A stretch of DNA of 64,000 nt from Pseudomonas sp. S09G 359 (lineage in GTDB: Bacteria > Pseudomonadota > Gammaproteobacteria > Pseudomonadales > Pseudomonadaceae), in the NCBI RefSeq assembly GCF_002843605.1, contig NZ_CP025263.1:3563501-3627500 (forward strand), given 5' to 3'. Within the stretch, counting starts at the first letter, position 1. Each line of letters starts with the position of its first letter. Below are positions 1 through 64,000 of this stretch, in pieces. A program made the position numbers and the translations under genes. Below the pieces are notes generated by a model. The model saw only the letters and a list, made by a program, of their open reading frames with translations, searched no databases and was not told where the DNA came from.

Positions 1-1239
1 CGCCTGATCCCCTTCATTTTTATCTGCTATCTGTTCAACTACCTCGACCGGGTAAACGTTGGCTTTGCCAAGTTGCAGATGCTCGATGCATTGAAATTCA
101 GCGAAACCGTGTACGGCCTGGGCGCCGGGATCTTCTTTATCGGCTACGTGTTGTGCGGCGTACCGAGCAACCTGGCGTTGACCAAGTTCGGTCCACGGCG
201 CTGGATTGCATTGATGATGATCGTGTGGGGCACCTTGTCGACCTGCCTGCTGTTCGTCACCACACCGACGCATTTCTACACCTTGCGCCTGTTCACCGGT
301 GCCGCCGAAGCCGGCTTCTTCCCCGGTGTGGTGCTGTACCTCTCGCAGTGGTTTCCGACATTCCGCCGTGGGCGGATCATGGCGTTGTTCATGTCGGCGA
401 TCCCGGTGTCGGGTTTGCTCGGCAGCCCGTTTTCCGGCTGGATCCTCAACCACTTCGCCGCCGGCCAAGGCGGTTTGGCGGGCTGGCAATGGATGTTCCT
501 GCTGCAAGGCATCCCAACCGTGATCCTCGGCGCCCTCGCCTACTTCCTGCTCAGTGACAGCTTTGCCAACGCCAAGTGGCTCAAGCCCCACGAGCGCGCC
601 GTGCTGGAAGCCGACCAGGCCACGGACCTGGCGAACAAACCGAAAACCTCCACCGATTCCCTCGCCGAAGTGTTCAAGAACCCGGCGATCTGGGCATTCG
701 GCCTGATCTACTTCTGCATTCAGAGCGGCGTGTACGCGATCAACTTCTGGCTGCCGTCGATCATCAAGAATCTGGGGTTCAGCGATAACTTGGTGATTGG
801 CTGGCTGAGTGCGATCCCCTACCTGCTGGCGGCGGTGTTCATGCTGCTGGTGGGCCGCTCGGCAGACTTGCGCAAAGAACGCCGCTGGCACTTGGTGGTG
901 CCGATGCTGATGGGGGCCGTCGGCCTGGTGATCGCGGTGAACTTCGCCACCACGCCGGCCATCGCGATCCTTGGCCTGACCATCGCGACCATGGGCGCCC
1001 TCACTGGCCTGCCGATGTTCTGGCCAGTGCCGACCGCCATGCTCAGTGCTGGCGCTGCGGCCGGCGGCTTGGCGTTGATTAACTCCATGGGCCAGATGGC
1101 GGGTTTCCTCAGCCCGTATATCGTCGGCTTTGTGAAGGATGCCACCGGCTCTACGGATGTGGCGCTGTACCTGCTGGCGGCGGTGATTGTCGCCGGTAGC
1201 GTACTGGCGCTGCGCATGACGCGTACTTTGAAAGCCTGA
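1..1239 (+). CDS. MFS transporter, ACS (anion:cation symporter)-like, 5' truncated by window
   Basis: The reading frame is open from base 1, so the true start lies outside the window. The first visible residues include the motif FNYLDRVNVGFAK, typical of transmembrane helix 1 in the anion:cation symporter branch of the major facilitator superfamily (phthalate, glucarate and tartrate permeases). About twelve hydrophobic segments follow, with a hydrophilic central loop around residues 190-220. It should be an inner-membrane proton-coupled importer of an organic anion. The substrate is unknown because the upstream neighbours are not visible. The gene ends just before a REP element. Confidence 0.85.
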   Translation, partial: RLIPFIFICYLFNYLDRVNVGFAKLQMLDALKFSETVYGLGAGIFFIGYVLCGVPSNLALTKFGPRRWIALMMIVWGTLSTCLLFVTTPTHFYTLRLFTGAAEAGFFPGVVLYLSQWFPTFRRGRIMALFMSAIPVSGLLGSPFSGWILNHFAAGQGGLAGWQWMFLLQGIPTVILGALAYFLLSDSFANAKWLKPHERAVLEADQATDLANKPKTSTDSLAEVFKNPAIWAFGLIYFCIQSGVYAINFWLPSIIKNLGFSDNLVIGWLSAIPYLLAAVFMLLVGRSADLRKERRWHLVVPMLMGAVGLVIAVNFATTPAIAILGLTIATMGALTGLPMFWPVPTAMLSAGAAAGGLALINSMGQMAGFLSPYIVGFVKDATGSTDVALYLLAAVIVAGSVLALRMTRTLKA

Positions 1240-1248
1240 CTCAGGTCA

Positions 1249-1340
1249 GTGTGGGAGCGGGCTTGCTCGCGAAAGCGGAGTGTCAGTCAACCTATCAGGC
1301 GACTGAACCAACGCATTCGCGAGCAAGCCCGCTCCCACAC
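1249..1340. repeat. REP doublet (inverted repeat)
   Basis: Two copies of the fluorescent-pseudomonad REP core GTGGGAGCGGGCTTGCTCGC lie in opposite orientation, the first at about 1249-1273 and the second at about 1316-1340, separated by about 45 bases. A degenerate third fragment (CCCCTCCCACATTT) follows at 1345-1358. The element sits between the convergent MFS and SDR genes, a usual place for REPIN-type elements, and could fold into a long hairpin that protects or terminates both transcripts. Confidence 0.85.
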
Positions 1341-1368
1341 AAGCCCCCTCCCACATTTGGCGCTGTGT

Positions 1369-2073
1369 TTACAGCAGGCCGCCGCCGTCGATATCGATAA
1401 CGGCGCCGGTCATGAAGCCATTCTCCATGGCCAGCACGTACCCCGCCGCCACTTCCTCCGCCTGCCCTACTCGCCCAACCGGCAACGCCCCGCCCGCCTT
1501 GGCAAACATCGCCAGGCGCTGTTCTTCGGCGAGCCCCGCATACGCCGGCGTATCAATCACCCCCGGGCTGATCACATTGACCCGACGCGGCGCCAGTTCC
1601 TTGGCCAATTGCTTGCCGAGTGCTTCGGTCGCGGCGTTGATGCCGGTCTTGATGAACTGTCCCGGCGCCAATTTACGCCCCAGTTGCCCCGAGGTCAGGC
1701 TGATGCTGCCGTGCTCAGCGAGAAACGGCAACGCCAGCTGAATCGCCCGCAACGATCCCCAGAGTTTTACCTTGAAGTTTTCCTGGGCCTCGTCCAGATC
1801 GGTCTCGGCCAGCGGCTTGGCGCGCACCGACGGGCCGGAGGTGTACACCAGGTGGTCAAAGCGCCCCACGGCCTCGAACAGGTGTTGCACGGAGGCGGCG
1901 TCAGTGACATCCACCGGCTCGCTGCGCACGCCGTTGTCCACGCCCGACGTCAGGCGGCGCCCGGCCAGCACTACCTGGGCGCCACGGGCGGCAGCGGCCT
2001 TGGCCACGGCGGCGCCGATACCGCTGCTGCCGCCGATTACGACGACGGTTTTACCGTTGAGGGAAGAAGTCAT
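1369..2073 (-). CDS. SDR-fold oxidoreductase lacking the YxxxK motif
   Basis: This 234-residue protein has the short-chain dehydrogenase Rossmann signature GGSSGIG near residue 14 and the SPGVIDTP motif late in the chain. At the catalytic position, where classical SDRs have YxxxK ahead of the EAL segment, it reads KTGIN, so neither the catalytic Tyr nor the Lys is present. The upstream Ser region (SLTSGQ) is kept. It is either an atypical SDR with other chemistry or a binding or sensor protein. A LysR gene diverges about 100 bases away and probably controls it. A SAM or other cofactor cannot be assigned by eye; NADP is plausible from the fold. Confidence 0.85.
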   Translation of the reverse strand: MTSSLNGKTVVVIGGSSGIGAAVAKAAAARGAQVVLAGRRLTSGVDNGVRSEPVDVTDAASVQHLFEAVGRFDHLVYTSGPSVRAKPLAETDLDEAQENFKVKLWGSLRAIQLALPFLAEHGSISLTSGQLGRKLAPGQFIKTGINAATEALGKQLAKELAPRRVNVISPGVIDTPAYAGLAEEQRLAMFAKAGGALPVGRVGQAEEVAAGYVLAMENGFMTGAVIDIDGGGLL

Positions 2074-2173
2074 GGGAAAAGTCCTGGGTAAGAAAGTGAG
2101 CGTTCATCTTCCCAGCTTGGCAATCGGCGAAAAATCCCGGTAAAACGACAAGATCTTTAAAGGATTTTTACAA

Positions 2174-3076
2174 ATGAGCTCAATCCTTGACCTGGAAGTC
2201 TTCGTACGCACGGCCGATACGGGCAGCCTATCGGCGGCGGCGCGCAGCCTCAGCCTGACACCGGCGGCGGCGAGTATCGCCCTCAAACGCCTGGAAACCC
2301 GGCTGGGCATGCGCCTGCTCGCGCGCTCCACCCGCAGCATGCGCTTGACCGAAGAAGGTCGGCGCTACCTGGATAGCGTGCGCGTGGCGCTGGAAGCGCT
2401 GTCCGAAGGCGAGCAAGCGATCAAGCAGCAAGGCCAGAGCCTCAGCGGCTTGTTGCAATTGGCGGCGCCCTCGGATTTCGGGCGCAATGTGCTGCTCGGC
2501 TGGCTGGACGAGTTCAAGCTCGAACACCCGAATATCCGTCTGCAATTACTGCTCAACGACAGCAATGCCGATTTGTTCCGTGACACGGTCGACATCGCGC
2601 TGCGGTTTGGCGTGCCCCAGGACTCCAGCCTGGTGGCGCTGCCGGTGGTACCCGGCCACCATCGCATTCCCTGCGCCAGCCCGGACTACCTGGCCCGCCA
2701 CGGTACGCCGCGTACGCCTGCCGATCTGGCCCAGCACAGTACGCTGCGCTATATGCGCCGGGGGCGGGCCAACAGCACCTGGTATTTTCGCCAGGGCGCA
2801 GTGCTGCAGGAGGTCGAGGTCAGCGGTGACTACCTCAGCGATGACGGTGAAATCGTGCGGCGCTGGGCCCTGGCCGGCCACGGCATCGCCTACAAGGCCA
2901 ACCTTGATATTGCCCGCGATATCAAAGCCGGACGGCTGGTGCCGCTGTTGCCTGAATGGCAAGGCGAACCCACGCCCTTCAACCTGATGTGCCCTCACCG
3001 CCTGCAAGTGTCGGAACGGGTGAAGGTGCTGCATGGTTTTTTACAGCAGCGCTGTCAGGCCTTGCTGTCAGCATGA
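2174..3076 (+). CDS. LysR-family transcriptional regulator
   Basis: This 300-residue protein has an N-terminal winged helix-turn-helix (residues about 1-60; GSLSAAARSLSLTPAAASIALKRLE) and a periplasmic-binding-like effector domain from about residue 90. The start is set by AAAGGA about nine bases upstream of the ATG. It is divergently transcribed from the SDR gene across a 100-base gap, the classical LysR arrangement, so regulation of that gene and of itself is likely. It resembles the CrgA/aaeR-like group. The effector is unknown. Confidence 0.92.
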   Translation: MSSILDLEVFVRTADTGSLSAAARSLSLTPAAASIALKRLETRLGMRLLARSTRSMRLTEEGRRYLDSVRVALEALSEGEQAIKQQGQSLSGLLQLAAPSDFGRNVLLGWLDEFKLEHPNIRLQLLLNDSNADLFRDTVDIALRFGVPQDSSLVALPVVPGHHRIPCASPDYLARHGTPRTPADLAQHSTLRYMRRGRANSTWYFRQGAVLQEVEVSGDYLSDDGEIVRRWALAGHGIAYKANLDIARDIKAGRLVPLLPEWQGEPTPFNLMCPHRLQVSERVKVLHGFLQQRCQALLSA

Positions 3077-3157
3077 AGAAACACGCGCAGGGCTTGTTCC
3101 AGAGCCCTTGAGTCTGGTATTGCATAGGGCACCTTTCCCAGCCGCAAGGAGCTTTGC

Positions 3158-4168
3158 ATGATTTACCGCACATTGGGCCAGTCCGGGTTGAAGGTCAGCG
3201 CCTTGACCCTGGGCACCATGATGTTTGGCGAACAGACCAACACCGAGGACTCGCTGCGCATCATCGACAAGGCCTGGGACCAGGGCATCAATTTTATCGA
3301 CACGGCGGACGTTTACACCGGCGGGCGCTCCGAGGAAATCGTCGGCGAAGCCATCGCCCGTCATCGTGAAGATTGGGTGGTGGCGTCCAAAGTTGCCATC
3401 GGCCCCACCGATGGCCTGCCCAACCGCAGCGGCTTGAGCCGCAAGCGCATCTTCAACGCGCTGGAAGCCAGCCTTACGCGACTGGACACCGACTATCTCG
3501 ATATCTACTACCTGCACCGCGAAGACCACAACACTCCGCTGGAAGTGACCGTGTCGGCCATCGGCGACCTGATTCGCCAGGGCAAGATCCGCTATTGGGG
3601 CCTGTCCAACTACCGGGGCTGGCGCATCGCCGAGGTGATTCGCGTGGCCGAGCGGCTGGGCGTGGACAAGCCGGTGATCAGCCAGCCGCTGTACAACATC
3701 GTCAACCGCCAGGCCGAGGTCGAGCAGATCACTGCCGCTGCAGCCTACGGCCTCGGCGTGGTGCCTTACAGCCCATTGGCGCGAGGGGTGCTCAGTGGCA
3801 AATATGCGCCGGATGTCACTCCCGAAGCCGGCAGCCGCGCGGCGCGCCAGGACAAGCGTATCCTGGAAACCGAGTGGCGCGTGGAGTCGCTGCGTATTGC
3901 CCAGCAGATCCAGCAATACACCCAAGGGCGCGGCGTGGGGATTGTCGAGTTTGCGATTGCCTGGGTGTTGAACAATGCGGCAGTGAGCTCGGCGATCGTA
4001 GGGCCACGTACCGAAGCGCAGTGGGATGCGTATACCGGGGCACTGGACGTGAAGATCACGGCGGAGGATGAAGCCTTTATTGATTCGCTGGTGACGCCGG
4101 GGCATGCGTCCACGCCTGGTTTCAATGATGTGAGCCACTTTGTCTCAGGCCGGATCGCACGCCTGTAG
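3158..4168 (+). CDS. Aldo/keto reductase
   Basis: This is a 336-residue TIM-barrel NADPH-dependent oxidoreductase. The catalytic tetrad is visible: Asp and Tyr in FIDTADVYTGG, Lys in VVASKV, and His in YYLHRED. The C-terminal cofactor region (AIVGPRTEAQWD) is the usual one for AKR families that include YhdN-like and general stress protein 69-like reductases. A good AAGGAGC ribosome site precedes the ATG. It stands alone, 80 bases after the LysR gene, and could be in its regulon, although a promoter in the gap is equally possible. The carbonyl substrate cannot be predicted. Confidence 0.92.
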   Translation: MIYRTLGQSGLKVSALTLGTMMFGEQTNTEDSLRIIDKAWDQGINFIDTADVYTGGRSEEIVGEAIARHREDWVVASKVAIGPTDGLPNRSGLSRKRIFNALEASLTRLDTDYLDIYYLHREDHNTPLEVTVSAIGDLIRQGKIRYWGLSNYRGWRIAEVIRVAERLGVDKPVISQPLYNIVNRQAEVEQITAAAAYGLGVVPYSPLARGVLSGKYAPDVTPEAGSRAARQDKRILETEWRVESLRIAQQIQQYTQGRGVGIVEFAIAWVLNNAAVSSAIVGPRTEAQWDAYTGALDVKITAEDEAFIDSLVTPGHASTPGFNDVSHFVSGRIARL

Positions 4169-4210
4169 GCTGAGGGAGCCGGCCCGGATATGTATCTGCG
4201 GGTTTATATT

Positions 4211-4324
4211 GCACCGGCCTTGTGTATCTGCAGGCTTATATCGCAGCGGGCTTTAGTGGCAACAAGCTTATATGGCACCGGCCTTGTGTATCCGCAGGCT
4301 TATATCGCACCGGGCTTTAGTGGC
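4211..4324. repeat. 50-bp direct repeat, two copies, 64-bp period
   Basis: The 50-base segment beginning GCACCGGCCTTGTGTATC at 4211-4260 recurs at 4275-4324 with only two or three differences. Between the copies is a short AACAAGCTTATATG spacer. The second copy runs directly into the arm of the REP inverted repeat. No coding potential is evident here. Confidence 0.85.
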
Positions 4325-4450
4325 GAGCGGGCTTGCCCGCGTTGGGCTGCGAAGCGGCCCCTGGTTCAGGCACCGGGTGTTAACTGAAAAAACCGCAGTG
4401 ACTTTATTGGGACCGCTTCGCGCCCCAACGCGGGCAAGCCCGCTCGCCAC
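4320..4450. repeat. Long REP-type inverted repeat
   Basis: GTGGCGAGCGGGCTTGCCCG at 4320 is mirrored exactly at the other end (4431-4450). The arms extend inward through GTTGGG and CGAAGCGG with minor breaks. The 60-odd base centre is unique. This is a second type of REP doublet, differing from the one at 1249. It lies in the 670-base gap between the aldo/keto reductase and the RarD-like gene. Confidence 0.85.
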
Positions 4451-4458
4451 ATTATCCA

Positions 4459-4720
4459 GTGTCACATTCCCCAGTGCCACATAAGCCCAGGGCCACATTC
4501 CCCACTGCTACACAAGCTCAGTGCTACATACCCCACTGCCACACAAGCCCAGTGCTACATACCCCACTGCCACACAAGCCCAGTGCTACATACCCCACTG
4601 CCACACAAGCCCAGTGCTACATACCCCACTGCCACACAAGCCCAGTGCTACATACCCCACTGCCACACAAGCCCATTGCTACATACCCCACTGCCACATA
4701 AGCCCAGTGCCACATAACCC
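4459..4720. repeat. 31-bp tandem repeat (minisatellite), about 8.4 copies
   Basis: Units of exactly 31 bases begin at 4459, 4490, 4521, 4552, 4583, 4614, 4645 and 4676, with a partial ninth at 4707. The four central units are nearly identical (GTGCTACATACCCCACTGCC then ACACAAGCCCA) and the outer ones have diverged. Each unit is itself two related 15- and 16-base halves of the form NTGCYACA..CCCA. A 31-base period rotates the reading frame, so the open frames crossing it are artefacts. There are no spacers, so it is not a CRISPR array. Confidence 0.95.
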
Positions 4721-4841
4721 CGCGCAAACCTTGCGGGTGAGAAAATTTCTCTCAAAACGCCCCAAAACAGCGCAACCATCCCTCGCCAAAACCACCATAA
4801 TCTCCTCCTCTTTTGTACCCATCAGTTTTCGCGAGGACAGC

Positions 4842-5723
4842 GTGTCTAAAGGTGTTGTGTTATCGGTATCGGCCTCGGTGTTGTTTGCCGTGATGTATTA
4901 CTTCACATCGCTGCTCACGCCGTTGAGTGGCCTGGAAATCTTCGGCTGGCGCATGTTGCTCACCGTGCCGTGCATGACCGTGTTCATGCTCGTCAGCGGC
5001 GAATGGCGGCGGGCCTGGGAATTATTGCGCGTGCTGGCGGCCAAGCCGCGGCTGATGGGCGGCGTGGTGCTGTCTTCGGCATTGCTGGGCGTGCAATTGT
5101 GGCTGTTCATGTGGGCGCCGTTGAACGGGCGCAGCCTGGATGTGTCGGTGGGTTACTTCCTGTTGCCGCTGACCATGGTGCTCACCGGGCGCCTGGTGTG
5201 GGGCGAGCAGCTGTCCTACCTGCAAAAAATCGCCGTATTCTTTGCTGGCCTCGGGGTGCTTAACGAGCTGTACCAGGCCGGTGGTTTTTCCTGGGCAACG
5301 CTGGTGGTGATCATCGGCTACCCGCTGTACTTCATCGTGCGCAAATACCTCAAGACCGACCATCTGGGCGGCCTCTGGCTGGATATGGCGCTGATGCTGC
5401 CGGTGGCCTGGTGGTTTGTGCAAAGCGGCGAACAGGGGTTTGCGGTGATGGATACTCATCCAAAGCTCTACGCGCTGATCCCGATCCTGGGCCTGATCAG
5501 TGCTTCGGCGCTGGTGAGCTACATCATCGCCAGCCGCTTGCTGGCATTCAGCCTGTTCGGGCTGCTCAGCTACGTCGAGCCGGTGCTGTTGCTGGTGGTC
5601 GCGCTGCTGCTGGGTGAAGGGATCAAATCGGGCGAATGGCTGACCTACATTCCGATCTGGATCGCGGTGATGGTGTTGGTATTCGAAGGGTTCAAGCACT
5701 TGGTGCGTCAGCGCAAAGCCTGA
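4842..5723 (+). CDS. rarD: RarD/EamA-family permease
   Basis: This is an integral inner-membrane protein of 293 residues with about ten hydrophobic segments, matching RarD-type members of the drug/metabolite transporter superfamily (FAVMYYFTSLL, ending in the EamA repeat LSYVEPVLLLVVALLLGE). The frame stays open far upstream through the minisatellite, but that extension is low-complexity. I chose the GTG at 4842 because GCGAGGA sits just before it and homology-like sequence begins there. RarD was named for chloramphenicol resistance, and its real substrate is uncertain. A bidirectional terminator follows. Confidence 0.88.
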   Translation: MSKGVVLSVSASVLFAVMYYFTSLLTPLSGLEIFGWRMLLTVPCMTVFMLVSGEWRRAWELLRVLAAKPRLMGGVVLSSALLGVQLWLFMWAPLNGRSLDVSVGYFLLPLTMVLTGRLVWGEQLSYLQKIAVFFAGLGVLNELYQAGGFSWATLVVIIGYPLYFIVRKYLKTDHLGGLWLDMALMLPVAWWFVQSGEQGFAVMDTHPKLYALIPILGLISASALVSYIIASRLLAFSLFGLLSYVEPVLLLVVALLLGEGIKSGEWLTYIPIWIAVMVLVFEGFKHLVRQRKA

Positions 5724-5735
5724 TGCGCAGGCAGT

Positions 5736-5763
5736 AAAAAGCCCTGGCATGCCAGGGCTTTTT
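5736..5763. terminator. Bidirectional rho-independent terminator
   Basis: A perfect hairpin AAAAAGCCCTGGC-AT-GCCAGGGCTTTTT lies between the convergent rarD-like and hppD genes. It has A and T runs on both sides and serves both strands. Confidence 0.92.
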
Positions 5764-5768
5764 CACAC

Positions 5769-6845
5769 TCAGTCGGCGGTCAATACACCGCGTCGCACCT
5801 GGTCGCGTTCGATCGACTCGAACAGCGCCTTGAAGTTGCCCTCGCCAAATCCATCATCGCCCTTGCGCTGGATGAACTCGAAGAACACCGGGCCCATCAA
5901 GGTTTCCGAGAAGATCTGCAGCAGCAGGCGCTTGTCGCCTGCAATCGAAGAACCGTCCAGCAGGATGCCGCGCGCCTGCAACTGGTCGACCGGCTCACCA
6001 TGGTTCGGCAGGCGGCCCTCGAGCATTTCATAGTAGGTGTCGGGCGGTGCCGTCATGAAGCGCATGCCGATTTTCTTCAGCGCGTCCCAGGTCTTGACCA
6101 GGTCGTCGGTGAGGAACGCCACGTGCTGGATGCCCTCGCCGTTGAACTGCATCAAGAACTCTTCGATTTGCCCTGCGCCCTTGGACGACTCTTCGTTCAA
6201 CGGGATGCGGATCATGCCGTCCGGGGCACTCATGGCCTTGGACGTGAGGCCGGTGTATTCGCCCTTGATATCGAAATAGCGCGCTTCACGGAAGTTGAAC
6301 AGCTTCTCGTAGAAGTTGGCCCAGTAGACCATGCGCCCGCGATACACGTTGTGGGTCAGGTGGTCGATGACCTTGAGGCCGGCACCCACCGGGTTGCGTT
6401 CCACGCCTTCGAGGTAGACGAAGTCGATGTCATACAGCGAGCTGCCTTCACCGAAACGGTCGATGAGGTACAGCGGCGCACCTCCGATGCCCTTGATGGC
6501 CGGCAGGTTCAGCTCCATCGGACCGGTTTCGATATGGATCGGCTGGGCGCCCAGTTCCAGGGCGCGGCTGTAGGCTTTTTGCGAATCCTTGACGCGGAAC
6601 GCCATGCCGCACACAGACGGACCGTGCTCGGCGGCAAAGTACGACGCGAGGCTGTCGGGCTCGTTGTTGAGGATCAGGTTGATCTCGCCCTGGCGGTACA
6701 GGTGCACGTTCTTGGAGCGGTGGGTCGCCACCTTGGTGAAGCCCATGATCTCGAAGATCGGCTCCAGGGTACCCGGGGTCGGCGATGCAAATTCGATAAA
6801 TTCAAAGCCCATCAGGCCCATTGGGTTTTCGTATTGGTCGGCCAT
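5769..6845 (-). CDS. hppD: 4-hydroxyphenylpyruvate dioxygenase
   Basis: This Fe(II) enzyme converts 4-hydroxyphenylpyruvate to homogentisate in tyrosine catabolism. Its 358 residues match the Pseudomonas enzyme. The three iron ligands are visible: His in VIDHLTHNV, His in GIQHVAFLT and Glu near the C terminus in [12 protein letters not shown]. Two VOC (glyoxalase-fold) halves are present, the N-terminal one starting FEFIEFASP. The start follows GATGAGGTG. No other tyrosine-degradation gene adjoins it, so it is a single-gene unit here. About 240 bases upstream without a gene should hold its promoter; I see no clear operator there. Confidence 0.97.
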
Positions 6846-7089
6846 TTCGGCACCTCATCATTCTTGTTGGTAGCAATCAGTTATTTGCAGGCAAGGATGA
6901 GGTTGCAGGGTGGCGCGCAGGAGAGACCCCGCACGCTGCGGGCGAGGAAGTCACCGAAAATGAGGGGGGAGCCGAGTAGCTTCATGGTGCATCAGTCTCT
7001 GACGGCCGAGGCTTGCGTGAGCGCAAGTCCATATTCTTGTATGCGTAAATCGATTCTACACAGCGTAACCGGATTTGTCCGTACTCTTA

Positions 7090-8004
7090 TCAAATCCCCA
7101 TTGCCCTGGCCGGTGCAAGGGGTTTGTTGCACAGATAGATGCCCAGCAAGATGACTGCGCCGCCCACCAGCATGGGGATGGTCAGGTGTTCGCCCAGCAG
7201 CAGTGCCCCGCAGATCACGGCGGTCAGCGGGTTGAGGGCGATAAAGACGCCGGCGCGCGTCGCACCGATACGTCGGATGCCATCGTAATAGCCGATATAG
7301 GCCAGCGCCGAGCCTAACAGGCCCAAGTACGCCAGGCTCAACAGCTGGGGTAAATGCACGCTGCCCAGCGCCTCCACGGTAAGGTTGCCCGTGACCAGCG
7401 TGGTCACGGCCAGCATCAGCGTGCCCAGCAACACCGACCAGGTAACCGTTTGCAACGGCCCCAGGCTTTGGCTGAGCCCCCGGGAATACAGCGAGTAAAC
7501 GCCCCAGCCTGCCACACAGCCGAGGATCAGCAGGTCGCCGACCCAGGCATTCGCGGTGGCCTGCAACAGTTGCGGGTTGCGGCTGACAATCACCGTTGCC
7601 GCTCCCGCCAGGCACAGCCCAATGCCCAACAACTTGAGACGTCCCAGCCGTTCCTTGAGCAACAGCCAGCTCGCCACGCCGATCACCGCCGGGTTCAACG
7701 CCACAATCAGCGAGGCCCTGGACGCGTTGATGTACTGCAACCCATAGAAGAAGCACAGGTTGTAGAAAAAAATCCCGAAGAACCCCAACACCGCCAATTG
7801 CGCCATTTGCCGGGGGCTTGGGCGTGCCAGGCGTATCCGCGCGCAGGCCAGGAACAACAGCAACCCCAGGCTGGCCAAGACAAAACGCAGGCTGGCGGCC
7901 AGCAGCGGGTTGAGCTGATCCGCCAGGAAGCGGCCCGCCACAAAAGTGCCGCCCCAGATCATAGTGACGGCGGCGAGTTTGCAATAAGTCAGGCGATCGT
8001 TCAT
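7090..8004 (-). CDS. DMT-superfamily (EamA) transporter
   Basis: This 304-residue inner-membrane protein has two EamA repeats and about ten transmembrane helices (for example IWGGTFVAGRFLADQLNP in helix 1-2 and GSALAYIGYYDGIRRIGA in the second repeat). Such proteins usually export amino acids, nucleosides or drugs. It diverges from a LysR regulator gene with 75 bases between them, so the pair is probably a regulator-exporter module. The substrate cannot be read from sequence. Confidence 0.9.
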   Translation of the reverse strand: MNDRLTYCKLAAVTMIWGGTFVAGRFLADQLNPLLAASLRFVLASLGLLLFLACARIRLARPSPRQMAQLAVLGFFGIFFYNLCFFYGLQYINASRASLIVALNPAVIGVASWLLLKERLGRLKLLGIGLCLAGAATVIVSRNPQLLQATANAWVGDLLILGCVAGWGVYSLYSRGLSQSLGPLQTVTWSVLLGTLMLAVTTLVTGNLTVEALGSVHLPQLLSLAYLGLLGSALAYIGYYDGIRRIGATRAGVFIALNPLTAVICGALLLGEHLTIPMLVGGAVILLGIYLCNKPLAPARAMGI

Positions 8005-8065
8005 GAGGCGGGCTCAAGCCAGGAAGAATTCGCGTATCCTCAAGCTAATCCCCGATCATCGTAAA

Positions 8066-8081
8066 ATGAGTAATCACTCAT
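8066..8081. promoter_or_regulatory. Palindrome overlapping the LysR start codon
   Basis: ATGAGT-AATC-ACTCAT is a perfect 6-base inverted repeat whose right arm contains the first bases of the LysR start codon at 8080. No Shine-Dalgarno sequence is recognisable before that ATG. The site may be an autoregulatory operator in the divergent promoter shared with the DMT transporter. This is an inference from position and symmetry only. Confidence 0.4.
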
Positions 8082-8991
8082 GACCCTGACTCAATTGGAG
8101 ATTTTCTCCTTGGTGGCCGAGCTGCAAGGCTTTACCAGTGCCGCGCACCGATTGGGCATCAGCCAATCGGCGGTGTCCCATGCGATCAAGGCGCTGGAGC
8201 AAGAACTCGGCGTAGAGCTGTTTAGACGCCATCAGGGCCTGGTAGAACCGAGCGACATTGGCCAGCAACTGCTGGAGCGCGCCCGTGCCATGCTGGGTCT
8301 GGCCAACACCCTGCAACAGGAAGCCGCCGATGCCCGAGGCATGAAGCGCGGTACCTTGCGCATCGGTTCGTTCGGGCCCACCGCGTCGATTCGCCTGTTG
8401 CCGGCGATTCTCGGCCGGTTTCGCGCGGCCCATCCGGGGATTGAAGTGCACATCGACGAAGGGCCCGACCGGCAAGTGCTGCAGTGGCTGGATGAGCGGC
8501 GCATCGATGTGGGCTTTGTGGTGCTGGAGCAGGAGCGCTTCGACACCTTCGGGTTGTTCGAGGATCAGTTGGTGGCACTGCTGCCGGCTGGCCACCCCTT
8601 GGCGTTGCAAGACACGCTGACCCTGCAGGCCCTGTGTGACGACCCGTTCATCCTTACCGAGGCCGGTTCGTCTGAGCTGGTCACGCGCTTGTTCAGCGCC
8701 GCCCAACTGCGGCCCAAGGTGCGTTACCGCTGCGCCCAACTGCTGAGCACCCTGGAAGCGGTCAGCCGCGGGGACGGGCTGAGCATCGTCGCGCAGGCGT
8801 CGCTGCCGCAGGCACACGATCCGCGCTATGTAATACGGCCACTGACGCCGCGCGTACCTCGGCGGATCGGCCTGGCGGTGCTTGATCGCCGCCAATCGTC
8901 ACCGGCCACCCTGGCCTTTATCGAGATTGCGCAAGGCCTTGCTCTGGCGAGCACGTTTGAGCCGGGCCGTCTATCATCGGCACATCCCTAA
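8080..8991 (+). CDS. LysR-family transcriptional regulator
   Basis: This 303-residue protein has an N-terminal winged HTH (LEIFSLVAELQGFTSAAHRLG, then ISQSAVSHAIKALE) and a LysR substrate-binding domain from about residue 88. It diverges from the DMT transporter gene 75 bases away, which is its most likely target. The start lies inside a palindrome and lacks a strong ribosome site, so translation could be leaderless or the start slightly different, although the HTH begins only a few residues in and limits alternatives. Confidence 0.92.
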   Translation: MTLTQLEIFSLVAELQGFTSAAHRLGISQSAVSHAIKALEQELGVELFRRHQGLVEPSDIGQQLLERARAMLGLANTLQQEAADARGMKRGTLRIGSFGPTASIRLLPAILGRFRAAHPGIEVHIDEGPDRQVLQWLDERRIDVGFVVLEQERFDTFGLFEDQLVALLPAGHPLALQDTLTLQALCDDPFILTEAGSSELVTRLFSAAQLRPKVRYRCAQLLSTLEAVSRGDGLSIVAQASLPQAHDPRYVIRPLTPRVPRRIGLAVLDRRQSSPATLAFIEIAQGLALASTFEPGRLSSAHP

Positions 8992-9007
8992 ACAGGCCTT
9001 CACCTCC

Positions 9008-10549
9008 ATGCCCCTCACCGTCAAAGGCCCTCGAAAGCCCCTCACCCGCCATTCGATCAGTGTGCTGTGCGGCCTGCTGCCGGTGTTCCTGGGGGGGCTC
9101 ATGCTGCATTGGCAGGCCGAAACCAGCCTTGAGCAGAGCACCGCGCGGACGGCCGAAGAAGCCGTGCGTCAATTCGACCTGATGCTCGACAACACCGCCC
9201 TCGCCGCACAGAGCCTGCTGCCATTGGCCGGGCAGCCGTGTGACAACGGCGCCCAATTGGCGCTGCGTGAGCAGGTCACCCGCCGGCCGTTTGTACGGGC
9301 GACGACATTGTCCTGGCAAAAAAACATCTATTGCAGCTCATTGTTCGGCGGCAACTATGAGTCGCGGGTAAACCCCGACGACTACGTGGACGGGCGACTG
9401 TGGCTGATGAACGGCAACCCGGTGACGCCGGATACCGCGCTGCTGGTATACCGACTGGTCGAGGGCGACAAGGCCGCTTTTGCCTCGATCGATGGTTACC
9501 ACCTCACTAACGCACTACGCCTGATCAGCCGCTATGCCCAGCTGGTGCTACAGGTGGGCCCCAATTGGCTCGGCGCCGATGGCAAGGTGCAGAACACGCC
9601 AGTTCCGGAGTTTGCCGTGGCCCACCAGCACCTGGCATCGGAGCGCTACCATTACAGCGTCGATGCCGGCATGCCCGACGGCGAAGTATGGCGCTATATG
9701 CACGCGCGTTATCCGGCGCTGTTCAGCCTGGTGCTGTTCTTTGGCGTGTTGGCGGGCCTGCTTGCGCATTGGCTGCAAAAGCGCGCGTCGGCGCCAACCC
9801 AAGAACTGCAACGGGCGTTGGGTGCCAATGAGTTCATCCCATACTTTCAGCCGGTGGTGCGCGGCGACAGCCGTGAATGGGCCGGCTGTGAAGTGCTGAT
9901 GCGTTGGAAACATCCGAAGGAAGGGCTGGTCAGGCCCGACCTGTTTATCCCGCTTGCAGAAGATTGTGGCCTGATCGTGCCGATGACGCGCGCCCTGCTG
10001 CGCCAGACCGCTGCGCAACTGGCGCCGCATGCGTCGCGTTTCACTCCGGGTTTTCATATCGGCGTAAATATCACCGCCCGGCATTGCCAGGACCTGGCGC
10101 TGGTGGAGGATTGCCGTGAGTTTCTCGCCGCCTTTGAGCCAGGCCAGGTCACGCTGGTGCTGGAACTGACCGAGCGCGAGCTGATCGTACCCACCGATAT
10201 CACCCGCAGCCTGTTCGACGCCCTGCACCAATTGGGGGTATTGATTGCCATTGATGACTTTGGTACCGGCCATTCCAGCCTGGGTTACTTGCGCAACTTC
10301 AATGTGGACTACTTGAAGATCGACCAGAGTTTTGTCGCCATGATTGGTGCAGATGCACTCTCTGGGCATATTCTCGACAGCATCATCGAATTGTCCGGCA
10401 AGCTTGACCTGGGCATCGTTGCAGAAGGCGTTGAAACACAGCAGCAATGCGAATACCTGGCCGCTCGAGGTGTAGATTTCCTACAAGGTTACCTGTTTGG
10501 TAGACCGTTACCTTACGATGAATTCATTAAATCCCTGACCCTCCATTGA
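9008..10549 (+). CDS. Membrane-anchored EAL-domain c-di-GMP phosphodiesterase with CSS-motif sensor
   Basis: This 513-residue protein has an N-terminal transmembrane helix (about residues 16-36), a periplasmic region of about 200 residues with a Cys (QPCDNG) and a later YCSS motif as in CSS-motif domains, a second helix (about 235-255), and a cytoplasmic EAL domain (about 270-510). EAL catalytic motifs are present: EVLMRW (an EVL variant of EAL), NITARH, ELTERE, DDFGTG, KIDQSF and AEGVET, so hydrolysis of c-di-GMP to pGpG is expected. In the CSS family the periplasmic cysteines sense redox or disulfide state (DsbA/DsbB). Start chosen at the ATG at 9008; the longer frame overlaps the preceding LysR gene. 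Confidence 0.9.
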   Translation: MPLTVKGPRKPLTRHSISVLCGLLPVFLGGLMLHWQAETSLEQSTARTAEEAVRQFDLMLDNTALAAQSLLPLAGQPCDNGAQLALREQVTRRPFVRATTLSWQKNIYCSSLFGGNYESRVNPDDYVDGRLWLMNGNPVTPDTALLVYRLVEGDKAAFASIDGYHLTNALRLISRYAQLVLQVGPNWLGADGKVQNTPVPEFAVAHQHLASERYHYSVDAGMPDGEVWRYMHARYPALFSLVLFFGVLAGLLAHWLQKRASAPTQELQRALGANEFIPYFQPVVRGDSREWAGCEVLMRWKHPKEGLVRPDLFIPLAEDCGLIVPMTRALLRQTAAQLAPHASRFTPGFHIGVNITARHCQDLALVEDCREFLAAFEPGQVTLVLELTERELIVPTDITRSLFDALHQLGVLIAIDDFGTGHSSLGYLRNFNVDYLKIDQSFVAMIGADALSGHILDSIIELSGKLDLGIVAEGVETQQQCEYLAARGVDFLQGYLFGRPLPYDEFIKSLTLH

Positions 10550-10747
10550 ATAGCCATGCACTAGGCGGGTTGAAATAATGTTGGTGAAACAAAAGACGTG
10601 ATTTACTCGTAGCGAATTAACTACTACAATTTTTCCTTGCCTGTGTTGAACACGCAGGAAGGCGATTTTTTGAGTAGCCTAACGCTCTTGGCTTACAGCT
10701 TTGTTTGCAGTTGATATCAGCCAACACCATTATTTGGAGTACCTATT

Positions 10748-11113
10748 TTGTCCAGACTCGCCGAATTTCGCGCAGCAGAAAAAGCCCTTCAAGAGCAGCT
10801 TGCCCAGCTGGAATCCCTGAAGAACGACGCTGGCCTGAAGAAAGAAATCGAATTCGAAGAAAAGCTCCAAGGGTTGATGAAGACCTACGGCAAAAGCCTG
10901 CGTGACATCATCGCTATCCTCGATCCTAACCTGGGCAAGGCCAGCGCTGCAGCGGCTCCTGCGCCAAAACAGCGCCGCGCGCGCGTGGTCAAGGTTTACC
11001 AGAACCCGCACACCGGTGAGCTGATTGAAACCAAAGGCGGCAACCACCGCGGCCTCAAAGCCTGGAAAGAACAGCACGGTTCGGAGACCGTAGAGTCGTG
11101 GCTGCGCAAGTGA
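10748..11113 (+). CDS. mvaU: H-NS-like xenogeneic silencer, MvaT/MvaU family
   Basis: This 121-residue protein has an N-terminal coiled-coil oligomerisation region (residues about 1-60, FEEKLQGLMKTYGKSLRDII) and a C-terminal AT-rich DNA-binding domain with the family motif TKGGNHRGLKAWK. It is the Pseudomonas functional counterpart of H-NS, repressing AT-rich and acquired genes. The sequence (EFRAAEKAL, LKNDAGLKKEIEFE) looks closer to MvaU/MvaV than to MvaT, but the paralogue call is by memory. Translation appears to start at TTG, eight bases after GGAG; no ATG or GTG is available there. About 200 AT-rich bases upstream hold its promoter. Confidence 0.92.
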   Translation: MSRLAEFRAAEKALQEQLAQLESLKNDAGLKKEIEFEEKLQGLMKTYGKSLRDIIAILDPNLGKASAAAAPAPKQRRARVVKVYQNPHTGELIETKGGNHRGLKAWKEQHGSETVESWLRK

Positions 11114-11129
11114 TCGAGCTGCACTAAAA

Positions 11130-11158
11130 GAGAGCCCCGCCTATGCGGGGCTTTTTTA
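11130..11158 (+). terminator. Rho-independent terminator of the mvaU-like gene
   Basis: Hairpin AGCCCCGC-CTAT-GCGGGGCT followed by a T run, 17 bases after the stop codon. Confidence 0.93.
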
Positions 11159-11223
11159 TTCAAGGGTTCGAAACCGAACTTAAATAACATTTCACTTTGT
11201 TCAAAAACGCTCGGCAACAGGAT

Positions 11224-11760
11224 TTAAAGTTTCAGGCTGTTGCGTACCGAATCGACTTCTTCCTTGCTGGCTTCGTATGCCTCGGCTTGGCCTGCGTAAG
11301 AAAAAACATACGCCTTATCAGTATCAACAGCACCCACCAATGTTTGCGACAGCACGTGTCGGCCGTTCTCTGTAATCACGCAAGTAGTTTCCAACGCTTC
11401 AAGGCCGCTCAATGTCGCCGGGTGCATCTTGGTGCACACACTTTGATAGCCGCCTTGAGCAAAATCCTTCTGGATGGATTTACGCATTTCCAGCAACACG
11501 CCCTGAAGATTAACTTTATGGCCGGCTTCAATCGGCGTACCGGTCAATTCCATGACCATCAAGGTGGTGCCATTTTCGTCGTTCTTGATTGCACGTTGGC
11601 GCGACACGGCAGACGGCTTGACGGGGGCCTGGTCGTCGGCAACCACCTCCTCCACCTGCCAGCCACTGGGCCAATGAATCTCCGGGTCGGCCGCCAGCAC
11701 ACAGGGGCTGCCCAGCAGTAAACAGAGAGTGCTCAACAGCGATTTACGAAATCCGATCAT
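11224..11760 (-). CDS. Exported DUF4946-like hypothetical protein
   Basis: This 178-residue protein has a cleavable signal peptide ([20 protein letters not shown], cleavage after VLAADP), so it is periplasmic. The mature part has the look of DUF4946 proteins, common in Pseudomonas and without known function ([24 protein letters not shown]). Two cysteines (VCTKMH and TTCVIT) could form a disulfide. The frame extends ten residues further upstream, but the Met at 11760 fits the signal peptide better. It is monocistronic, with gloA diverging. Confidence 0.75.
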
Positions 11761-11954
11761 TGCAAAAAACGCCCAAGGTTCAAGCAGCAAAGTTTGAGCC
11801 CGCCACCCGTTGCTCGCAAGGCCTGCGGGCGCTTTTTAATTTGGCGCAGCCGGCAGCCCTGCGTATCATGGTTCGGCTGCACGGATGCTTGCCGCAAGCC
11901 AAGGGATCGCTCATTTTCTGGAGCCGCGTTTGCCCCATTTTTTCTGGAGGGCCC

Positions 11955-12476
11955 ATGAGCCTGCACGAATTGAACACCTTCCCGGGCGTCACCGCCCAAC
12001 CTGATACCGCCACCTCGAACTTCGTGTTCAACCACACCATGCTGCGCGTCAAGGACATCACCAAGTCGCTGGATTTCTACACCCGCGTGCTGGGTTTTTC
12101 CCTGGTTGAAAAACGTGACTTCCCGGAAGCCGAATTCAGCCTGTATTTCCTCGCCCTGGTGGACAAATCCCAGATCCCGGCCGACGCCGCCGCGCGTACC
12201 CAGTGGATGAAGTCGATCCCGGGGATCCTGGAACTGACCCACAACCACGGCACTGAAAACGATGCCGATTTTGCCTACCACAACGGCAACAGCGATCCGC
12301 GTGGCTTTGGCCATATCTGCATTTCGGTGCCGGATATCGTCGCTGCGTGCGAGCGTTTCGAAGCGCTGGGCTGTGACTTCCAGAAGCGCCTGAGCGACGG
12401 CCGCATGAAGAGCCTGGCCTTTATCAAAGACCCTGATGCTTACTGGGTCGAGATTATTCAGCCAGCACCGCTGTAA
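11955..12476 (+). CDS. gloA: Lactoylglutathione lyase (glyoxalase I)
   Basis: This metalloenzyme isomerises the hemithioacetal of methylglyoxal and glutathione to S-lactoylglutathione. The 173-residue length fits the longer, Zn-type GloA of pseudomonads. Metal ligands are visible: His in [10 protein letters not shown], Glu in LELTHNHG, His in [10 protein letters not shown] and Glu in YWVEIIQP. The start at 11955 is set by TCTGGAGG seven bases upstream. A longer open frame to 11760 has no family similarity. It ends at a bidirectional terminator shared with ahpF. Confidence 0.96.
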
Positions 12477-12490
12477 AAGTCTGAGACAAT

Positions 12491-12523
12491 AAAAAACCCC
12501 ATGATCGCTCATGGGGTTTTTCA
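12491..12523. terminator. Bidirectional terminator between gloA and ahpF
   Basis: AACCCCATGA-TCGC-TCATGGGGTT flanked by A and T runs, located between convergent gloA and ahpF. Confidence 0.92.
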
Positions 12524-12538
12524 TTTCCGGGCCCGGGT

Positions 12539-14104
12539 TTATGCCGGGGCGGAAGTGCGGATCAGGTGGTCGAAAGCACTCAGGGAAGCCTTGGCACCCT
12601 CGCCTACGGCGATCACGATCTGCTTGTACGGCACAGTCGTGACGTCACCGGCAGCGAACACACCTGGCAGTGAAGTCTCGCCACGCGCGTCAACGATGAT
12701 CTCGCCGCGCGGTGTCAGCTCCACGGTGCCTTTGAGCCAGTCGGTGTTCGGCAGCAAACCGATCTGTACAAAGATACCTTCCAGGTCGATGGTCTTGAAC
12801 TCGCCGCTGTCGCGATCCTTGTACGCCAGGCCGGTGACTTTCTGGCCATCACCCTTGACTTCACTGGTCAGCGCGCTGGTGATCACGTCCACGTTCGGCA
12901 GGCTGTAGAGCTTGCGCTGCAACACCGCATCGGCGCGCAATTTGCTGTCGAACTCGAGCAGGGTCACGTGGCTGACGATACCGGCCAGGTCGATAGCCGC
13001 TTCAACACCGGAGTTACCGCCGCCGATCACCGCAACACGCTTGCCCTTGAACAACGGACCATCGCAGTGCGGGCAGAAGCACACGCCCTTGGCTTTGTAT
13101 TCCTGCTCGCCCGGCACCCCCATTTCACGCCAGCGGGCGCCAGTGGCCAGGATCACGGTCTTGGACTTGAGGCTCGCACCGCTTTCAAAGCGGATTTCGT
13201 GCAAGTCACCGGCATTTTTTGCCGGGATCAAGCTACTGGCGCGCTGCAGGTTCATGATGTCCACGTCGTACTGACGTACGTGGGCTTCCAGGGCGCTGGC
13301 CAGTTTCGGGCCTTCGGTTTCCTGTACCGAAATAAAGTTCTCGATGGACATGGTGTCCAGCACTTGCCCGCCAAAACGTTCAGCGGCCACACCGGTGCGG
13401 ATACCTTTACGTGCGGCGTAGATGGCTGCCGCAGAACCGGCTGGGCCGCCGCCGACGACCAACACGTCAAATGCGTCTTTGGCGCTGATTTTCTCCGCAG
13501 CTTTTTCGATACCGCTGGTGTCGAGCTTGGCGAGGATTTCTTCCAGGCCCATGCGGCCTTGGCCAAAGTTCACACCGTTGAGGTACACGCTTGGCACAGC
13601 CATGATCTGGCGCTCATCCACTTCCGCCTGGAACAGCGCGCCGTCGATGGCCACGTGGCGGATGTTTGGGTTGAGCACGGCCATCAGGTTCAGCGCCTGG
13701 ACCACGTCCGGGCAGTTCTGGCACGACAACGAGAAGTAAGTCTCGAAGCTGAACTCGCCTTTGAGGGCGCGAATCTGTTCAATCACTTCGACACTGGCCT
13801 TCGACGGGTGGCCACCTACTTGCAGCAGGGCCAGCACCAACGAAGTGAATTCATGGCCCATGGGGATGCCGGCGAAACGCAAGCTGATATCGGCACCCGG
13901 GCGGTTGATGGAGAACGAAGGCTTGCGCACATCATCGCCATCGGTTTTCAGGGTAATCAGCGTAGTGAGGCTGACAACGTCCTGCAAAAGGGCAAGCATT
14001 TCCTGGGATTTCGCGCCGTCGTCGAGGGAGGCGACGATCTCGATCGGCTGGGTGACCCGTTCCAGGTATGACTTCAACTGAGCTTTAAGATTGGCGTCCA
14101 ACAT
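12539..14104 (-). CDS. ahpF: Alkyl hydroperoxide reductase subunit F
   Basis: This flavoprotein disulfide reductase passes electrons from NADH to AhpC. Its 521 residues match AhpF. The N-terminal tandem thioredoxin-fold domain carries the CxxC in [10 protein letters not shown] (about residue 129). The C-terminal FAD/NADH domain has [14 protein letters not shown] (FAD) and [10 protein letters not shown] (NADH) with the redox pair in CPHCDG. It lies downstream of ahpC on the same strand, separated by a terminator-like hairpin, which likely gives less AhpF than AhpC. Confidence 0.97.
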
Positions 14105-14140
14105 ACGGGCGATTTCCTATTAATTCGGTTTATTGCAGAC

Positions 14141-14176
14141 AAAAAAACGCCCGAGCGAATCTCGCCCGGGCGTTTT
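14141..14176 (-). terminator. Terminator/attenuator between ahpC and ahpF
   Basis: AAAACGCCCG / CGGGCGTTTT hairpin whose T run lies on the minus strand, about 55 bases after the ahpC stop and ahead of ahpF. Partial termination would fit the high AhpC:AhpF ratio known from other bacteria. Confidence 0.85.
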
Positions 14177-14231
14177 GAGGGCGGATGCAGCTTACTTAAG
14201 TGCGGAATACCGCCCTTGAGACTTCACAGAC

Positions 14232-14795
14232 TTAGATCTTGCCGACCAGGTCCAGGGACGGAGCCAGGGTAGCCTCGCCTTCTTTCCACTTGGCTGGGCA
14301 GACTTCGCCTGGGTGGGCAGCAACGTACTGGGCAGCCTTGATTTTGCGCAGCAGCTCGGAAGCGTCACGGCCTACACCGCCGTCGTTCAGTTCAACGATC
14401 TTGATCTGACCTTCTGGGTTGATCACAAAAGTGCCACGGTCTGCCAGGCCAGCTTCTTCGATCAGTACGTCGAAGTTGCGGGAAATGGTCAGGGTTGGGT
14501 CGCCGATCATGGTGTACTGGATCTTGCCGATGGCTGGCGAGGTGTTGTGCCAGGCAGCGTGGGCGAAGTGGGTGTCGGTGGAAACGCTGTAGATTTCGAC
14601 GCCCAGTTTCTGGAATTCGGCGTGATTGTCAGCCAGGTCTTCCAGCTCGGTTGGGCAAACGAAAGTGAAGTCGGCTGGGTAGAAGAAGAATACGGACCAC
14701 TTACCTTTCAGGTCAGCTTCCGACACATCTACGAAGTTGCCGTTTTTGAAGGCGGTCGCTTTGAACGGTTTTACTTGGCTGTTGATGATAGGCAT
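14232..14795 (-). CDS. ahpC: Peroxiredoxin AhpC (alkyl hydroperoxide reductase subunit C)
   Basis: This typical 2-Cys peroxiredoxin of 187 residues reduces H2O2, organic peroxides and peroxynitrite. The peroxidatic Cys is in [12 protein letters not shown] (about residue 47) and the resolving Cys in GEVCPAKW (about 166). It is recycled by AhpF, encoded downstream on the same strand. The start follows GACGGAGAG. The roughly 130-base upstream region before the recombinase gene contains ATAG/CTAT-like tetrads that could be OxyR contacts, but I cannot align a full OxyR site. Confidence 0.97.
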
Positions 14796-14928
14796 CGTTG
14801 ACTCTCCGTCAGGGGTTAAGAAGTTGATGAAGTGAATCCTACCGACTCTCTCGGCGGATGGCTCATTGGCAAACCTGATGCTGACGATTGGTTTTCCCTA
14901 TCAGGTGACTGTATTAATAGAAGAAATC

Positions 14929-15861
14929 TCAAAGCAGCGGTTGCGTCGCCAAGGTCATCCCGAGAAACGGCGTCGTTTCAACATAGCGCATGGCAGATTT
15001 CATGTCGCTCCAACCGACGTAACTCATCAGTGATTTCAAATCCCAGCCGCTGCGATGGGCCCAAGTGGCGAAACCACGACGCAAGGAGTGGCTGGTGTAT
15101 TGCTCGGCGGGGATGCCGGCGCGCGCCAATGCCTGGCGCAACAGCGGGATGACACTGTTGGGGTGCAGGCCCTCCTCCCCCAGGTTGCCCCAGCGATCGA
15201 TACCGCGAAACACCGGGCCGCGCACCAGCGCAGAGGCGCAGAGCCATTCGCTGTAGGCCTGCACCGGGCACAGGCGCAGCAGTGCCGGGGTGTGATAGGT
15301 CTTGCCGAGGTTGTCGCGGTCAGTTTTGCTGCGCGGCAGGTAGATGCTGATACCGGCACCCGGCGTGGCCCGCACATGCTCGATGTCCAGGCGGCACAAC
15401 TCATCACTGCGAAAGCCGCGCCAGAAGCCCAGCAGGATCAAGGCGCTGTCGCGCTTGGCACGCAGCAGCCGCGGCTGGTCGTGCGTGCGCGTTGCCTCTT
15501 TCGCCTCGACCTCAAGCGACGCCACCACCTGCTCCAGGTGCTTGAGCTGCAAAGGCTCGGCCTGCTTCTCCTGTGCCGGGTGCACGGCACGAATGCCCTT
15601 GAGCACCTTGCGCACCACCGGTGCCTTGGTCGGGTCGGGAAACCCTTGGCTGGTGTGCCACTGCGCCAATGCCGAGAGCCGCAACTTCAGCGTGTTCACC
15701 GCCAGCACCCCGGCATGCGCCACCAGGTAGCGCGCCACGCTGTCACCCGTCGCAGGCAGGAACCCACCCCAACTGACTTCGAAGTGTTCGATGGCCGCGC
15801 GATAACTGCGGCGCGTGTTATCGCGTGTCGCGGCGTTGAGGTAACGATCCAGATCGCTCAT
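14929..15861 (-). CDS. Orphan tyrosine recombinase/integrase
   Basis: This 310-residue protein has an N-terminal SAM-like core-binding domain (about 1-95) and a C-terminal catalytic domain. The active-site set is complete: Arg in FWRGFRSDEL, Lys in RSKTDRD, HSLRRG (HxxR), Trp replacing the second His in YVGWSD, and the Tyr nucleophile in AMRYVE. It is not obviously XerC or XerD. No phage or transposon genes adjoin it; it sits between ahpC and a KfrA-like gene that diverges from it. The start at the Met of MSDLDRYL was chosen over an upstream codon because it begins the conserved domain. Confidence 0.88.
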   Translation of the reverse strand: MSDLDRYLNAATRDNTRRSYRAAIEHFEVSWGGFLPATGDSVARYLVAHAGVLAVNTLKLRLSALAQWHTSQGFPDPTKAPVVRKVLKGIRAVHPAQEKQAEPLQLKHLEQVVASLEVEAKEATRTHDQPRLLRAKRDSALILLGFWRGFRSDELCRLDIEHVRATPGAGISIYLPRSKTDRDNLGKTYHTPALLRLCPVQAYSEWLCASALVRGPVFRGIDRWGNLGEEGLHPNSVIPLLRQALARAGIPAEQYTSHSLRRGFATWAHRSGWDLKSLMSYVGWSDMKSAMRYVETTPFLGMTLATQPLL

Positions 15862-15982
15862 GAAAGGCCTATTCGTACTGCTATGGGGTGCTACAGGGGG
15901 CAAAACCGTTATGACACGGGATAATACGCCAATATCCCATCTGTTAAATCATGAATTTAAACGAGTTTTTATCCGTGCTATA

Positions 15983-16005
15983 GTATGTATATACATAATA
16001 CATAC
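15983..16005. promoter_or_regulatory. Palindromic operator candidate upstream of the KfrA-like gene
   Basis: GTATGTAT-ATACATA-ATACATAC is a perfect 8-base inverted repeat with a 7-base centre (itself containing GTATATAC overlap), placed at a likely -10 box (TATAGT, 15979-15984) and 27 bases before the KfrA-like ATG. Position in the divergent recombinase/KfrA promoter suggests autorepression by the KfrA-like protein. Confidence 0.65.
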
Positions 16006-16031
16006 CACAGTACTAAATCGACGGAGACCCC

Positions 16032-17039
16032 ATGGCTCGCGGCGGCATCAACAAAGCAGTAGTTCAAACGGCACGCCTGGCGATCCTCGCCCGCGGCGAA
16101 AACCCCAGCATCGATGCGGTACGCATCGAAATGGGCAATACCGGCTCGAAAACCACGATTCATCGCTATTTGAAGGAGTTGGACGAGAGCGAAACCCGCC
16201 TGACCATCACCGAAGCGCCCATCGATGACGAGCTGGGCGAACTGGTTGCGCGGCTGGCACAACGCCTGAAAGACAAGGCCCAGGAGCCCATCGACCTGGC
16301 CCAGGCGCAGTTCGAACAACAGAAAGCCGCCCTGCTCGCCCAGCTGGCGACACTCGAGGAGGCCCACGGCCAGCTCCGCCAGCAAAGCGATATCCAGGCC
16401 GCAGCTCTGGCAGAAGAAAGTGCCGCACTGCACATCGCCAGCACCAGCCTGCAGACCGAACAAACCCGTAACGCCGGGCTCAGCCAGGCGTGCAGCGATT
16501 ACGAGCTACGCATTAACGACAAGGACGAACAGATTCGTTCGCTGGAAGAAAAGCACCTGCACGCTCGCGACGCCCTTGAGCATTACCGCAATGCAATCAA
16601 GGAACAGCGTGAACAGGAGCAGCGCCGACATGAAGGCCAACTGCAACAGCTCCAGGCCGAATTGCGCCAGGCCCAGCAAAGCGCCATGGTGCGTCAGGAT
16701 GAAATCACCCAACTGCACCGTGACAACGAGCGGCTATTGATTGAGCACCGGGTAACCACGAAGGAGCTGGCAGCCCAACAGGAGCAGGCCCGCAAAGATC
16801 AGGCCCAGCAACTCAAGCTGAGCGAGCAGATGAACCTGATCGACAACGAGCGCACGCTGCTGCAAGAACGCCTGCGGGTGGCCGCACTGGAAAGCCAGTC
16901 ACGCCAGGACGCGCTGACCGAACACCAGCGCATCCACAAAACCCTGGAACTGGACCTGATCAAGGCCCAGGCCACGATCGAGGCATTGCGCCTGGCCGCC
17001 GTCGTTGCAACGGCGCCAGAGGCAACCCCTCAAGCTTGA
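16032..17039 (+). CDS. KfrA-like DNA-binding coiled-coil protein
   Basis: This 335-residue protein has an N-terminal KfrA-type DNA-binding domain (residues about 1-110; AVRIEMGNTGSKTTIHRYLKEL) followed by a long Gln/Glu/Arg-rich coiled coil (about 75-320) with many heptads. On plasmids KfrA is an autorepressor involved in partition and nucleoid-like filaments. A chromosomal copy beside a tyrosine recombinase is conserved in some pseudomonads as far as I recall; its role is unknown. GACGGAGA gives a clear ribosome site. The gene ends one base before the convergent gor stop. Confidence 0.85.
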   Translation: MARGGINKAVVQTARLAILARGENPSIDAVRIEMGNTGSKTTIHRYLKELDESETRLTITEAPIDDELGELVARLAQRLKDKAQEPIDLAQAQFEQQKAALLAQLATLEEAHGQLRQQSDIQAAALAEESAALHIASTSLQTEQTRNAGLSQACSDYELRINDKDEQIRSLEEKHLHARDALEHYRNAIKEQREQEQRRHEGQLQQLQAELRQAQQSAMVRQDEITQLHRDNERLLIEHRVTTKELAAQQEQARKDQAQQLKLSEQMNLIDNERTLLQERLRVAALESQSRQDALTEHQRIHKTLELDLIKAQATIEALRLAAVVATAPEATPQA

Positions 17040-18398
17040 TCAGTTGGCCACAGGTGTGCGCATGGTGACGAACTCTTCCGCCGCCGTGGGGTGCACGCCG
17101 ATGGTTTCGTCGAAATGCTGCTTGGTCGCGCCCGCCTTGAGCGCGATCGCCAGGCCCTGCACGATTTCACCCGCGTCCGGGCCGACCATGTGGCAACCCA
17201 GCACCTTGTCGGTGTCGGCGTCGACCACCAGCTTCATCAAGGTTTTTTCCTGGCACTCGGTCAAGGTCAACTTCATCGGGCGGAAGCGGCTTTCGAAGAT
17301 CTGGACCTTATGGCCCTGCTCTTTGGCTTCTTCTTCCGACAGGCCGACGGTGCCGATATTCGGCAGGCTGAACACCGCCGTCGGGATCATGGCGTAGTCC
17401 ACCGGGCGATACTGCTCAGGCTTGAACAGTCGACGCGCCACTGCCATGCCTTCAGCCAGGGCCACCGGCGTGAGCTGCACGCGGCCGATCACATCGCCAA
17501 TGGCCAGGATCGACGATTCAGCTGTCTGGTACAGGTCGTCCACTTCGACAAAGCCACGCTTGTCGAGTTTGACGCCGGTATTTTCCAGCCCCAGGTTGTC
17601 CAGCATCGGACGGCGGCCGGTGGCGTAGAACACGCAATCGGCTTCCAGCACCCGGCCGTCTTTCAAGGTGGCCTTGAGGCTGCCATCGGCCTGCTTGTCG
17701 ATACGCTCGATATCGGCATTGAACTGCAAGTCCAGACCGCGCTTGGTCAGCTCTTCCTTCAGGTGCGTGCGTACCGCGCCGTCAAAGCCGCGCAGGAACA
17801 GGTCACCGCGATACAGCAGCGTGGTTTGCGCGCCCAGCCCGTGGAAAATCCCGGCGAACTCGACGGCTATATATCCGCCACCCACCACCAGTACGCGCTT
17901 GGGCAGTTCTTTAAGGAAAAACGCCTCATTGGAGCCAATTGCGTGCTCACGCCCTGGAATCTCGGGGATCTGCGGCCAACCACCGGTTGCGATCAGGATG
18001 TGCTTGGCGGTGAAACGCTCACCGTTGATTTCCACCTGGTGCGGGTCGACCACGCGCGCGTGCCCTTCATGCAGGGTCACGCCGCTATTGACCAGCAGGT
18101 TGCGGTAAATGCCGTTAAGGCGGTTGATCTCGCGATCTTTGTTGGCGATCAAGGTCGCCCAATCAAAGTTCGCCTCGCCCAAGGACCAGCCAAACCCGCT
18201 GGCTTGCTCAAAATCTTCGGCAAAATGCGCACCGTACACCAACAGTTTCTTTGGCACACAGCCCACGTTTACGCAGGTACCGCCCAGGTAGCGGCTTTCG
18301 GCCACGGCCACCTTGGCACCAAAACCTGCGGCAAAGCGCGCCGCGCGAACACCGCCAGAACCGGCGCCAATTACATACAGGTCAAAATCGTAGGCCAT
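17040..18398 (-). CDS. gor: Glutathione-disulfide reductase
   Basis: This FAD- and NADPH-dependent disulfide reductase keeps glutathione reduced. The 452-residue length is typical. The FAD motif [10 protein letters not shown] is at the N terminus, the redox cysteines are in [13 protein letters not shown] (about 42 and 47), the NADPH motif is [11 protein letters not shown], and the C-terminal catalytic His is in [10 protein letters not shown]. It is followed in transcription by no same-strand gene; the KfrA-like gene is convergent. It complements the neighbouring gloA and ahpCF as redox defence. Confidence 0.96.
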
Positions 18399-18451
18399 TT
18401 CACTCTCCTCGGCAGGACATCAGCATACCGACTTACATGGGGCTGAAAAAC

Positions 18452-18480
18452 GAAAAAGCCACCCTAAGGTGGCTTTCTCT
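18452..18480 (-). terminator. galU terminator
   Basis: AGCCACC-CTAA-GGTGGCT with the T run on the minus strand, between galU and gor, both on the minus strand. It separates the two transcripts. Confidence 0.88.
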
Positions 18481-18503
18481 CAAAACAGCTGGGCTTGTAT
18501 GAA

Positions 18504-19343
18504 TCAGTAAGCCTTGCCAGTCTTGTAGAAGTGCTCGTAGCAGAAGTTGGTCGCTTCGATGTAGCCTTCAGCGCCGCCGCAGTCGAAACGCTGGCCCTTG
18601 AATTTGTAGGCAATTACGCAACCGTCTTTGGCTTGCTTGAGCAAGGCGTCGGTGATCTGGATTTCGCCGCCCTTGCCTGGCTCGGTTTCTTCGATCAGCT
18701 TGAAGATGTCCGGAGTCAGGATGTAACGGCCGATGATCGCCAAGTTCGACGGAGCATCTTCCGGTGCTGGTTTTTCAACCATGTCACGTACGCGGATCAG
18801 GCCATCACCAATGTCGTCGCCGGCGATAACCCCGTACTTGTTGGTTTCTTCCGGGTTCACTTCCATCACGGCAACGATGGTGCAGCGGTATTTCTGGTAG
18901 AGCTTGACCATCTGGGTCAGCACGCCGTCGCCTTCCAGGTTTACACACAGGTCATCCGCCAGTACCACGGCGAACGGCTCGTCACCGATCAGCGGGCGGC
19001 CAGTCAGGATGGCGTGGCCGAGGCCTTTCATCTGGGTCTGACGGGTGTAGGAGAACGAGCACTCGTCGAGCAGTTTGCGGATACCAACCAGGTATTTTTC
19101 CTTGTCGGTGCCCTTGATCTGGTTTTCCAGCTCGTAGCTGATGTCAAAGTGGTCTTCCAGCGCGCGCTTACCACGGCCGGTCACGATGGAGATTTCGTTC
19201 AAGCCGGCATCCAGTGCCTCTTCGACGCCGTACTGAATCAGTGGCTTGTTCACCACCGGCAGCATCTCTTTGGGCATGGCCTTGGTCGCTGGCAAGAAGC
19301 GAGTGCCGTAACCGGCTGCTGGGAACAAGCATTTCTTGATCAT
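18504..19343 (-). CDS. galU: UTP-glucose-1-phosphate uridylyltransferase
   Basis: This enzyme makes UDP-glucose from UTP and glucose 1-phosphate for LPS, exopolysaccharide and trehalose/osmoglucan synthesis. Its 279 residues carry the nucleotidyltransferase signature FPAAGYGTRFLPATKAMPKE at the N terminus and VVLADDLC, the metal-binding DD, mid-chain. AAGGA precedes the ATG. It is a single gene with its own terminator. Confidence 0.97.
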   Translation of the reverse strand: MIKKCLFPAAGYGTRFLPATKAMPKEMLPVVNKPLIQYGVEEALDAGLNEISIVTGRGKRALEDHFDISYELENQIKGTDKEKYLVGIRKLLDECSFSYTRQTQMKGLGHAILTGRPLIGDEPFAVVLADDLCVNLEGDGVLTQMVKLYQKYRCTIVAVMEVNPEETNKYGVIAGDDIGDGLIRVRDMVEKPAPEDAPSNLAIIGRYILTPDIFKLIEETEPGKGGEIQITDALLKQAKDGCVIAYKFKGQRFDCGGAEGYIEATNFCYEHFYKTGKAY

Positions 19344-19653
19344 ATGGGTCCTTACAAAGGGCTGTGCGTACGAAATTCGGCGCAGTCTAATCAGGCCGCA
19401 GTCACCTTACAATGGGGCCTGCTGGCGTTGCGATGTCATCATAGAGAAAAAATGTCGGCGTAAGTTCCGCACATCTTGCGAAGAGCTTCACCACCGACAC
19501 GCCAGAAAACGCCTGCGCCTCAACATTTAATAGGGCTGCAACCGTTTTAGCATGCTTTTGCGCTGGAAACACTGACCTGCAATAACATACGCGGCCCAGT
19601 GACATTTGGCGCTATCATTAGGGCCTTGAACCAGACCACGAGATTGTTAATAG
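19344..19653. other. Gene-free gap between galU and a small hypothetical gene
   Basis: About 310 bases, moderately AT-rich, between divergently read genes. It should hold the galU promoter and that of the next gene. I see no tRNA, repeat, riboswitch or well-formed terminator in it. Confidence 0.5.
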
Positions 19654-19839
19654 ATGTCAGAACCAAAAGGCGTGAACGGCTACCTGATCACAAAACGAGC
19701 GGACGGTTGGCACCTGATCAACTTCCACGGAGACAGCGTCGCCGGGGCATTCGCAACCGAACAGCAAGCTATTGCGGTAGCTGAAGTGTTTGTGGATGAA
19801 GCGGGCCACGCCTCGAGCAAGCGCCCGAAGACCAAGTAA
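19654..19839 (+). CDS. Small conserved-looking hypothetical protein (61 aa)
   Basis: This 61-residue protein has the alternating pattern of a small alpha/beta domain (YLITKRADGWHLINF, then ATEQQAIAVAEVFVDEA) and a basic tail. It is somewhat like DUF2188 single-domain proteins, but I would not assign it. It has a strong terminator 20 bases after the stop, which supports a real transcript. The ribosome site is weak. Confidence 0.65.
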   Translation: MSEPKGVNGYLITKRADGWHLINFHGDSVAGAFATEQQAIAVAEVFVDEAGHASSKRPKTK

Positions 19840-19857
19840 GCCTCGCCGTGCCATGCA

Positions 19858-19885
19858 AAAAGCCCCATTAACGGGGCTTTTTTTG
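19858..19885 (+). terminator. Rho-independent terminator
   Basis: AAGCCCC-ATTAA-CGGGGCTT followed by seven or more Ts, ending the small hypothetical gene. Confidence 0.9.
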
Positions 19886-19984
19886 TGTTTGTCTGTACCC
19901 AGATGGCAGATCGCTATAATCTTCCGCAAACGCCCCACGACAGTGTCCGCGCGCGCCCTCCAACACCCTTGACGACGAACCCAC

Positions 19985-20266
19985 ATGAACAAGATTCTGG
20001 CACTGATTGCGGTACTGGCGATGACCGGCTGCACCACCACCTCTGACGTCTACCTGAAAAACGGTGAGCAAGGCCTCACCATCGACTGCTCGGGCGAAGC
20101 CAACTCTTGGGCCAGTTGCTACGAAAAAGCCGATGCCTCTTGCGCCGGCACCGGCTATCGCATCGTCGGTACCGAGGGTACGCCATCCCTGAAAGAAAGT
20201 GACAAGACCCTGGGCCAGGACGTGGGCAACTACAAAAGTCGCAGCGTTGTGGTGGTGTGCAAGTAA
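19985..20266 (+). CDS. Small lipoprotein (93 aa)
   Basis: The N terminus MNKILALIAVLAMTGC is a lipoprotein signal with the lipobox AMTGC. The mature part has three more Cys pairs (IDCSG, ASCYEKADASCAG, VVVC), suggesting disulfides in the periplasm. The region CYEKADASCAGTGYRIVG resembles short Pseudomonas lipoproteins of unknown role. The ribosome site is weak. It converges with the next two genes. Confidence 0.8.
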   Translation: MNKILALIAVLAMTGCTTTSDVYLKNGEQGLTIDCSGEANSWASCYEKADASCAGTGYRIVGTEGTPSLKESDKTLGQDVGNYKSRSVVVVCK

Positions 20267-20275
20267 CCCCTGGGG

Positions 20276-20506
20276 TTACAGATGGATCTCGGCAAACTTG
20301 ATGCCCAGCTCCCGAAGGATTTCGCTCAGCCCGTCCAGGCTGGCAAATGACTCGACCTCATCCTGATCATCCACCAGGAAAAAGCTACGCCCGCCGCTCT
20401 TCTTGAAAAACACGATCCACTCGCCAAGGGCAGCCGGGTTCTGGATGACATGGGTAGCCGAGATTTGCCCCTCGGCATGGCGGGCTTTGACATCTTCACG
20501 TTTCAT
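20276..20506 (-). CDS. Small hypothetical protein (76 aa)
   Basis: This 76-residue soluble protein (IQNPAALGEWIVFFKKSGGRSFFLVD, with a helical acidic C terminus) is of unknown function. The fold pattern of strands followed by a helix suggests a small alpha/beta domain. The Met at 20506 is preferred over an upstream start because that extension would overlap the preceding lipoprotein gene. It is 20 bases downstream of the lipoprotein gene on the same strand, so they form a likely two-gene operon. Confidence 0.65.
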   Translation of the reverse strand: MKREDVKARHAEGQISATHVIQNPAALGEWIVFFKKSGGRSFFLVDDQDEVESFASLDGLSEILRELGIKFAEIHL

Positions 20507-20526
20507 ATCGGGTTTCCGCAACGGCA

Positions 20527-20877
20527 TCAGCCGGAGATGCACTCTTCACCGGCTTTTTTCACATCAGCCGGGCGAATAGGCACATTGGACATGCTCTCGT
20601 AGAGCTTGATGCTGCTACCGCTGGAGCGTTCTTCAATCTCGAAAATCGCCGCTGGATCAGCTGAAAACTTCTGCGGCACGATAACTTGTACGCCTTCTTT
20701 ATGCGGCTCGATCTGTGGCGGACGACGGGTTGCGGACAATTTACGCACCACGCAGGCTGCATATTCCTGCGGTTTTTTCCCTGAGATGACTGCCAGCGTC
20801 GGCGGCGTCTGCTTGATATCTGCAACCGAAGCACACCCACCTATCGCCAAGGCCAGAACCAACACACTCCACTTCAT
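20527..20877 (-). CDS. Putative lipoprotein (116 aa)
   Basis: The signal MKWSVLVLALAIGGC contains a lipobox (AIGGC), so the mature protein is lipid-anchored. The rest (YAACVVRKLSATRRPPQI, later EECISG) has two Cys and no family I recognise. TCGGAGG gives a strong ribosome site. It is first in a probable operon with the 76-residue gene. Confidence 0.75.
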   Translation of the reverse strand: MKWSVLVLALAIGGCASVADIKQTPPTLAVISGKKPQEYAACVVRKLSATRRPPQIEPHKEGVQVIVPQKFSADPAAIFEIEERSSGSSIKLYESMSNVPIRPADVKKAGEECISG

Positions 20878-21089
20878 ACAAAACCTCCGATAAAGACCGT
20901 ACGACAGCGGGGATGGTAAATTTCTCCCGCCAACGTAGGATTTATCCCTGATAACTCGGTAAATAACTGTTTTAAATTGTCGATCCCGTTGAACACGGGT
21001 CGATAATAAACGCGCTGAGGCTGATAAACTCCATCTTAACCTACGTATCGTTCTGATTTTTCAGAAAAAGCCCTTCTGGAGACACCCTC

Positions 21090-21392
21090 ATGAAATTCAT
21101 CCACCAGCGCGAGCACCTCAACGAGGGAGACATTGTCGTCATCGAATGCTCGCAGACATGTAATATTCGTCTGATGAGCGACGCCAACTTTCGCAGCTTC
21201 AAGAACGGCGGCCGCCATACCTACCACGGTGGTGCCTTCGACAAATTCCCCGCCAAAATCACCGCACCGAGCACCGGGTTCTGGAACATCACCCTGGACG
21301 TGGTCACCCGTCGGGCGATCAGCGTGACCAAAAAGCCTGCGTTGTCCCACAAGATCCGCATTGTACGTCGTACCAGCTCCAAGCTGAGCTGA
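21090..21392 (+). CDS. DUF1883-family protein
   Basis: This 100-residue protein matches the DUF1883 pattern (EHLNEGDIVVIECSQTCNIRL, FRSFKNGG, GFWNITLDV). No catalytic motif is evident. A related domain is found in some TIR-associated proteins, but here it stands alone. GGAG seven bases before the ATG sets the start. It is followed closely by a 55-residue gene and alkB on the same strand. Confidence 0.8.
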   Translation: MKFIHQREHLNEGDIVVIECSQTCNIRLMSDANFRSFKNGGRHTYHGGAFDKFPAKITAPSTGFWNITLDVVTRRAISVTKKPALSHKIRIVRRTSSKLS

Positions 21393-21417
21393 GCCGAACT
21401 TCCTACAGGAAATAGCC

Positions 21418-21585
21418 GTGACTGCCACCACCAAATACGTCATCAAGTACAAGCTCAACGGCGAACGCCGTTTTGAGTTCGCCCAGTTGCACACCAACAG
21501 CGTGGAAGAAGCCAAGCAAGCCCTGGCCAAAATTCACGATGCCAGTGATGAAATCACCGACATCAACGTGAGTAAGGCGCTGTAA
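21418..21585 (+). CDS. Small hypothetical protein (55 aa), GTG start
   Basis: A compact 55-codon frame starts at GTG (21418), preceded by ACAGGAAA six bases upstream, a good ribosome site. The product begins VTATTKYVIKYKLNGERRFE and ends in a helical segment (EEAKQALAKIHDASDEI). The pattern is strand-turn-strand-helix. It fills the gap between the DUF1883 gene and alkB, ending five bases before the alkB ATG, so it is very likely real and co-transcribed. Function unknown. Confidence 0.72.
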   Translation: MTATTKYVIKYKLNGERRFEFAQLHTNSVEEAKQALAKIHDASDEITDINVSKAL

Positions 21586-21589
21586 GGCC

Positions 21590-22255
21590 ATGCCTGGCCC
21601 GACTGCCGACCTGTTCGCCGATGACGCCCTGCAACAACCCGCCGGGCGCGAGCAAATCGGCGAACAGTCCTACGTGCTAAGGGGCTACGCCCTGCCCTGG
21701 ATTGAACGCCTTCTGCCTGAGCTGCGGCGTGTACTGGCTCAATCGCCGTTTCGGCAAATGGTCACCCCCGGTGGCTTTACCATGTCGGCGGCGTTAAGCA
21801 GTTGCGGTGACCTGGGCTGGACCACCGATGCAACCGGCTACCGCTACACGCCCATCGACCCGCGCAGCCAGCAAGCCTGGCCCGCCATGCCGGACACCTT
21901 GCGCCAATTGGCCGAACTGGCGGCGGCAGAGGCCGGGTTTGCCCACTTCAGCCCCGATGCCTGCCTGATCAACCGCTACGTACCGGGCGCCAAGATGTCC
22001 TTGCATCAAGACAAGAATGAACGCCGCTACAGTGAGCCTGTGGTGTCGGTGTCCCTCGGGCTGCCAGCGATTTTCCTGTTTGGTGGTCACGAGCGCAGCA
22101 GCAAAACGCAAAAAGTTTCGCTGTTCCATGGCGATGTGGTGGTCTGGGGCGGGGTCGATCGCCTGCGTTTTCATGGGGTGATGCCGATCAAGGAAGGCGT
22201 GCATCCGGTGATGGGCCCGCAGCGCATCAACCTGACGTTCCGTACCGCTGGCTGA
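21590..22255 (+). CDS. alkB: DNA oxidative demethylase AlkB
   Basis: This Fe(II)/2-oxoglutarate dioxygenase repairs 1-methyladenine and 3-methylcytosine in DNA and RNA. Its 221 residues are near the E. coli size. The iron motif HxD is in MSLHQDKNE and the third ligand His in FHGVMP. The 2-oxoglutarate-binding Arg pair is near RINLTFR. YRYTPIDPRSQQAWPAMP is the substrate lid region. It is followed 75 bases later by ada, so the two make an alkylation-repair unit. Confidence 0.95.
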   Translation: MPGPTADLFADDALQQPAGREQIGEQSYVLRGYALPWIERLLPELRRVLAQSPFRQMVTPGGFTMSAALSSCGDLGWTTDATGYRYTPIDPRSQQAWPAMPDTLRQLAELAAAEAGFAHFSPDACLINRYVPGAKMSLHQDKNERRYSEPVVSVSLGLPAIFLFGGHERSSKTQKVSLFHGDVVVWGGVDRLRFHGVMPIKEGVHPVMGPQRINLTFRTAG

Positions 22256-22330
22256 TTTGACCGCAAGCTTCGGAGTGCCAGGCGCGTGCGGCACGGCTAA
22301 TCTGGCCTGGCCCCGTCACGAGTGCCGACC

Positions 22331-23377
22331 ATGACTACCGAACAAGACCCCCGCTGGGCTGCGATTCTCGCCCGCGACCCCAAGGCCGACACGCTGTTCG
22401 TCTACGGCGTCAAGACCACTGGCGTGTATTGCCGACCCAGCAGTGCCTCGCGCTTGCCGCGCGCGGAAAATATCGAGTTCTTCGACACCCCGGCGCAAGC
22501 CGAGGCGGCCGGCTATCGCGCCAGCAAACGCGCGGCCGGCGACCAGACTCAAGTTGCCGCACACCATGGCCAACTGGTGGCCGAAGCATGCCGGCACATC
22601 GAGCAGGCCGACACCCCGCCCACACTGAACACCCTGGCAGCCCAGGCCGGCCTCAGCCCGTTCCATTTTCACCGCGTATTCAAGGCGGTGACCGGCCTGA
22701 CCCCCAAGGGCTACGCCAGCGCCCACCGTTCACGCAAGGTGCGCGCCGGGCTCAAGGGCCAGCACTCGGTGACGGATGCGCTGTACGACGCGGGGTTCAA
22801 CTCCAACAGCCGCTTTTATGAATCGGCTGACCAGTTGCTGGGCATGAAGCCCAGTGACTACAAGGCAGGTGGCACCAACAATGTAATCCTGTTCGCCGTT
22901 GGGCAGTGCTCGCTGGGGGCGATTCTGGTGGCGCAAAGCACCCGTGGCGTCTGCGCGATTCTGTTGGGGGATGACCCGGATAAACTGGTGCGCGACCTCC
23001 AGGACCAATTTCCCAAAGCCGACCTGGTAGGCGCCGACACGCGCTTCGAACAGTTGATCGCCCAAGTGGTGGGGTTTGTCGAAGCGCCCGCCTTGGGCCT
23101 GGACCTGCCGCTGGACCTGCGCGGCACCGCGTTTCAAGAGCGCGTATGGCAGGCCTTGCGCGAAATTCCGGTAGGCAGCACGGCCAGCTACGCGCAGATT
23201 GCCGAGCGCATCGGCGCGCCCAAATCGTTTCGCGCGGTGGCCCAGGCGTGCGGAGCCAACAGCCTGGCAGTTGCGATCCCCTGTCACCGCGTGGTGCGCA
23301 GCAACGGTGACGTGTCGGGTTACCGCTGGGGCGTCGAGCGCAAGCGCCAATTGCTCGAGCGCGAACGCCAGCGCTAG
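22331..23377 (+). CDS. ada: Ada-type O6-alkylguanine-DNA methyltransferase/AraC regulator with altered zinc site
   Basis: Three parts are present: an N-terminal Ada methyl-phosphotriester domain (1-75), an AraC-type HTH (about 85-170), and a C-terminal methyltransferase domain with the active Cys in IPCHRVVRSNGD. The N-terminal acceptor Cys is kept (TTGVYCRPS), but the partners that bind zinc in E. coli Ada (Cys42, Cys69, Cys72) appear as Ser, Ser and Ala (CRPSS; RASKRAAG). So methyl-switch activation as in E. coli may not work the same way. I chose the ATG at 22331; a GTG three codons upstream is also possible. It is downstream of alkB. Confidence 0.9.
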   Translation: MTTEQDPRWAAILARDPKADTLFVYGVKTTGVYCRPSSASRLPRAENIEFFDTPAQAEAAGYRASKRAAGDQTQVAAHHGQLVAEACRHIEQADTPPTLNTLAAQAGLSPFHFHRVFKAVTGLTPKGYASAHRSRKVRAGLKGQHSVTDALYDAGFNSNSRFYESADQLLGMKPSDYKAGGTNNVILFAVGQCSLGAILVAQSTRGVCAILLGDDPDKLVRDLQDQFPKADLVGADTRFEQLIAQVVGFVEAPALGLDLPLDLRGTAFQERVWQALREIPVGSTASYAQIAERIGAPKSFRAVAQACGANSLAVAIPCHRVVRSNGDVSGYRWGVERKRQLLERERQR

Positions 23378-23964
23378 AGCAACTTGCGCTTACGAAATTG
23401 CGCAACCTTATGCCGGTTGCCGCACAGCGCCATGCTGCACCAGCGGCGTTTGTGTGCTTTGGTGCGATCGTAAAACCACAGCACACACTCGGGATGCTCG
23501 CAGGTGCGGATCAGGCTGAAGTCACCCAGCACCAACAGGCCTGCAGCGGCCTCGGCAATCGTTGACAGGAACTGCTCCGGGGTTTGCGTCTTGCGCTGAC
23601 GCTCCAACTGCAGTTCGCCCGACGCCGGCCACGCCAGTTGCGGATGGCTGACGGCTTTGCGCAAAAAGCCATTGAGCGCAGTCGGATCGCCTTGTTTCCC
23701 GGCCTTGCGCTGCTCCAGCAGATCGCGGATCACTTCTCGCAAGGCCACGGCCGTCGCCACTAGCGCGCCCGGTTCAAAGGCCGGCACCGCGCCCTCCTCG
23801 ACCCACCCCAACCGTACCAGCCAGCGTTCGACATCCGCGTCGCCTTGCCAGAAATCGAAGGGTTCGCCGTCGATATTGGCACGCGTGTTAAGCATATCCA
23901 GCACCGGGTCATCGGCCAGTACATAGGGTTCCAGGGGCGCAACGGGAGGTGCGGAAGTAGCCAT
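23374..23964 (-). CDS. CGNR zinc-finger (ABATE-domain) regulator
   Basis: This 196-residue protein has an N-terminal ABATE-like domain (DDPVLDMLNTRANIDGEP) and a C-terminal CGNR zinc finger with Cys in RTCEHPEC and MALCGNRHK. These are predicted stress-linked transcription factors. Start at the ATG (23964), seven bases after AGGA; a TTG two codons earlier has no advantage. It overlaps the ada stop by four bases, convergently. It diverges from an alpha/beta hydrolase gene and probably regulates it. Confidence 0.88.
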   Translation of the reverse strand: MATSAPPVAPLEPYVLADDPVLDMLNTRANIDGEPFDFWQGDADVERWLVRLGWVEEGAVPAFEPGALVATAVALREVIRDLLEQRKAGKQGDPTALNGFLRKAVSHPQLAWPASGELQLERQRKTQTPEQFLSTIAEAAAGLLVLGDFSLIRTCEHPECVLWFYDRTKAHKRRWCSMALCGNRHKVAQFRKRKLL

Positions 23965-24037
23965 GGTCAATCCTCATGAGAGCCCCGACATCGTAACCGC
24001 TATTTACGTGCATGGATAGTTACGAAGCACGGAAAAC

Positions 24038-24098
24038 TAACCCGATAAATTAATTTGACAGGTTACATTTTAAGGCGCAGCTTTTTAATTCGGTAACC
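24038..24098. promoter_or_regulatory. Inverted GGTTA/TAACC motifs in the CGNR/hydrolase divergent promoter
   Basis: TAACC at 24038-24042 faces GGTTA at 24061-24065, and GGTTAC at 24061-24066 faces GTAACC at 24093-24098, in an AT-rich 175-base gap between divergent genes. These are candidate operator half-sites for the CGNR protein. The motif is short, so chance is possible. Confidence 0.3.
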
Positions 24099-24138
24099 CG
24101 TATATCAACTTTATCAAGTTACAAAAGGTGCTCTCAGC

Positions 24139-25017
24139 ATGACTACTCAAGCTCCCGTTGTTCACTACCGTCACGTCGATGTCGATGGCGTGCGCATGTT
24201 CTACCGTGAGGCCGGCGACCCAGCCGCCCCGGTCATGCTGCTGTTGCATGGTTTTCCCAGCTCGTCGCATATGTACCGCAACCTGATCCCGCTGCTAGCC
24301 ACGCGCTTCCGGGTGATTGCCCCAGACCTGCCGGGTTTCGGCTTCACCGAAGTACCCACTGAGCGCGATTACGTCTACAGCTTCGACAACCTGGCGATTA
24401 CCACGGGGCATTTTGTCGAGGCATTGGGCCTCAGCCGCTACGCCCTGTATGTCTTCGATTACGGCGCGCCGGTCGGCCTGCGCCTGGCGGTGGCGCACCC
24501 GGAGCGGGTCAGCGCGCTGGTTTCGCAGAATGGCAACGCTTACCTGGAAGGCCTGGGCGATGCCTGGTCGCCGATTCACGCCTACTGGGCCGAGCCGAGC
24601 CAGGCCAACCGCGAGGTGATTCGCAACGCGGTGATCAGCCTCGAAGGCACGCGCTACCAGTATTTGCACGGCGTGAGCCAGCCGGAACGGGTGGCGCCGG
24701 AGTCGTATATGCTCGACGTGCTGCTGATGCAGCGGCCTGGCAATGACGAGATCCAACTGGACCTGTTCCTCGACTACCGCAACAACCTCACGCTGTACCC
24801 GGCATTCCAGGCGTTTTTCCAGGCCACCCAGGTGCCAGCACTGGTGATCTGGGGCCAGAACGACCCGTTCTTCATCCCGCCAGGAGCCCATGCCTACACC
24901 CGTGATAACGCCAATGCCGTGGTGGAGCTGCTCGATACCGGCCACTTCGCCCTGGAAACCCATGCCGAGCACATCGCCCAGCGGATCCATGCCGTGCTGG
25001 GGCACGCCATAGACTGA
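24139..25017 (+). CDS. Alpha/beta hydrolase with Asp nucleophile (dehalogenase/epoxide-hydrolase-like)
   Basis: This 292-residue alpha/beta hydrolase has an oxyanion-hole motif HGFPSSSHMY near residue 36 and the nucleophile elbow FDYGAPVG, in which Asp rather than Ser is the nucleophile, as in haloalkane dehalogenases and epoxide hydrolases. The catalytic His is in LDTGHFALE near the C terminus. The residue after the nucleophile is Tyr, where those two families usually have Trp (DWG), so halide binding is doubtful. Divergent from a CGNR regulator, and followed by a nitronate monooxygenase gene 110 bases away. The substrate is unknown. Confidence 0.88.
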   Translation: MTTQAPVVHYRHVDVDGVRMFYREAGDPAAPVMLLLHGFPSSSHMYRNLIPLLATRFRVIAPDLPGFGFTEVPTERDYVYSFDNLAITTGHFVEALGLSRYALYVFDYGAPVGLRLAVAHPERVSALVSQNGNAYLEGLGDAWSPIHAYWAEPSQANREVIRNAVISLEGTRYQYLHGVSQPERVAPESYMLDVLLMQRPGNDEIQLDLFLDYRNNLTLYPAFQAFFQATQVPALVIWGQNDPFFIPPGAHAYTRDNANAVVELLDTGHFALETHAEHIAQRIHAVLGHAID

Positions 25018-25126
25018 TGACACCGCACGAAACGCGCGTTTCGTCCAGTGAATAAAACAGAGTGGCCGGGTGCCAAGGGCCCTGTTAAAACAGCGCAAAG
25101 TCCTATTCACGCTGGAGAAACATCCC

Positions 25127-26188
25127 ATGAGCACCTGGCCAGACACGCGCATTCTTGACCTGCTGGGCATTGAAGTGCCGATCATCCAGGCGCCTATGGC
25201 GGTAGGGACGACCACCGCCATGGTTATCGCTGCCAGTAATGCCGGTGCGCTGGGTTCCATGCCTGCCGCCGCACTGAGTATCGAGCAGCTGCGTGAAGCG
25301 CTGACCACCATTCGCCAGGCCAGCACGCGGCCGCTCAACGTGAATTTTTTCTGTCACCAGCCACCCGCGCCCGACACTGCGCGCGATAAACGCTGGAAGG
25401 ACCTGCTGGAACCCTACTACCGTGAGCTGGGCGCCGATTTTGACGCGCCAACGCCCATCTCCAACCGCGAACCGTTCAATGACGCCGCCTGCCGCGTGGT
25501 TGAAGAGTTTCGCCCGGAAGTCGTCAGTTTCCACTTTGGCTTGCCGGAAAAATCCCTGCTGGACCGAGTGAAAGCCACCGGCGCCAAAGTGCTGTCGTCC
25601 GCCACTACCGTTGAAGAGGCGATCTGGCTGGAACAACACGGCTGCGATGCCATCATCGCCATGGGCGTTGAAGCGGGCGGCCACCGTGGGATTTTCCTCA
25701 GCGAGGACCTCAACACCCAGATCGGTTTGTTTGCGCTGTTGCCGCAAATCGTCGATGCCGTCAGCGTGCCGGTGATTGCCGCCGGCGGCATCGGCGATGC
25801 ACGCGGCATTGTCGCGGCATTCGCCCTCGGCGCCTCGGCGGTGCAGATTGGCACTGCGTACCTGTTCACCCCCGAGGCGAACGTGACCGCTTCCCACCAC
25901 CATGCGCTGCGCCACGCCCAGGCCAGCGAAACCGCACTGACCAACCTGTTCACCGGGCGCCCGGCGCGAGGGATCGTCAACCGGGTGATGCGCGAGCTGG
26001 GTGCGATCAACCCCGCAGCGCCCGCTTTTCCTACATCGGGCGGTGCACTGATTCCGCTCAAGGCCAAGGATGAAGCCGGTTTCAGTAACCTGTGGGCGGG
26101 CCAGGCGCTGCGGCTCGGCAAAGACATCGGCACTTACGAGCTGACCCGCGAGCTAGCCGAACAGGCGTTGGCGAAACTCCAACGATAG
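25127..26188 (+). CDS. Nitronate monooxygenase (2-nitropropane dioxygenase family)
   Basis: This 353-residue FMN-dependent TIM-barrel enzyme oxidises alkyl nitronates such as propionate-3-nitronate. Conserved motifs: EVPIIQAPMAVGTT at the N terminus, the loop GVEAGGHRG (flavin contact, catalytic His), and AAGGIGDARGI with GASAVQIGTAYL in phosphate binding. Start at 25127, with CTGGAGAA nine bases upstream. It lies 110 bases after the alpha/beta hydrolase on the same strand; a weak operon is possible. Confidence 0.9.
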   Translation: MSTWPDTRILDLLGIEVPIIQAPMAVGTTTAMVIAASNAGALGSMPAAALSIEQLREALTTIRQASTRPLNVNFFCHQPPAPDTARDKRWKDLLEPYYRELGADFDAPTPISNREPFNDAACRVVEEFRPEVVSFHFGLPEKSLLDRVKATGAKVLSSATTVEEAIWLEQHGCDAIIAMGVEAGGHRGIFLSEDLNTQIGLFALLPQIVDAVSVPVIAAGGIGDARGIVAAFALGASAVQIGTAYLFTPEANVTASHHHALRHAQASETALTNLFTGRPARGIVNRVMRELGAINPAAPAFPTSGGALIPLKAKDEAGFSNLWAGQALRLGKDIGTYELTRELAEQALAKLQR

Positions 26189-26230
26189 AACCTGCACCTG
26201 AAGCAACTTTGCACTGTACCGGCAATGGCC

Positions 26231-26260
26231 AACCGCTATATATTCCCATACATAGCGGTT
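26231..26260. promoter_or_regulatory. ModE-type operator upstream of modA
   Basis: AACCGCTAT-12 bases-ATAGCGGTT is a perfect 9-base inverted repeat with the core CGCTATATA...TACATAGCG, closely like the E. coli ModE box (CGTTATAT...ACATAACG). It is 48 bases upstream of modA. ModE-molybdate binding here would repress the molybdate importer in molybdate excess. No modE gene is visible in the window. Confidence 0.85.
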
Positions 26261-26277
26261 AAGCCTTCTCCCTATAA

Positions 26278-27066
<789 letters not shown>

Positions 27067-27747
27067 ATGCCGTTATCGAGTGCCGATTTTTCCGCTATCT
27101 GGTTGACCATCAAACTGGCGTCACTGACCACCGTGATCCTGCTGGTCATCGGCACTCCGATTGCGCTGTGGCTGTCGCGCACCCGCTCGTGGTGGCGCGG
27201 GCCCATCGGGGCAATCGTCGCCTTGCCGTTGGTGTTGCCGCCAACGGTAATCGGTTTCTACCTGCTGTTGACCATGGGCCCCAATGGCTACTTCGGCCAG
27301 TTCACCCAATGGCTGGGCCTGGGCACCCTTACCTTCAGCTTCGCCGGGCTGGTGATTGGCTCGGTGATCTATTCCATGCCGTTTGTGGTGCAGCCGTTGC
27401 AAAACGCCTTCTCCGCGATCGGCACCCGCCCGCTGGAAGTGGCCGCGACCCTGCGCGCCAACCCGTGGGACACGTTCTTCAGCGTCATCCTGCCCCTGGC
27501 GCGCCCGGGGTTTATTACCGCGGCCATCCTCGGGTTTGCGCATACCGTTGGCGAGTTCGGCGTGGTGCTGATGATCGGCGGCAATATCCCTGACAAAACC
27601 CGCGTGGTCTCGGTGCAGATCTACGACCATGTCGAAGCCATGGAATATGCCCAGGCCCATTGGCTGGCAGGCTCCATGGTGGTGTTCGCGTTCCTCGTGT
27701 TGCTGGCGTTGTACTCCAGCCGTAAAACCCGGATGGGCTGGAGCTGA
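27067..27747 (+). CDS. modB: Molybdate ABC transporter permease
   Basis: This 226-residue protein has about five transmembrane helices and the binding-protein-dependent permease EAA loop ([25 protein letters not shown]). It starts directly after the modA stop (no gap) and overlaps modC by one base (TGATG), so modB-modC translation is coupled. It forms the membrane channel dimer of the importer. Confidence 0.97.
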
Positions 27748-28832
27748 TGTCGATGATTGATGTGCGCCTGCAACTCAAGTATTCCGGCTTTACCCTGGAC
27801 GTTGACCTGCACCTGCCCGGGCGCGGCGTGACGGCGCTGTACGGGCATTCCGGCTCCGGCAAGACCACCTGCCTGCGCTGCATCGCCGGGCTGGAGCGCG
27901 CCGGGGACGGGTTTATCCAGATCAACGATGAGGTCTGGCAAGACAGCCGCAGCGGGTTATTCGTGCCGCCACACAAGCGGGCGCTGGGGTATGTGTTTCA
28001 AGAGGCGAGCCTGTTCGCGCATTTGTCGGTACTGGCCAACCTGGAATTCGGCCTCAAGCGCATCCCGCGCACGCAACGCCGGGTCGACATGGCCCACGCC
28101 ACCGAGCTGCTGGGGATCGGCCACTTGCTGGATCGCAACCCGCAGCATTTGTCCGGCGGCGAGCGCCAGCGCATCGGCATCGCCCGCGCCCTGCTCACCA
28201 GCCCTCGCCTGCTCTTGATGGATGAACCGCTGGCCGCCCTCGACAGCCAGCGCAAAGGCGAAATCCTGCCCTACCTCGAACGCCTGCATGATGAGCTGGA
28301 TATTCCGGTGCTGTATGTCAGCCATGCCCAGGACGAGGTGGCGCGCCTGGCCGATCACATCGTATTGCTCAGCGACGGCAAGGCCCTGGCCAGCGGCCCC
28401 ATTGGCGAAACCCTGGCGCGGCTCGACCTGCCCATGGCACTGGGGGATGACGCCGGCGTGGTGGTCAACGGCAACGTCAGTGCCTACGACGAGCACTACC
28501 AGTTGCTGACGCTGCAACTGCCCGGCAGCGCGCAGCACCTGCGCGTGGCGCATGCACCGATGGCGGTGGGCAAGACACTGCGGGTAAAAGTACAGGCGCG
28601 GGACGTGAGCCTCAGCCTGCAGGCCGAGGAACACAGCAGCATCCTCAACCGCCTGCCGGTGACGGTCACCCAGGAGGTGGCGGCGGATAACAGCGCCCAC
28701 GTGCTGGTGCGCCTGGACGCCGATGGCACGCCACTACTGGCACGGATCACGCGTTTTTCCCGCGACCAGTTGCAACTGCACCCCGGCCAGCAGCTGTGGG
28801 CGCAGATCAAGGCCGTCGCGGTATTGGCCTAG
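27747..28832 (+). CDS. modC: Molybdate ABC transporter ATPase
   Basis: This 361-residue protein has an N-terminal ATPase domain (Walker [11 protein letters not shown]-loop near FQEASLF, signature LSGGERQRI, Walker B LLLMDEP, H-loop VSHAQDE) and a C-terminal TOBE/Mop-like domain (about residues 290-355) that can bind molybdate, as in E. coli ModC. It overlaps modB by one base. Confidence 0.97.
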
Positions 28833-28910
28833 CAAACCTTTTGGCACGACCGCGCACGGCTGCGGTCAATCAGGCATACCGGCCTGATTTGTTGCCAAGG
28901 AAACCGTGCC

Positions 28911-29948
28911 ATGTCCGACTCCGCGTTGCCCGCCGACCTGCATTACGTTGACGACACCCAGCCCGGCATTCGCCGCAAAAAAGTGCGCGACAAGTTCCAG
29001 TATTTCGACCAAAAAGGTGAGCGCATTACCGATGCCGCCGAGGTCAAGCGCCTCAACAGCCTTGCCGTCCCACCCGCCTATACCGATGTGTGGATCTGCG
29101 CCGACCCGCGCGGCCATCTGCAAGCCACCGGCCGCGACGCCCGTGGGCGCAAGCAGTATCGCTACCACGCGCGCTGGCGCGAAGTGCGCGACAGCGACAA
29201 GTACTCGCGCCTGCAGGAGTTCGGCAATGCCCTGCCTAAATTGCGCAAGCAGCTGGAAGCGCAACTGGCCGAGCCCGGTTTTACCCGCGAAAAGGTGCTG
29301 GCCACGGTGGTAATGCTGCTGGACGCCACGCTGATTCGCGTCGGCAATGTCGAGTATGCGCGCGAGAACAAATCCTACGGCCTGACCACCCTGCGCAGCC
29401 GCCATGTGGATATCAAGGGCAGCGAGATCAAGTTTCAGTTTCGCGGCAAGAGCGGCGTGGAACACCAACTCAGCGTTAAGGACCGGCGCCTGGCCAGTGT
29501 GGTCAAGCGCTGCCTGGAACTGCCGGGGCAGAACCTGTTTCAGTACCTGGACACCGATGGCGAGCGCCATACCGTCAGCTCCCAGGACGTCAACGCCTAC
29601 CTGCACGACCTCACCGGCGCCGACTTCACCGCCAAGGATTACCGCACGTGGGCTGGCACCGCCATGGCGCTGGCCGTATTGCGGGAGTTGGAGTGGCAGC
29701 CGGAGTCCGATGCCAAACGGCATGTGGTGGCGATGGTCAAGGATGTGGCCAAACAGCTGGGCAACACCCCGGCGGTGTGCCGCAAGTGCTATATCCACCC
29801 GGCGGTGCTGGAGCATTTCAGCCTGGGTGAACTGTCTCGGCTGCCCAAGCCGAGGGTGCGCAAAGGCCTTAAAGCCGAGGAAGTCGCCCTCGCAATGTTC
29901 CTCGAGCGACTCGCCGCCGACTTGCCGAAGAACGCCGAGGCGAGTTAG
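28911..29948 (+). CDS. Type IB DNA topoisomerase (poxvirus-like)
   Basis: This 345-residue protein is a bacterial topoisomerase IB, relaxing supercoils through a 3'-phosphotyrosine intermediate. An N-terminal SWIRM-like fold (about 1-80; VPPAYTDVWICADPRG) is followed by the catalytic domain, with active residues apparent as Arg in RVGNVEYAREN, Lys in FRGKSG, Arg in DYRTWAGT and Tyr in KCYIHPAV. AAGGAAA precedes the ATG. It is not in an operon; mod is upstream and an ABC-F gene downstream. Its role relative to gyrase and TopA is unknown. Confidence 0.93.
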   Translation: MSDSALPADLHYVDDTQPGIRRKKVRDKFQYFDQKGERITDAAEVKRLNSLAVPPAYTDVWICADPRGHLQATGRDARGRKQYRYHARWREVRDSDKYSRLQEFGNALPKLRKQLEAQLAEPGFTREKVLATVVMLLDATLIRVGNVEYARENKSYGLTTLRSRHVDIKGSEIKFQFRGKSGVEHQLSVKDRRLASVVKRCLELPGQNLFQYLDTDGERHTVSSQDVNAYLHDLTGADFTAKDYRTWAGTAMALAVLRELEWQPESDAKRHVVAMVKDVAKQLGNTPAVCRKCYIHPAVLEHFSLGELSRLPKPRVRKGLKAEEVALAMFLERLAADLPKNAEAS

Positions 29949-30072
29949 GCTCTGCCTCCCTTCTGACGTTCAGGACGACCGCCGACGTGAACCACTAAGC
30001 CTTCCAAAATGTATCTGCAACGAGCCGCCCGGCGCGCTTGTTGGCCTGTTCGACATTTTTCTGGAGGTGCTG

Positions 30073-31686
30073 ATGACTGACGTCAACCGGCTGCCCGTCC
30101 TGGTTTCCCTGCAACACCTGTGCTTCCAGTTCGCCAATGGCGAGACCTTGCTGGATGACCTGAGCCTGTCCATCGACCGCACGCCCACCGGTATCGTGGG
30201 GCGCAACGGGCAGGGCAAAAGTATCCTCGCCCAACTCATCGCCGGGCAGTTGGCCCCCTCGTCCGGCTCGCTCATGCGCTCGGCCAGCGTGGCGTATGTG
30301 CCCCAACGCATCGCGGTTGCCGCCGGCGAGACCGTCGCCGATATCACCGGCACCGCAGCGGTGCTGGCAGCCTTGGAGCGCTTGGCGTCGGGGGTTGCAC
30401 GGGTGGATGACCTGGCGGTGGTCAACGACCGCTGGGACCTTGCCGAGCGCTTGCGCAACACGTTGGATTCAGCCGGCCTGGGGGATCTTGAGGTGGATAC
30501 CCCAGCCGAGCATCTCAGCGGCGGCCAGCTGGCGCGGGTGGCGGTGATCGGTGCGCTGTTGGCCGCGCCGCAACTGCTGGTACTCGATGAGCCCACCAAC
30601 CACCTCGACGGCGCCGGACGCGCGTGGCTGCTACAGGCCTTGAACGCCTGGCGCGGCGGCCTGGTGGTGGTCAGCCATGACCGGCAATTGCTTAACACGC
30701 TTGCGCGCATTGTCGAGCTGTCCCCACTGGGTGCGCGGGTGTACGGCGGCAACTACACGGCCTACCGCCAGCAACGCGATGCCGAACAGCACGCCGCCGT
30801 CGCCGCATTGGACCACGCGCGCCTGGAGCGCAGCCGCGAACGCCGGCGCCTGCAAAAAGACCACGACAGCCTGCAACGCAATGCCGCGCACTCGCGCAAA
30901 CACGCAGAGACGGCCAATGTGGATCGGTTCACCAAGGCCCGCTGGAAAGGCGCCGCCACGCAAATCGTCAGCAGCGTGCGCAGTGCCCATCAGACACACA
31001 AACATGCGCTGGATGACGGCGTACGTCAGGCATACGCACGCGTCGCGGATGAGACACCGACGTTGCTGGCCCTGCCGGGTTCTGCGGTGCCCAATGGTCG
31101 ACACGTGCTCAGACTGGTAGACGCGCGGTTGCCCTGGCTGGAGCACCCGGCACTCACGCTGCAACTGATGGGCCCGGTGCGCGTAGCCGTGCTGGGGCCT
31201 AACGGTTGCGGTAAATCCACCTTGCTCAAGGTGCTCGCCGGCCAATACCAGCCCGTCAGTGGCGAATCCTCGGTGACGGTGCCCAGCGCGTATATCGACC
31301 AGCACCTGACGCTGCTGGACAATCAACGAGCCATCATCGACCAGTTCGACACCACGCTGGCCGCAGCCGAATTGCGCACACGCCTGGCCTTGCTGCAACT
31401 GGATGCCACGCGGGTGACCCAACCGGCTGCAAACCTCAGCGGCGGCGAGCGCTTGAAAGCCGCCATGGCGATTGCCCTGTGGCGCGAAACACCCGCGCAA
31501 CTGCTGTTGCTGGATGAGCCGACCAACCACCTGGACCTGGAATCCGTGCACGCTTTTGAGCAGGCGTTGCAAGGTTTTACCGGCGCGATGCTGGTGGTAT
31601 CCCATGACGCCGAGTTGGTGCAGGCGATCCGCCCTACCCATCATTTGAGCTGGCAACCGGAGGGCTGGCAACTGGAGTGTGTCTGA
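30073..31686 (+). CDS. ABC-F family ATPase
   Basis: This 537-residue protein has two tandem ABC domains and no transmembrane segments. Walker A motifs are GRNGQGKS and GPNGCGKST, signatures LSGGQLARV and LSGGERLKA, and Walker B DEPTNHLD twice. A charged inter-domain linker (about 235-310; ERSRERRRLQKDHDS) is typical of ABC-F proteins, which act on ribosomes (translation factors or antibiotic protection). The start at 30073 follows CTGGAGG; the frame is open for 220 codons upstream but overlaps the topoisomerase gene. Not enough is visible to say whether it is a resistance factor. Confidence 0.9.
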   Translation: MTDVNRLPVLVSLQHLCFQFANGETLLDDLSLSIDRTPTGIVGRNGQGKSILAQLIAGQLAPSSGSLMRSASVAYVPQRIAVAAGETVADITGTAAVLAALERLASGVARVDDLAVVNDRWDLAERLRNTLDSAGLGDLEVDTPAEHLSGGQLARVAVIGALLAAPQLLVLDEPTNHLDGAGRAWLLQALNAWRGGLVVVSHDRQLLNTLARIVELSPLGARVYGGNYTAYRQQRDAEQHAAVAALDHARLERSRERRRLQKDHDSLQRNAAHSRKHAETANVDRFTKARWKGAATQIVSSVRSAHQTHKHALDDGVRQAYARVADETPTLLALPGSAVPNGRHVLRLVDARLPWLEHPALTLQLMGPVRVAVLGPNGCGKSTLLKVLAGQYQPVSGESSVTVPSAYIDQHLTLLDNQRAIIDQFDTTLAAAELRTRLALLQLDATRVTQPAANLSGGERLKAAMAIALWRETPAQLLLLDEPTNHLDLESVHAFEQALQGFTGAMLVVSHDAELVQAIRPTHHLSWQPEGWQLECV

Positions 31687-31755
31687 GGTCATTGCGCGCG
31701 CCCGCAAAGCGTCCTACGGTAGTGGCCGGATAATCTCACCGAGGAACCCGGCCCC

Positions 31756-32460
31756 ATGCTGCCTTCGCCGCGCAAGCCCATCGCCAATGCCGCCCTTGCC
31801 CACCAACAGCGTTGGCGCGGCCGCGTCGGCCTGATGCTGGTGGCCAGCCTGTCGGTGCTGGCGGGCATGACCGACGCCATTGGCTTTATGGCCAGTGGCG
31901 ATTTTGTCTCGTTCATGAGCGGCAACACCACCCGCCTGGCGGTGGCGATCAGTGCCGGCGACCTGGGCTTGACCGGGCGGCTGCTGTTGCTGGTGGCCAC
32001 CTTCGTGGTGGGCAATGCGTTGGGGGTGATGGTCAGCCGCGTCAGCCGGCGCCACGCCCTGCCCCTGCTGTTGTGTATTGCAGCCTTGCTCTGCGGCGGT
32101 GCGATGCTGCCGGTAGCGGATGCGCTGCCCGCGTTGCTGGCGGCGATCATTGCGATGGGCATGCTTAATGCGGCGGTGGAAGAGGTAAACGGTTTGCCGG
32201 TCGGCCTCACCTACGTCACTGGCGCGCTCTCGCGTTTTGGCCGCGGCCTGGGGCGCTGGATGCTCGGTGAACGCCGCAATGGCTGGCGGGTGCAATTGAT
32301 TCCATGGGCGGGGATGTTTGTCGGCGCGGTGATTGGCGCGCTGCTGGAGCAGCAGATGGGCCTGCAGGCGCTGCTGGTCAGTGGTGTGTTGGCAGCGGTG
32401 TTGGGGCTGGTGTCACTGAAGATCCCCCGGCGCTGGCATTTGGGTTTTATGCCGCGATAA
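31756..32460 (+). CDS. DUF1275 (YoaK-like) membrane protein
   Basis: This 234-residue inner-membrane protein has six predicted helices and the DUF1275 signature (GMTDAIGFMASGDFVSFMSGN near residue 37, which extends beyond the usual core). Function unknown; YoaK-like proteins are proposed small-molecule transporters. GAGGAACC lies ten bases before the ATG. It stands alone, 70 bases after the ABC-F gene. Confidence 0.85.
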   Translation: MLPSPRKPIANAALAHQQRWRGRVGLMLVASLSVLAGMTDAIGFMASGDFVSFMSGNTTRLAVAISAGDLGLTGRLLLLVATFVVGNALGVMVSRVSRRHALPLLLCIAALLCGGAMLPVADALPALLAAIIAMGMLNAAVEEVNGLPVGLTYVTGALSRFGRGLGRWMLGERRNGWRVQLIPWAGMFVGAVIGALLEQQMGLQALLVSGVLAAVLGLVSLKIPRRWHLGFMPR

Positions 32461-32605
32461 GGGACAAAAAAGTGCTCGCCCGACGGTTAGGCCTCGACGT
32501 CCGTGTACTGGTAAAGAGCCATCATGTCGAGCGAGCGCGTGCATCATAAGCGAATGTCCGGCGGCTGTCCCGCCGGGCATTTCCTAAAAACACTAGGGAA
32601 ATGGA

Positions 32606-32959
32606 TTACAGGCAAGTCGCTAGAGCAGCTAAACGGCGCTTGGCGGGCATATTGTCTTCAGCCGCGTAGTACTTGACGGTAGAGCCGGCGCCGGCGCTCA
32701 GCACATCGACAAAATAGTCGCCGCCGGTGGTGTAGACAGTAAATCCACCGGCCCCGGTCGGCTCCTTGAAGCCCCCCGCGTCCACGCCAAACACGCTTTC
32801 ATCCTGCCAGCCGAACTGGATGCACTCGGCAACCACCAGTGTGGCCTTGTCCGACGCCATGGCCTTGTAGGGGTTGCCTGCGCGCGCGTCTTTCATCTTC
32901 GAGCCCGCGCAACCGGCCAGTGCAACCAGTACCAATGTGCCCAATACAACCTTGCGCAT
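32606..32959 (-). CDS. Putative lipoprotein (117 aa)
   Basis: The signal MRKVVLGTLVLVALAGC with lipobox ALAGC predicts a lipid-anchored protein. The mature part (GNPYKAMASDKATLVVAECI and AGGFTVYTTGGDYFVDVLSAG) resembles short Pseudomonas lipoproteins without known role; one Cys (AECIQF) pairs perhaps with the terminal TCL. GGAGGCGATGAG precedes the chosen ATG. A Met twelve residues earlier exists but is too far from a ribosome site. Confidence 0.75.
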   Translation of the reverse strand: MRKVVLGTLVLVALAGCAGSKMKDARAGNPYKAMASDKATLVVAECIQFGWQDESVFGVDAGGFKEPTGAGGFTVYTTGGDYFVDVLSAGAGSTVKYYAAEDNMPAKRRLAALATCL

Positions 32960-33110
32960 CTCATCGCCTCCATGGAAAAAACGCGACTCTATCATTAGCC
33001 GGTACCTGCCAGGGTGGATTACCGGGTAGCGCGACCTGGATCATGGCTTTATGATGGCGCCGTTGATCTCACTGAGGAGGTCAACGGGATATTCTCTACA
33101 AGGAAGCGTC

Positions 33111-33326
33111 ATGAAAGATTTCGTCATCAGCGTAAACAACTCCGTTCTCTACATCGCCCTGGCCTTCGTCTGGCTGATTGGCCTGGTGTCGATGTTCAGC
33201 GCGAATTTTCTGTCGGGCCTGGCGATTCTGGTCGGCGGTACGTTGACCTGGTGCATCATCTCCGGCTTCTGGTTCGTCCAGTCCGCCACCTACGAAGAGC
33301 TGCGCAAGCTCAACGCCAAGAGCTGA
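33111..33326 (+). CDS. Small membrane protein (71 aa)
   Basis: This 71-residue protein has two hydrophobic segments (about 10-32 and 36-54), probably a small inner-membrane protein with both ends on the cytoplasmic side. It has no recognisable family. AGGAAGC precedes the ATG at 33111. Its stop is followed by a stable hairpin, and a second T-tailed hairpin follows at 33445. Confidence 0.7.
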   Translation: MKDFVISVNNSVLYIALAFVWLIGLVSMFSANFLSGLAILVGGTLTWCIISGFWFVQSATYEELRKLNAKS

Positions 33327-33332
33327 TGCAAC

Positions 33333-33354
33333 AGCGGCCCCGATTGGGGCCGCT
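33333..33354 (+). terminator. Hairpin after the small membrane protein gene
   Basis: AGCGGCCCC-GATT-GGGGCCGCT immediately after the stop codon, followed by TTGCTG, a weak T tract. It may terminate on its own or with the next hairpin. Confidence 0.7.
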
Positions 33355-33444
33355 TTGCTGTGCGCTGGATGAATTTAGTTTCACTGTGAAGGGACCGGGC
33401 ACCGCCTATAGTCGGCAGGCTCATTTTTTAGAAGTCTCCCTTCT

Positions 33445-33469
33445 GCCCGCCCTCCCGCGGGCTTTTTTT
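33445..33469 (+). terminator. Strong T-tailed terminator
   Basis: GCCCGC-CCTCCC-GCGGGC followed by seven Ts, 95 bases after the first hairpin. A TATAGT box at 33407-33412 lies between the two, so it could end a short independent transcript or provide backup termination against the convergent azlCD. Confidence 0.85.
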
Positions 33470-33484
33470 CGCCTGCGTGTCGGC

Positions 33485-33796
33485 TCATAGCCACCAGCGA
33501 AACAGATAGAACAAACCCATGCTCAACAGCACGGTGACCAGCACATTGCGCGTCCAGAACATCAACCCCACCGCACAGATGCCAGCCAGCAGGTAGGGGT
33601 TTGCCGGGCTCAGGTTGAGTTGGTGGTCGGCGAGAAAAATGATCGGCCCGCAAATAGCGGTGAGCATGCCCGGCACCGCAAACCCGAGAAACTCCCGCGC
33701 CCCGCGGTTAAGCCGCACCGGCAAGCGCGGTTCGATAAACAGGTAACGGTTGAGGAAAACCACCAGGCCCATGGCCACAATCATCAGGTAAATCAT
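33485..33796 (-). CDS. azlD: AzlD-type branched-chain amino acid exporter subunit
   Basis: This 103-residue protein has four hydrophobic segments (MIYLMIVAMGLVVFLNRY at the start, then FLGFAVPGMLTAICGPII), the AzlD pattern. The ATG overlaps the azlC stop by four bases (ATGA), so the two are translationally coupled. With AzlC it exports branched-chain amino acids or their analogues. A longer reading of the same frame into azlC is an artefact. Confidence 0.88.
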   Translation of the reverse strand: MIYLMIVAMGLVVFLNRYLFIEPRLPVRLNRGAREFLGFAVPGMLTAICGPIIFLADHQLNLSPANPYLLAGICAVGLMFWTRNVLVTVLLSMGLFYLFRWWL

Positions 33797-34488
33797 CGCT
33801 GCCCGACTCCCAGTCGCTTGCACACAAACCCTGCGCTCATACCCAGCACGCCGGACACCACCACCGCCGACTCCCAGTGCAGGAAGCTCAGCCACACCGA
33901 AAACAGCAGCGACACGGCCACGCAGACCACCGTCGGCACGTCACGCACCACCGGGGTGATCAACGCGATAAAGGTCGCGGCAATGGAAAACTCCAGGCCC
34001 AACTGGTCGAGGCCGGGAATGCTTTTGCCCAGCACGATGCCGGCCAAGGTAAACAGGTTCCAGGCGATGTAGAACGTCAGCCCGACACCCAGGGCGTACC
34101 AGCGGTTAAAGGTTTCGCGGTCGTAGTGGCTGACCAAGGCAAAAAATTCGTCGGTCAGCAGGAACCCCAGGCTCATGCGCCAGCGGGTCTTGAGTGGTGA
34201 AACAATCGGGCGCAAATGCATGCCATAGAGCAGATGCTGAGACGTCAGCAGCAAGGTAGTCAGCACGATGGATATCAGGCTGGCACCGCTTTTGACCATG
34301 CCGATGGCGACCAGTTGAGCCGCGCCGGCGAAGACGATGGCGGACAACCCCTGCGCCTGCAGCGGGGTGAATTGTGCATCGATGGCCATCGAACCGGCCA
34401 GCAGGCCCCAGGGTGCACAGGCCAGGGACAGGGGAATAACGGCGATCGCGCCGCGAGCGAAGGCATAATGAGGTAAGGCAGTAGGCAT
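33793..34488 (-). CDS. azlC: AzlC-type branched-chain amino acid permease
   Basis: This 231-residue membrane protein has six predicted helices, the AzlC/YgaZ family start (FARGAIAVIPLSLACAPWGLLAG) and the conserved hydrophilic region TDEFFALVSHY. It is the larger subunit of an AzlCD exporter. It is encoded upstream of azlD on the same strand with ATGA overlap. A small hypothetical gene of the same strand lies about 70 bases upstream. Confidence 0.92.
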   Translation of the reverse strand: MPTALPHYAFARGAIAVIPLSLACAPWGLLAGSMAIDAQFTPLQAQGLSAIVFAGAAQLVAIGMVKSGASLISIVLTTLLLTSQHLLYGMHLRPIVSPLKTRWRMSLGFLLTDEFFALVSHYDRETFNRWYALGVGLTFYIAWNLFTLAGIVLGKSIPGLDQLGLEFSIAATFIALITPVVRDVPTVVCVAVSLLFSVWLSFLHWESAVVVSGVLGMSAGFVCKRLGVGQR

Positions 34489-34559
34489 GGAGACGGCTCA
34501 TCGACAGACAGTCGACAAGCATGCCAGCGCAACAGGGGGCTTGTCTTGAACGATCTTGC

Positions 34560-34775
34560 TCAGGCCAGGCGGACCGACACCTGCTCTACCGAGTCGCGCG
34601 CTTCGCGCAGTTCGTGGGCGTCCTGGTTGAGCCGGTGAATGGTGTTGAGCAAGCGTTGGCGCAGCACTTCATCGCCGAGTTTTTCGACGGCACGCATCAG
34701 GTCAAACGCGGCGGTTTCGTTATTTTCCGCGACGGAATCCAAGGTCTTGCGCAGGTTGCGAGTGGCACGGGTCAC
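34560..34775 (-). CDS. Small helical hypothetical protein (71 aa), GTG start
   Basis: This 71-residue, charged and mainly helical protein (VTRATRNLRKTLDSVAENNE, then RLLNTIHRLNQDAHELREAR) has no recognised family and may form a helical hairpin. It starts at GTG eight bases after AAGGAAG. It ends 70 bases upstream of azlC on the same strand; a separate unit is likely. Confidence 0.65.
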   Translation of the reverse strand: MTRATRNLRKTLDSVAENNETAAFDLMRAVEKLGDEVLRQRLLNTIHRLNQDAHELREARDSVEQVSVRLA

Positions 34776-34916
34776 GCGGGTTCTTCCTTCATCAGCAATG
34801 GGCAGGCACTTTAGGACATTCGTGTTTCATTTTAATTTCAAACACTTGTGGCTGATTGAGGCGGAATTGATCCCGATCAAATGAAAAGCGGATTTGACCT
34901 ACATATATGGATATAC

Positions 34917-34940
34917 GTATATTCGAATTAACGAATATAC
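34917..34940. promoter_or_regulatory. ArsR operator (perfect palindrome)
   Basis: GTATATTCG-AATTAA-CGAATATAC, 9-base perfect arms with a 6-base AT centre, directly upstream of arsR. Size and position fit an ArsR dimer site that blocks the promoter until arsenite binds. An adjacent degenerate ATATGGATATACG is just upstream. Confidence 0.85.
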
Positions 34941-34951
34941 AGGCCATGATC

Positions 34952-35308
34952 ATGTCGGATCTTTTCTCCCCTCCCACCCTGTTCAAATGCCTGGCAGACG
35001 CCACCCGCGCGCGCTTGACGCTGCTGATCCTGCGCGAAGGCGAACTTTGTGTGTGCGAATTGATCCATGCCTTGGACGACAGCCAGCCGAAAATTTCCCG
35101 CCACCTCGCGCAACTGCGCAGTTGTGGGCTTCTGCTGGACCGTCGGCAGGGACAATGGATTTATTACCGCATCAACCCGGCACTGCCCGGCTGGGTCACC
35201 CAAGTGCTGGACACCACCTTGCAAGCCAACCAGCCCTGGTTGCAGAACGACGCACAGCGCCTGGATGCAATGGGCGACCGACCACAACGAGTCACTACCT
35301 GCTGCTGA
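34952..35308 (+). CDS. arsR: Arsenite-responsive repressor ArsR
   Basis: This SmtB/ArsR winged-HTH repressor of about 118 residues carries the arsenic-binding motif ELCVCEL (two Cys) in the alpha-3 position. The HTH follows ([19 protein letters not shown]). A CC pair ends the protein (TTCC), which may add a ligand. I prefer the ATG at 34952 over 34946 because AGG sits eight bases upstream; both give the same domain. It heads arsRBC. Confidence 0.93.
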
Positions 35309-35327
35309 ACCCTCGGAGCGTTTATTC

Positions 35328-36611
35328 ATGCTTGTCGCCATTGGCATTTTCATCTTCACCATCGTTCTGGTCATCTGGCAGCCCAAGGGCCTCGGCGTCG
35401 GCTGGAGCGCAACCATGGGCGCGATCCTGGCCCTGGCCTGCGGCGTGATCAGCCTGGCGGATATCCCGGTGGTGTGGCACATCATCTGGAACGCCACCGG
35501 CACCTTCGTCGCGCTGATCATCATCAGCCTACTGCTGGACGAAGCCGGGTTCTTCGCCTGGACCGCCCTGCATGTAGCCCGCTGGGGCCGTGGCCGTGGC
35601 CGGCGGTTGTTTGCCTATATGGTGCTGCTCGGCGCGTTGGTCTCGGCGCTGTTTGCCAATGACGGTGCCGCACTGATCCTCACGCCTATCGTGATGTCGA
35701 TGCTGCTGGCCTTGCGCTTTTCGCCGGCGGCGACCCTCGCGTTCGTGATGGGCGCGGGGTTTATCGCCGACACGGCGAGCCTGCCGCTGGTGGTGTCGAA
35801 CCTGGTGAATATCGTCTCGGCGGACTATTTCAAGATCGGTTTCAACGAGTACGCAGCGGTGATGGTGCCGGTGAATTTTGTCAGCGTGGCCGCCACCCTG
35901 GCGGTGTTGCTGTGGTTTTTCCGCCGCGATATTCCCCAGGCCTATGACCCGGCCGACCTGGCCGACCCCGCCAGCGCCATCCACGACCGCGCCACCTTCC
36001 GCGCCGGCTGGTGGGTGCTGGGCATCCTGCTGGTCGGCTGCTTTGCCCTGGAACCGCTGGGGATTCCCATCAGTGCGATCTCCGCGGTGTGCGCCGTGCT
36101 CCTGCTGGTGATCGCCGCCAAGGGCCACAAGATTTCCACGCGTAAAGTGCTGAAGGAAGCACCGTGGCAGATCGTGATTTTTTCCTTGGGCATGTACCTG
36201 GTGGTCTACGGCTTGCGCAACGCCGGCCTCACCACCTACCTGGCGACCTGGCTCGATACCTTTGCCCATTACGGCGTGTGGGGCGCAGCCATGGGCACCG
36301 GGGTGCTGACGGCGTTGCTGTCATCGGCCATGAACAACCTGCCGACCGTGCTGATCGGCGCGCTGTCCATCGAGTCCAGCCATGCCGTGGGCGTGGTCAA
36401 GGACGCGATGATCTACGCCAACGTGATCGGTAGCGACCTGGGCCCCAAAATCACCCCCATCGGCAGCCTGGCGACCTTGCTGTGGCTGCATATCCTGGCG
36501 CGCAAAGGCATCACCATCACCTGGGGCTACTACTTCAAGGTCGGGATTGTGCTGACCTTGCCGGTGCTGCTGATCACCCTTGCCGCCCTCGCCTTGCGCC
36601 TGAGTTTCTGA
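35328..36611 (+). CDS. arsB: Arsenite efflux pump ArsB
   Basis: This 427-residue inner-membrane protein has about twelve helices and the ArsB/NhaD (ion transporter) motifs ([29 protein letters not shown], and [11 protein letters not shown] with the conserved [12 protein letters not shown]). It expels arsenite using the proton-motive force. GGAG lies eight bases before the ATG. It is translated 19 bases after arsR and 6 before arsC. Confidence 0.96.
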
Positions 36612-36623
36612 CGGAGAATGCCA

Positions 36624-37094
36624 GTGAAAGTCCTGTTCATGTGTACCGCCAACAGCTGTCGGAGCATTTTGTCCGAGGCGCTGTTCAACCACTTGGCGCC
36701 GCCGGGGTTCGAGGCGATCAGCGCCGGCAGCGTCCCCAAGGGCCAGGTGCTGCCGCGCAGCCTGAGCACATTGCAGGCGGCGGGCATCAGCACCGAGGGC
36801 CTGTACAGCAAGGGTAATGAGGCCTTTGAAGGCAGCCCGCCGGACGTGGTCATCACCGTGTGCGACAAGGCTGCCAGCGAAGCTTGCCCGGTGTATTTCG
36901 GGCCGGCGCTGAAGGCCCATTGGGGGTTGGCGGACCCGTCCGATGTACAGGGAGATGATGCCCACATCGACGGCGCATTTCAGGCTACCCTGCAGATCAT
37001 CGAGCGCCGCTGCCGGGCGTTTTTCGAGGTCCCCTTCGCCCGCTTGACTGCCATTGAAATCAAGGCCGAGCTTGATCGCATCGCCACCCTGTAA
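36624..37094 (+). CDS. arsC: Arsenate reductase ArsC (LMW-phosphatase type)
   Basis: This 156-residue protein has the phosphatase-like loop MCTANSCRS (CX5R) at the N terminus and later Cys residues (TVCDKAASEACPV) forming the disulfide relay, as in thioredoxin-coupled ArsC. It reduces arsenate to arsenite for ArsB. GGAG at 36613-36616 is only two bases before an ATG at 36618 but seven before the GTG at 36624, so I take GTG as start. The upstream ATG would add two residues. It closes the arsRBC operon; no arsH is present. Confidence 0.92.
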   Translation: MKVLFMCTANSCRSILSEALFNHLAPPGFEAISAGSVPKGQVLPRSLSTLQAAGISTEGLYSKGNEAFEGSPPDVVITVCDKAASEACPVYFGPALKAHWGLADPSDVQGDDAHIDGAFQATLQIIERRCRAFFEVPFARLTAIEIKAELDRIATL

Positions 37095-37106
37095 CCGGAG
37101 CCGCTG

Positions 37107-37898
37107 ATGAGCACGATGCAACACGCCTGGCTGGGCCACTACGAAATCAGCAGCACCACCTGCACCGGCCTGACCTTTGCCCGTCACAGCCATGACGAAT
37201 GTGTGATCGGCGTGAACCTGGTCGGCGAAGAAAAAGTCTGGTTGGACCGCCGCGAATTCGAGGCCGGCCCGGGTTCTATCACCTTGTACAACCCTGGGCA
37301 GATCCAGGGCGGTGGCGCAGCAGATGGCGCGCCCTGGCAGTTCGTGAGCCTGTACATTACCGCAGAGCAATTGGCCGCTGACCTGGGGCTTACACACTTG
37401 GAGTTCGACCGTTCGCTGTGTTTTGCGCCAGACCTGGCCCGGCGCCTGGCGGCGACGGTGCGCGGCACATTGTGCGGCGATGCGCTGGGCCAGGGCTTGA
37501 GCGAAGACGCCTTGGTGCTGCTGTTGGCTGAGGTGGTCAGCCTTAGCGGCGTGCGCTTGCCCGATAGCACGGCAGCGGGCAAAAACCTCATCGGCCGCGC
37601 CCAGGAACTGCTCGCCGAGCACCTGTCTCGTTCACTGCCGCTGGAGCATCTTGGCGATGAGCTGGGGTTATCCAAGTTTCACCTGCTGCGCACCTTCCAG
37701 AAAGAGACCGGGCTCAGCCCCCGGCAATGGGCGATGCAATTGCGCACGCGGCGGGCCAAGGGCCTGTTGCGCAATGGCGTGGCGGCCAGCGAAGTTGCTC
37801 ACGACCTCGGGTTTGCCGACCAGAGCCATCTCAACCGGCATTTCCGCGCGGCCTATGGCATCACGCCGGGGCGTTATCAAAGCGTGTTGAAACGCTGA
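37107..37898 (+). CDS. AraC-family transcriptional regulator
   Basis: This 263-residue protein has an N-terminal cupin-type sensor (residues about 10-80, with FARHSHDECVIGVNL) and two C-terminal AraC HTH motifs (LGLSKFHLLRTFQKETGLSPRQW and HDLGFADQSHLNRHFRAAYG). It resembles the AraC regulators that sit beside LysE exporters. GGAGCCG precedes the ATG. It lies 12 bases after arsC and 74 before lysE-type gene, both on the same strand; control of the exporter is more likely than of arsenic. Confidence 0.9.
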   Translation: MSTMQHAWLGHYEISSTTCTGLTFARHSHDECVIGVNLVGEEKVWLDRREFEAGPGSITLYNPGQIQGGGAADGAPWQFVSLYITAEQLAADLGLTHLEFDRSLCFAPDLARRLAATVRGTLCGDALGQGLSEDALVLLLAEVVSLSGVRLPDSTAAGKNLIGRAQELLAEHLSRSLPLEHLGDELGLSKFHLLRTFQKETGLSPRQWAMQLRTRRAKGLLRNGVAASEVAHDLGFADQSHLNRHFRAAYGITPGRYQSVLKR

Positions 37899-37972
37899 AC
37901 AGCGCAATCTGGTTCAAGACAGCACCTGCGCGTCGCCTCACACTGCTCGCCCTCTCTTGAAGGAACGCGGGC

Positions 37973-38584
37973 ATGCTGACGATCTTTTTCTACGCGCTGG
38001 TATTCGGTTTTGTGTTTTGCCTCTCCCCCGGTGCCGTGCTGGCGGAGACCCTGCGCCGTGGCCTGCTGCATGGTTTCACCCCGGCCTTGCTGGTGCAGGT
38101 CGGCTCCCTGGTGGGCGACGCCGTGTGGGCGGTGATCGGCCTCACGGGCATCGCCCTGTTAATCCAGCATGACGCGGTGCGCGTGCCACTGACGCTCGTG
38201 TGCGCGCTGTACCTGGCGTGGCTGGGCGTGCGCAGCCTGATCGACGCCTGGCACCTGCCCGCGGCAGACAGCGCGCCGGCCAGATCCGGGCAGAATGCCT
38301 TGGCGGTAGGTGCAGCGATCTCCTTGGCCAACCCGAAGAACATTGTTTACTGGGGCGCGCTGGGCAGCGCCTTGTCCGGCATCGTCGGCGCCACACCCAG
38401 CCAGGGGCAGACGCTGATGTTTTTTGCAGGTTTTATGCTGGCATCGCTGTTGTCGTGTTTTCTGATTGCCGGCCTGGTCAACCTGTTGCGCAAGAATGCA
38501 TCACCGCTGTGGCAGCGCGTCAGTTATGGCGCCTGCGGTGTGGTATTGCTTTATCTGGCTGTTCTGGCCGCCCGTGGAGTATGA
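37973..38584 (+). CDS. LysE-family amino acid exporter
   Basis: This 203-residue membrane protein has six predicted helices and the LysE/RhtB motifs (FCLSPGAVLAETLRRGL in helix 1 and NPKNIVYWGALGS in the later half). It should export an amino acid by proton exchange. AAGGAAC lies eight bases before the ATG. The AraC gene upstream is probably its activator. The substrate cannot be predicted. Confidence 0.92.
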   Translation: MLTIFFYALVFGFVFCLSPGAVLAETLRRGLLHGFTPALLVQVGSLVGDAVWAVIGLTGIALLIQHDAVRVPLTLVCALYLAWLGVRSLIDAWHLPAADSAPARSGQNALAVGAAISLANPKNIVYWGALGSALSGIVGATPSQGQTLMFFAGFMLASLLSCFLIAGLVNLLRKNASPLWQRVSYGACGVVLLYLAVLAARGV

Positions 38585-38896
38585 AGTTATATACTCTGCA
38601 ACTTGCCTCTTATCTGAATACACTCTGAACGCCGGTTATTTTAATTGATCATGCGTTGACATTTTGTAACTGGCTGAGTAGATTGCCCGTGCCCGCAACT
38701 GGGGCCTTTTTTAACCCTCACAAAAGAAGCCAATGGACACAGTATCTAGTCGCTGTCCGTGCACTGCGTTTGCAGGCATCGGGCGCCCAACCCAGAATAT
38801 GACAGGACTCGCCTCCCCGGTCCGGTAAGCTGCGCTAGAGCTCGATGCTCCACCGTAACTGCCTCGCCGGATGCCCGTCCGGTCCCGAGGTGTGTT

Positions 38897-39064
38897 ATGA
38901 CCTTTAAAACCCTTGTTTTACCTGATGTACCAAGCTTGGCCGCAGCCCTGCGGACCGAGCTCTGCCGTGCCCCTGTGGGGTTTTTCCCGATGCGCTCGGC
39001 CTTTGCTACGCCCTCCCCTCAAGACCCGCAGAGACCCAAGGTTTTCAGCCTGGATTTCGCGTGA
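38897..39064 (+). CDS. Leader peptide candidate 1 (55 aa, proline-rich C-terminal half)
   Basis: A 55-codon frame starts at ATG 38897 with GAGG seven bases upstream. The peptide begins MTFKTLVLPDVPSLAAAL and has about six prolines after residue 25 (TPSPQDPQRPKV). The terminator-like hairpin at 38970-38985 lies inside this frame, so translation of the region would disrupt it. Proline-rich leaders controlling Mg2+ genes (MgtL) are known in Salmonella, but sequence identity is not claimed. It could also be a chance frame. Confidence 0.45.
   Translation: MTFKTLVLPDVPSLAAALRTELCRAPVGFFPMRSAFATPSPQDPQRPKVFSLDFA
38970..38985 (+). terminator. Attenuator-like hairpin in the mgtA leader
   Basis: CCCC-TGT-GGGG followed by TTTTT, inside leader ORF 1 and about 320 bases before mgtA. 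CCGAGC and GCTCGG flank it (38955 and 38994) and can form an outer stem. Short for a full terminator, so a conditional role is more likely than constitutive termination. Confidence 0.45.
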
Positions 39065-39127
39065 GCGTTCGCGCCGCCTGAGCCTGCTGAAAACAGCAAC
39101 TTTCTGATCAATACCCTGGAGTTCCTT

Positions 39128-39166
39128 ATGAACAATTCCAGTGGTAGTCGGCTGCGCGTTAGTTAA
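39128..39166 (+). CDS. Leader peptide candidate 2 (12 aa)
   Basis: ATG at 39128 follows CTGGAG with six bases between, a strong ribosome site. It encodes MNNSSGSRLRVS. Its stop lies within the palindrome GCGTTAGTTAACTAACGC (39156-39173), so ribosome stalling or passage would affect folding there. It is 140 bases before mgtA. Confidence 0.45.
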   Translation: MNNSSGSRLRVS

Positions 39167-39173
39167 CTAACGC
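39156..39173. repeat. 18-bp perfect palindrome at leader peptide 2 stop codon
   Basis: GCGTTAGTTAACTAACGC reads the same on both strands. In RNA it makes a stable 7-base stem with a TTAA loop. No T run follows, so it is not a terminator by itself; it may be a structured element of the mgtA leader or a protein site. Confidence 0.6.
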
Positions 39174-39304
39174 TGCAGTAGTAGATATGTAATCTCCTTA
39201 TTTAAACCGATCGCGAAGTCCGCGGCTCGGCATGCTTTCGCTCGCCTGCAACCAGGTAAGTAACGGGTATGTTTTGTCGAGAATTGGCGACAGGAGTACA
39301 CACA

Positions 39305-42013
39305 ATGAGCGCCGTAAAAAACACCCCACTGCAGACCAAAAACGGCAGCGACAGCAAACTGTCGATGCGTGCCGCCCGCGAAGCCCACAACGGCCTGCAA
39401 GCCACCCTGGCCAACGTCCGTGCCACCCAGGACGGCCTGACCGAACTGGACGCCGCTGCCCGCCTGCAACGCGAAGGCTACAACGAAGTGGCCCATGACA
39501 AGCCGCCACACGCGGTCGTGCAGTTCCTGCAGGCATTGAACAACCCGTTCATCTATGTGCTGCTGACCTTGGGCGGCATCAGCTTCTTCACCGATTGCTG
39601 GCTGCCGATGCAGGACGGCGAAGACGCCGACCCGACCAAAGTGGTCATCATCATGACCATGGTACTGCTCAGCAGCCTGTTGCGCTTCTGGCAGGAACAC
39701 CGCTCGGCCAAGTCCGCCGAAGCCCTCAAAGCCATGGTGCGCACCACCGCCACTGTGCTGCGCCGTGAACAAGTGGGCAGCCCGCCGACGCTGCGCGAAG
39801 TGCCAATGCGCGACCTGGTGGCCGGCGATATCGTGCAACTGTCGGCCGGCGACATGATCCCCGCCGACATCCGCCTGATCGAGTCCCGCGACCTGTTTAT
39901 CAGCCAGGCCGTGCTCACCGGCGAAGCCTTGCCGGTAGAAAAATACGACACCCTGGGCGAAGTCACGCAAAAATCCGCCAGCAGCGTGGCCGCCGACCAG
40001 GGCAACCTGCTCGACCTGCCGAACATCTGCTTCATGGGCACCAACGTGGTCAGCGGCCGCGCCAAGGCGGTGGTGGTGGCGACCGGGCCGCGCACCTATT
40101 TTGGTTCGTTGGCCAAGGCGATTGTCGGCTCGCGCGTGCAAACCGCCTTCGACCGTGGGGTCAACAGCGTCAGTTGGTTGCTGATCCGCTTCATGCTGGT
40201 GATGGTGCCGATCGTGTTCCTGCTCAATGGCTTCTCCAAGGGTGACTGGGGCGATGCCTTCCTGTTTGCCTTGGCGGTCGCCGTGGGCCTGACCCCGGAA
40301 ATGCTGCCGATGATCGTCAGCGCCAACCTGGCCAAGGGCGCCACGGCGATGGCCAAGCGCAAGGTGGTGGTCAAGCGCCTGAATGCGATCCAGAACTTCG
40401 GTTCGATGGACGTGCTGTGCACCGACAAGACCGGCACCCTGACCCAGGACAAGATCATCCTCGAGCATCACGTGAATGCCTGGGGCCAACGCGATGATGC
40501 GGTGCTGTCCCTGGCCTGGCTCAACAGCTACCACCAGAGCGGCATGAAAAACCTGATGGACCAGGCGGTGGTGCAGTTCGCGGAGCAAAATCCGAAGTTC
40601 CAGGTGCCGTTTGCCTACAGCAAGGTCGATGAACTGCCGTTCGACTTTGTGCGCCGGCGCCTGTCGATCGTGGTCAAGGACGCCGCCGACGACCATCTGC
40701 TGGTGTGCAAAGGCGCGGTGGAAGAAATGCTCGGCATTTCCACCCACGTCATGGAGGCCGGTGCAGCCGTGCCGCTCGACGCCCGGCGCCGCGAGGAATT
40801 GCTGGCGATTGCGAATGACTACAACGAAGACGGTTTCCGCGTACTCGTGGTGGCGACGCGCAACATTCCCAAGGCGTTGGCCCGCCAGCAGTACACCACG
40901 GCGGATGAGCGCAACCTGGTGATCCAGGGGTTCCTGACCTTCCTCGATCCGCCGAAGGAAACTGCCGGCCCGGCCATTGCTGCCCTGCAACAGATCGGCG
41001 TCGCGATCAAAGTGCTGACTGGCGACAACGCCGTGGTCACCGCCAAGATCTGCCGCCAGGTTGGTCTCGATCCTGGCCAGCCGCTGCTGGGGGTGGAAAT
41101 CGAAGCGATGGACGATGCAACCCTGCTGCGCCGCGTCGAAGAACGCACGGTGTTTGCCAAGCTGACGCCGCTGCAAAAATCCCGCGTGCTCAAGGCCCTG
41201 CAAGCCAACGGTCACACGGTGGGTTTCCTCGGCGACGGCATCAACGATGCTCCGGCGCTGCGCGATGCCGATGTGGGTATCTCGGTGGACAGCGGCACCG
41301 ACATCGCCAAGGAATCGGCGGATATCATCCTGCTGGAAAAGAGCCTGATGGTGCTCGAAGAAGGTGTGCTCAAAGGCCGCGAAACCTTCGGCAATATCAT
41401 GAAGTACCTGAACATGACTGCCAGCTCCAACTTCGGCAACGTGTTCTCGGTGCTGGTGGCCAGCGCGTTTATCCCGTTCCTGCCGATGCTGTCGATCCAC
41501 CTGCTGTTGCAGAACCTGATGTACGACATCTCCCAGCTGGCCCTGCCGTGGGACAAGATGGACAAGGAATACCTGGCCAAGCCACGCAAGTGGGATGCGA
41601 AAAACATCGGCCGCTTCATGATCTGGATCGGGCCGACCTCGTCGATCTTCGACATCACCACCTTTGCGCTGATGTGGTACGTGTTCGCCGCCAACAGTGT
41701 AGAGATGCAGACGCTGTTCCAGTCCGGCTGGTTTATCGAGGGGCTGCTCTCGCAAACCCTGGTGGTGCACATGTTGCGTACGCGCAAGATCCCGTTCTTC
41801 CAGAGCACGGCCGCGTGGCCAGTGTTGATGATGACCGGCGTGGTGATCGCGCTGGGGATCTACGTGCCGTTCTCGCCGCTGGGCACCCTGGTCGGCCTGC
41901 AACCGCTGCCGCTGGCGTACTTCCCATGGCTGGTGGGCACCTTGCTCAGCTACTGCTGCGTGGCCCAACTGATGAAAACGATCTACATCCGCCGCTTCAA
42001 GCAGTGGTACTGA
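39305..42013 (+). CDS. mgtA: Mg2+-translocating P-type ATPase
   Basis: This 902-residue P3B-type ATPase imports Mg2+. Motifs: VLTGEALPVEK (actuator), DKTGTLTQ with the phosphorylated Asp (about residue 375), TGDNAVVTAK, and GDGINDAPALRDAD (hinge). About ten helices; the N terminus is the usual MgtA-type cation ATPase N-domain. Start at 39305, where AGGAG sits eight bases upstream; the further upstream codon has no ribosome site. Regulated probably through the long leader. An mgtC or phoP is not in the window. Confidence 0.95.
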   Translation: MSAVKNTPLQTKNGSDSKLSMRAAREAHNGLQATLANVRATQDGLTELDAAARLQREGYNEVAHDKPPHAVVQFLQALNNPFIYVLLTLGGISFFTDCWLPMQDGEDADPTKVVIIMTMVLLSSLLRFWQEHRSAKSAEALKAMVRTTATVLRREQVGSPPTLREVPMRDLVAGDIVQLSAGDMIPADIRLIESRDLFISQAVLTGEALPVEKYDTLGEVTQKSASSVAADQGNLLDLPNICFMGTNVVSGRAKAVVVATGPRTYFGSLAKAIVGSRVQTAFDRGVNSVSWLLIRFMLVMVPIVFLLNGFSKGDWGDAFLFALAVAVGLTPEMLPMIVSANLAKGATAMAKRKVVVKRLNAIQNFGSMDVLCTDKTGTLTQDKIILEHHVNAWGQRDDAVLSLAWLNSYHQSGMKNLMDQAVVQFAEQNPKFQVPFAYSKVDELPFDFVRRRLSIVVKDAADDHLLVCKGAVEEMLGISTHVMEAGAAVPLDARRREELLAIANDYNEDGFRVLVVATRNIPKALARQQYTTADERNLVIQGFLTFLDPPKETAGPAIAALQQIGVAIKVLTGDNAVVTAKICRQVGLDPGQPLLGVEIEAMDDATLLRRVEERTVFAKLTPLQKSRVLKALQANGHTVGFLGDGINDAPALRDADVGISVDSGTDIAKESADIILLEKSLMVLEEGVLKGRETFGNIMKYLNMTASSNFGNVFSVLVASAFIPFLPMLSIHLLLQNLMYDISQLALPWDKMDKEYLAKPRKWDAKNIGRFMIWIGPTSSIFDITTFALMWYVFAANSVEMQTLFQSGWFIEGLLSQTLVVHMLRTRKIPFFQSTAAWPVLMMTGVVIALGIYVPFSPLGTLVGLQPLPLAYFPWLVGTLLSYCCVAQLMKTIYIRRFKQWY

Positions 42014-42078
42014 TCCCCCGCCTTTCGAAAACGCTGGCCGTCGCCCGACGGTCAGCGTGCAACACAAGGACTCTGCCT

Positions 42079-42426
42079 ATGCGCGTCTTGATCTGTGCAG
42101 GTCGTCATTACGCCGACAGCAAAAAGTCCCGCCACGTGCTGGACGCTTACCATCGCCTGCGCCCGGTGCAGGTACTGATCCACGGCGGCAACCAGTTCCT
42201 CGGCAGCGACATCGAGGAATGGGCGCGGGAAATGGACATCGACGTGGTGCGTTACCCACCCAATTGGCAACGCCACGGCAAGCAGGCGGAACGCCAGCGC
42301 AACCATTTCATGCTGACCGACAGCCGCCCGGATGTGGTCATCGCCCTGCCTGGCGGTGACGACACCTGCGAGCTGGTCTGCCAGGCCAAAGCCAACGGCA
42401 TTGCGGTGCTCACGGTAGAAAGCTGA
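42079..42426 (+). CDS. DUF2493 (SLOG-like) protein
   Basis: This 115-residue Rossmann-like protein starts MRVLICAGRHYADSKK and has the DUF2493 pattern (HGGNQFLGSDIEEWARE, then PGGDDTCELVCQAKANG), related to the SLOG superfamily of nucleotide-binding proteins (YAcAr type). Function is unknown. It follows mgtA by 65 bases on the same strand and is followed by a small membrane protein. Confidence 0.82.
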   Translation: MRVLICAGRHYADSKKSRHVLDAYHRLRPVQVLIHGGNQFLGSDIEEWAREMDIDVVRYPPNWQRHGKQAERQRNHFMLTDSRPDVVIALPGGDDTCELVCQAKANGIAVLTVES

Positions 42427-42444
42427 ACTCAACTGAGGTGCATC

Positions 42445-42642
42445 ATGCACAAAAAACACAGCCCTCGGCAGCCAGACGGGTTTGCCAAATTCCGTGCGCG
42501 CCAGTATCGCGGCGCGCGTCATACCCTGTTGCTGCTACCACCCGCGAAACGCCGGGCATTGCGGCGCAATATGATCTTTATTGGCGTGACCGTTGGCGCC
42601 GTTATTGGCCTTGCCCTGCTGTCCAGGCTCTACACCGTTTGA
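42445..42642 (+). CDS. Small basic membrane protein (65 aa)
   Basis: This 65-residue protein has an Arg-rich N-terminal half and one transmembrane helix (FIGVTVGAVIGLALLSRLY). GAGGTG precedes the ATG. It is 18 bases after the DUF2493 gene and overlaps the convergent DUF533 gene by 13 bases at its end. Function unknown. Confidence 0.6.
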   Translation: MHKKHSPRQPDGFAKFRARQYRGARHTLLLLPPAKRRALRRNMIFIGVTVGAVIGLALLSRLYTV

Positions 42643-43316
42643 TGGACCTGTTGCTCCAGGTGCAGCTGCAACTGCGGGTCGATGTGCAGCTGCCCCGCCA
42701 GGTCATCCAGGTAATTGCGCTCGGCGTCCTGCTGGTCGTCGACCAGCATCACGCTGGCCAGGTACACCTCGGCCGCCAGCGCCGGGTCGGCGGCGAACTC
42801 GGCAAAATCCGCGGCATCCAGCGGCTTGGCGACTTCGGCGTCGAGCCAGGCTTGCAGCTGCGGGTCATCCGTGTGCTTACCCAGTTCGGTGGAGATCATC
42901 TGCTGCTCTTTTGCGTCGATCCGGCCATCGGCCTTGGCGGCGGCGATCAGCGCGCGCAACACTGCGTGGCTATGGGCCTCGGCTTCGGGGCCATCCAGTT
43001 GGTCGGCGGTCTGGAAGGCCTGTTGCGGGGTGGCGGCCTGCTGGCTTTGCCAGGCCTGATACGCCTGGTAGGCCATCATCCCCAGGGATGCCAACGCTGC
43101 ATAGTTCATCCCGCCGGACCGCCCTTGTGTCGGCCGCGTGGCGGCCCCACCCAACATGCCGCCGAGGCCACCCAACAATCCGCCCAGGCCACCCCCAGCC
43201 GAGGCATTGCCGCCCTTCAATAAACCGCCGAGCACGCCACCCAGGCCGCCGCCTGAGGACGCGCCGCCAGCCTGCCCGGCGCGCAGCATTTGTTCGAGTA
43301 GATCGCTGGTGTTCAT
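42630..43316 (-). CDS. DUF533/TerB-like protein
   Basis: This 228-residue protein has a Gly/Ala-rich N-terminal half (repeated GGLGGLLGG) and a TerB-like helical domain with acidic motif KADGRIDAKEQ, resembling YebE (DUF533). The role is unknown; YebE-like proteins respond to envelope stress. The start at 43316 was chosen over a Met 28 residues upstream because the latter has no domain. Its end overlaps the convergent small gene by 13 bases. Confidence 0.85.
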   Translation of the reverse strand: MNTSDLLEQMLRAGQAGGASSGGGLGGVLGGLLKGGNASAGGGLGGLLGGLGGMLGGAATRPTQGRSGGMNYAALASLGMMAYQAYQAWQSQQAATPQQAFQTADQLDGPEAEAHSHAVLRALIAAAKADGRIDAKEQQMISTELGKHTDDPQLQAWLDAEVAKPLDAADFAEFAADPALAAEVYLASVMLVDDQQDAERNYLDDLAGQLHIDPQLQLHLEQQVHQTV

Positions 43317-43444
43317 GGTGTTGCCCTCCCGGGGCGCGAGGTTGGCGTTTATCAACCATAGCCCGCGGCTGCCGGAACACCATGACCGCCGGGCGGGCAC
43401 GCTTTATGATGGCGCGGCTACACCCATAAGGCACGCCATAAGAG

Positions 43445-43981
43445 ATGAAGCCCGTGAACCGTATCGAACAGATCGCGCTGATGGCGAGCTACAACCAGTG
43501 GATGAACCGCAAGGTCTATGACGCGGCCGGCAAACTGAGCCACGCCGAACGGGTCGAGGACCGCCGGGCGTTTTTCGGCTCGATCCTCGGCACGCTGAAC
43601 CACTTGGCCTTGGGCGATACGGTCTGGCTCAAACGCTTTGCCCTGCACCCGGCAGGCTTTACCGCGCTCGCCCCCTTACACGCCATCGCCACACCGGCGG
43701 ACTTGAAACAACTGGCCTTCAACGACCTGCGCGAGCTCGCCACCCAGCGCGCCTGGCTCGATCAACTAATTCTCGACTGGAGCCAGACCCTGCAGGAAGC
43801 GGACCTGGACCATCACCTGCAGTACCACAACATGCGCGGCATGGCCGCCGAGAAAAACTTCTACAGCCTGCTGGTGCATTTTTTCAACCATCAGACTCAT
43901 CATCGGGGCCAGGTCACCACCCTGCTCAGCCAGGCCGGGCAGGATGTGGGCGACACTGACCTGCTGGCACTGATCGACTGA
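43445..43981 (+). CDS. DinB-family putative metalloenzyme
   Basis: This 178-residue four-helix protein has the DinB pattern of metal-binding His: LNHLALGD, FFNHQTHHRGQV. DinB proteins here are probably thiol-dependent transferases or hydrolases of unknown substrate; no SOS polymerase is meant. It is a single gene with a weak ribosome site. Confidence 0.88.
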   Translation: MKPVNRIEQIALMASYNQWMNRKVYDAAGKLSHAERVEDRRAFFGSILGTLNHLALGDTVWLKRFALHPAGFTALAPLHAIATPADLKQLAFNDLRELATQRAWLDQLILDWSQTLQEADLDHHLQYHNMRGMAAEKNFYSLLVHFFNHQTHHRGQVTTLLSQAGQDVGDTDLLALID

Positions 43982-44106
43982 AAGATCGAACGTCGCTTTC
44001 GCGCTGGGGTCGAAACCTCAGGTGCCGGGCTTTTCCTACCGCCCGCCCTCCCCGCGCGCATGGTGGCTCTAGCGATGCGCGTACCCCATAAGAAGGAGAC
44101 GCTTAC

Positions 44107-44388
44107 ATGGTCATTCACTTCAAGGTCGCCGGGCATCTTGCCTGTGGCCACCACGGCACCAACCTCCCGTCCAGCGTCGAGCTGAACCGCGTCAAATGCC
44201 GTACCTGCCGTAACACCGATGCGTTTAAAGAAGCGCGCCGTAACCAGCGCAACGCCGCCCGCCGTGCCTCACGCAAAGCCAAGACCCACACCGCCAGCGA
44301 CTGGCGCAGCGCCTGGACACAACGCCTCACCGACCTGCCCGGCCTGCAGCGCTTGCCACGCGGGTTCAGCGGCCAGCCGTTCGTGTAA
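44107..44388 (+). CDS. Small zinc-ribbon-like hypothetical protein (93 aa)
   Basis: This 93-residue, basic protein has Cys/His residues spaced like a small zinc ribbon (HLACGHHG and KCRTCRNTD), followed by an Arg/Ala-rich helix. AGGAG precedes the ATG. No family recognised. It converges with the HAD phosphatase gene five bases away. Confidence 0.65.
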   Translation: MVIHFKVAGHLACGHHGTNLPSSVELNRVKCRTCRNTDAFKEARRNQRNAARRASRKAKTHTASDWRSAWTQRLTDLPGLQRLPRGFSGQPFV

Positions 44389-44393
44389 GGGCC

Positions 44394-45059
44394 TCACGGC
44401 AAGCCCCACTGTTGTGGTTCAAACGCTTCAAGGCTGCGTAAACGGCGGTCTGCATGCAGGAACTTCTCATCTGGCATCGCCGGATCGGGAATGGCCACCG
44501 CGTACATGCCCGCCGCTTTCGCCGCCGTAACGCCGAACGGCGAGTCTTCAAACACCAGGCACTGCGCCGGGTCGACGCCCAGGCGCTGTGCGGCCACCAG
44601 GAAAATATCCGGTGCAGGCTTGGCAGCGCCCACTTGCGGGTCATCCGCGGTGACGATCGCATCAAACAACCCAAACCATGGGTGCTGGCTGATCTTCAAG
44701 TCGAAGTAATGCCGTGAAGAACTGGTGCCCACCGCAATCGGCACGCCCTTGGCCGACAAATACCGCACCAGCGCCTCGGCCCCGGCCATGGCGGCGGCGT
44801 GGGGAAAGCGCTGGTTCATCAGCGGCGTGCGCTGCTCAAGGAAATCCTCCGGGCTGATCGGCAGCTCCAGCACCTGCACGATATAACTTGCCAGGTCGTA
44901 AGCCCCAAGCCCAATGGTGTTCTGCTTGAACTGCCAGTCAAACGTACGGCCACCGTAGCGGTCGGAAATCAGCTGGGTCACCTGGGTGTAGATGCCCTCG
45001 GTATCGAGCAACAAGCCATCCATGTCGAAGATCACGGCGTTGATTCGGGGTGCACTCAT
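44394..45059 (-). CDS. HAD-superfamily phosphatase (beta-PGM-like)
   Basis: This 221-residue HAD hydrolase has motif I FDMDGLLLDTE, motif II GTSSSRHYF, motif III AKPAPDIF and motif IV FEDSPFGVTAAKAAG. It is close to the GS1/phosphoglycolate-like group that dephosphorylates sugar and polyol phosphates. It is the last gene of the ABC locus, 13 bases after the permease, so it is probably co-transcribed and may dephosphorylate an intermediate. Start at 45059; a Met thirteen residues upstream lies inside the permease gene. Confidence 0.9.
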   Translation of the reverse strand: MSAPRINAVIFDMDGLLLDTEGIYTQVTQLISDRYGGRTFDWQFKQNTIGLGAYDLASYIVQVLELPISPEDFLEQRTPLMNQRFPHAAAMAGAEALVRYLSAKGVPIAVGTSSSRHYFDLKISQHPWFGLFDAIVTADDPQVGAAKPAPDIFLVAAQRLGVDPAQCLVFEDSPFGVTAAKAAGMYAVAIPDPAMPDEKFLHADRRLRSLEAFEPQQWGLP

Positions 45060-45072
45060 GGGTCGTAATTCC

Positions 45073-46101
45073 TCAGGTTCGGCCAGCGTAATGGTCAATC
45101 AGACGGTTGAGCAGGATAGCCAGCACAATGATCACGCCGGTGATCGCCATCTGATAAAACGAACCCAAGCCCAACAAATTGAAGATATTGCGCAACACCT
45201 GCAGCAACATCACCGCCACCGCCGTGCCCACCACGCTGCCGCGCCCGCCGAACAGGCTGGTGCCGCCCAGCACCACCGCGGCGATGGCGTCCAGTTCCAG
45301 CCCCTGGGCCGCAGTAGGCTGGCCGACATGCAGGCGCGAGGTCATCAGTAAGCCAGCAAACGCCGCCAATCCACCACAAATGGCAAACACCGCAATGGTC
45401 ACTGCGCGCACCGGCACCCCGGACAGCCGCGCCGCCTCCAGATTACCGCCGGTGGCAAGCACGTACTCGCCAAACACCGTATAGCGCAGCACCAGCCAGG
45501 CTATCGCGGTGATCGCGATAAAGATCAGCCCCAGCACCGGGAACGCAATGCCGGCGCTCGGCAGGATCTCGATCATCGACGAACCGAACCCGGTGAAACT
45601 CGCCGGCAGCCCGCCAATGGGCGCGCCGTCGGAGGCCAGGAACGTTGCACCGCGCAACGACACCAGGCCGGCCAGGGTGATGATAAAGCTCGGCACTTTG
45701 CCGAATACCGTCAGGCTGCCCATCAGCGTGCCAATCCCCAGCCCCACCAGCAAGGTCGCCGGCACCGCCAGCCAGCCGCTGACCTGCTGCTGCAACAGCA
45801 CCGCTACCAGAATGCCGCCGAAGGCGCACAGGCTGCCGACGGACAAATCGATATTGGCGGTCAGAATCACAAAGGTCATGCCAATGGCCACGATCCCCAC
45901 AATCGCGCCTTGCTGGAACAGGTTGGCGATATTGCCGAAGGTCAGGAAGTCATCGGACAGGAACGTCGCCACCGCGACCGCGAACAGAAAGATGAACACA
46001 AAGTTGTAGCGCATCACCCAGTCCAGCACGGCGCTGCGGCGGCTGGGCGCGAGGGCCACGGGTTTGTCAAAAACGGGTGTCGGGTTGCTGGCAATAGTCA
46101 T
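45073..46101 (-). CDS. Sugar/polyol ABC transporter permease (RbsC-like)
   Basis: This 342-residue membrane protein has about nine helices and the BPD_transp_2 permease pattern (TANIDLSVGSLCAFGGIL and GGTSLFGGRGSVVGTAVA). It is the inner-membrane channel for the ABC importer with the upstream ATPase and the SBP. The gap to the ATPase gene is four bases, indicating coupled translation. The start at 46101 was chosen over an alternative seven codons upstream within the ATPase gene. Confidence 0.94.
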   Translation of the reverse strand: MTIASNPTPVFDKPVALAPSRRSAVLDWVMRYNFVFIFLFAVAVATFLSDDFLTFGNIANLFQQGAIVGIVAIGMTFVILTANIDLSVGSLCAFGGILVAVLLQQQVSGWLAVPATLLVGLGIGTLMGSLTVFGKVPSFIITLAGLVSLRGATFLASDGAPIGGLPASFTGFGSSMIEILPSAGIAFPVLGLIFIAITAIAWLVLRYTVFGEYVLATGGNLEAARLSGVPVRAVTIAVFAICGGLAAFAGLLMTSRLHVGQPTAAQGLELDAIAAVVLGGTSLFGGRGSVVGTAVAVMLLQVLRNIFNLLGLGSFYQMAITGVIIVLAILLNRLIDHYAGRT

Positions 46102-46105
46102 GGCT

Positions 46106-47593
46106 TTACACTCTTCTACCAATAAGGATGGCCTGGTCGATCTGGTCGCGACTGGCGCTCAACGGGTCGAAACACACCGCATTGCGGCCCTCGTGCATGA
46201 CCCAGATGCGGTCACAATTGACGTACAACTCATCCAGCTCACTGCTGGCCACCAGCACCGCCGCGCCGTCCTGCGCCAGGCTGCGGGCCAAGGCGTACAG
46301 GTCGGCCTTGGCGCCTACGTCGAGGCCACGGCTCGGCTCATCGAGCAGTAACAGCCGCGCGCCATCGATCACCCACTTGGCCATGACCACCTTTTGCTGG
46401 TTGCCGCCGGACAGTTGCCGCACCGGCTGCTCGAGGTTGTCGAGCTTGGTTTGCAGGCGTTGCAGCACCGGGCCCGCGCGGTCCTTGGCCTGGCGGTGGG
46501 AAAACCAGCGCAGATGCCGCGCATGCACCAGGCAGGCATTGCGGTAAATCGGCGCGTCCAGCAGCAGGCCTTCGGTCTTGCGGTTTTCCGGGACCAGGCC
46601 GACGCCTTGGCGGATTGCCTGGCGTGAGGTCAGCGGGCGGTAAGGTTCGCCGAACAGTTCGACGTCGCTGTCATTGCGCCCGACGCCAAACAACGCCTTG
46701 AGCAAGCTGCTGCGCCCGGCGCCGTTGAGCCCGGCCAGGCCGACAATCTCGCCCTGGCGCACCTGCAACTCACGCACGTCCAGGCCCTCGGCGCCCCGCA
46801 AACGCCGAATGTTCAGCGCCAGTGCGTCGCGCGGCGGTTGGCGCGGGCTGCGTTCCAACAGGTCGCGATGCTCGCCGACCACTGCGGCAATCAGCGCCTG
46901 GTCATCGATCTGCGCCAACGCGTAGGTCTGCAAGGTGCACCCGGCGCGCAGCACCGTGACGCGGTCGCCGATCTCGCGGATTTCATTCAGGCGATGGCTC
47001 ACATACAGCACCGCCACCCCGGCGGCAGTGATCTCGCGGATCACCCGAAACACTTGCTTGAGCTCGGTTTCATTCAACGCGGCAGAGGGCTCGTCCATCA
47101 CCACCACCTTGGCCTCGCAGGTCAGCGCCCGGGCGATGGCCGCCAGTTGCTGGTTGGCAATCGACAAGCTGCCCACGCGGTCGGTGCTGGCAAAATTTGC
47201 CCCCACCCGCAGCAACGCCGCCTTGGCCAACGCGCTGCGCTTGCCACGGTCGATCATGCCAAAGCGCCGTGGCGCGTAACCGAGCATCAGGTTTTCTTCG
47301 ACGGTCATTTGGGGGATCAGGTCCAGCTCCTGGTAGATCATCGCGATCCCGGCCTGACGCGCCTGCTGCGGATTCTTCAGATCCACCTTGTGGCCGGCGA
47401 TCAACATCTCGCCGCCATCCGGCCGGTGGGCACCGGCGACAATCTTCAACAACGTGCTCTTGCCGGCGCCATTCGCGCCGAGCAGGCAGTGCACTTCACC
47501 GGGGCGCACCTCCAGGGAGGCGTCAGTCAAGGCGACCACATTCGGCGGAAAGCGCTTGCTGACATGACGGATTTCCAGGGCCAACTCATTCAT
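46106..47593 (-). CDS. Sugar/polyol ABC transporter ATPase (RbsA-like)
   Basis: This 495-residue protein has two ABC domains. The first has Walker A GANGAGKST, the second the usual degenerate GLNGAGRSS of RbsA-type proteins, plus VMDEPSAAL and LLLDEPSRGLD. The start at 47593 overlaps the SorC regulator end by eight bases. It powers uptake with the RbsC-like permease and binding protein. Upstream readings are frameshifted overlap with the regulator gene and have no similarity. Confidence 0.93.
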   Translation of the reverse strand: MNELALEIRHVSKRFPPNVVALTDASLEVRPGEVHCLLGANGAGKSTLLKIVAGAHRPDGGEMLIAGHKVDLKNPQQARQAGIAMIYQELDLIPQMTVEENLMLGYAPRRFGMIDRGKRSALAKAALLRVGANFASTDRVGSLSIANQQLAAIARALTCEAKVVVMDEPSAALNETELKQVFRVIREITAAGVAVLYVSHRLNEIREIGDRVTVLRAGCTLQTYALAQIDDQALIAAVVGEHRDLLERSPRQPPRDALALNIRRLRGAEGLDVRELQVRQGEIVGLAGLNGAGRSSLLKALFGVGRNDSDVELFGEPYRPLTSRQAIRQGVGLVPENRKTEGLLLDAPIYRNACLVHARHLRWFSHRQAKDRAGPVLQRLQTKLDNLEQPVRQLSGGNQQKVVMAKWVIDGARLLLLDEPSRGLDVGAKADLYALARSLAQDGAAVLVASSELDELYVNCDRIWVMHEGRNAVCFDPLSASRDQIDQAILIGRRV

Positions 47594-48560
47594 GATCCTG
47601 CTCCAGCAAATAGCGCGCGGTCGCGGCGTCGGTGGCGAGCACATTGACGTAACCCGCGTTGATACTGGCGTGCACGATGCGGTGCTTGTGGGCGCCGACG
47701 CACACGGCAATCGACCAGGCCTTTTCGCGCAGGGCCGACAAACGCAGGCCCAAGGTGCGCGCATCCAGCTCGGGCAATACCGGCTGGCCGTCCATACCGA
47801 TAAAGCGGCCCATGATGTCGCCGACGGCCCCCAGGCGCTCCAACTCCTGAAGCAGCGGGCGGTCGATGTAGCCAGACTCCAGCAGCACCGAGTGGTCGCT
47901 CAGCTCACCGAGGCTGAAACAGGCCACCGGCGCCTGCTCACCCAATTGCATCACCTGGGCGATCACCGGGTCTTGCTCCAGCGCCTCGCGAGTATGGGCG
48001 TGGCCGAGAATCGCCGGCACCGGCAGCAGCGTGGCTTGGCCGCGCGCCGCCTGGGCAAACCGTTCGGCGACGTTATGGCTGGGTTCACCCATCGAGCGCG
48101 TATTGATCGCGCCGTTAAGCAACACCACGTTGACGCCTTCGTTCCAGCGCGGCGTGAGCCACTGGGCCATTTTGGTCAGGGTGCGGCCCCAGGACACGCC
48201 GATCAGCGCGGGCATCGGCTGCAGGTTGCACAGGTAGCGCGCGGCAGCTTGAGTGACCACGTTCAGCGCGTCCTCATCTTCCACCTCCAGTACCAACGCC
48301 TCGCGCAGGCCGAAGCGCTTTTGCAGGGCCACCTCCAGTGCTGGCACGCGGGCCGAATGAGCGACGATGTCGATGCGCACCACCCCACAATCACGGGCCT
48401 CGCGGAGCAAACGGCTGACTTGCCAGCGGGTCAGGCCGGTTTCCTGGGAGATTTCGCTCTGGGTCTTTTCCAGGTCGTAGTACAGCTTGGCCACCTGCAC
48501 CATCAGGTCATCGCGTTGGGAGTCTGCGGTCAGTTTCGGCGACAGCGATTCGGCACTCAT
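47586..48560 (-). CDS. SorC-type sugar-binding transcriptional regulator
   Basis: This 324-residue protein has an N-terminal HTH (SEISQETGLTRWQVSRLLREAR) and a SorC/DeoR sugar-phosphate-binding domain. It sits inside the operon it probably controls, overlapping the FGGY kinase gene by four bases (ATGA) and the ATPase gene by eight. A second regulator of DeoR type heads the same locus, so control may be layered. The effector would be a phosphorylated sugar. Confidence 0.88.
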   Translation of the reverse strand: MSAESLSPKLTADSQRDDLMVQVAKLYYDLEKTQSEISQETGLTRWQVSRLLREARDCGVVRIDIVAHSARVPALEVALQKRFGLREALVLEVEDEDALNVVTQAAARYLCNLQPMPALIGVSWGRTLTKMAQWLTPRWNEGVNVVLLNGAINTRSMGEPSHNVAERFAQAARGQATLLPVPAILGHAHTREALEQDPVIAQVMQLGEQAPVACFSLGELSDHSVLLESGYIDRPLLQELERLGAVGDIMGRFIGMDGQPVLPELDARTLGLRLSALREKAWSIAVCVGAHKHRIVHASINAGYVNVLATDAATARYLLEQDHE

Positions 48561-50077
48561 GCTGCAGGCCTTACGCCGAGCACACGGTTGGCTGGCGGTT
48601 TGCAACTGATCGGCGCCACGCTGTCGGTGGCCGCGCGATAACGGCCGAGCAACTCGATGTATTGCTCGTGGGCGTAGGGGTCAGGTTCGATCAGGCGGCC
48701 GACAGTGGTGAACGCCGTGGCGGCCTGCTGCAAATCGCTGAATTCACCCAGGGCACAGGCAGCCGCAGCGGCGGTGCCGATCAAGGTCAGGTTGTCATGG
48801 GGCACCATCTCGAACGGCACACCCGTGGCGTCGACCGTGGCTTGCAGCCACAACGGGTTTTTCTGGAAGCCGCCGGCGGCGACCACGCGGGTGATCTCAA
48901 TGCCTTCGGAGCGCCAGGTGTGAAAAATGTTCGCCGAGCCCAGGGCAATCGCTTCCACCGAAGCGCGGTACAGGTCGTGCCGATCATGATTGAGCGACAG
49001 GCCCATGATCGCCCCGCGCATATCCGGCGAGCGATACGGCGTACGGTTGCCCATCCAGTAATCCAGCACCAGCAAGCCGGTAGAACCCGGTTGCAGCTTG
49101 GCGGCCTGGCGAATCAGCTGCTGGTGGCCGGCATCGTCGAGCCCGAACATTTTCTGCGCCAGCCAATTCAGGATCGAGCCAGCCGAGACCTGCCCGCCCT
49201 CCATCAGCCATTGGCCGTCGAGCAAGGCGCCGGGGTACGGCCCCCAGATGCCGGGCACGTCGATGCGCTTGGGGGTGTGCATCAGTTGCACCACCGAGGT
49301 CCCGCCGATAAACAACAGCTCGCCAGCGCCGGTGGTGCCGGCACTGAGCATCGCCATATGCGCATCGATGCCGCCCTGGGCGACCAGAGTGTCACGGCCC
49401 AGGCCCAGGTGGTTGGCCGCGTCAGCGGTCAATGGGCCGATACGCCCGCCGACTTTGATCACCTCCGGCGGCAGTTTTTGCGCCAGTTCCGGGATCCCCA
49501 GTTCGGCGTACAGCTCCACGGGAAAGCGCTGTTGCAGGGTGTCGTAGTTCCACTTGCAACTGGCATTGAGCTGGGACGCAACCCAGCGGCCAGTCAGTTG
49601 AAAGTTGATCCAGTCCACGGCTTCGCAGATACGCGCCGCACGCCGATACACCTCGGGCTGATGCTCGGCCAGCCACATCGCCTTGGGCACCAGCCATTCC
49701 ACTGCATCACCGCCCTGGTTCATCATCGGGTGGCTGACCTGGGCGGTGCGCGCCGACTCCACGGCGGCGCGGCAATCCATCCATAACAGCGCAGGCGCCA
49801 GGGGCTGGCCATCCGCCTGAGCCGCGACCACCGTTGAGGCCGTGGTCGCGACACACACCGCCGCCACCTGCGGGTGCCCAGCCTGGGCCATCAGTTGCCG
49901 GCAGGCCTTGCCCAGCGCCGTCCACCAGTCGGCGGGCGCCTGCTCGGCCCAGCCCAATTGCGGATATTGCGTGGCGTAGGGGGCCTCGGCCACCTGCACC
50001 AGTTTGTGGCTGTGCAAGTCGTATAAACCGGCCCGCACGCCACCTGTTCCGAAATCCAGTCCCAACAACAAGGTCAT
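48557..50077 (-). CDS. FGGY-family carbohydrate kinase
   Basis: This 506-residue kinase has the N-terminal motif GLDFGTGGVRAGLYD and the C-terminal FGGY pattern (AAGGFQKNPLWLQATVDATG). The family phosphorylates xylulose, ribulose, erythritol or related polyols. AGGAGG is seven bases before the ATG at 50077; an upstream Met has no ribosome site. Neighbours (GatD-like dehydrogenase, RbsABC-type importer) indicate a polyol or ketose substrate, but not which. Confidence 0.9.
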   Translation of the reverse strand: MTLLLGLDFGTGGVRAGLYDLHSHKLVQVAEAPYATQYPQLGWAEQAPADWWTALGKACRQLMAQAGHPQVAAVCVATTASTVVAAQADGQPLAPALLWMDCRAAVESARTAQVSHPMMNQGGDAVEWLVPKAMWLAEHQPEVYRRAARICEAVDWINFQLTGRWVASQLNASCKWNYDTLQQRFPVELYAELGIPELAQKLPPEVIKVGGRIGPLTADAANHLGLGRDTLVAQGGIDAHMAMLSAGTTGAGELLFIGGTSVVQLMHTPKRIDVPGIWGPYPGALLDGQWLMEGGQVSAGSILNWLAQKMFGLDDAGHQQLIRQAAKLQPGSTGLLVLDYWMGNRTPYRSPDMRGAIMGLSLNHDRHDLYRASVEAIALGSANIFHTWRSEGIEITRVVAAGGFQKNPLWLQATVDATGVPFEMVPHDNLTLIGTAAAAACALGEFSDLQQAATAFTTVGRLIEPDPYAHEQYIELLGRYRAATDSVAPISCKPPANRVLGVRPAA

Positions 50078-50177
50078 CGGTCGTCCTCCTGCGTCTTGTA
50101 GCGCCGACGCTTTTTGTTTTTGGCCCTGCAACAGCATGCGTTGCAGGGCTGGGTAAATCACCGCGCAGGCCGTTGGC

Positions 50178-51194
50178 TCACGGGCGGAAAATGACCTTGG
50201 CGGCCACTTCGCTGCGGTCGGCGTAACGCTGGAACATCGACGGTAACTCAGCCAGCGGCAGGTCGTGGGTGATCATGAACTGCCATTGCAGTTCACCCGA
50301 CGCGAGCTTATCGATGGAGGCAGTCCATTCATCCCCCGGGAACGGTGCGGAGAACGAGTTCCAGGCGCCGTGCAGGGAGATTTCCTGGCGCAGGAAGTGC
50401 GAGAACGTGGCGGTGCTGATGGGCACTTCGCCGGTCGGAATACCAATGAACACCACATGCCCGCCGGCCTTGGTCAGTTGCACGGCCTGGTTGATTGAAC
50501 TCGGGTGGCCAGCGGCTTCAACCACCAGTTGGCAGCGTGGCAAGTCGGTATCCGCAGCGCCGCTGAGCAGCGTGTGCGTGGCACCGGCCTGGCGGGCCAT
50601 GGCGAGTTTTTCTTCGGCGATGTCGATGGCGACGATGTCCTTGGCGCCCATGATGCGCAGCCACTGGATCACAAACAGCCCGATCGGCCCGCAGCCCACC
50701 ACCGCCCCGCTCTGCCCGGCCTTGAAGTCGGCCTTCCAGATCGCATGCAGGGCAATCGCCGCCGGGTCCACCAGGGACGCGGCAACCGGGTCCATGCCGG
50801 CGGGCACTTTGATCAGGTTGCTCAAGGGCACGTTGACGAATTCGGCGTAGGCGCCGTCGCGGCGGCTGCCGAAGTAGTCGTATTGCTCGGAGCGCGATGG
50901 AAAGCCACGGGCGTATTGGTCGCTGGTCACATCCGGGATCATCGGCGGTACGGTCACCAGTTCGCCGATGGCGTAGCCTTCGACGCCACTGCCGATTTCT
51001 TCGATAAAACCGGCGAATTCATGCCCGCAGATCAGCGGCATCACGTGGGCGCCCTTGCTCAGCATGCGCGGTATATCCGAGCCGCACACCCCGCAGGCGG
51101 CGACACGCACCAGCGCATGGCCAGCCTTGACGGCAGGTTTTGGAACATCTTCGACCCGGATATCACCCGGTTTGTACATGACGGCAGCTTTCAC
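50178..51194 (-). CDS. GatD-like zinc-dependent alcohol dehydrogenase lacking structural-zinc cysteines
   Basis: This 338-residue medium-chain dehydrogenase has the catalytic zinc ligands in ACGVCGSDI and CGHEFAGFIEEIG. At the place where related enzymes have the four-Cys structural-zinc lobe it has none: MIPDVTSDQYARGFPSRSEQ. The following YDYFGSRRDGAYAEF is close to galactitol-1-phosphate 5-dehydrogenase. It has GXGXXG-like GCGPIGLFV. Starts at GTG 51194 with AGGGG eight bases upstream. It should oxidise a polyol or polyol phosphate. Confidence 0.88.
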   Translation of the reverse strand: MKAAVMYKPGDIRVEDVPKPAVKAGHALVRVAACGVCGSDIPRMLSKGAHVMPLICGHEFAGFIEEIGSGVEGYAIGELVTVPPMIPDVTSDQYARGFPSRSEQYDYFGSRRDGAYAEFVNVPLSNLIKVPAGMDPVAASLVDPAAIALHAIWKADFKAGQSGAVVGCGPIGLFVIQWLRIMGAKDIVAIDIAEEKLAMARQAGATHTLLSGAADTDLPRCQLVVEAAGHPSSINQAVQLTKAGGHVVFIGIPTGEVPISTATFSHFLRQEISLHGAWNSFSAPFPGDEWTASIDKLASGELQWQFMITHDLPLAELPSMFQRYADRSEVAAKVIFRP

Positions 51195-51236
51195 AGTGGT
51201 TTCCCCTATCAGGTAGGCAGTTGAGCGATCAGCGTT

Positions 51237-52211
51237 TCAGAGTGCGCCGGGGCGGTATTCGCCGAAGGTGGCGTCGTGCTTGACCTCGGCCGCAGTGGCC
51301 TTGGTCACGACTTTGGTGCCCGCGTCGACAAAGGCCGGGATGGTCTTGCCGCTGACCAGGCCGCGCGCCGCTTCAATCGCGACCTCGCCCAGGTAACGCG
51401 GGTCGTTGAGAGCGGTGGCGACGTATTGATCACCGTTCTGGATCGCGGTGATCGCTTCGGACAAGCCGTCGACCCCGGCGACCAGCACGTTTTTCTTGCC
51501 GCTTTCGTTGAGCACCTGGAGAGCGCCCATGGCCATGTCGTCGTTGTGCGCGATCACCGCCTTGAGGTCGGGGTGGGCCTGCAGCAAGTCCTGCATCGCC
51601 GTCACCGCATTGGCGCGCATGTATTCGCTGTAGGGGCCTTCGATGATCTTGAAGTCGGTGCCGGCCAGCGCGGTGTGGAAACCCTTGCGCCGCTCTTGCA
51701 TCACGGTGCCGCCGGCGTCGCCCTGGATCTCGATGATCTTGCCGTTGACCACGCCTTTTTGTTTGAGCGCCGCCACCAGCGCCTTGCCGGACAGCTCGCC
51801 CATCTCGGCATTGTTGCGGCCAATGGTGGCGGCGACGGCGGCATTGATGGCGCGGTCCACGGCAATCACCGGGACTTTGGCGCGCTTGGCAGCTTCGAGG
51901 GAAGCACCGACCGCGTCCGGGTTGACCGCATTAATGATGAGGATGTCGACCTTGCGGGTCAGCAGGTCCTGAATATCGTTGTTTTGCTTGCTGATGTCGC
52001 CGTTGGCATCCAGGAAGATCAGCTCATCGCCGTCTTTGGCGGCGGCGGCCTTGGCGCCATCGCGCAACTGCACATAGAACGGGGATTGGAGGGTTACCTG
52101 GCTGAAACCGATCTTCAGATCCTTGGCCTGGGCATTCAGCGCCAGGACCGAGGCCGCCACAGCCAGTGCGAGGGACAGCACACGAACAGGTTTACGGGCT
52201 ATCTGTAGCAT
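51237..52211 (-). CDS. Sugar ABC transporter periplasmic binding protein (RbsB-like)
   Basis: This 324-residue protein has a signal peptide (cleavage after ALNAQA) and a periplasmic binding protein type 1 fold with two lobes (FSQVTLQSPFYVQLRDGAKA and IAHNDDMAMGALQVLNES). It resembles ribose/allose-type binding proteins. AGGA five bases before the ATG at 52211. The inverted repeat at 52273 lies about 60 bases upstream and the gene is separated from the DeoR gene by 154 bases. Confidence 0.92.
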   Translation of the reverse strand: MLQIARKPVRVLSLALAVAASVLALNAQAKDLKIGFSQVTLQSPFYVQLRDGAKAAAAKDGDELIFLDANGDISKQNNDIQDLLTRKVDILIINAVNPDAVGASLEAAKRAKVPVIAVDRAINAAVAATIGRNNAEMGELSGKALVAALKQKGVVNGKIIEIQGDAGGTVMQERRKGFHTALAGTDFKIIEGPYSEYMRANAVTAMQDLLQAHPDLKAVIAHNDDMAMGALQVLNESGKKNVLVAGVDGLSEAITAIQNGDQYVATALNDPRYLGEVAIEAARGLVSGKTIPAFVDAGTKVVTKATAAEVKHDATFGEYRPGAL

Positions 52212-52272
52212 GGTGATTCCTATTTTTATTGTTGTCTGGATTCGGGTACGCCCTTCAGGGAGGGCGTACTCA

Positions 52273-52297
52273 CAAATGTGAACAGCGATCACATTTG
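52273..52297. promoter_or_regulatory. 25-bp inverted-repeat operator candidate
   Basis: CAAATGTGA-ACAGCGA-TCACATTTG, perfect 9-base arms with a 7-base centre, in the gap upstream of the binding-protein gene. TGTGA..TCACA looks CRP/Vfr-like, but the spacer is seven rather than six, so a DeoR- or SorC-type site is more likely. Confidence 0.75.
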
Positions 52298-52365
52298 AAA
52301 AACTATGCCTTGTCCCTAAGGGTGTCAAGGCTATTTTGTTAGAATTCAAACATACGAAATAAAAA

Positions 52366-53124
52366 TCACATCACCAGCGTTGCTCCACCCTCTTCAATCA
52401 TCTGCTGCTGCGCGGGTGTTAGGCCGGCGTCGCTGATCACCCGTTGGAAGTCCGCCAGGTCAGCGAAATGCGCCGCGCGTACCTGCTCGAATTTAGTGTG
52501 GTCGGCCACCAGCACGCAGGTCTGCGCCCGCGCCATCACTCGGCGTTTCACTTCGACTTCATTGAGGTTGTAACAGGTGACCCCATGGGCGGCGCTGACC
52601 CCGGCGGCCGAGATAAACGCCCATGCCACGCGGATGCCATCGATGATGCCGGCCTCGGCGCGGCTTTCAAACACCATGTTACGCCGGTCCAGGATGCCGC
52701 CACACAGAATCACCGTGCAGTGCGGCTTTTGCTGGAGTTTAATCAGCACATTCAAGGAGTTGCACAGCGCAGTGAACTCCAGCTCGTCAGGCAAGGCATC
52801 GATGATAAAGGGCGTGGTGGTGCCGCAATCGATGAAAATCGTATCGCCCGGGCGCACCAGGCGTGCAGCGAGGATGCCGATCTGGCGCTTCTCGGCGATG
52901 TTGCGCTGATCCTGTTCGGCCACTTGGTAATCCGGCTCGGGCGCGCCGCTGCGGGTCACATGCCCGCCGAGCAGACGCAGGCCGTGGGCGTTATCCACCA
53001 GATCACGACGCACGGTCATTTCCGACACGCCGAGCAACGCCGCCATGTCCCTCAGGTGCACCGCCGCCTCGCCCTGCAGGGCTTTGTGCATGGCTTTGAA
53101 GCGCTCGCTTTTCTTTGAATCCAC
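52366..53124 (-). CDS. DeoR/GlpR-family transcriptional repressor
   Basis: This 252-residue protein has an N-terminal HTH ([22 protein letters not shown]) and a DeoR sugar-phosphate sensor domain ([12 protein letters not shown], and [11 protein letters not shown]). It starts at GTG 53124 with GTGAG seven bases upstream. It diverges from deoC across 134 bases and precedes the ABC locus on the same strand, so it may repress both. Confidence 0.92.
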
Positions 53125-53183
53125 TGCGTCTCACCCTGTTCTTCTGTGACTGGCTGTCAGGCAGGCTCACAAAATCCATTTAC

Positions 53184-53203
53184 AATGTTATTTATTTCAC
53201 ATT
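53184..53203. promoter_or_regulatory. Imperfect copy of the AATGTGA/TCACATT site near deoC
   Basis: AATGTTA-TTTATT-TCACATT matches the half-site AATGTGA/TCACATT found perfectly at 52273-52297, with one mismatch and a six-base centre. It lies 55 bases upstream of deoC in the DeoR-deoC divergent region. Confidence 0.45.
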
Positions 53204-53258
53204 TAATGCATTCAACTTAACACAAACAGGCTTTTCTTCGCATCCACAGGACACTCCC

Positions 53259-53930
53259 ATGCCCCAAGACCTCGCCAGCTATATCGACCACACCCTGCTA
53301 GCCGCGGACGCTTCCCAGGCCAGTATTCGCCAACTCTGCTCCGAGGCTCGCGAGCATGGTTTCAAATCGGTGTGCGTCAACAGCGCCAACGTGCCGCTGG
53401 CGGCTGAATGCCTGCATGGCGCGCTGCCGCTGGTGTGCGCAGTGGTCGGCTTTCCCCTGGGCGCCGGTCTCAGCGCGGCCAAGGCCTATGAGGCACAACT
53501 GGCGATCCAGGCCGGCGCGCGGGAAATTGATATGGTATTGAACATAGGCTGGTTGAAGGATGGCCTGCTGGACCCGGTGCGCGACGACATCGCCCAGGTC
53601 CTCCAGGCCTGCGGCGAAGTGCCATTGAAGGTGATCCTGGAAACCGGCCTGCTCAACGACGAACAGAAAACCCAGGCATGCGTGATTTGCCGCGAACTCA
53701 ACGTCGCCTTCGTCAAGACTTCCACCGGCTTCGGCCACGGCGGCGCCACCCTGGCCGATGTGCGCCTGATGCGCGAAGTGGTCGGGCCGGTGATCGGCGT
53801 TAAGGCCTCGGGCGGCGTGAGGGATCTAGCCACCGCCGAGGCAATGATCGACGCGGGTGCCACACGCTTGGGCAGCAGTTCCGGGATAGCCATTGTCAGC
53901 GGTGCAAGCACGGTGGCGGGCGCCTACTAG
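53259..53930 (+). CDS. deoC: Deoxyribose-phosphate aldolase
   Basis: This 223-residue class I aldolase cleaves 2-deoxyribose 5-phosphate to glyceraldehyde 3-phosphate and acetaldehyde. The start of the TIM barrel ([12 protein letters not shown]) and the Schiff-base Lys region ([10 protein letters not shown]) are intact, with VKTSTGFG also conserved. Start at 53259, with CACAGGAC eight bases upstream. Usually with deoxynucleoside genes, but here next to a polyol/sugar import operon, suggesting that the substrate pathway ends in a 2-deoxy or related sugar phosphate, or that this is coincidence. Confidence 0.95.
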
Positions 53931-53935
53931 GCGAC

Positions 53936-53962
53936 AAAAAGCCCAGCGCGCAGGCTGGGCTT
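53936..53962. terminator. Terminator between deoC and the next gene
   Basis: AAGCCCAGC-GCGCAG-GCTGGGCTT with an A run on its left, so it has the T tract on the minus strand, and a shorter one for the plus strand. Between convergent genes deoC and the coiled-coil gene. Confidence 0.8.
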
Positions 53963-53971
53963 CCAATGGAG

Positions 53972-54436
53972 TTACTTGACCTTGTTGCTCAAGGTATCGA
54001 CGCTGCGTTTAAGGTCATCCAGGCTACGCTTCAGGCCCTCAATATCGCTTTTTTGCCGTTCGATCGTGCTTTTCTGCTCGTCGACCGTGCGTTTGAGGCT
54101 CGACAATTGGCTGTCGCTGGAACTGGAACTCGAACCGTCTTTGCGCTTGAACTCATCAAAGTCGCGGGCCTGCCCGTCCACCTTGCTTTTCAGGCCCTTT
54201 AGATCGTCATCGGTGCGTTTCTGCGCAGCTTGCAACTGTTCAACGTCCCCGACCGAAATACGCGACGACTTCAAGACATACCGATTACCCGCCTCCATCG
54301 AAGCCGCCGTCAGGCGATCATTGCTCGCCGCGCTGAAATCCCCCCATTGCACCGCACTCTCCGCGTGAGCCGTGCCTGCCAACATCCCCATAAAACCTGC
54401 AACTACGATCCAAGAGCGCTTGCGAACTGAGAACAT
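53972..54436 (-). CDS. Periplasmic coiled-coil hypothetical protein (154 aa)
   Basis: Signal peptide (FMGMLAGTAHA, cleavage) followed by a roughly 100-residue coiled coil (heptads from DVEQLQAAQKRTDDD, with Ser-rich insert SSSSSD). No domain recognised. Exported and elongated, it may contact the envelope. Start is the ATG at 54436, seven bases after AAGGAA; a TTG one codon earlier is not needed. Confidence 0.75.
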   Translation of the reverse strand: MFSVRKRSWIVVAGFMGMLAGTAHAESAVQWGDFSAASNDRLTAASMEAGNRYVLKSSRISVGDVEQLQAAQKRTDDDLKGLKSKVDGQARDFDEFKRKDGSSSSSSDSQLSSLKRTVDEQKSTIERQKSDIEGLKRSLDDLKRSVDTLSNKVK

Positions 54437-54661
54437 CAACCGATTCCTTTCAAGACAGCCGGGATGGCATATCGCTATGACTGTCAGTTATGAATCTTGT
54501 TCCCGCAGCGTAGGAATCCTCTGAAATCTATCTGAAAGCCTCCGTAGATCACTGATCTATCGAGCTTTTTCGTTGCCCTCAAGGTGCAACAAAGCGACCT
54601 TTTAACCTTGCGCCCAAGCGCCTGGGTCTATATATTCTCAACCCTGCTGCACCGCGCTGCC

Positions 54662-54748
54662 GCCCGAATGGCGAAACTGGTAGACGCATGGGACTTAAAA
54701 TCCCCCGCTCGTAAGGGCGTCCCGGTTCGATTCCGGGTTCGGGCACCA
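54662..54748 (+). tRNA. tRNA-Leu(UAA)
   Basis: 87 bases including encoded CCA. Acceptor pairs GCCCGAA with TTCGGGC; the TpsiC arm GTTCGATTCC is present; the anticodon loop is CTTAAAA, anticodon TAA; a long variable arm gives a type II tRNA. It is followed by a hairpin and by prophage genes, so its 3' end is the probable phage attachment site. Confidence 0.95.
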
Positions 54749-54756
54749 TAGATATC

Positions 54757-54797
54757 AAGGGCTTGCATGATGAACTTCATGCAGGCCTTTATCTTTT
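54757..54797 (+). terminator. tRNA-Leu terminator
   Basis: AAGGGCTTGCATGA ... TCATGCAGGCCTTT hairpin with a T-rich tail, 9 bases after the tRNA. Confidence 0.75.
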
Positions 54798-54830
54798 GTG
54801 TTCCGCAATTTTTGGATGTGTTCCGCAATT
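54797..54830. repeat. 14-bp direct repeats, possible integrase arm sites
   Basis: TGTGTTCCGCAATT occurs at 54797-54810 and 54817-54830, exactly 20 bases apart (two helical turns), just beyond the tRNA 3' end. Such paired repeats are typical of phage integrase arm-type binding sites next to an attachment core. The core and the other end are not in the window. Confidence 0.5.
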
Positions 54831-54913
54831 CCCCTCTCCGGCGTTCTGCCGACTTAATTCAAATCCTCCGTTTCACCGACTGCTACGCTGTTCACTCCAC
54901 CAGAGGAACGCCG

Positions 54914-55087
54914 ATGCCCAACTCAGACCTGCTCCCCTCCCTGCTTTCCAAGCTGTACGAAAACCAGCTGGCCCTTGAAGCCTCGATCATGGAACTTTCA
55001 AGCTGGGTGGAGCAGCGGGGCTCTGCCGAGGTCGCAGAAAATATCCGAGGCGCGCTGCACACCATTGACGAGAATGAAGATTCATAA
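54914..55087 (+). CDS. Prophage small hypothetical protein (57 aa)
   Basis: A 57-residue, mostly helical protein (LLSKLYENQLALEASIMEL) starts at the ATG preceded by AGAGGAA. It is typical of small genes found in Pseudomonas prophages; no function. First prophage gene after the tRNA, plus strand. Confidence 0.65.
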   Translation: MPNSDLLPSLLSKLYENQLALEASIMELSSWVEQRGSAEVAENIRGALHTIDENEDS

Positions 55088-55169
55088 AACTCACTCTGGC
55101 CGTGCTCATGTCACCGGAGTGACCCTGCAGCTCGTCGGCTGGAATCGCATAACCATAGACTCTCAAATA

Positions 55170-55185
55170 CTGTATGCACATACAG
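55170..55185. promoter_or_regulatory. LexA box
   Basis: CTGTATGCACATACAG is a perfect match to the LexA consensus CTGT-N8-ACAG, and the symmetry extends outward as CTCAAAT/ATTTGAG. It lies 18 bases upstream of the coiled-coil gene start, so that gene is probably SOS-induced. Confidence 0.88.
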
Positions 55186-55202
55186 CATTTGAGTTTCACA
55201 CC

Positions 55203-55562
55203 ATGAACATCGACGAAGACACCTTCGCGTGGCTTGGCTGCCCTACGCCGCTGGAAATGTACAAGCACCATTGCGCCCTGCTAGAGGACGAACTCAACCA
55301 GGCACAAGCGATGCTGAACAAGGCGCGCCGCAATATCGCCGGCCTGGTCCAATTAAGCGACGATCTGGCCACCGGCAAAGCATCTGCAGAATTGGCACTC
55401 AAGAAAGCATTGGAAAATATCGGCAGGTTGAACCGGGAGAGCTCTGATATGGGGCGAAGGATTGCCAGCCTCGACGTGGTCGCCGATCAGCGCGACCACC
55501 TGTTCAGGGAGAACCAGAGGCTGCTGATGGAGCTGACAAATCTAAAAGAACGTTCAGCCTAG
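55203..55562 (+). CDS. SOS-regulated prophage coiled-coil protein (119 aa)
   Basis: A 119-residue protein with a short N-terminal region (FAWLGCPTPLEMY) and a long helical coiled-coil (DELNQAQAMLNKARRNIAG). No ribosome site is strong. The LexA box at 55170 indicates SOS control. Function unknown; induction at phage excision would fit. Confidence 0.7.
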   Translation: MNIDEDTFAWLGCPTPLEMYKHHCALLEDELNQAQAMLNKARRNIAGLVQLSDDLATGKASAELALKKALENIGRLNRESSDMGRRIASLDVVADQRDHLFRENQRLLMELTNLKERSA

Positions 55563-55763
55563 CTCGTCTGCGTATACAGCGAGAGCTCTATCTGACAAGT
55601 CGATCCAACCGGCCCCGTCGATCAGTCCATGCGACCTAAAAATGTTCGCAGCGGACATACTCATGTCATACCGCTCTTGAGGGGATAGAGATCCGATCGC
55701 TGCGCTATTGCTCGACGGGGTTGATCCCTCTAATGCATTGCCTTGCCCATTACTGATCGTCAT
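55554..55763 (-). CDS. Possible prophage hypothetical protein (69 aa)
   Basis: A 69-residue minus-strand frame (LSPQERYDMSMSAANIFRSHG, then DRALAVYADELG) with amphipathic helices in its C-terminal half. Overlaps the preceding gene by nine bases. It looks like a real small protein by composition, but without a clear ribosome site. Confidence 0.5.
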   Translation of the reverse strand: MTISNGQGNALEGSTPSSNSAAIGSLSPQERYDMSMSAANIFRSHGLIDGAGWIDLSDRALAVYADELG

Positions 55764-55845
55764 GACGAATGCTCTTGCCCAGTGTCTACCCTGTAGAGGC
55801 TGCCGTAGCCTGCCTGTTCACCAATCCCGACGAGCGGAGACGATC

Positions 55846-56526
55846 ATGTGCGGAAGATTGACGCAGTACCGCGGCATCCATGACTTTGTTGCAGCTTTGA
55901 GCATGCCCAATGCCTTGGCGAACTCCGTGGGCGATCAACCGATTGAGCGCTTTAACGTCGCGCCAACAACTCAGGTTGCACTGCTCCACCTGCAGGGCGA
56001 TTTGCTGCACGCCGACCCGGTCCGCTGGGGATGGCGACCACATTGGGCGAAGGACCGCGCAGCGCCAATCAACGCGCGCGTCGAGAAGGTAGCCAACGGC
56101 CCATTCTTCCGGGCGATCTGGCCGCACCGGGCTATCACACCCATAGACGGTTGGTTTGAGTGGGTAGACGAAGGCGGACCCAAGAAGCAGCCTTATCTGA
56201 TCCGCCGCCGGGATGGCGCGCCCATCCTCTGCACGGCCATCGGTCAGCTACCGGATGCCGATGAAGGCCCAGGCGAGCATGACGGCTTCGTAATCATCAC
56301 CGCTGACAGTGCTGGCGGCATGGTGGACATCCACGACCGTCGGCCAGTGGTGCTGCCTCCGGACCTGGCCCGGGAATGGTTGGACCCGGCTACGCCCAAG
56401 GAGCGCGCCGAGCAGATGGTGCTGCACCAGGGAGAGCCCGCCGAAGTATTTGAATGGTTCAAGGTCGACACAGCCGTTGGAAACGTCAGGAACAAGGGAT
56501 CCGAACTGATCCGCCCCCTACGCTAA
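55846..56526 (+). CDS. SRAP/HMCES-type (YedK) DNA-protein crosslink protein
   Basis: This 226-residue protein starts MCGR, so the catalytic Cys2 is exposed after Met removal. Other SRAP motifs present: FNVAPTTQVALL (N), PINARVEKV (NARxE), GWFEW and EHDGFVIITADSAGG with IHDRRP (His). It covalently traps abasic sites in single-stranded DNA and helps SOS-linked repair. Here it is a prophage copy. Start at 55846 is fixed by MCGR; the open frame upstream is not used. Confidence 0.93.
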   Translation: MCGRLTQYRGIHDFVAALSMPNALANSVGDQPIERFNVAPTTQVALLHLQGDLLHADPVRWGWRPHWAKDRAAPINARVEKVANGPFFRAIWPHRAITPIDGWFEWVDEGGPKKQPYLIRRRDGAPILCTAIGQLPDADEGPGEHDGFVIITADSAGGMVDIHDRRPVVLPPDLAREWLDPATPKERAEQMVLHQGEPAEVFEWFKVDTAVGNVRNKGSELIRPLR

Positions 56527-56615
56527 GGCTCCGAGAAATACCACATCACAAACGCTACCGCCGTAACCCAGCCCAGAGTCAGCAGAAACGAAAGACCTGC
56601 AAGCCTCTTATCCAT
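56523..56615 (-). CDS. Possible tiny membrane peptide (30 aa)
   Basis: A 30-codon minus-strand frame, MDKRLAGLSFLLTLGWVTAV then AFVMWYFSEP, is one transmembrane helix. GAAGGG sits five bases before the ATG. It overlaps the HMCES gene end by four bases. It might be a phage superinfection or lysis peptide, or chance. Confidence 0.35.
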   Translation of the reverse strand: MDKRLAGLSFLLTLGWVTAVAFVMWYFSEP

Positions 56616-56679
56616 GGCGCCCTTCAATAAACCAAATGATCGCAATACGAACCCGCCCCGAGAGAGTAGTTCATTGATC

Positions 56680-57183
56680 TCAGGGTGCAATTGCACGAAC
56701 GTATGCCTGGCACGCGCGTAGTGCGATCAGTCCTCGGTCACCGCCGTCGGTGATGGCGATAATTCGTTGAGCATGCGCTGGGTCAAGTTGGGCTCGACGG
56801 GCTGCATGAACCACGCCGGCGGCACCGGGGGCGGCAGGCACGTCGCAGCCATTGGCTGAATCCTCGAGGAGGACTGACAGCCGTACATCAGCAGTAGCAA
56901 GCTGGTCACGCAGGCGAGCTTGATTGCGCTGGGCATCGGATAATTCCTTGGTATGTTGTTGGTCCTGGCCGGAGAGCTTCTGCTCCAGGGCCAGCCGTTT
57001 GTCTTGTTCGCCGCGGGCCTGGGATGCGGCGGCACTGCTGATTGCCGCCAAGTCATCCTTGTGCAGACCCGCCTGTTCTGCCAGCTGCTTGCCCATCCGC
57101 CAGTCCTGCACCTGCCAGGCGCCCCCAAAGCCGATGGCAAGCGCCAGAAGGATCGACGCCAAGATCTGGCCCGGCGTCATCAC
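56680..57183 (-). CDS. Rz-like i-spanin
   Basis: A 167-residue inner-membrane protein with an N-terminal helix (GQILASILLALAIGFGGAWQ) and a long periplasmic coiled coil (DLAAISSAAASQARGEQDKRL), the lambda Rz pattern. With Rz1 it fuses inner and outer membranes at lysis. It begins at the endolysin stop (ATGA overlap), so translation is coupled. A second gene (Rz1) is embedded in it in another frame. Confidence 0.88.
   Translation of the reverse strand: MMTPGQILASILLALAIGFGGAWQVQDWRMGKQLAEQAGLHKDDLAAISSAAASQARGEQDKRLALEQKLSGQDQQHTKELSDAQRNQARLRDQLATADVRLSVLLEDSANGCDVPAAPGAAGVVHAARRAQLDPAHAQRIIAITDGGDRGLIALRACQAYVRAIAP
56727..56936 (-). CDS. Rz1-like o-spanin lipoprotein, embedded in Rz
   Basis: A 69-residue frame within Rz but in a different frame, starting MPSAIKLACVTSLLLLMYGC, a lipoprotein signal with lipobox LMYGC, and Pro-rich after that (LPPPVPPAW). 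This is the classic Rz1 design. The start at 56936 is the Met right before the signal peptide; the open frame upstream in Rz is not used. Confidence 0.88.
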   Translation of the reverse strand: MPSAIKLACVTSLLLLMYGCQSSSRIQPMAATCLPPPVPPAWFMQPVEPNLTQRMLNELSPSPTAVTED

Positions 57184-57605
57184 GGCACATCCTTGAAGAA
57201 AACGTGGTGACCGAGCCGCAGCGTTTCCTTGGCGCCCGACACCCAGGCCGGGGCCTTAGGCATGGTAGTGGCGTAGTAGTGTGTGGCACCGCCGGTTGGA
57301 TCGGGCACAGCGCCGGCGATCACCTGGTCTGCCGCTCGCTGGGCCTGGGCAAACTGCGCGTCCGGGATCGGCATGGCGCCACTCAGGTACGCATAGTTAG
57401 GGTCATTCTGGTTCCAGCAGCTGAACTGCCACGGCTTCAGGCAAACCCCGGCATAGCCCTCCCCCCACCAAGACTTCGGCTTGCCGTCGAAAACTCGGTT
57501 GCGGATCGTCCAGGCAACGGCGATCTGCCCTGCCAAACCTTCGCCTCGCGCCTCGCCCCAAAGCGTGCGCGCCAAAACATCTCGGTCTTTCTCAGTTGTG
57601 TTCAT
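57180..57605 (-). CDS. Phage endolysin, SleB-type cell wall hydrolase
   Basis: A 141-residue hydrolase of the SleB/CwlJ family (LARTLWGEARGEGLAGQIAV, VAWTIRNRV, GATHYYA). The catalytic Glu is in GEARGE. It lacks a signal peptide, so it needs a holin, which I do not see in the window. GGAGAAAAT precedes the ATG. It overlaps Rz by four bases. Confidence 0.9.
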   Translation of the reverse strand: MNTTEKDRDVLARTLWGEARGEGLAGQIAVAWTIRNRVFDGKPKSWWGEGYAGVCLKPWQFSCWNQNDPNYAYLSGAMPIPDAQFAQAQRAADQVIAGAVPDPTGGATHYYATTMPKAPAWVSGAKETLRLGHHVFFKDVP

Positions 57606-57620
57606 ATTTTCTCCGGGCAA

Positions 57621-57645
57621 TAAAAAACCCGCTCATGGCGGGTAT
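57621..57645 (-). terminator. Terminator between tail fibre assembly gene and endolysin
   Basis: On the minus strand: CCCGC-CATGA-GCGGG followed by TTTTTT, between the tail fibre assembly gene and the endolysin. Lysis genes may thus be expressed by read-through or a separate promoter. Confidence 0.8.
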
Positions 57646-57662
57646 CGGTGTTCTGGTAACGA

Positions 57663-58031
57663 TCAGGTAGGCGCGACTGGACGCTTGGCGCTGTCGGGAA
57701 AGTCGGGGTTATCACTAGTCCACTTGCGCAGGGACAGCCAGTACTTCTGCCACTGCTGAGCGGTGCCTGGGATATCTTCCTCGCCGTATTCGATTGCAGT
57801 CACATTCTGTTGCGCCGCAGGCATTTCAGCGTCACGCCACGCGATCTCAGTTTGACGAAGTTTCGCAGTTAGGGTTTCGGTTGTGATTTCCCAAGTGCCA
57901 TCCTCTTTGGCGGTGTAATCGATTGAGCTTGGGCGGGGGCCTGACATCTCAATCCAGCCTTCATCAGGGCCCTTATCGGTCTCATCGACTTCGCAGATGC
58001 TTTGGGCCAAAATCCCGTAATACCTCATCAT
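57663..58031 (-). CDS. Phage tail fibre assembly protein
   Basis: This 122-residue protein has the tail fibre assembly (Tfa-like) pattern (MMRYYGILAQSICEVDETDKG, near C-terminal WQKYWLSLRKWTS). It overlaps the tail fibre stop by a TAATG, so it is coupled to it. It would act as a chaperone for the fibre. GGGAG precedes the ATG. Confidence 0.82.
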   Translation of the reverse strand: MMRYYGILAQSICEVDETDKGPDEGWIEMSGPRPSSIDYTAKEDGTWEITTETLTAKLRQTEIAWRDAEMPAAQQNVTAIEYGEEDIPGTAQQWQKYWLSLRKWTSDNPDFPDSAKRPVAPT

Positions 58032-59845
58032 TACGCAGCTCCCTTGAGTTTCCAGACTTTCAGTCTGCACTGAGCGCTAGCGATAAGTGCGCCCCCCGTT
58101 GCGCCATGCCCGCCACCGGCTTGAGCTGAAGTTGCCAGCATAACTGCGTTAATGCCAGTTTGAACTGCAATATCACCGGTTCCGAAAAACTGACTAACCC
58201 TTGTTCCGTAAGAGTTGCCAGCGCTGCCTGCGTTGTCCCCCCAGCCTGGATCGGACCAAATACCGTTCCAAAGAACATCCACCTTCACAAACACATGAAA
58301 GCCCGGGAATGGGTTTGTAACGACATACCTCTGATTTGCACCAATTGCAGCTGGTGAGGCAGCAGTACCTCCGTTCGGGTAAAGAACAGTGAACCCCGCG
58401 GAAGATTCAAGCGCATCAAGACGACCCGATTGCTGTGAAACCGTGGTAGCCAGTGCCGTCACGTCTACAGATCCAGGGTTGGTCGCCTTGCCCGCACCGA
58501 CGGTGCACCAGATGACGGTTTCGGCGGATGGGCGGGTTTCTGTGCCGACCCGCGGGGCGCCATTGATGCTGTCCGTTACAGGGCCGCCAGTGTGAGAGGA
58601 ATAGAGGTTGACGTTACTGGCACCTGCGACCAGCCCATTGGTTATCGCCGCGTCCGCAGTAAAGCCCGCCTGTCCACCTGCCGAGGCAGCGAGCATCGTG
58701 CGGTGCTTCATGCCTTGGACCTGATCTGCGGCATGCAGCCCGGCAGTGCCGGCAGAATTCTTCCCATCACCACGAAGAAACATCGCGGCAATGGTATTGC
58801 CATCGGCGTGCTTGGCGTTGGTATCCGGCATGCGGAAGGTGGTGGTGCCGTTACCGCTCGAATACTTACCGCGCTGATCGTACGGCGCAGCAAGCCATAC
58901 CGCGTCGGTCACAGCGCTTGCCAATACCAGCGCCCACAGATCCGGCCAGTCCGCGCGATTGAGCAACTGCCCATCACGGGCAATCCAACCGGCCGGCAGC
59001 GTATTTCGCGAAACGGGCCAGGGCACGATGGAGCCAACTGGCAGTCCAGCACCGCCAGCCTCCTTGTACACCCCGCCAGCGGTTAAGAATTTATCCTGAT
59101 CGCCGGCCGCACCGGCTGGCGCAAGCCCCTTCTTGCCGGCGGTATTCGCTGTAGCGCCCACCATCGGCGCAATACCCTGGCGCAATAGGTCGAAGCCTTC
59201 TGAGGTGATCGCTCGCAGCGACGTTATGTCGTTGTTGGCGCCGCTTGCTGCCTTGCCGAGCGTTACCTCTTCAGCGCGATCAGCAGAATCTTCAGCAGCG
59301 GCAGCCGAATCTGCAGCAGCTTGCTCCGACTGGATGATCGAATCCCTGGCAGTCTCGGCGCGGACGGCTGACTCGCCCGATGCCTGGGCAGAGGTCCCGC
59401 TTTGCTGCGCGGCCTGCTGCGCCGCATCTTTGTTTTCAGTGGATGCCTGGGCCGCAGAGGTTGCAATGCCTGCTTGCTCACTGGCGACCACCTTAGATTG
59501 ACCGGCAGACTCAGCTGCCTCGGTCGCTGCCGCCACCTGCTCCTGCATGTCGGCCACGCCACTGGCAATCACCTGGGTGGCGGCCCGCAAAGCGTCAGCC
59601 GAATCCTTGACGTACCCCTGCATGGGTGCGAGCGAGTACACGCCCGCTGCCACCTCGGCACCCTGGTAACCTGGCGCGATGGACAGCGCCGTATCACTCG
59701 CGATGTTGGTGACTTCGTACCACTCGCCATCAGGCCCGCGAAACGCGTCACCCACACGAGCATTGCGAATGAAAGCTGTACCGGTGCCAATAACCGCATT
59801 ACCGCCAGGCGCTACTGCAACCGTTCCTGTTTTGTACCAGGTCAT
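58031..59845 (-). CDS. Phage tail fibre with tail-collar domain
   Basis: A 604-residue protein with an N-terminal domain (TGTVAVAPGGNAVIGTGTAF), an Ala-rich coiled coil (about 85-195), and a phage tail-collar domain (about 270-390; PVGSIVPWPVSRNTLPAGWI), then a distal receptor-binding C terminus (about 460-604). The distal part is likely variable between strains. It sits between two small tail proteins and the assembly gene. Confidence 0.9.
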   Translation of the reverse strand: MTWYKTGTVAVAPGGNAVIGTGTAFIRNARVGDAFRGPDGEWYEVTNIASDTALSIAPGYQGAEVAAGVYSLAPMQGYVKDSADALRAATQVIASGVADMQEQVAAATEAAESAGQSKVVASEQAGIATSAAQASTENKDAAQQAAQQSGTSAQASGESAVRAETARDSIIQSEQAAADSAAAAEDSADRAEEVTLGKAASGANNDITSLRAITSEGFDLLRQGIAPMVGATANTAGKKGLAPAGAAGDQDKFLTAGGVYKEAGGAGLPVGSIVPWPVSRNTLPAGWIARDGQLLNRADWPDLWALVLASAVTDAVWLAAPYDQRGKYSSGNGTTTFRMPDTNAKHADGNTIAAMFLRGDGKNSAGTAGLHAADQVQGMKHRTMLAASAGGQAGFTADAAITNGLVAGASNVNLYSSHTGGPVTDSINGAPRVGTETRPSAETVIWCTVGAGKATNPGSVDVTALATTVSQQSGRLDALESSAGFTVLYPNGGTAASPAAIGANQRYVVTNPFPGFHVFVKVDVLWNGIWSDPGWGDNAGSAGNSYGTRVSQFFGTGDIAVQTGINAVMLATSAQAGGGHGATGGALIASAQCRLKVWKLKGAA

Positions 59846-59854
59846 ATAAATCCC

Positions 59855-60511
59855 CTAAGAAATAGGCTTTGCAAATACTACCGGCGTATACAGCGATGTT
59901 TGTATGTCAACACCTACAACCTGCATCACCAGCCTGTTATTTGCATAATCCCAAAAAGCGTACATATTTCCCTGTCGCGACGTACCGCCTGCGATATCCA
60001 TCGCAATATTGTTAAGCAACATGAAGTCACCGGAATCCAGCGGAGAGTATGCCGTCCAGCTAAGTCTAGAAGTGCCTTGCCCAGTAGAGGATGACCCCAA
60101 ATAAGACCAGCCCGCTATTATTCTTGTAAACTGCGCTGCGGGAGTGCCGCTATCAAACAACAACTTTCCAGCACCATCCCAAATACGAAACCCGTAAGTG
60201 GCTATAGGCGCTGACTGAAACGCGGCACAAAACCAAGAACCAGAAGAGTACTGCCCGACGATTCCACGGAATGAAAATCCGGTCCAAGCTCCGGGCGAGC
60301 CGTTAACCAGGCAAAAGCACAATGTGCTTGATTGGTCGGGCCTCACGAATACAAGCGGCGGCTCAACGGTGGTTATTGTTTGCGGGAATCCCACGCTTGC
60401 GCCGGAGCCGCCATTGACCCAGGTACCTTTGTGTAAAACAACAAGCCGGGAGAACTCTGAATCAAGAATTACGACATCACTGTTATTGGTAAACTGAACG
60501 CCATAAGTCAT
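59855..60511 (-). CDS. Phage tail protein, hypothetical (218 aa)
   Basis: A 218-residue protein beginning MTYGVQFTNNSDVVILDSEF. The N-terminal pattern recurs in the neighbouring 112-residue protein, so the two share an ancestral domain (possibly DUF6453-like). It is rich in beta strands. Starts with TAATG overlap with the preceding gene. Likely a tail tip or fibre accessory. Confidence 0.65.
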   Translation of the reverse strand: MTYGVQFTNNSDVVILDSEFSRLVVLHKGTWVNGGSGASVGFPQTITTVEPPLVFVRPDQSSTLCFCLVNGSPGAWTGFSFRGIVGQYSSGSWFCAAFQSAPIATYGFRIWDGAGKLLFDSGTPAAQFTRIIAGWSYLGSSSTGQGTSRLSWTAYSPLDSGDFMLLNNIAMDIAGGTSRQGNMYAFWDYANNRLVMQVVGVDIQTSLYTPVVFAKPIS

Positions 60512-60849
60512 TATCTAAACCTCATCACCAAGAGCCTCTGAACAGCAATACCAACTGGGCCAGAGTTGGTACTTGGCTGTCCAAAAAACAGTGTTACCCC
60601 TCCGTTACCTACAATAGGCGTGTATTGAATGCCTCGAATGTCCTGCGCATCGGTCGGATAGGCCGCAACAGGGACACAGACTGCCGAGTGCGTTGCAGGT
60701 GTAACCCCGGCAATTGGTATAAATATCGAGCGGGCTTGAATCGCCGCTGTTTTTTGAACGAGCGCCGAGTAAACAATCCTCACGGTGAATGAGTTTTCAT
60801 CCAACTCAAGAGCACCAGTTGGCCCCCATACCCTTACGCCGTAACTCAT
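60511..60849 (-). CDS. Phage tail protein, hypothetical (112 aa)
   Basis: A 112-residue protein, MSYGVRVWGPTGALELDENS, similar in its N terminus to the next protein. It overlaps the J stop by ATGA. Probably a tail-tip accessory. The Met six residues upstream is in the J gene and was rejected. Confidence 0.65.
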   Translation of the reverse strand: MSYGVRVWGPTGALELDENSFTVRIVYSALVQKTAAIQARSIFIPIAGVTPATHSAVCVPVAAYPTDAQDIRGIQYTPIVGNGGVTLFFGQPSTNSGPVGIAVQRLLVMRFR

Positions 60850-63800
60850 GCGGAAAGATCCCCCCACTGATAGCGCTTACCATCGTTCTCGTCGTATACC
60901 TTGCCGCCGCGGTTGTTGATGGTCTGACGACCGCCTACACCGACGGTGCTGTTCAGCTCGAACTCACCGGTTACGAAGTTGATCATCAGGCCCGTTTTCC
61001 CTGGTACGTAGTTCGCCGACTGGATGCTCTGGGTGAGCTTGGCCACGCCGATAGACGCGTCCTGGATGAACGCCGAGCGCATGAAAACCTGCCCGTTGTC
61101 TACCGTGAACGGCGTGAACACCTGGCCGCCGGCGAGCGTGCTGACAATTGCGAAACGATCAGCGCTGACCAGGAACTGGCTTTGCAGTACGCCCTCTTCG
61201 TCCTGCTCGATACCCAGGCCAAAGCCGGCCGCAACCAATTGGCCGTCGGCATTCACCTGCATCTTCACGGAGTACATCGTGGAGAACTTGCCGTCGGTGT
61301 CGGCCTGGGCCTGGCTTACGGTCTGGATGTCCGCCGAGTTGTCGTCAATCTTCACTCCGATCTGCTGGATCGCCTGAGCGGTCGCTTCACGGTCGCTGAC
61401 TACTACGCTTTCGAGCTCGGTCACGGTGCCGGCGACATCACCCACCGAAGCGGTGAGCTCGGTTTGCCGCTGCACCATGGCCGCATTCTGCGAGGCGCGC
61501 GTCTTCACTTCCTGCGCAAAGCTCGCCGAAGCGCTGTATCCCTGTAGCGCATCGGCGAGATCGCCCTCCCCGGTGTCATCCCGATAGGCCGACTGCAAGG
61601 CCTGAAGGCTTGACGCCTGGGCAGTCACCACCCCATCCAATTCGGTAATGCTGGTGGTGTTAATCTCGACCTGACGCGCCAGCCCGTTGGCGGTAACCAG
61701 CACCTGGCCAACGTCCACCCAGTACGTGGCGTTCGGCGGCGAGGTATCGACCGGCACCAGCTGTGTGGCCTGGTAGATTCGCTTACCAACCACCACCAGG
61801 TCGCCCTCGAGATATACCGACTCGGGGTCGTATGCCGACAGGCCGTCGAGCGCATCAATCTGCGCCTGCAGACCGGGGATCTTGTCGATCTCGTCGTTGA
61901 TGTCCTGACCAAGCTCCGTGCGGCCGATCTGGCCGGCGATCAGATCCAGCACCGGCGCAGCATCGGCACTGGCCATGCCCATCACACCGTTGCCGACCGG
62001 ATAGAACGGGCCCACGTTGCCGGTGCGGTCCACCAGGCGCGCCCAGAAGAAGAACTGTGCGCCAGCCTGTAGGGCCTGCATGCTGTAATCAGCCTGGGGG
62101 TGCGCCAGGTCAGCTAACTTGGTTGCTACCGACAAGTCATTGGCCTGGCCATACCACAGCTCGGTGCGCTGGGTGTCCTCGGCGCCGGCAGGGAAACCCC
62201 AGCGAATGCCGATGCCGAACAGTTCGCTGGTGGTGGACAGGAACGCCACTGCCGGCGGCAAGCCGACCTTCCCTTCCAGGTTGGTCAGATTGGAGCTCTT
62301 CCAGATCGACGAGATCTCGAAGGCGCTCACCGACCGAACCCGGGCCAGGTAGGTGCCCGAGTAGATGCCGGTGACATCCACGCTTGTCGCGCCCGTGCGC
62401 TGCAGTTTTATCCAGTTGCCGCTGTCCTTGCGCCACTCCACGTCATACGCGACCGCGCCGTTCACGGCGGGCCACGAGATGTTCATGGTGCTGATCGCCA
62501 GGCCCTGATCCACGGAGTAGTTCGACGTGATGTCGACGCTCGCGGGAGCAGGAACAACAGTGATTGGCACAACACTGATTGGCCGCTCTTCCAGTCGAGC
62601 GCCGGTGTCGATGTGATCGAACTTGCTTGGGTCGTACTGCACGGCCGAAATTTCGAAAACACCTGGCTCCGGGCGCGCCACGCTCACGACGCGATAGAGC
62701 GGGATGGCCAGATCGTCAGCATCCAGCGCCCACACCAACTCGCGCTCAGGCGCAACGGAGTAAGCAACGGTCACAGTAATCTGCCGGCCGTTGACCAGTT
62801 GCACGGTGCGGCCCTCGCACTTTCCGTCAGGCAGGTTGAGGATCAGCCTGTCGCCGGGCTTGGCCTGGGTGTCGCGGTCAAGGGTGATCACCTTGCCGCC
62901 CACCGCCGAGATGCGCCCGCCCACAGGCCGGCCCGCCAGCAGCTCGTCAGCGATTGGGATCACGTAGCCAGGGAGCGGGATGCGCCCATCGAGACCAACC
63001 TTGAAATTGACAGCCCGGTCCTTCGAGTTCGTGAGCAGCGCCCACTTGCCGCGGCGCTGGGCCTCCGACTCTCGATCACAACCAATTGCGCTGATCTCCA
63101 ACGGGTTGTCGCCGTAGCGCCGCTGCAGCTTGGCATCGGTCACAGCTGTGACATCGGTGTCGTAGTTGTTCAACGGGTTGTCGTAGCTGACCAGCGCGCG
63201 GCTGTACCGCGTACGTTCCGATGCGCTGGAGTAAGTGAACTTGCCATCGATCACGTTCGCCCGGGTGTAGGCGAAGTCGAAGTCGGTGGCGCGCGGCATG
63301 TCCGACAGCGTGAATACTTGGCCTTGGGCCCAGTAGGTCATGCCGCGGTAAATCGCCGAGATATCGCGCAGTAGCGACCAGGCGTCAGCCTTGCTCTGCA
63401 GGTTCAGGTTGCAGATGAAGCGAGGCTCCTGGCCGCCCTTCCCGTCCGGCACCAGCTGGTCGCAGTATTGCGAGATGCGGTACAGCTCCCACTTGTCCAC
63501 CATCCACGGCTTGATACGACGCCCGAGGCCGAAACGGTCGTTAGTGGTGATGCCGTAAGTGTGCCAAACAGGGTTGTCGGTCCAGGCCTCTTTGAACGTA
63601 CCGTCCCAGACGCCCGTATAGGTGCGCGACCTGGTGTCGTAGTTGCTCGGCACCTGCCATTTCCGACCATCACATTCGATCGTCACCGCGGGGATGCTGC
63701 GGAACTGCTCAGCAGAAAACTCGATGTAAAGCAGCGCAGTGTTCGGGTACCGAATCTTCGCGTCGATCACCTCGGTGAAGCCGGCAATCTGCATTGTGTC

Positions 63801-64000
63801 GGAGATTTTATTGTTGTTCTGGTTTGCAGTCAGTCGAGTGATGCGCAGCAGCCAACCGGTTGTCGCGCGCGGCAGATTGATGCGGCGGGTTCGCTCGTAC
63901 AGGCTGGTGGTCTTGCCAGACACTGCCTCGTTCAAAACCTCCTGGTAAGTCCCCCCATCCGTTGCCAGCTCGACCTTATAGCCGATCGCGTAACCGTTGA
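60846..64000 (-). CDS. Phage host specificity (tip attachment) protein J, 5' truncated by window
   Basis: More than 1,050 residues are visible, lambda J-like: the conserved N-terminal part (VEGATDGG-like start, then GKTTSLYERTRRINLPRA) runs off the window on its 5' side, so the start is not visible. Tip domains (IAGFTEVIDAKIRYPNTALL, DISAIYRGMTYWAQGQVF), fibronectin-like modules (about 480-650) and a long coiled-coil and C-terminal domain follow. It is the tail-tip receptor-binding protein. A TTG near 63935 is not the start. Confidence 0.93.
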   Translation of the reverse strand, partial: NGYAIGYKVELATDGGTYQEVLNEAVSGKTTSLYERTRRINLPRATTGWLLRITRLTANQNNNKISDTMQIAGFTEVIDAKIRYPNTALLYIEFSAEQFRSIPAVTIECDGRKWQVPSNYDTRSRTYTGVWDGTFKEAWTDNPVWHTYGITTNDRFGLGRRIKPWMVDKWELYRISQYCDQLVPDGKGGQEPRFICNLNLQSKADAWSLLRDISAIYRGMTYWAQGQVFTLSDMPRATDFDFAYTRANVIDGKFTYSSASERTRYSRALVSYDNPLNNYDTDVTAVTDAKLQRRYGDNPLEISAIGCDRESEAQRRGKWALLTNSKDRAVNFKVGLDGRIPLPGYVIPIADELLAGRPVGGRISAVGGKVITLDRDTQAKPGDRLILNLPDGKCEGRTVQLVNGRQITVTVAYSVAPERELVWALDADDLAIPLYRVVSVARPEPGVFEISAVQYDPSKFDHIDTGARLEERPISVVPITVVPAPASVDITSNYSVDQGLAISTMNISWPAVNGAVAYDVEWRKDSGNWIKLQRTGATSVDVTGIYSGTYLARVRSVSAFEISSIWKSSNLTNLEGKVGLPPAVAFLSTTSELFGIGIRWGFPAGAEDTQRTELWYGQANDLSVATKLADLAHPQADYSMQALQAGAQFFFWARLVDRTGNVGPFYPVGNGVMGMASADAAPVLDLIAGQIGRTELGQDINDEIDKIPGLQAQIDALDGLSAYDPESVYLEGDLVVVGKRIYQATQLVPVDTSPPNATYWVDVGQVLVTANGLARQVEINTTSITELDGVVTAQASSLQALQSAYRDDTGEGDLADALQGYSASASFAQEVKTRASQNAAMVQRQTELTASVGDVAGTVTELESVVVSDREATAQAIQQIGVKIDDNSADIQTVSQAQADTDGKFSTMYSVKMQVNADGQLVAAGFGLGIEQDEEGVLQSQFLVSADRFAIVSTLAGGQVFTPFTVDNGQVFMRSAFIQDASIGVAKLTQSIQSANYVPGKTGLMINFVTGEFELNSTVGVGGRQTINNRGGKVYDENDGKRYQWGDLSA

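Follow-up and report, generated by a model that had tools for sequence, protein, structure and literature searches.

A candidate ribosome-read mRNA leader with three small open reading frames upstream of mgtA in Pseudomonas

Introduction

Does the 720-base gap that precedes the mgtA gene of Pseudomonas sp. S09G 359 serve as a regulatory leader and, if so, how would such a leader act on the synthesis of the magnesium transporter? The window analysed here is a stretch of 64,000 nucleotides from contig NZ_CP025263.1, to whose numbering all coordinates below refer, all features being on the plus strand. It carries the gene for the magnesium-translocating P-type ATPase MgtA at 39305..42013 (NF011702, 1723.5 bits; TIGR01524, 1391.2 bits), and the gap, described in the original prediction from the sequence of the window and present there as stated, extends over 38585-39304, from the end of an ORF at 38584 to mgtA at 39305. 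The mgtA start with a conserved Shine-Dalgarno (SD) sequence is the one at 39305; an in-frame ATG is located further upstream at 39269 (914-aa ORF), within strand b of the leader described below. The original prediction had suggested that a leader parallel to, and not homologous with, that of Salmonella mgtA may operate here, and had named a lack of conservation of its frames and stems in relatives as the observation that would speak against it. When examined, conservation in relatives was found to be strong, and this comparison identifies the gap as a genuine conserved regulatory leader, in which three small frames are recognized, namely uORF1 (38733), uORF2 (38897) and uORF3 (39128). We give an even chance to the proposal that this mRNA leader controls mgtA after transcription initiation, with ribosomes on the small upstream frames deciding which hairpins form.

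A known RNA family was ruled out as the identity of the leader, since Rfam scans gave no match: cmscan of the window with all 4227 models of Rfam 15 revealed no leader match at the gathering score, the leader strand had none up to E 10 (a single chance-level match of 12.8 bits fell on the opposite strand) and four leaders from relatives (L078, L016, L058 and L053) had none up to E 1. The models without match in the window and in these four leaders include that of the M-box, which we take to be the Rfam family name for the Mg2+ riboswitch.

Distribution of the leader

A search for MgtA in 398 congeneric genomes gave at least 116 places at 72% identity or more and a second class at 57-59%. Ninety of the 116 orthologue places were read, of which 88 carry the element, and 60 non-redundant leaders among them constitute alignment A1, from which a covariance model of module 1 (the part comprising uORF1, helix P2 and hairpin P5) was built. 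The element is absent from two mgtA orthologues at 72-73% identity (L098 and L099) and from all 17 loci read of the 57-59% class (L100-L116), which represent paralogous mgtA genes; in L098 a junk match to the uORF1 motif contains 5 substitutions, and the full-length model matches of L098 and L099 reach only 6 bits and are not interpretable.

The module 1 model scored at least 100 bits in 116 of the 398 congeneric genomes, and a covariance model search of the own genome found module 1 as a single copy, with no further copies of the element beyond this match. Scanning 244 genomes drawn from the order, congeners included, returned three matches, corresponding to the own genome, one congener and a match of 21.6 bits (L119), which lies inside a long amidase-like ORF and was taken as chance, so that a wider spread outside the genus was rejected; four weak matches of 20-25 bits in the 398-genome scan, on stretches without mgtA (L122-L125), were likewise taken as chance. 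In a DNA search of 57 genomes 10 matched, 8 of them (own included) in the leader and the other 2 in mgtA alone. The exact 25-mer of the uORF1 start is found in 110 stretches of the genome collection, and the 80 listed are all from Pseudomonas: mgtA follows 536-758 nt downstream on the same strand in 74 of these 80 listed named loci, five of the remainder end 167-860 nt past the motif and one (L204) has another gene there. The closest among the 80 listed, from which records of the own genome may be missing, is P. marginalis ICMP 3553, with 87% identity over 1707 bases of leader and mgtA, and viral contigs contained no match to the 25-mer.

Certain loci have retained parts of the arrangement. 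L120 (G300) has only a 33-residue remnant of mgtA and the middle of its leader is gone, and L121 (G376, reverse strand) and L204 (1384-2283) have kept module 1 together with a uORF2 that looks open, upstream of a different gene, presumably Na/Pi-cotransporter-like judging from its sequence, with module 2 and mgtA lost.

Promoter and module 1

The sole sigma-70-like site found in 38400-39400 is the promoter TTGACA-17-TAGATT at 38656..38684, about 620 bases before mgtA, from which transcription would start at about 38690. TTGAC is present in 88/88 leaders, and the best hexamer 16-18 nt further on is TAAATT, TAGATT, TAAAGT or TACATT in 73 of them. A direct repeat, TCTGAAT-N4-TCTGAAC with 11-nt spacing, is located at 38613-38630, 25 nt before the -35 element, and visual inspection showed comparable repeats in L011 and L004; we take it to resemble a response-regulator box of the PhoP type. 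The 5' hairpin P1 (38691..38712; GCCC/GGGC followed by T6) has at least 4 pairs in all 88 leaders and a T-run of at least 5 in 60/88, its stem sequence varying between clades. P1 together with T6 is terminator-like and sits right at the predicted 5' end of the transcript.

The first small frame, uORF1 (38733..38828; 31 codons, MDTVSSRC...), begins with the nearly invariant region ATGGACACAGTATCTAGTCGCTG, and its start motif, with up to 4 substitutions allowed, was recognized in 88/90 leaders read, being absent from L098, L099 and the 17 paralogues. The motif is also present in L177, a locus of P. protegens strain FD6. Its coding signal is ambiguous (dN/dS 0.63 vs 1.22 and 0.76 in the other frames), and the frame shifts between clades after about eight codons, hence conservation applies to its start and not to its product. 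The distance from its stop to hairpin P5 is 7-9 nt in 54/88 leaders, 24-26 nt in 22 (the type of the window), 34 nt in 7 and other in 5. Inside uORF1 lies helix P2 (38754-38761 with 38778-38785), in which 94.4% of cells are paired and 4 of 8 pairs exhibit double changes across 60 leaders; one of its pairs is C-G in 31 leaders, U-A in 19, G-U in 8 and U-G in 2. Two P2 pairs also came on top in an unbiased covariation scan, most other top pairs of which reflect the clade split.

Hairpin P5 (38854..38899) lies over the uORF2 start, with CGTAAC pairing to GTTATG, such that both the SD (38887-38890) and the AUG of uORF2 are paired. Folded alone, P5 has at least 10 pairs in 88/88 leaders, with energies from -13.8 to -34.8 kcal/mol; it includes the uORF2 AUG in 86/88 leaders (the exceptions being L092 and L093) and the SD, fully or in all but one nucleotide, also in 86/88. 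Double changes occur in 2 of the 6 pairs of its outer helix, and the arms change jointly from CGTAAC/GTTATG to CGTGGC/GCCATG. The analysis did not reveal a convincing alternative pairing partner for P5. Module 1 as a whole contains 85 double-change cells as compared to 20.9 ± 8.5 in shuffles, and by alignment the most conserved part of the leader is uORF1 with the P5 hairpin over the uORF2 start.

The uORF2 frame

The second frame, uORF2 (38897..39064), preceded by GAGG at 38887-38890, has 55 codons in the window and 36-104 in relatives. This frame and its ribosome site had been pointed out before, and comparison now indicates that it is protein-coding, with a late D/E-P-P/Q motif: the dN/dS of the long forms is 0.35 (69 sequences, 425 pairs) and that of the other frames 1.19 and 1.38, and third positions account for 49% of changes, the corresponding values for mgtA's own start being 52% and a dN/dS of 0.32. 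The uORF2 consensus consists of the core W-R-V-C-P-x-T-G-x-L-x-Q-R-W, an acidic stretch and then the proline motif, which is located at residues 32-77. As D/E/K/N-P-P/Q this motif occurs in 86/88 leaders (DPQ in 50, EPP in 27, DPP in 4, KPP in 4 and NPP in 1) and is missing in L009 and L097; since its wobble positions are variable, it seems to be kept as peptide. The copy in the window has an internal deletion relative to most relatives, whereby the core is lost and SPQDPQRP is kept, and L023 has in the same way lost the putative sensor half and kept the motif.

Seventy-five homologues of uORF2 were found, of which those with names are hypothetical or uncharacterized and those with an organism given are from Pseudomonas, with one exception labelled Rhodococcus. 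The contig that carries this homologue (P0057), 2.86 Mb long and assigned to Rhodococcus sp. IEGM1300, is perhaps mislabelled or contaminated. No family was found by Pfam at E<=0.1 for uORF2 of L078, L011, L016 and L001 (the copy of the window) or by NCBIfam for two uORF2 copies. The structure model is poor (mean pLDDT 64.2, pTM 0.23), with the exception of two predicted beta strands over the core, at residues 44-51 and 58-65, just before the motif. A stem around the uORF2 stop (39041-39049 with 39086-39094) has at least 7 of 8 pairs in 26/34 leaders of the window's own clade, a count obtained by looking for the best-matching motif site.

Module 2: uORF3 and alternative helices at the mgtA ribosome site

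The third frame, uORF3, is present in the window in a short form of 12 codons (39128..39166), and a long form of 40-46 codons is found in 52 leaders, belonging to clades B/C. Long forms start mostly with MDE, MEE, MES, MDS or MDC, have a weak coding signal (dN/dS 0.66 vs 0.90 and 1.01 in the other frames) and stop 41-53 nt before mgtA in 52/52. The short form, which had been listed in the original prediction as a frame with a good ribosome site, does exist, but as a coding frame it was rejected because of a dN/dS of 1.01 (20 sequences, 122 pairs) and the lack of its ATG in 10/88 leaders. Of the 74 uORF3 starts identified, at least 59 have an acidic residue at position 2; the window reads MNNSSGSRLRVS, and its clade is mostly without an acidic start. 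The uORF3 finder missed 14/88 leaders, ten of which have no ATG (L004, L022, L030 and L035-L041), the other four being misassigned or doubtful, and L009 and L097, with a 74-codon frame at this place, were kept out of both length classes. Among the 34 leaders of the window's clade, uORF3 starts were identified in 20; these frames have 11-12 codons and end in the stop-rich loop of hairpin H1, where stops in all three frames fall within 14 nt in 13/34 leaders as compared to 0.005 in shuffles. The first 30 or so nucleotides of uORF1 and uORF3 are alike (ATGGAC..AG....TAG..TCGCTGYC at 38733 and 39128; L016, L058, L080), which is suggestive of perhaps an old duplication; in seven leaders, a score this high is reached by between 1 and 89 of the 1749 background windows.

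H1 (39152..39178) has as its tip the 18-base perfect palindrome at 39156-39173 noted earlier, which is thus part of a conserved hairpin. In 34 leaders of clades B/C, with the own clade not counted in this manner, 98.9% of H1 cells are paired and 5 of 11 pairs have double changes. Downstream of H1, three strands can be defined: the putative anti-sequestor strand a (39222..39237), which lies within the long uORF3 in clades B/C, strand b (39265..39279) and strand c (39288..39299), containing the mgtA SD AGGAG (39292-39296). Strand b can pair with a in a 13-bp helix or with c, and since a:b and b:c share this strand they cannot both form. In the window's own fold, UUUUGUCG pairs with CGACAGGA at the mgtA SD.

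For folding tests of these strands, 5 of the 60 leaders (L019, L028, L030, L042 and L044) were dropped, leaving 20 of clade A and 35 of clades B/C, and alignment A2 consists of the latter without L009 (34 leaders). In A2, 96.2% of cells are paired for H1 with the 13-bp a:b helix and 98.5% for H1 with b:c around the mgtA SD; these joint counts contain 35 double-change cells of H1, and a:b and b:c were recounted alone. The a:b helix by itself has double changes in 8/13 pairs vs 3.4 in shuffles and 24 double-change cells vs 6.0 ± 1.9. For b:c alone, 97.9% of cells are paired with 12 double-change cells vs 2.0 ± 1.2 in shuffles, and its 3/10 pairs with double changes were reached by 65/500 shuffles and its pair-type count by 272/500, so that covariation is weaker than for a:b. 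The covariation controls do not fully remove shared ancestry. Covariation of stems across pseudomonads, which had been put forward as a check of the leader, was observed for P2, the P5 outer helix, H1 and a:b, and less strongly for b:c.

Strand a lies inside uORF3 in 34/34 clade B/C leaders, with the uORF3 stop 5-15 nt before b. The first test of a switch failed: masking a caused no overall change in the probability of the SD being unpaired (0.32 vs 0.32 in 88 leaders), the value moving slightly the wrong way in leaders with a long uORF3 (0.30 to 0.34) and in the expected way in the others (0.36 to 0.29). Strand-strand pairing, measured after this negative outcome, responded to masking of a in clades B/C, where the expected number of b:c pairs rose from 5.24 to 12.47, by more than 1 in 27/35 leaders and with a decrease in 0, as compared to 4.95 pairs and an increase in 2 with other masks. 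In clade A, it went from 3.05 to 5.61, increasing in 13/20 and decreasing in 2. When strict pair sets were used, b:c outer went from 0.11 to no more than 0.37 on masking of a. For the sequence of the window itself, the lowest-energy fold contains the SD hairpin whether a is masked or not, and the switch was not seen there. Folding and covariation together indicate that in clades B/C the mgtA ribosome site is enclosed by b:c and would be freed by the mutually exclusive a:b, and that in the window's clade, with its short uORF3, this predicted switch is weaker.

Proposed mechanism and alternative explanations

The small frames appear to sit over, or just before, strands whose pairing governs whether the next start can be reached, and comparison supports a ribosome-read leader. 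The best reading, as probable as its negation in our estimate, is that of a non-homologous leader working like those of Salmonella mgtQ and MgtL, whose direction of control and response to Mg2+ would follow from this analogy. By comparison, the structured module 1 (uORF1, P2 and P5) covers the uORF2 start, and in such a scheme a ribosome finishing uORF1 would open P5 and allow reading of uORF2, as might be expected from the stop located 7-9 nt before P5 in 54/88 leaders; against this speak the shifts of the uORF1 frame between clades and the 27/88 leaders whose uORF1 stops 25 or 34 nt before P5. The proline motif of uORF2 may then stall ribosomes. In E. coli, acidic residues acted in an EttA-dependent manner within the first ~30 residues, according to PMC11282234, and the location of the uORF2 motif at 32-77, beyond this limit, speaks against the proposal. 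In clades B/C, a ribosome passing over strand a would let b:c form and turn mgtA off, and ribosome drop-off early in uORF3 would, by analogy with mgtQ, let a:b form and turn mgtA on. Such drop-off at the acidic MDE/MEE start of uORF3 would be expected at low Mg2+, presumably the signal, as with Salmonella mgtQ and MgtL. A competing outcome is that a ribosome terminating uORF3 would contact b as well, whereby the mgtA site could be opened, not closed. As uORF3 is reduced in the window's clade, mgtA would there be governed by module 1, uORF2 and RNA folding. A bolder extension, which we hold to be possible and still well short of an even chance, regards the element as a new class of metal-transporter leader with two tandem modules, each having a small MDxxS frame and separated by a conserved nascent-peptide sensor, usually of about 95 aa, that would act as a ribosome-stability relay before a Mg2+ pump. 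The same tentative grade applies to the relay logic, whereby each MDxxS frame would stop just before the hairpin hiding the next start (uORF1 to uORF2, uORF3 to mgtA).

Among alternatives, the foremost, itself unlikely, makes uORF2 a nascent-peptide sensor like CruR, whose mid-peptide element would sense and whose late proline motif would arrest, with arrest or release deciding Rho-dependent termination before mgtA. The plan is alike in CruR, a uORF protein for which PMC9426467 describes two conserved elements, a sensor motif and a proline arrest motif at the C terminus, and the purifying selection on uORF2, the predicted beta-hairpin of its core ahead of the motif and the stem that surrounds its stop codon in own-clade leaders agree with it; it is opposed by the absence of a Pfam match for uORF2, the loss of the putative sensor half with retention of the motif in the window's copy and L023, and the lack of the motif in L009 and L097. 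We regard as rather improbable a riboswitch, in which Mg2+ or some other ligand would be sensed by the leader RNA itself and the small frames would be secondary. In its favour, the nearly invariant stretches GGACACAGTATCTAG and CTGCGCTAGAG, unpaired in the counted helices, lie between covarying ones, ribosome-site hairpins are possible expression platforms and the own clade keeps its SD hairpin while uORF3 is reduced; yet no Rfam family is resembled, uORF2 has a coding signal, the long uORF3 is placed over strand a, and P5 has no convincing alternative partner. Quite unlikely is the explanation that uORF2 is a common small-protein gene, transcribed together with mgtA, whose product works in trans, and that the hairpins only tune its level: its dN/dS near that of the mgtA N-terminus and its open appearance in L121 and L204 despite loss of mgtA and module 2 fit this, but the predicted fold is of low confidence, large internal deletions are tolerated and module 2 is left unexplained. 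Least credible by far is a transcription attenuator at a C4-G4 hairpin within the 38897 frame as originally envisaged, for although CCCC-TGT-GGGG-TTTTT is present, it is not a fixed feature, the strict 4-bp form occurring in 4/34 own-clade leaders (1.0 in shuffles), a form with Ts and G-U allowed in a minority of 10/34 (1.9 in shuffles) and the flanking CCGAGC/GCTCGG in 1/34, and the terminator scan, which needs 5 pairs, did not call it.

Returning to the ribosome-read leader, what stands of the original prediction is the leader itself, the 38897 frame and the palindrome, and what falls is the attenuator and the 12-codon coding frame; the idea of a parallel non-homologous leader agrees with a long leader, a coding small frame with a proline/acidic motif, alternative stems and no Rfam match. 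The promoter, uORF1, P1, P2, P5 and strands a, b and c are parts absent from that prediction.

Significance

Mg2+-dependent ribosome-read leaders are already known from enterobacteria. If the reading proposed here is true, a non-homologous leader in more than 100 Pseudomonas species would suggest that ribosome-stability control of Mg2+ uptake arose more than once, and a function would be provided for the 'hypothetical protein' family represented by uORF2. The leaders also provide naturally occurring variants, in which uORF3 is long, short or without its start, for finding which parts matter. No study of a Pseudomonas mgtA leader was recognized among the matches listed in the open literature (titles and abstract starts), which mostly excludes subscription papers and is hence weak evidence of novelty. 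A study of P. aeruginosa MgtA uses the Salmonella leader as a sensor, and the Pseudomonas leader is not analysed in the available part of that paper (PMC11218974).

Comparison with known systems

The closest plan is that of Salmonella mgtQ-mgtB, in which an 8-aa frame with Asp2 and Glu5 is combined with a ribosome-site hairpin and alternative stems, translation of the small frame and of mgtB being inversely related and the acidic residues destabilising the ribosome (PMC8092293). In mgtQ-type frames this ribosome destabilisation is countered by L31. As in mgtQ, clades B/C have a small frame, there mostly with an acidic start, over one strand of an alternative helix and a transporter ribosome site in a hairpin with an exclusive alternative helix, the latter arrangement being weaker in clade A. 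Unlike mgtQ, the present leader lies 5' of mgtA and contains a 40-46-codon frame and two further frames, and the window's clade mostly lacks the acidic start; the likeness is one of plan only, homology having been compared solely via Rfam.

MgtL provides the Salmonella precedent for control of mgtA by a small-frame leader (PMC11282234), and the E. coli and Salmonella mgtA leaders are reviewed in PMC11552253. Like the MgtL leader of Salmonella and E. coli, the one described here is long, precedes mgtA and has an acidic/proline small frame and alternative RNA folds; unlike it, there is no Rfam match and hairpins cover ribosome sites. The MgtL peptide begins with EPDP, and action through Rho is reported for it in Salmonella, whereas the motif of the present leader comes late in a frame that usually has about 95 codons, and the acidic uORF3 start of clades B/C has no adjacent proline. 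The copper uORF CruR (DUF2946) of Bordetella shares with uORF2 a conserved middle motif, a late proline motif and a position ahead of a metal-uptake gene, but the uORF2 consensus has no CXXC and no Pfam match (DUF2946 was not found at E<=0.1 in L078, L011, L016 and the window's copy), the metal is another one, and extra frames and switch helices are present. In trp attenuation, to which PMC8092293 also refers, the ribosome position selects between exclusive helices, with a terminator as the outcome. The leader would resemble this type in that ribosome position would pick between exclusive helices with a common strand, and would differ in that the choice would determine whether a ribosome site is accessible instead of whether a terminator forms. 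The mgtA leader found in many Pseudomonas species seems to be a further variation on an established principle, the control of magnesium uptake by translation of small frames.
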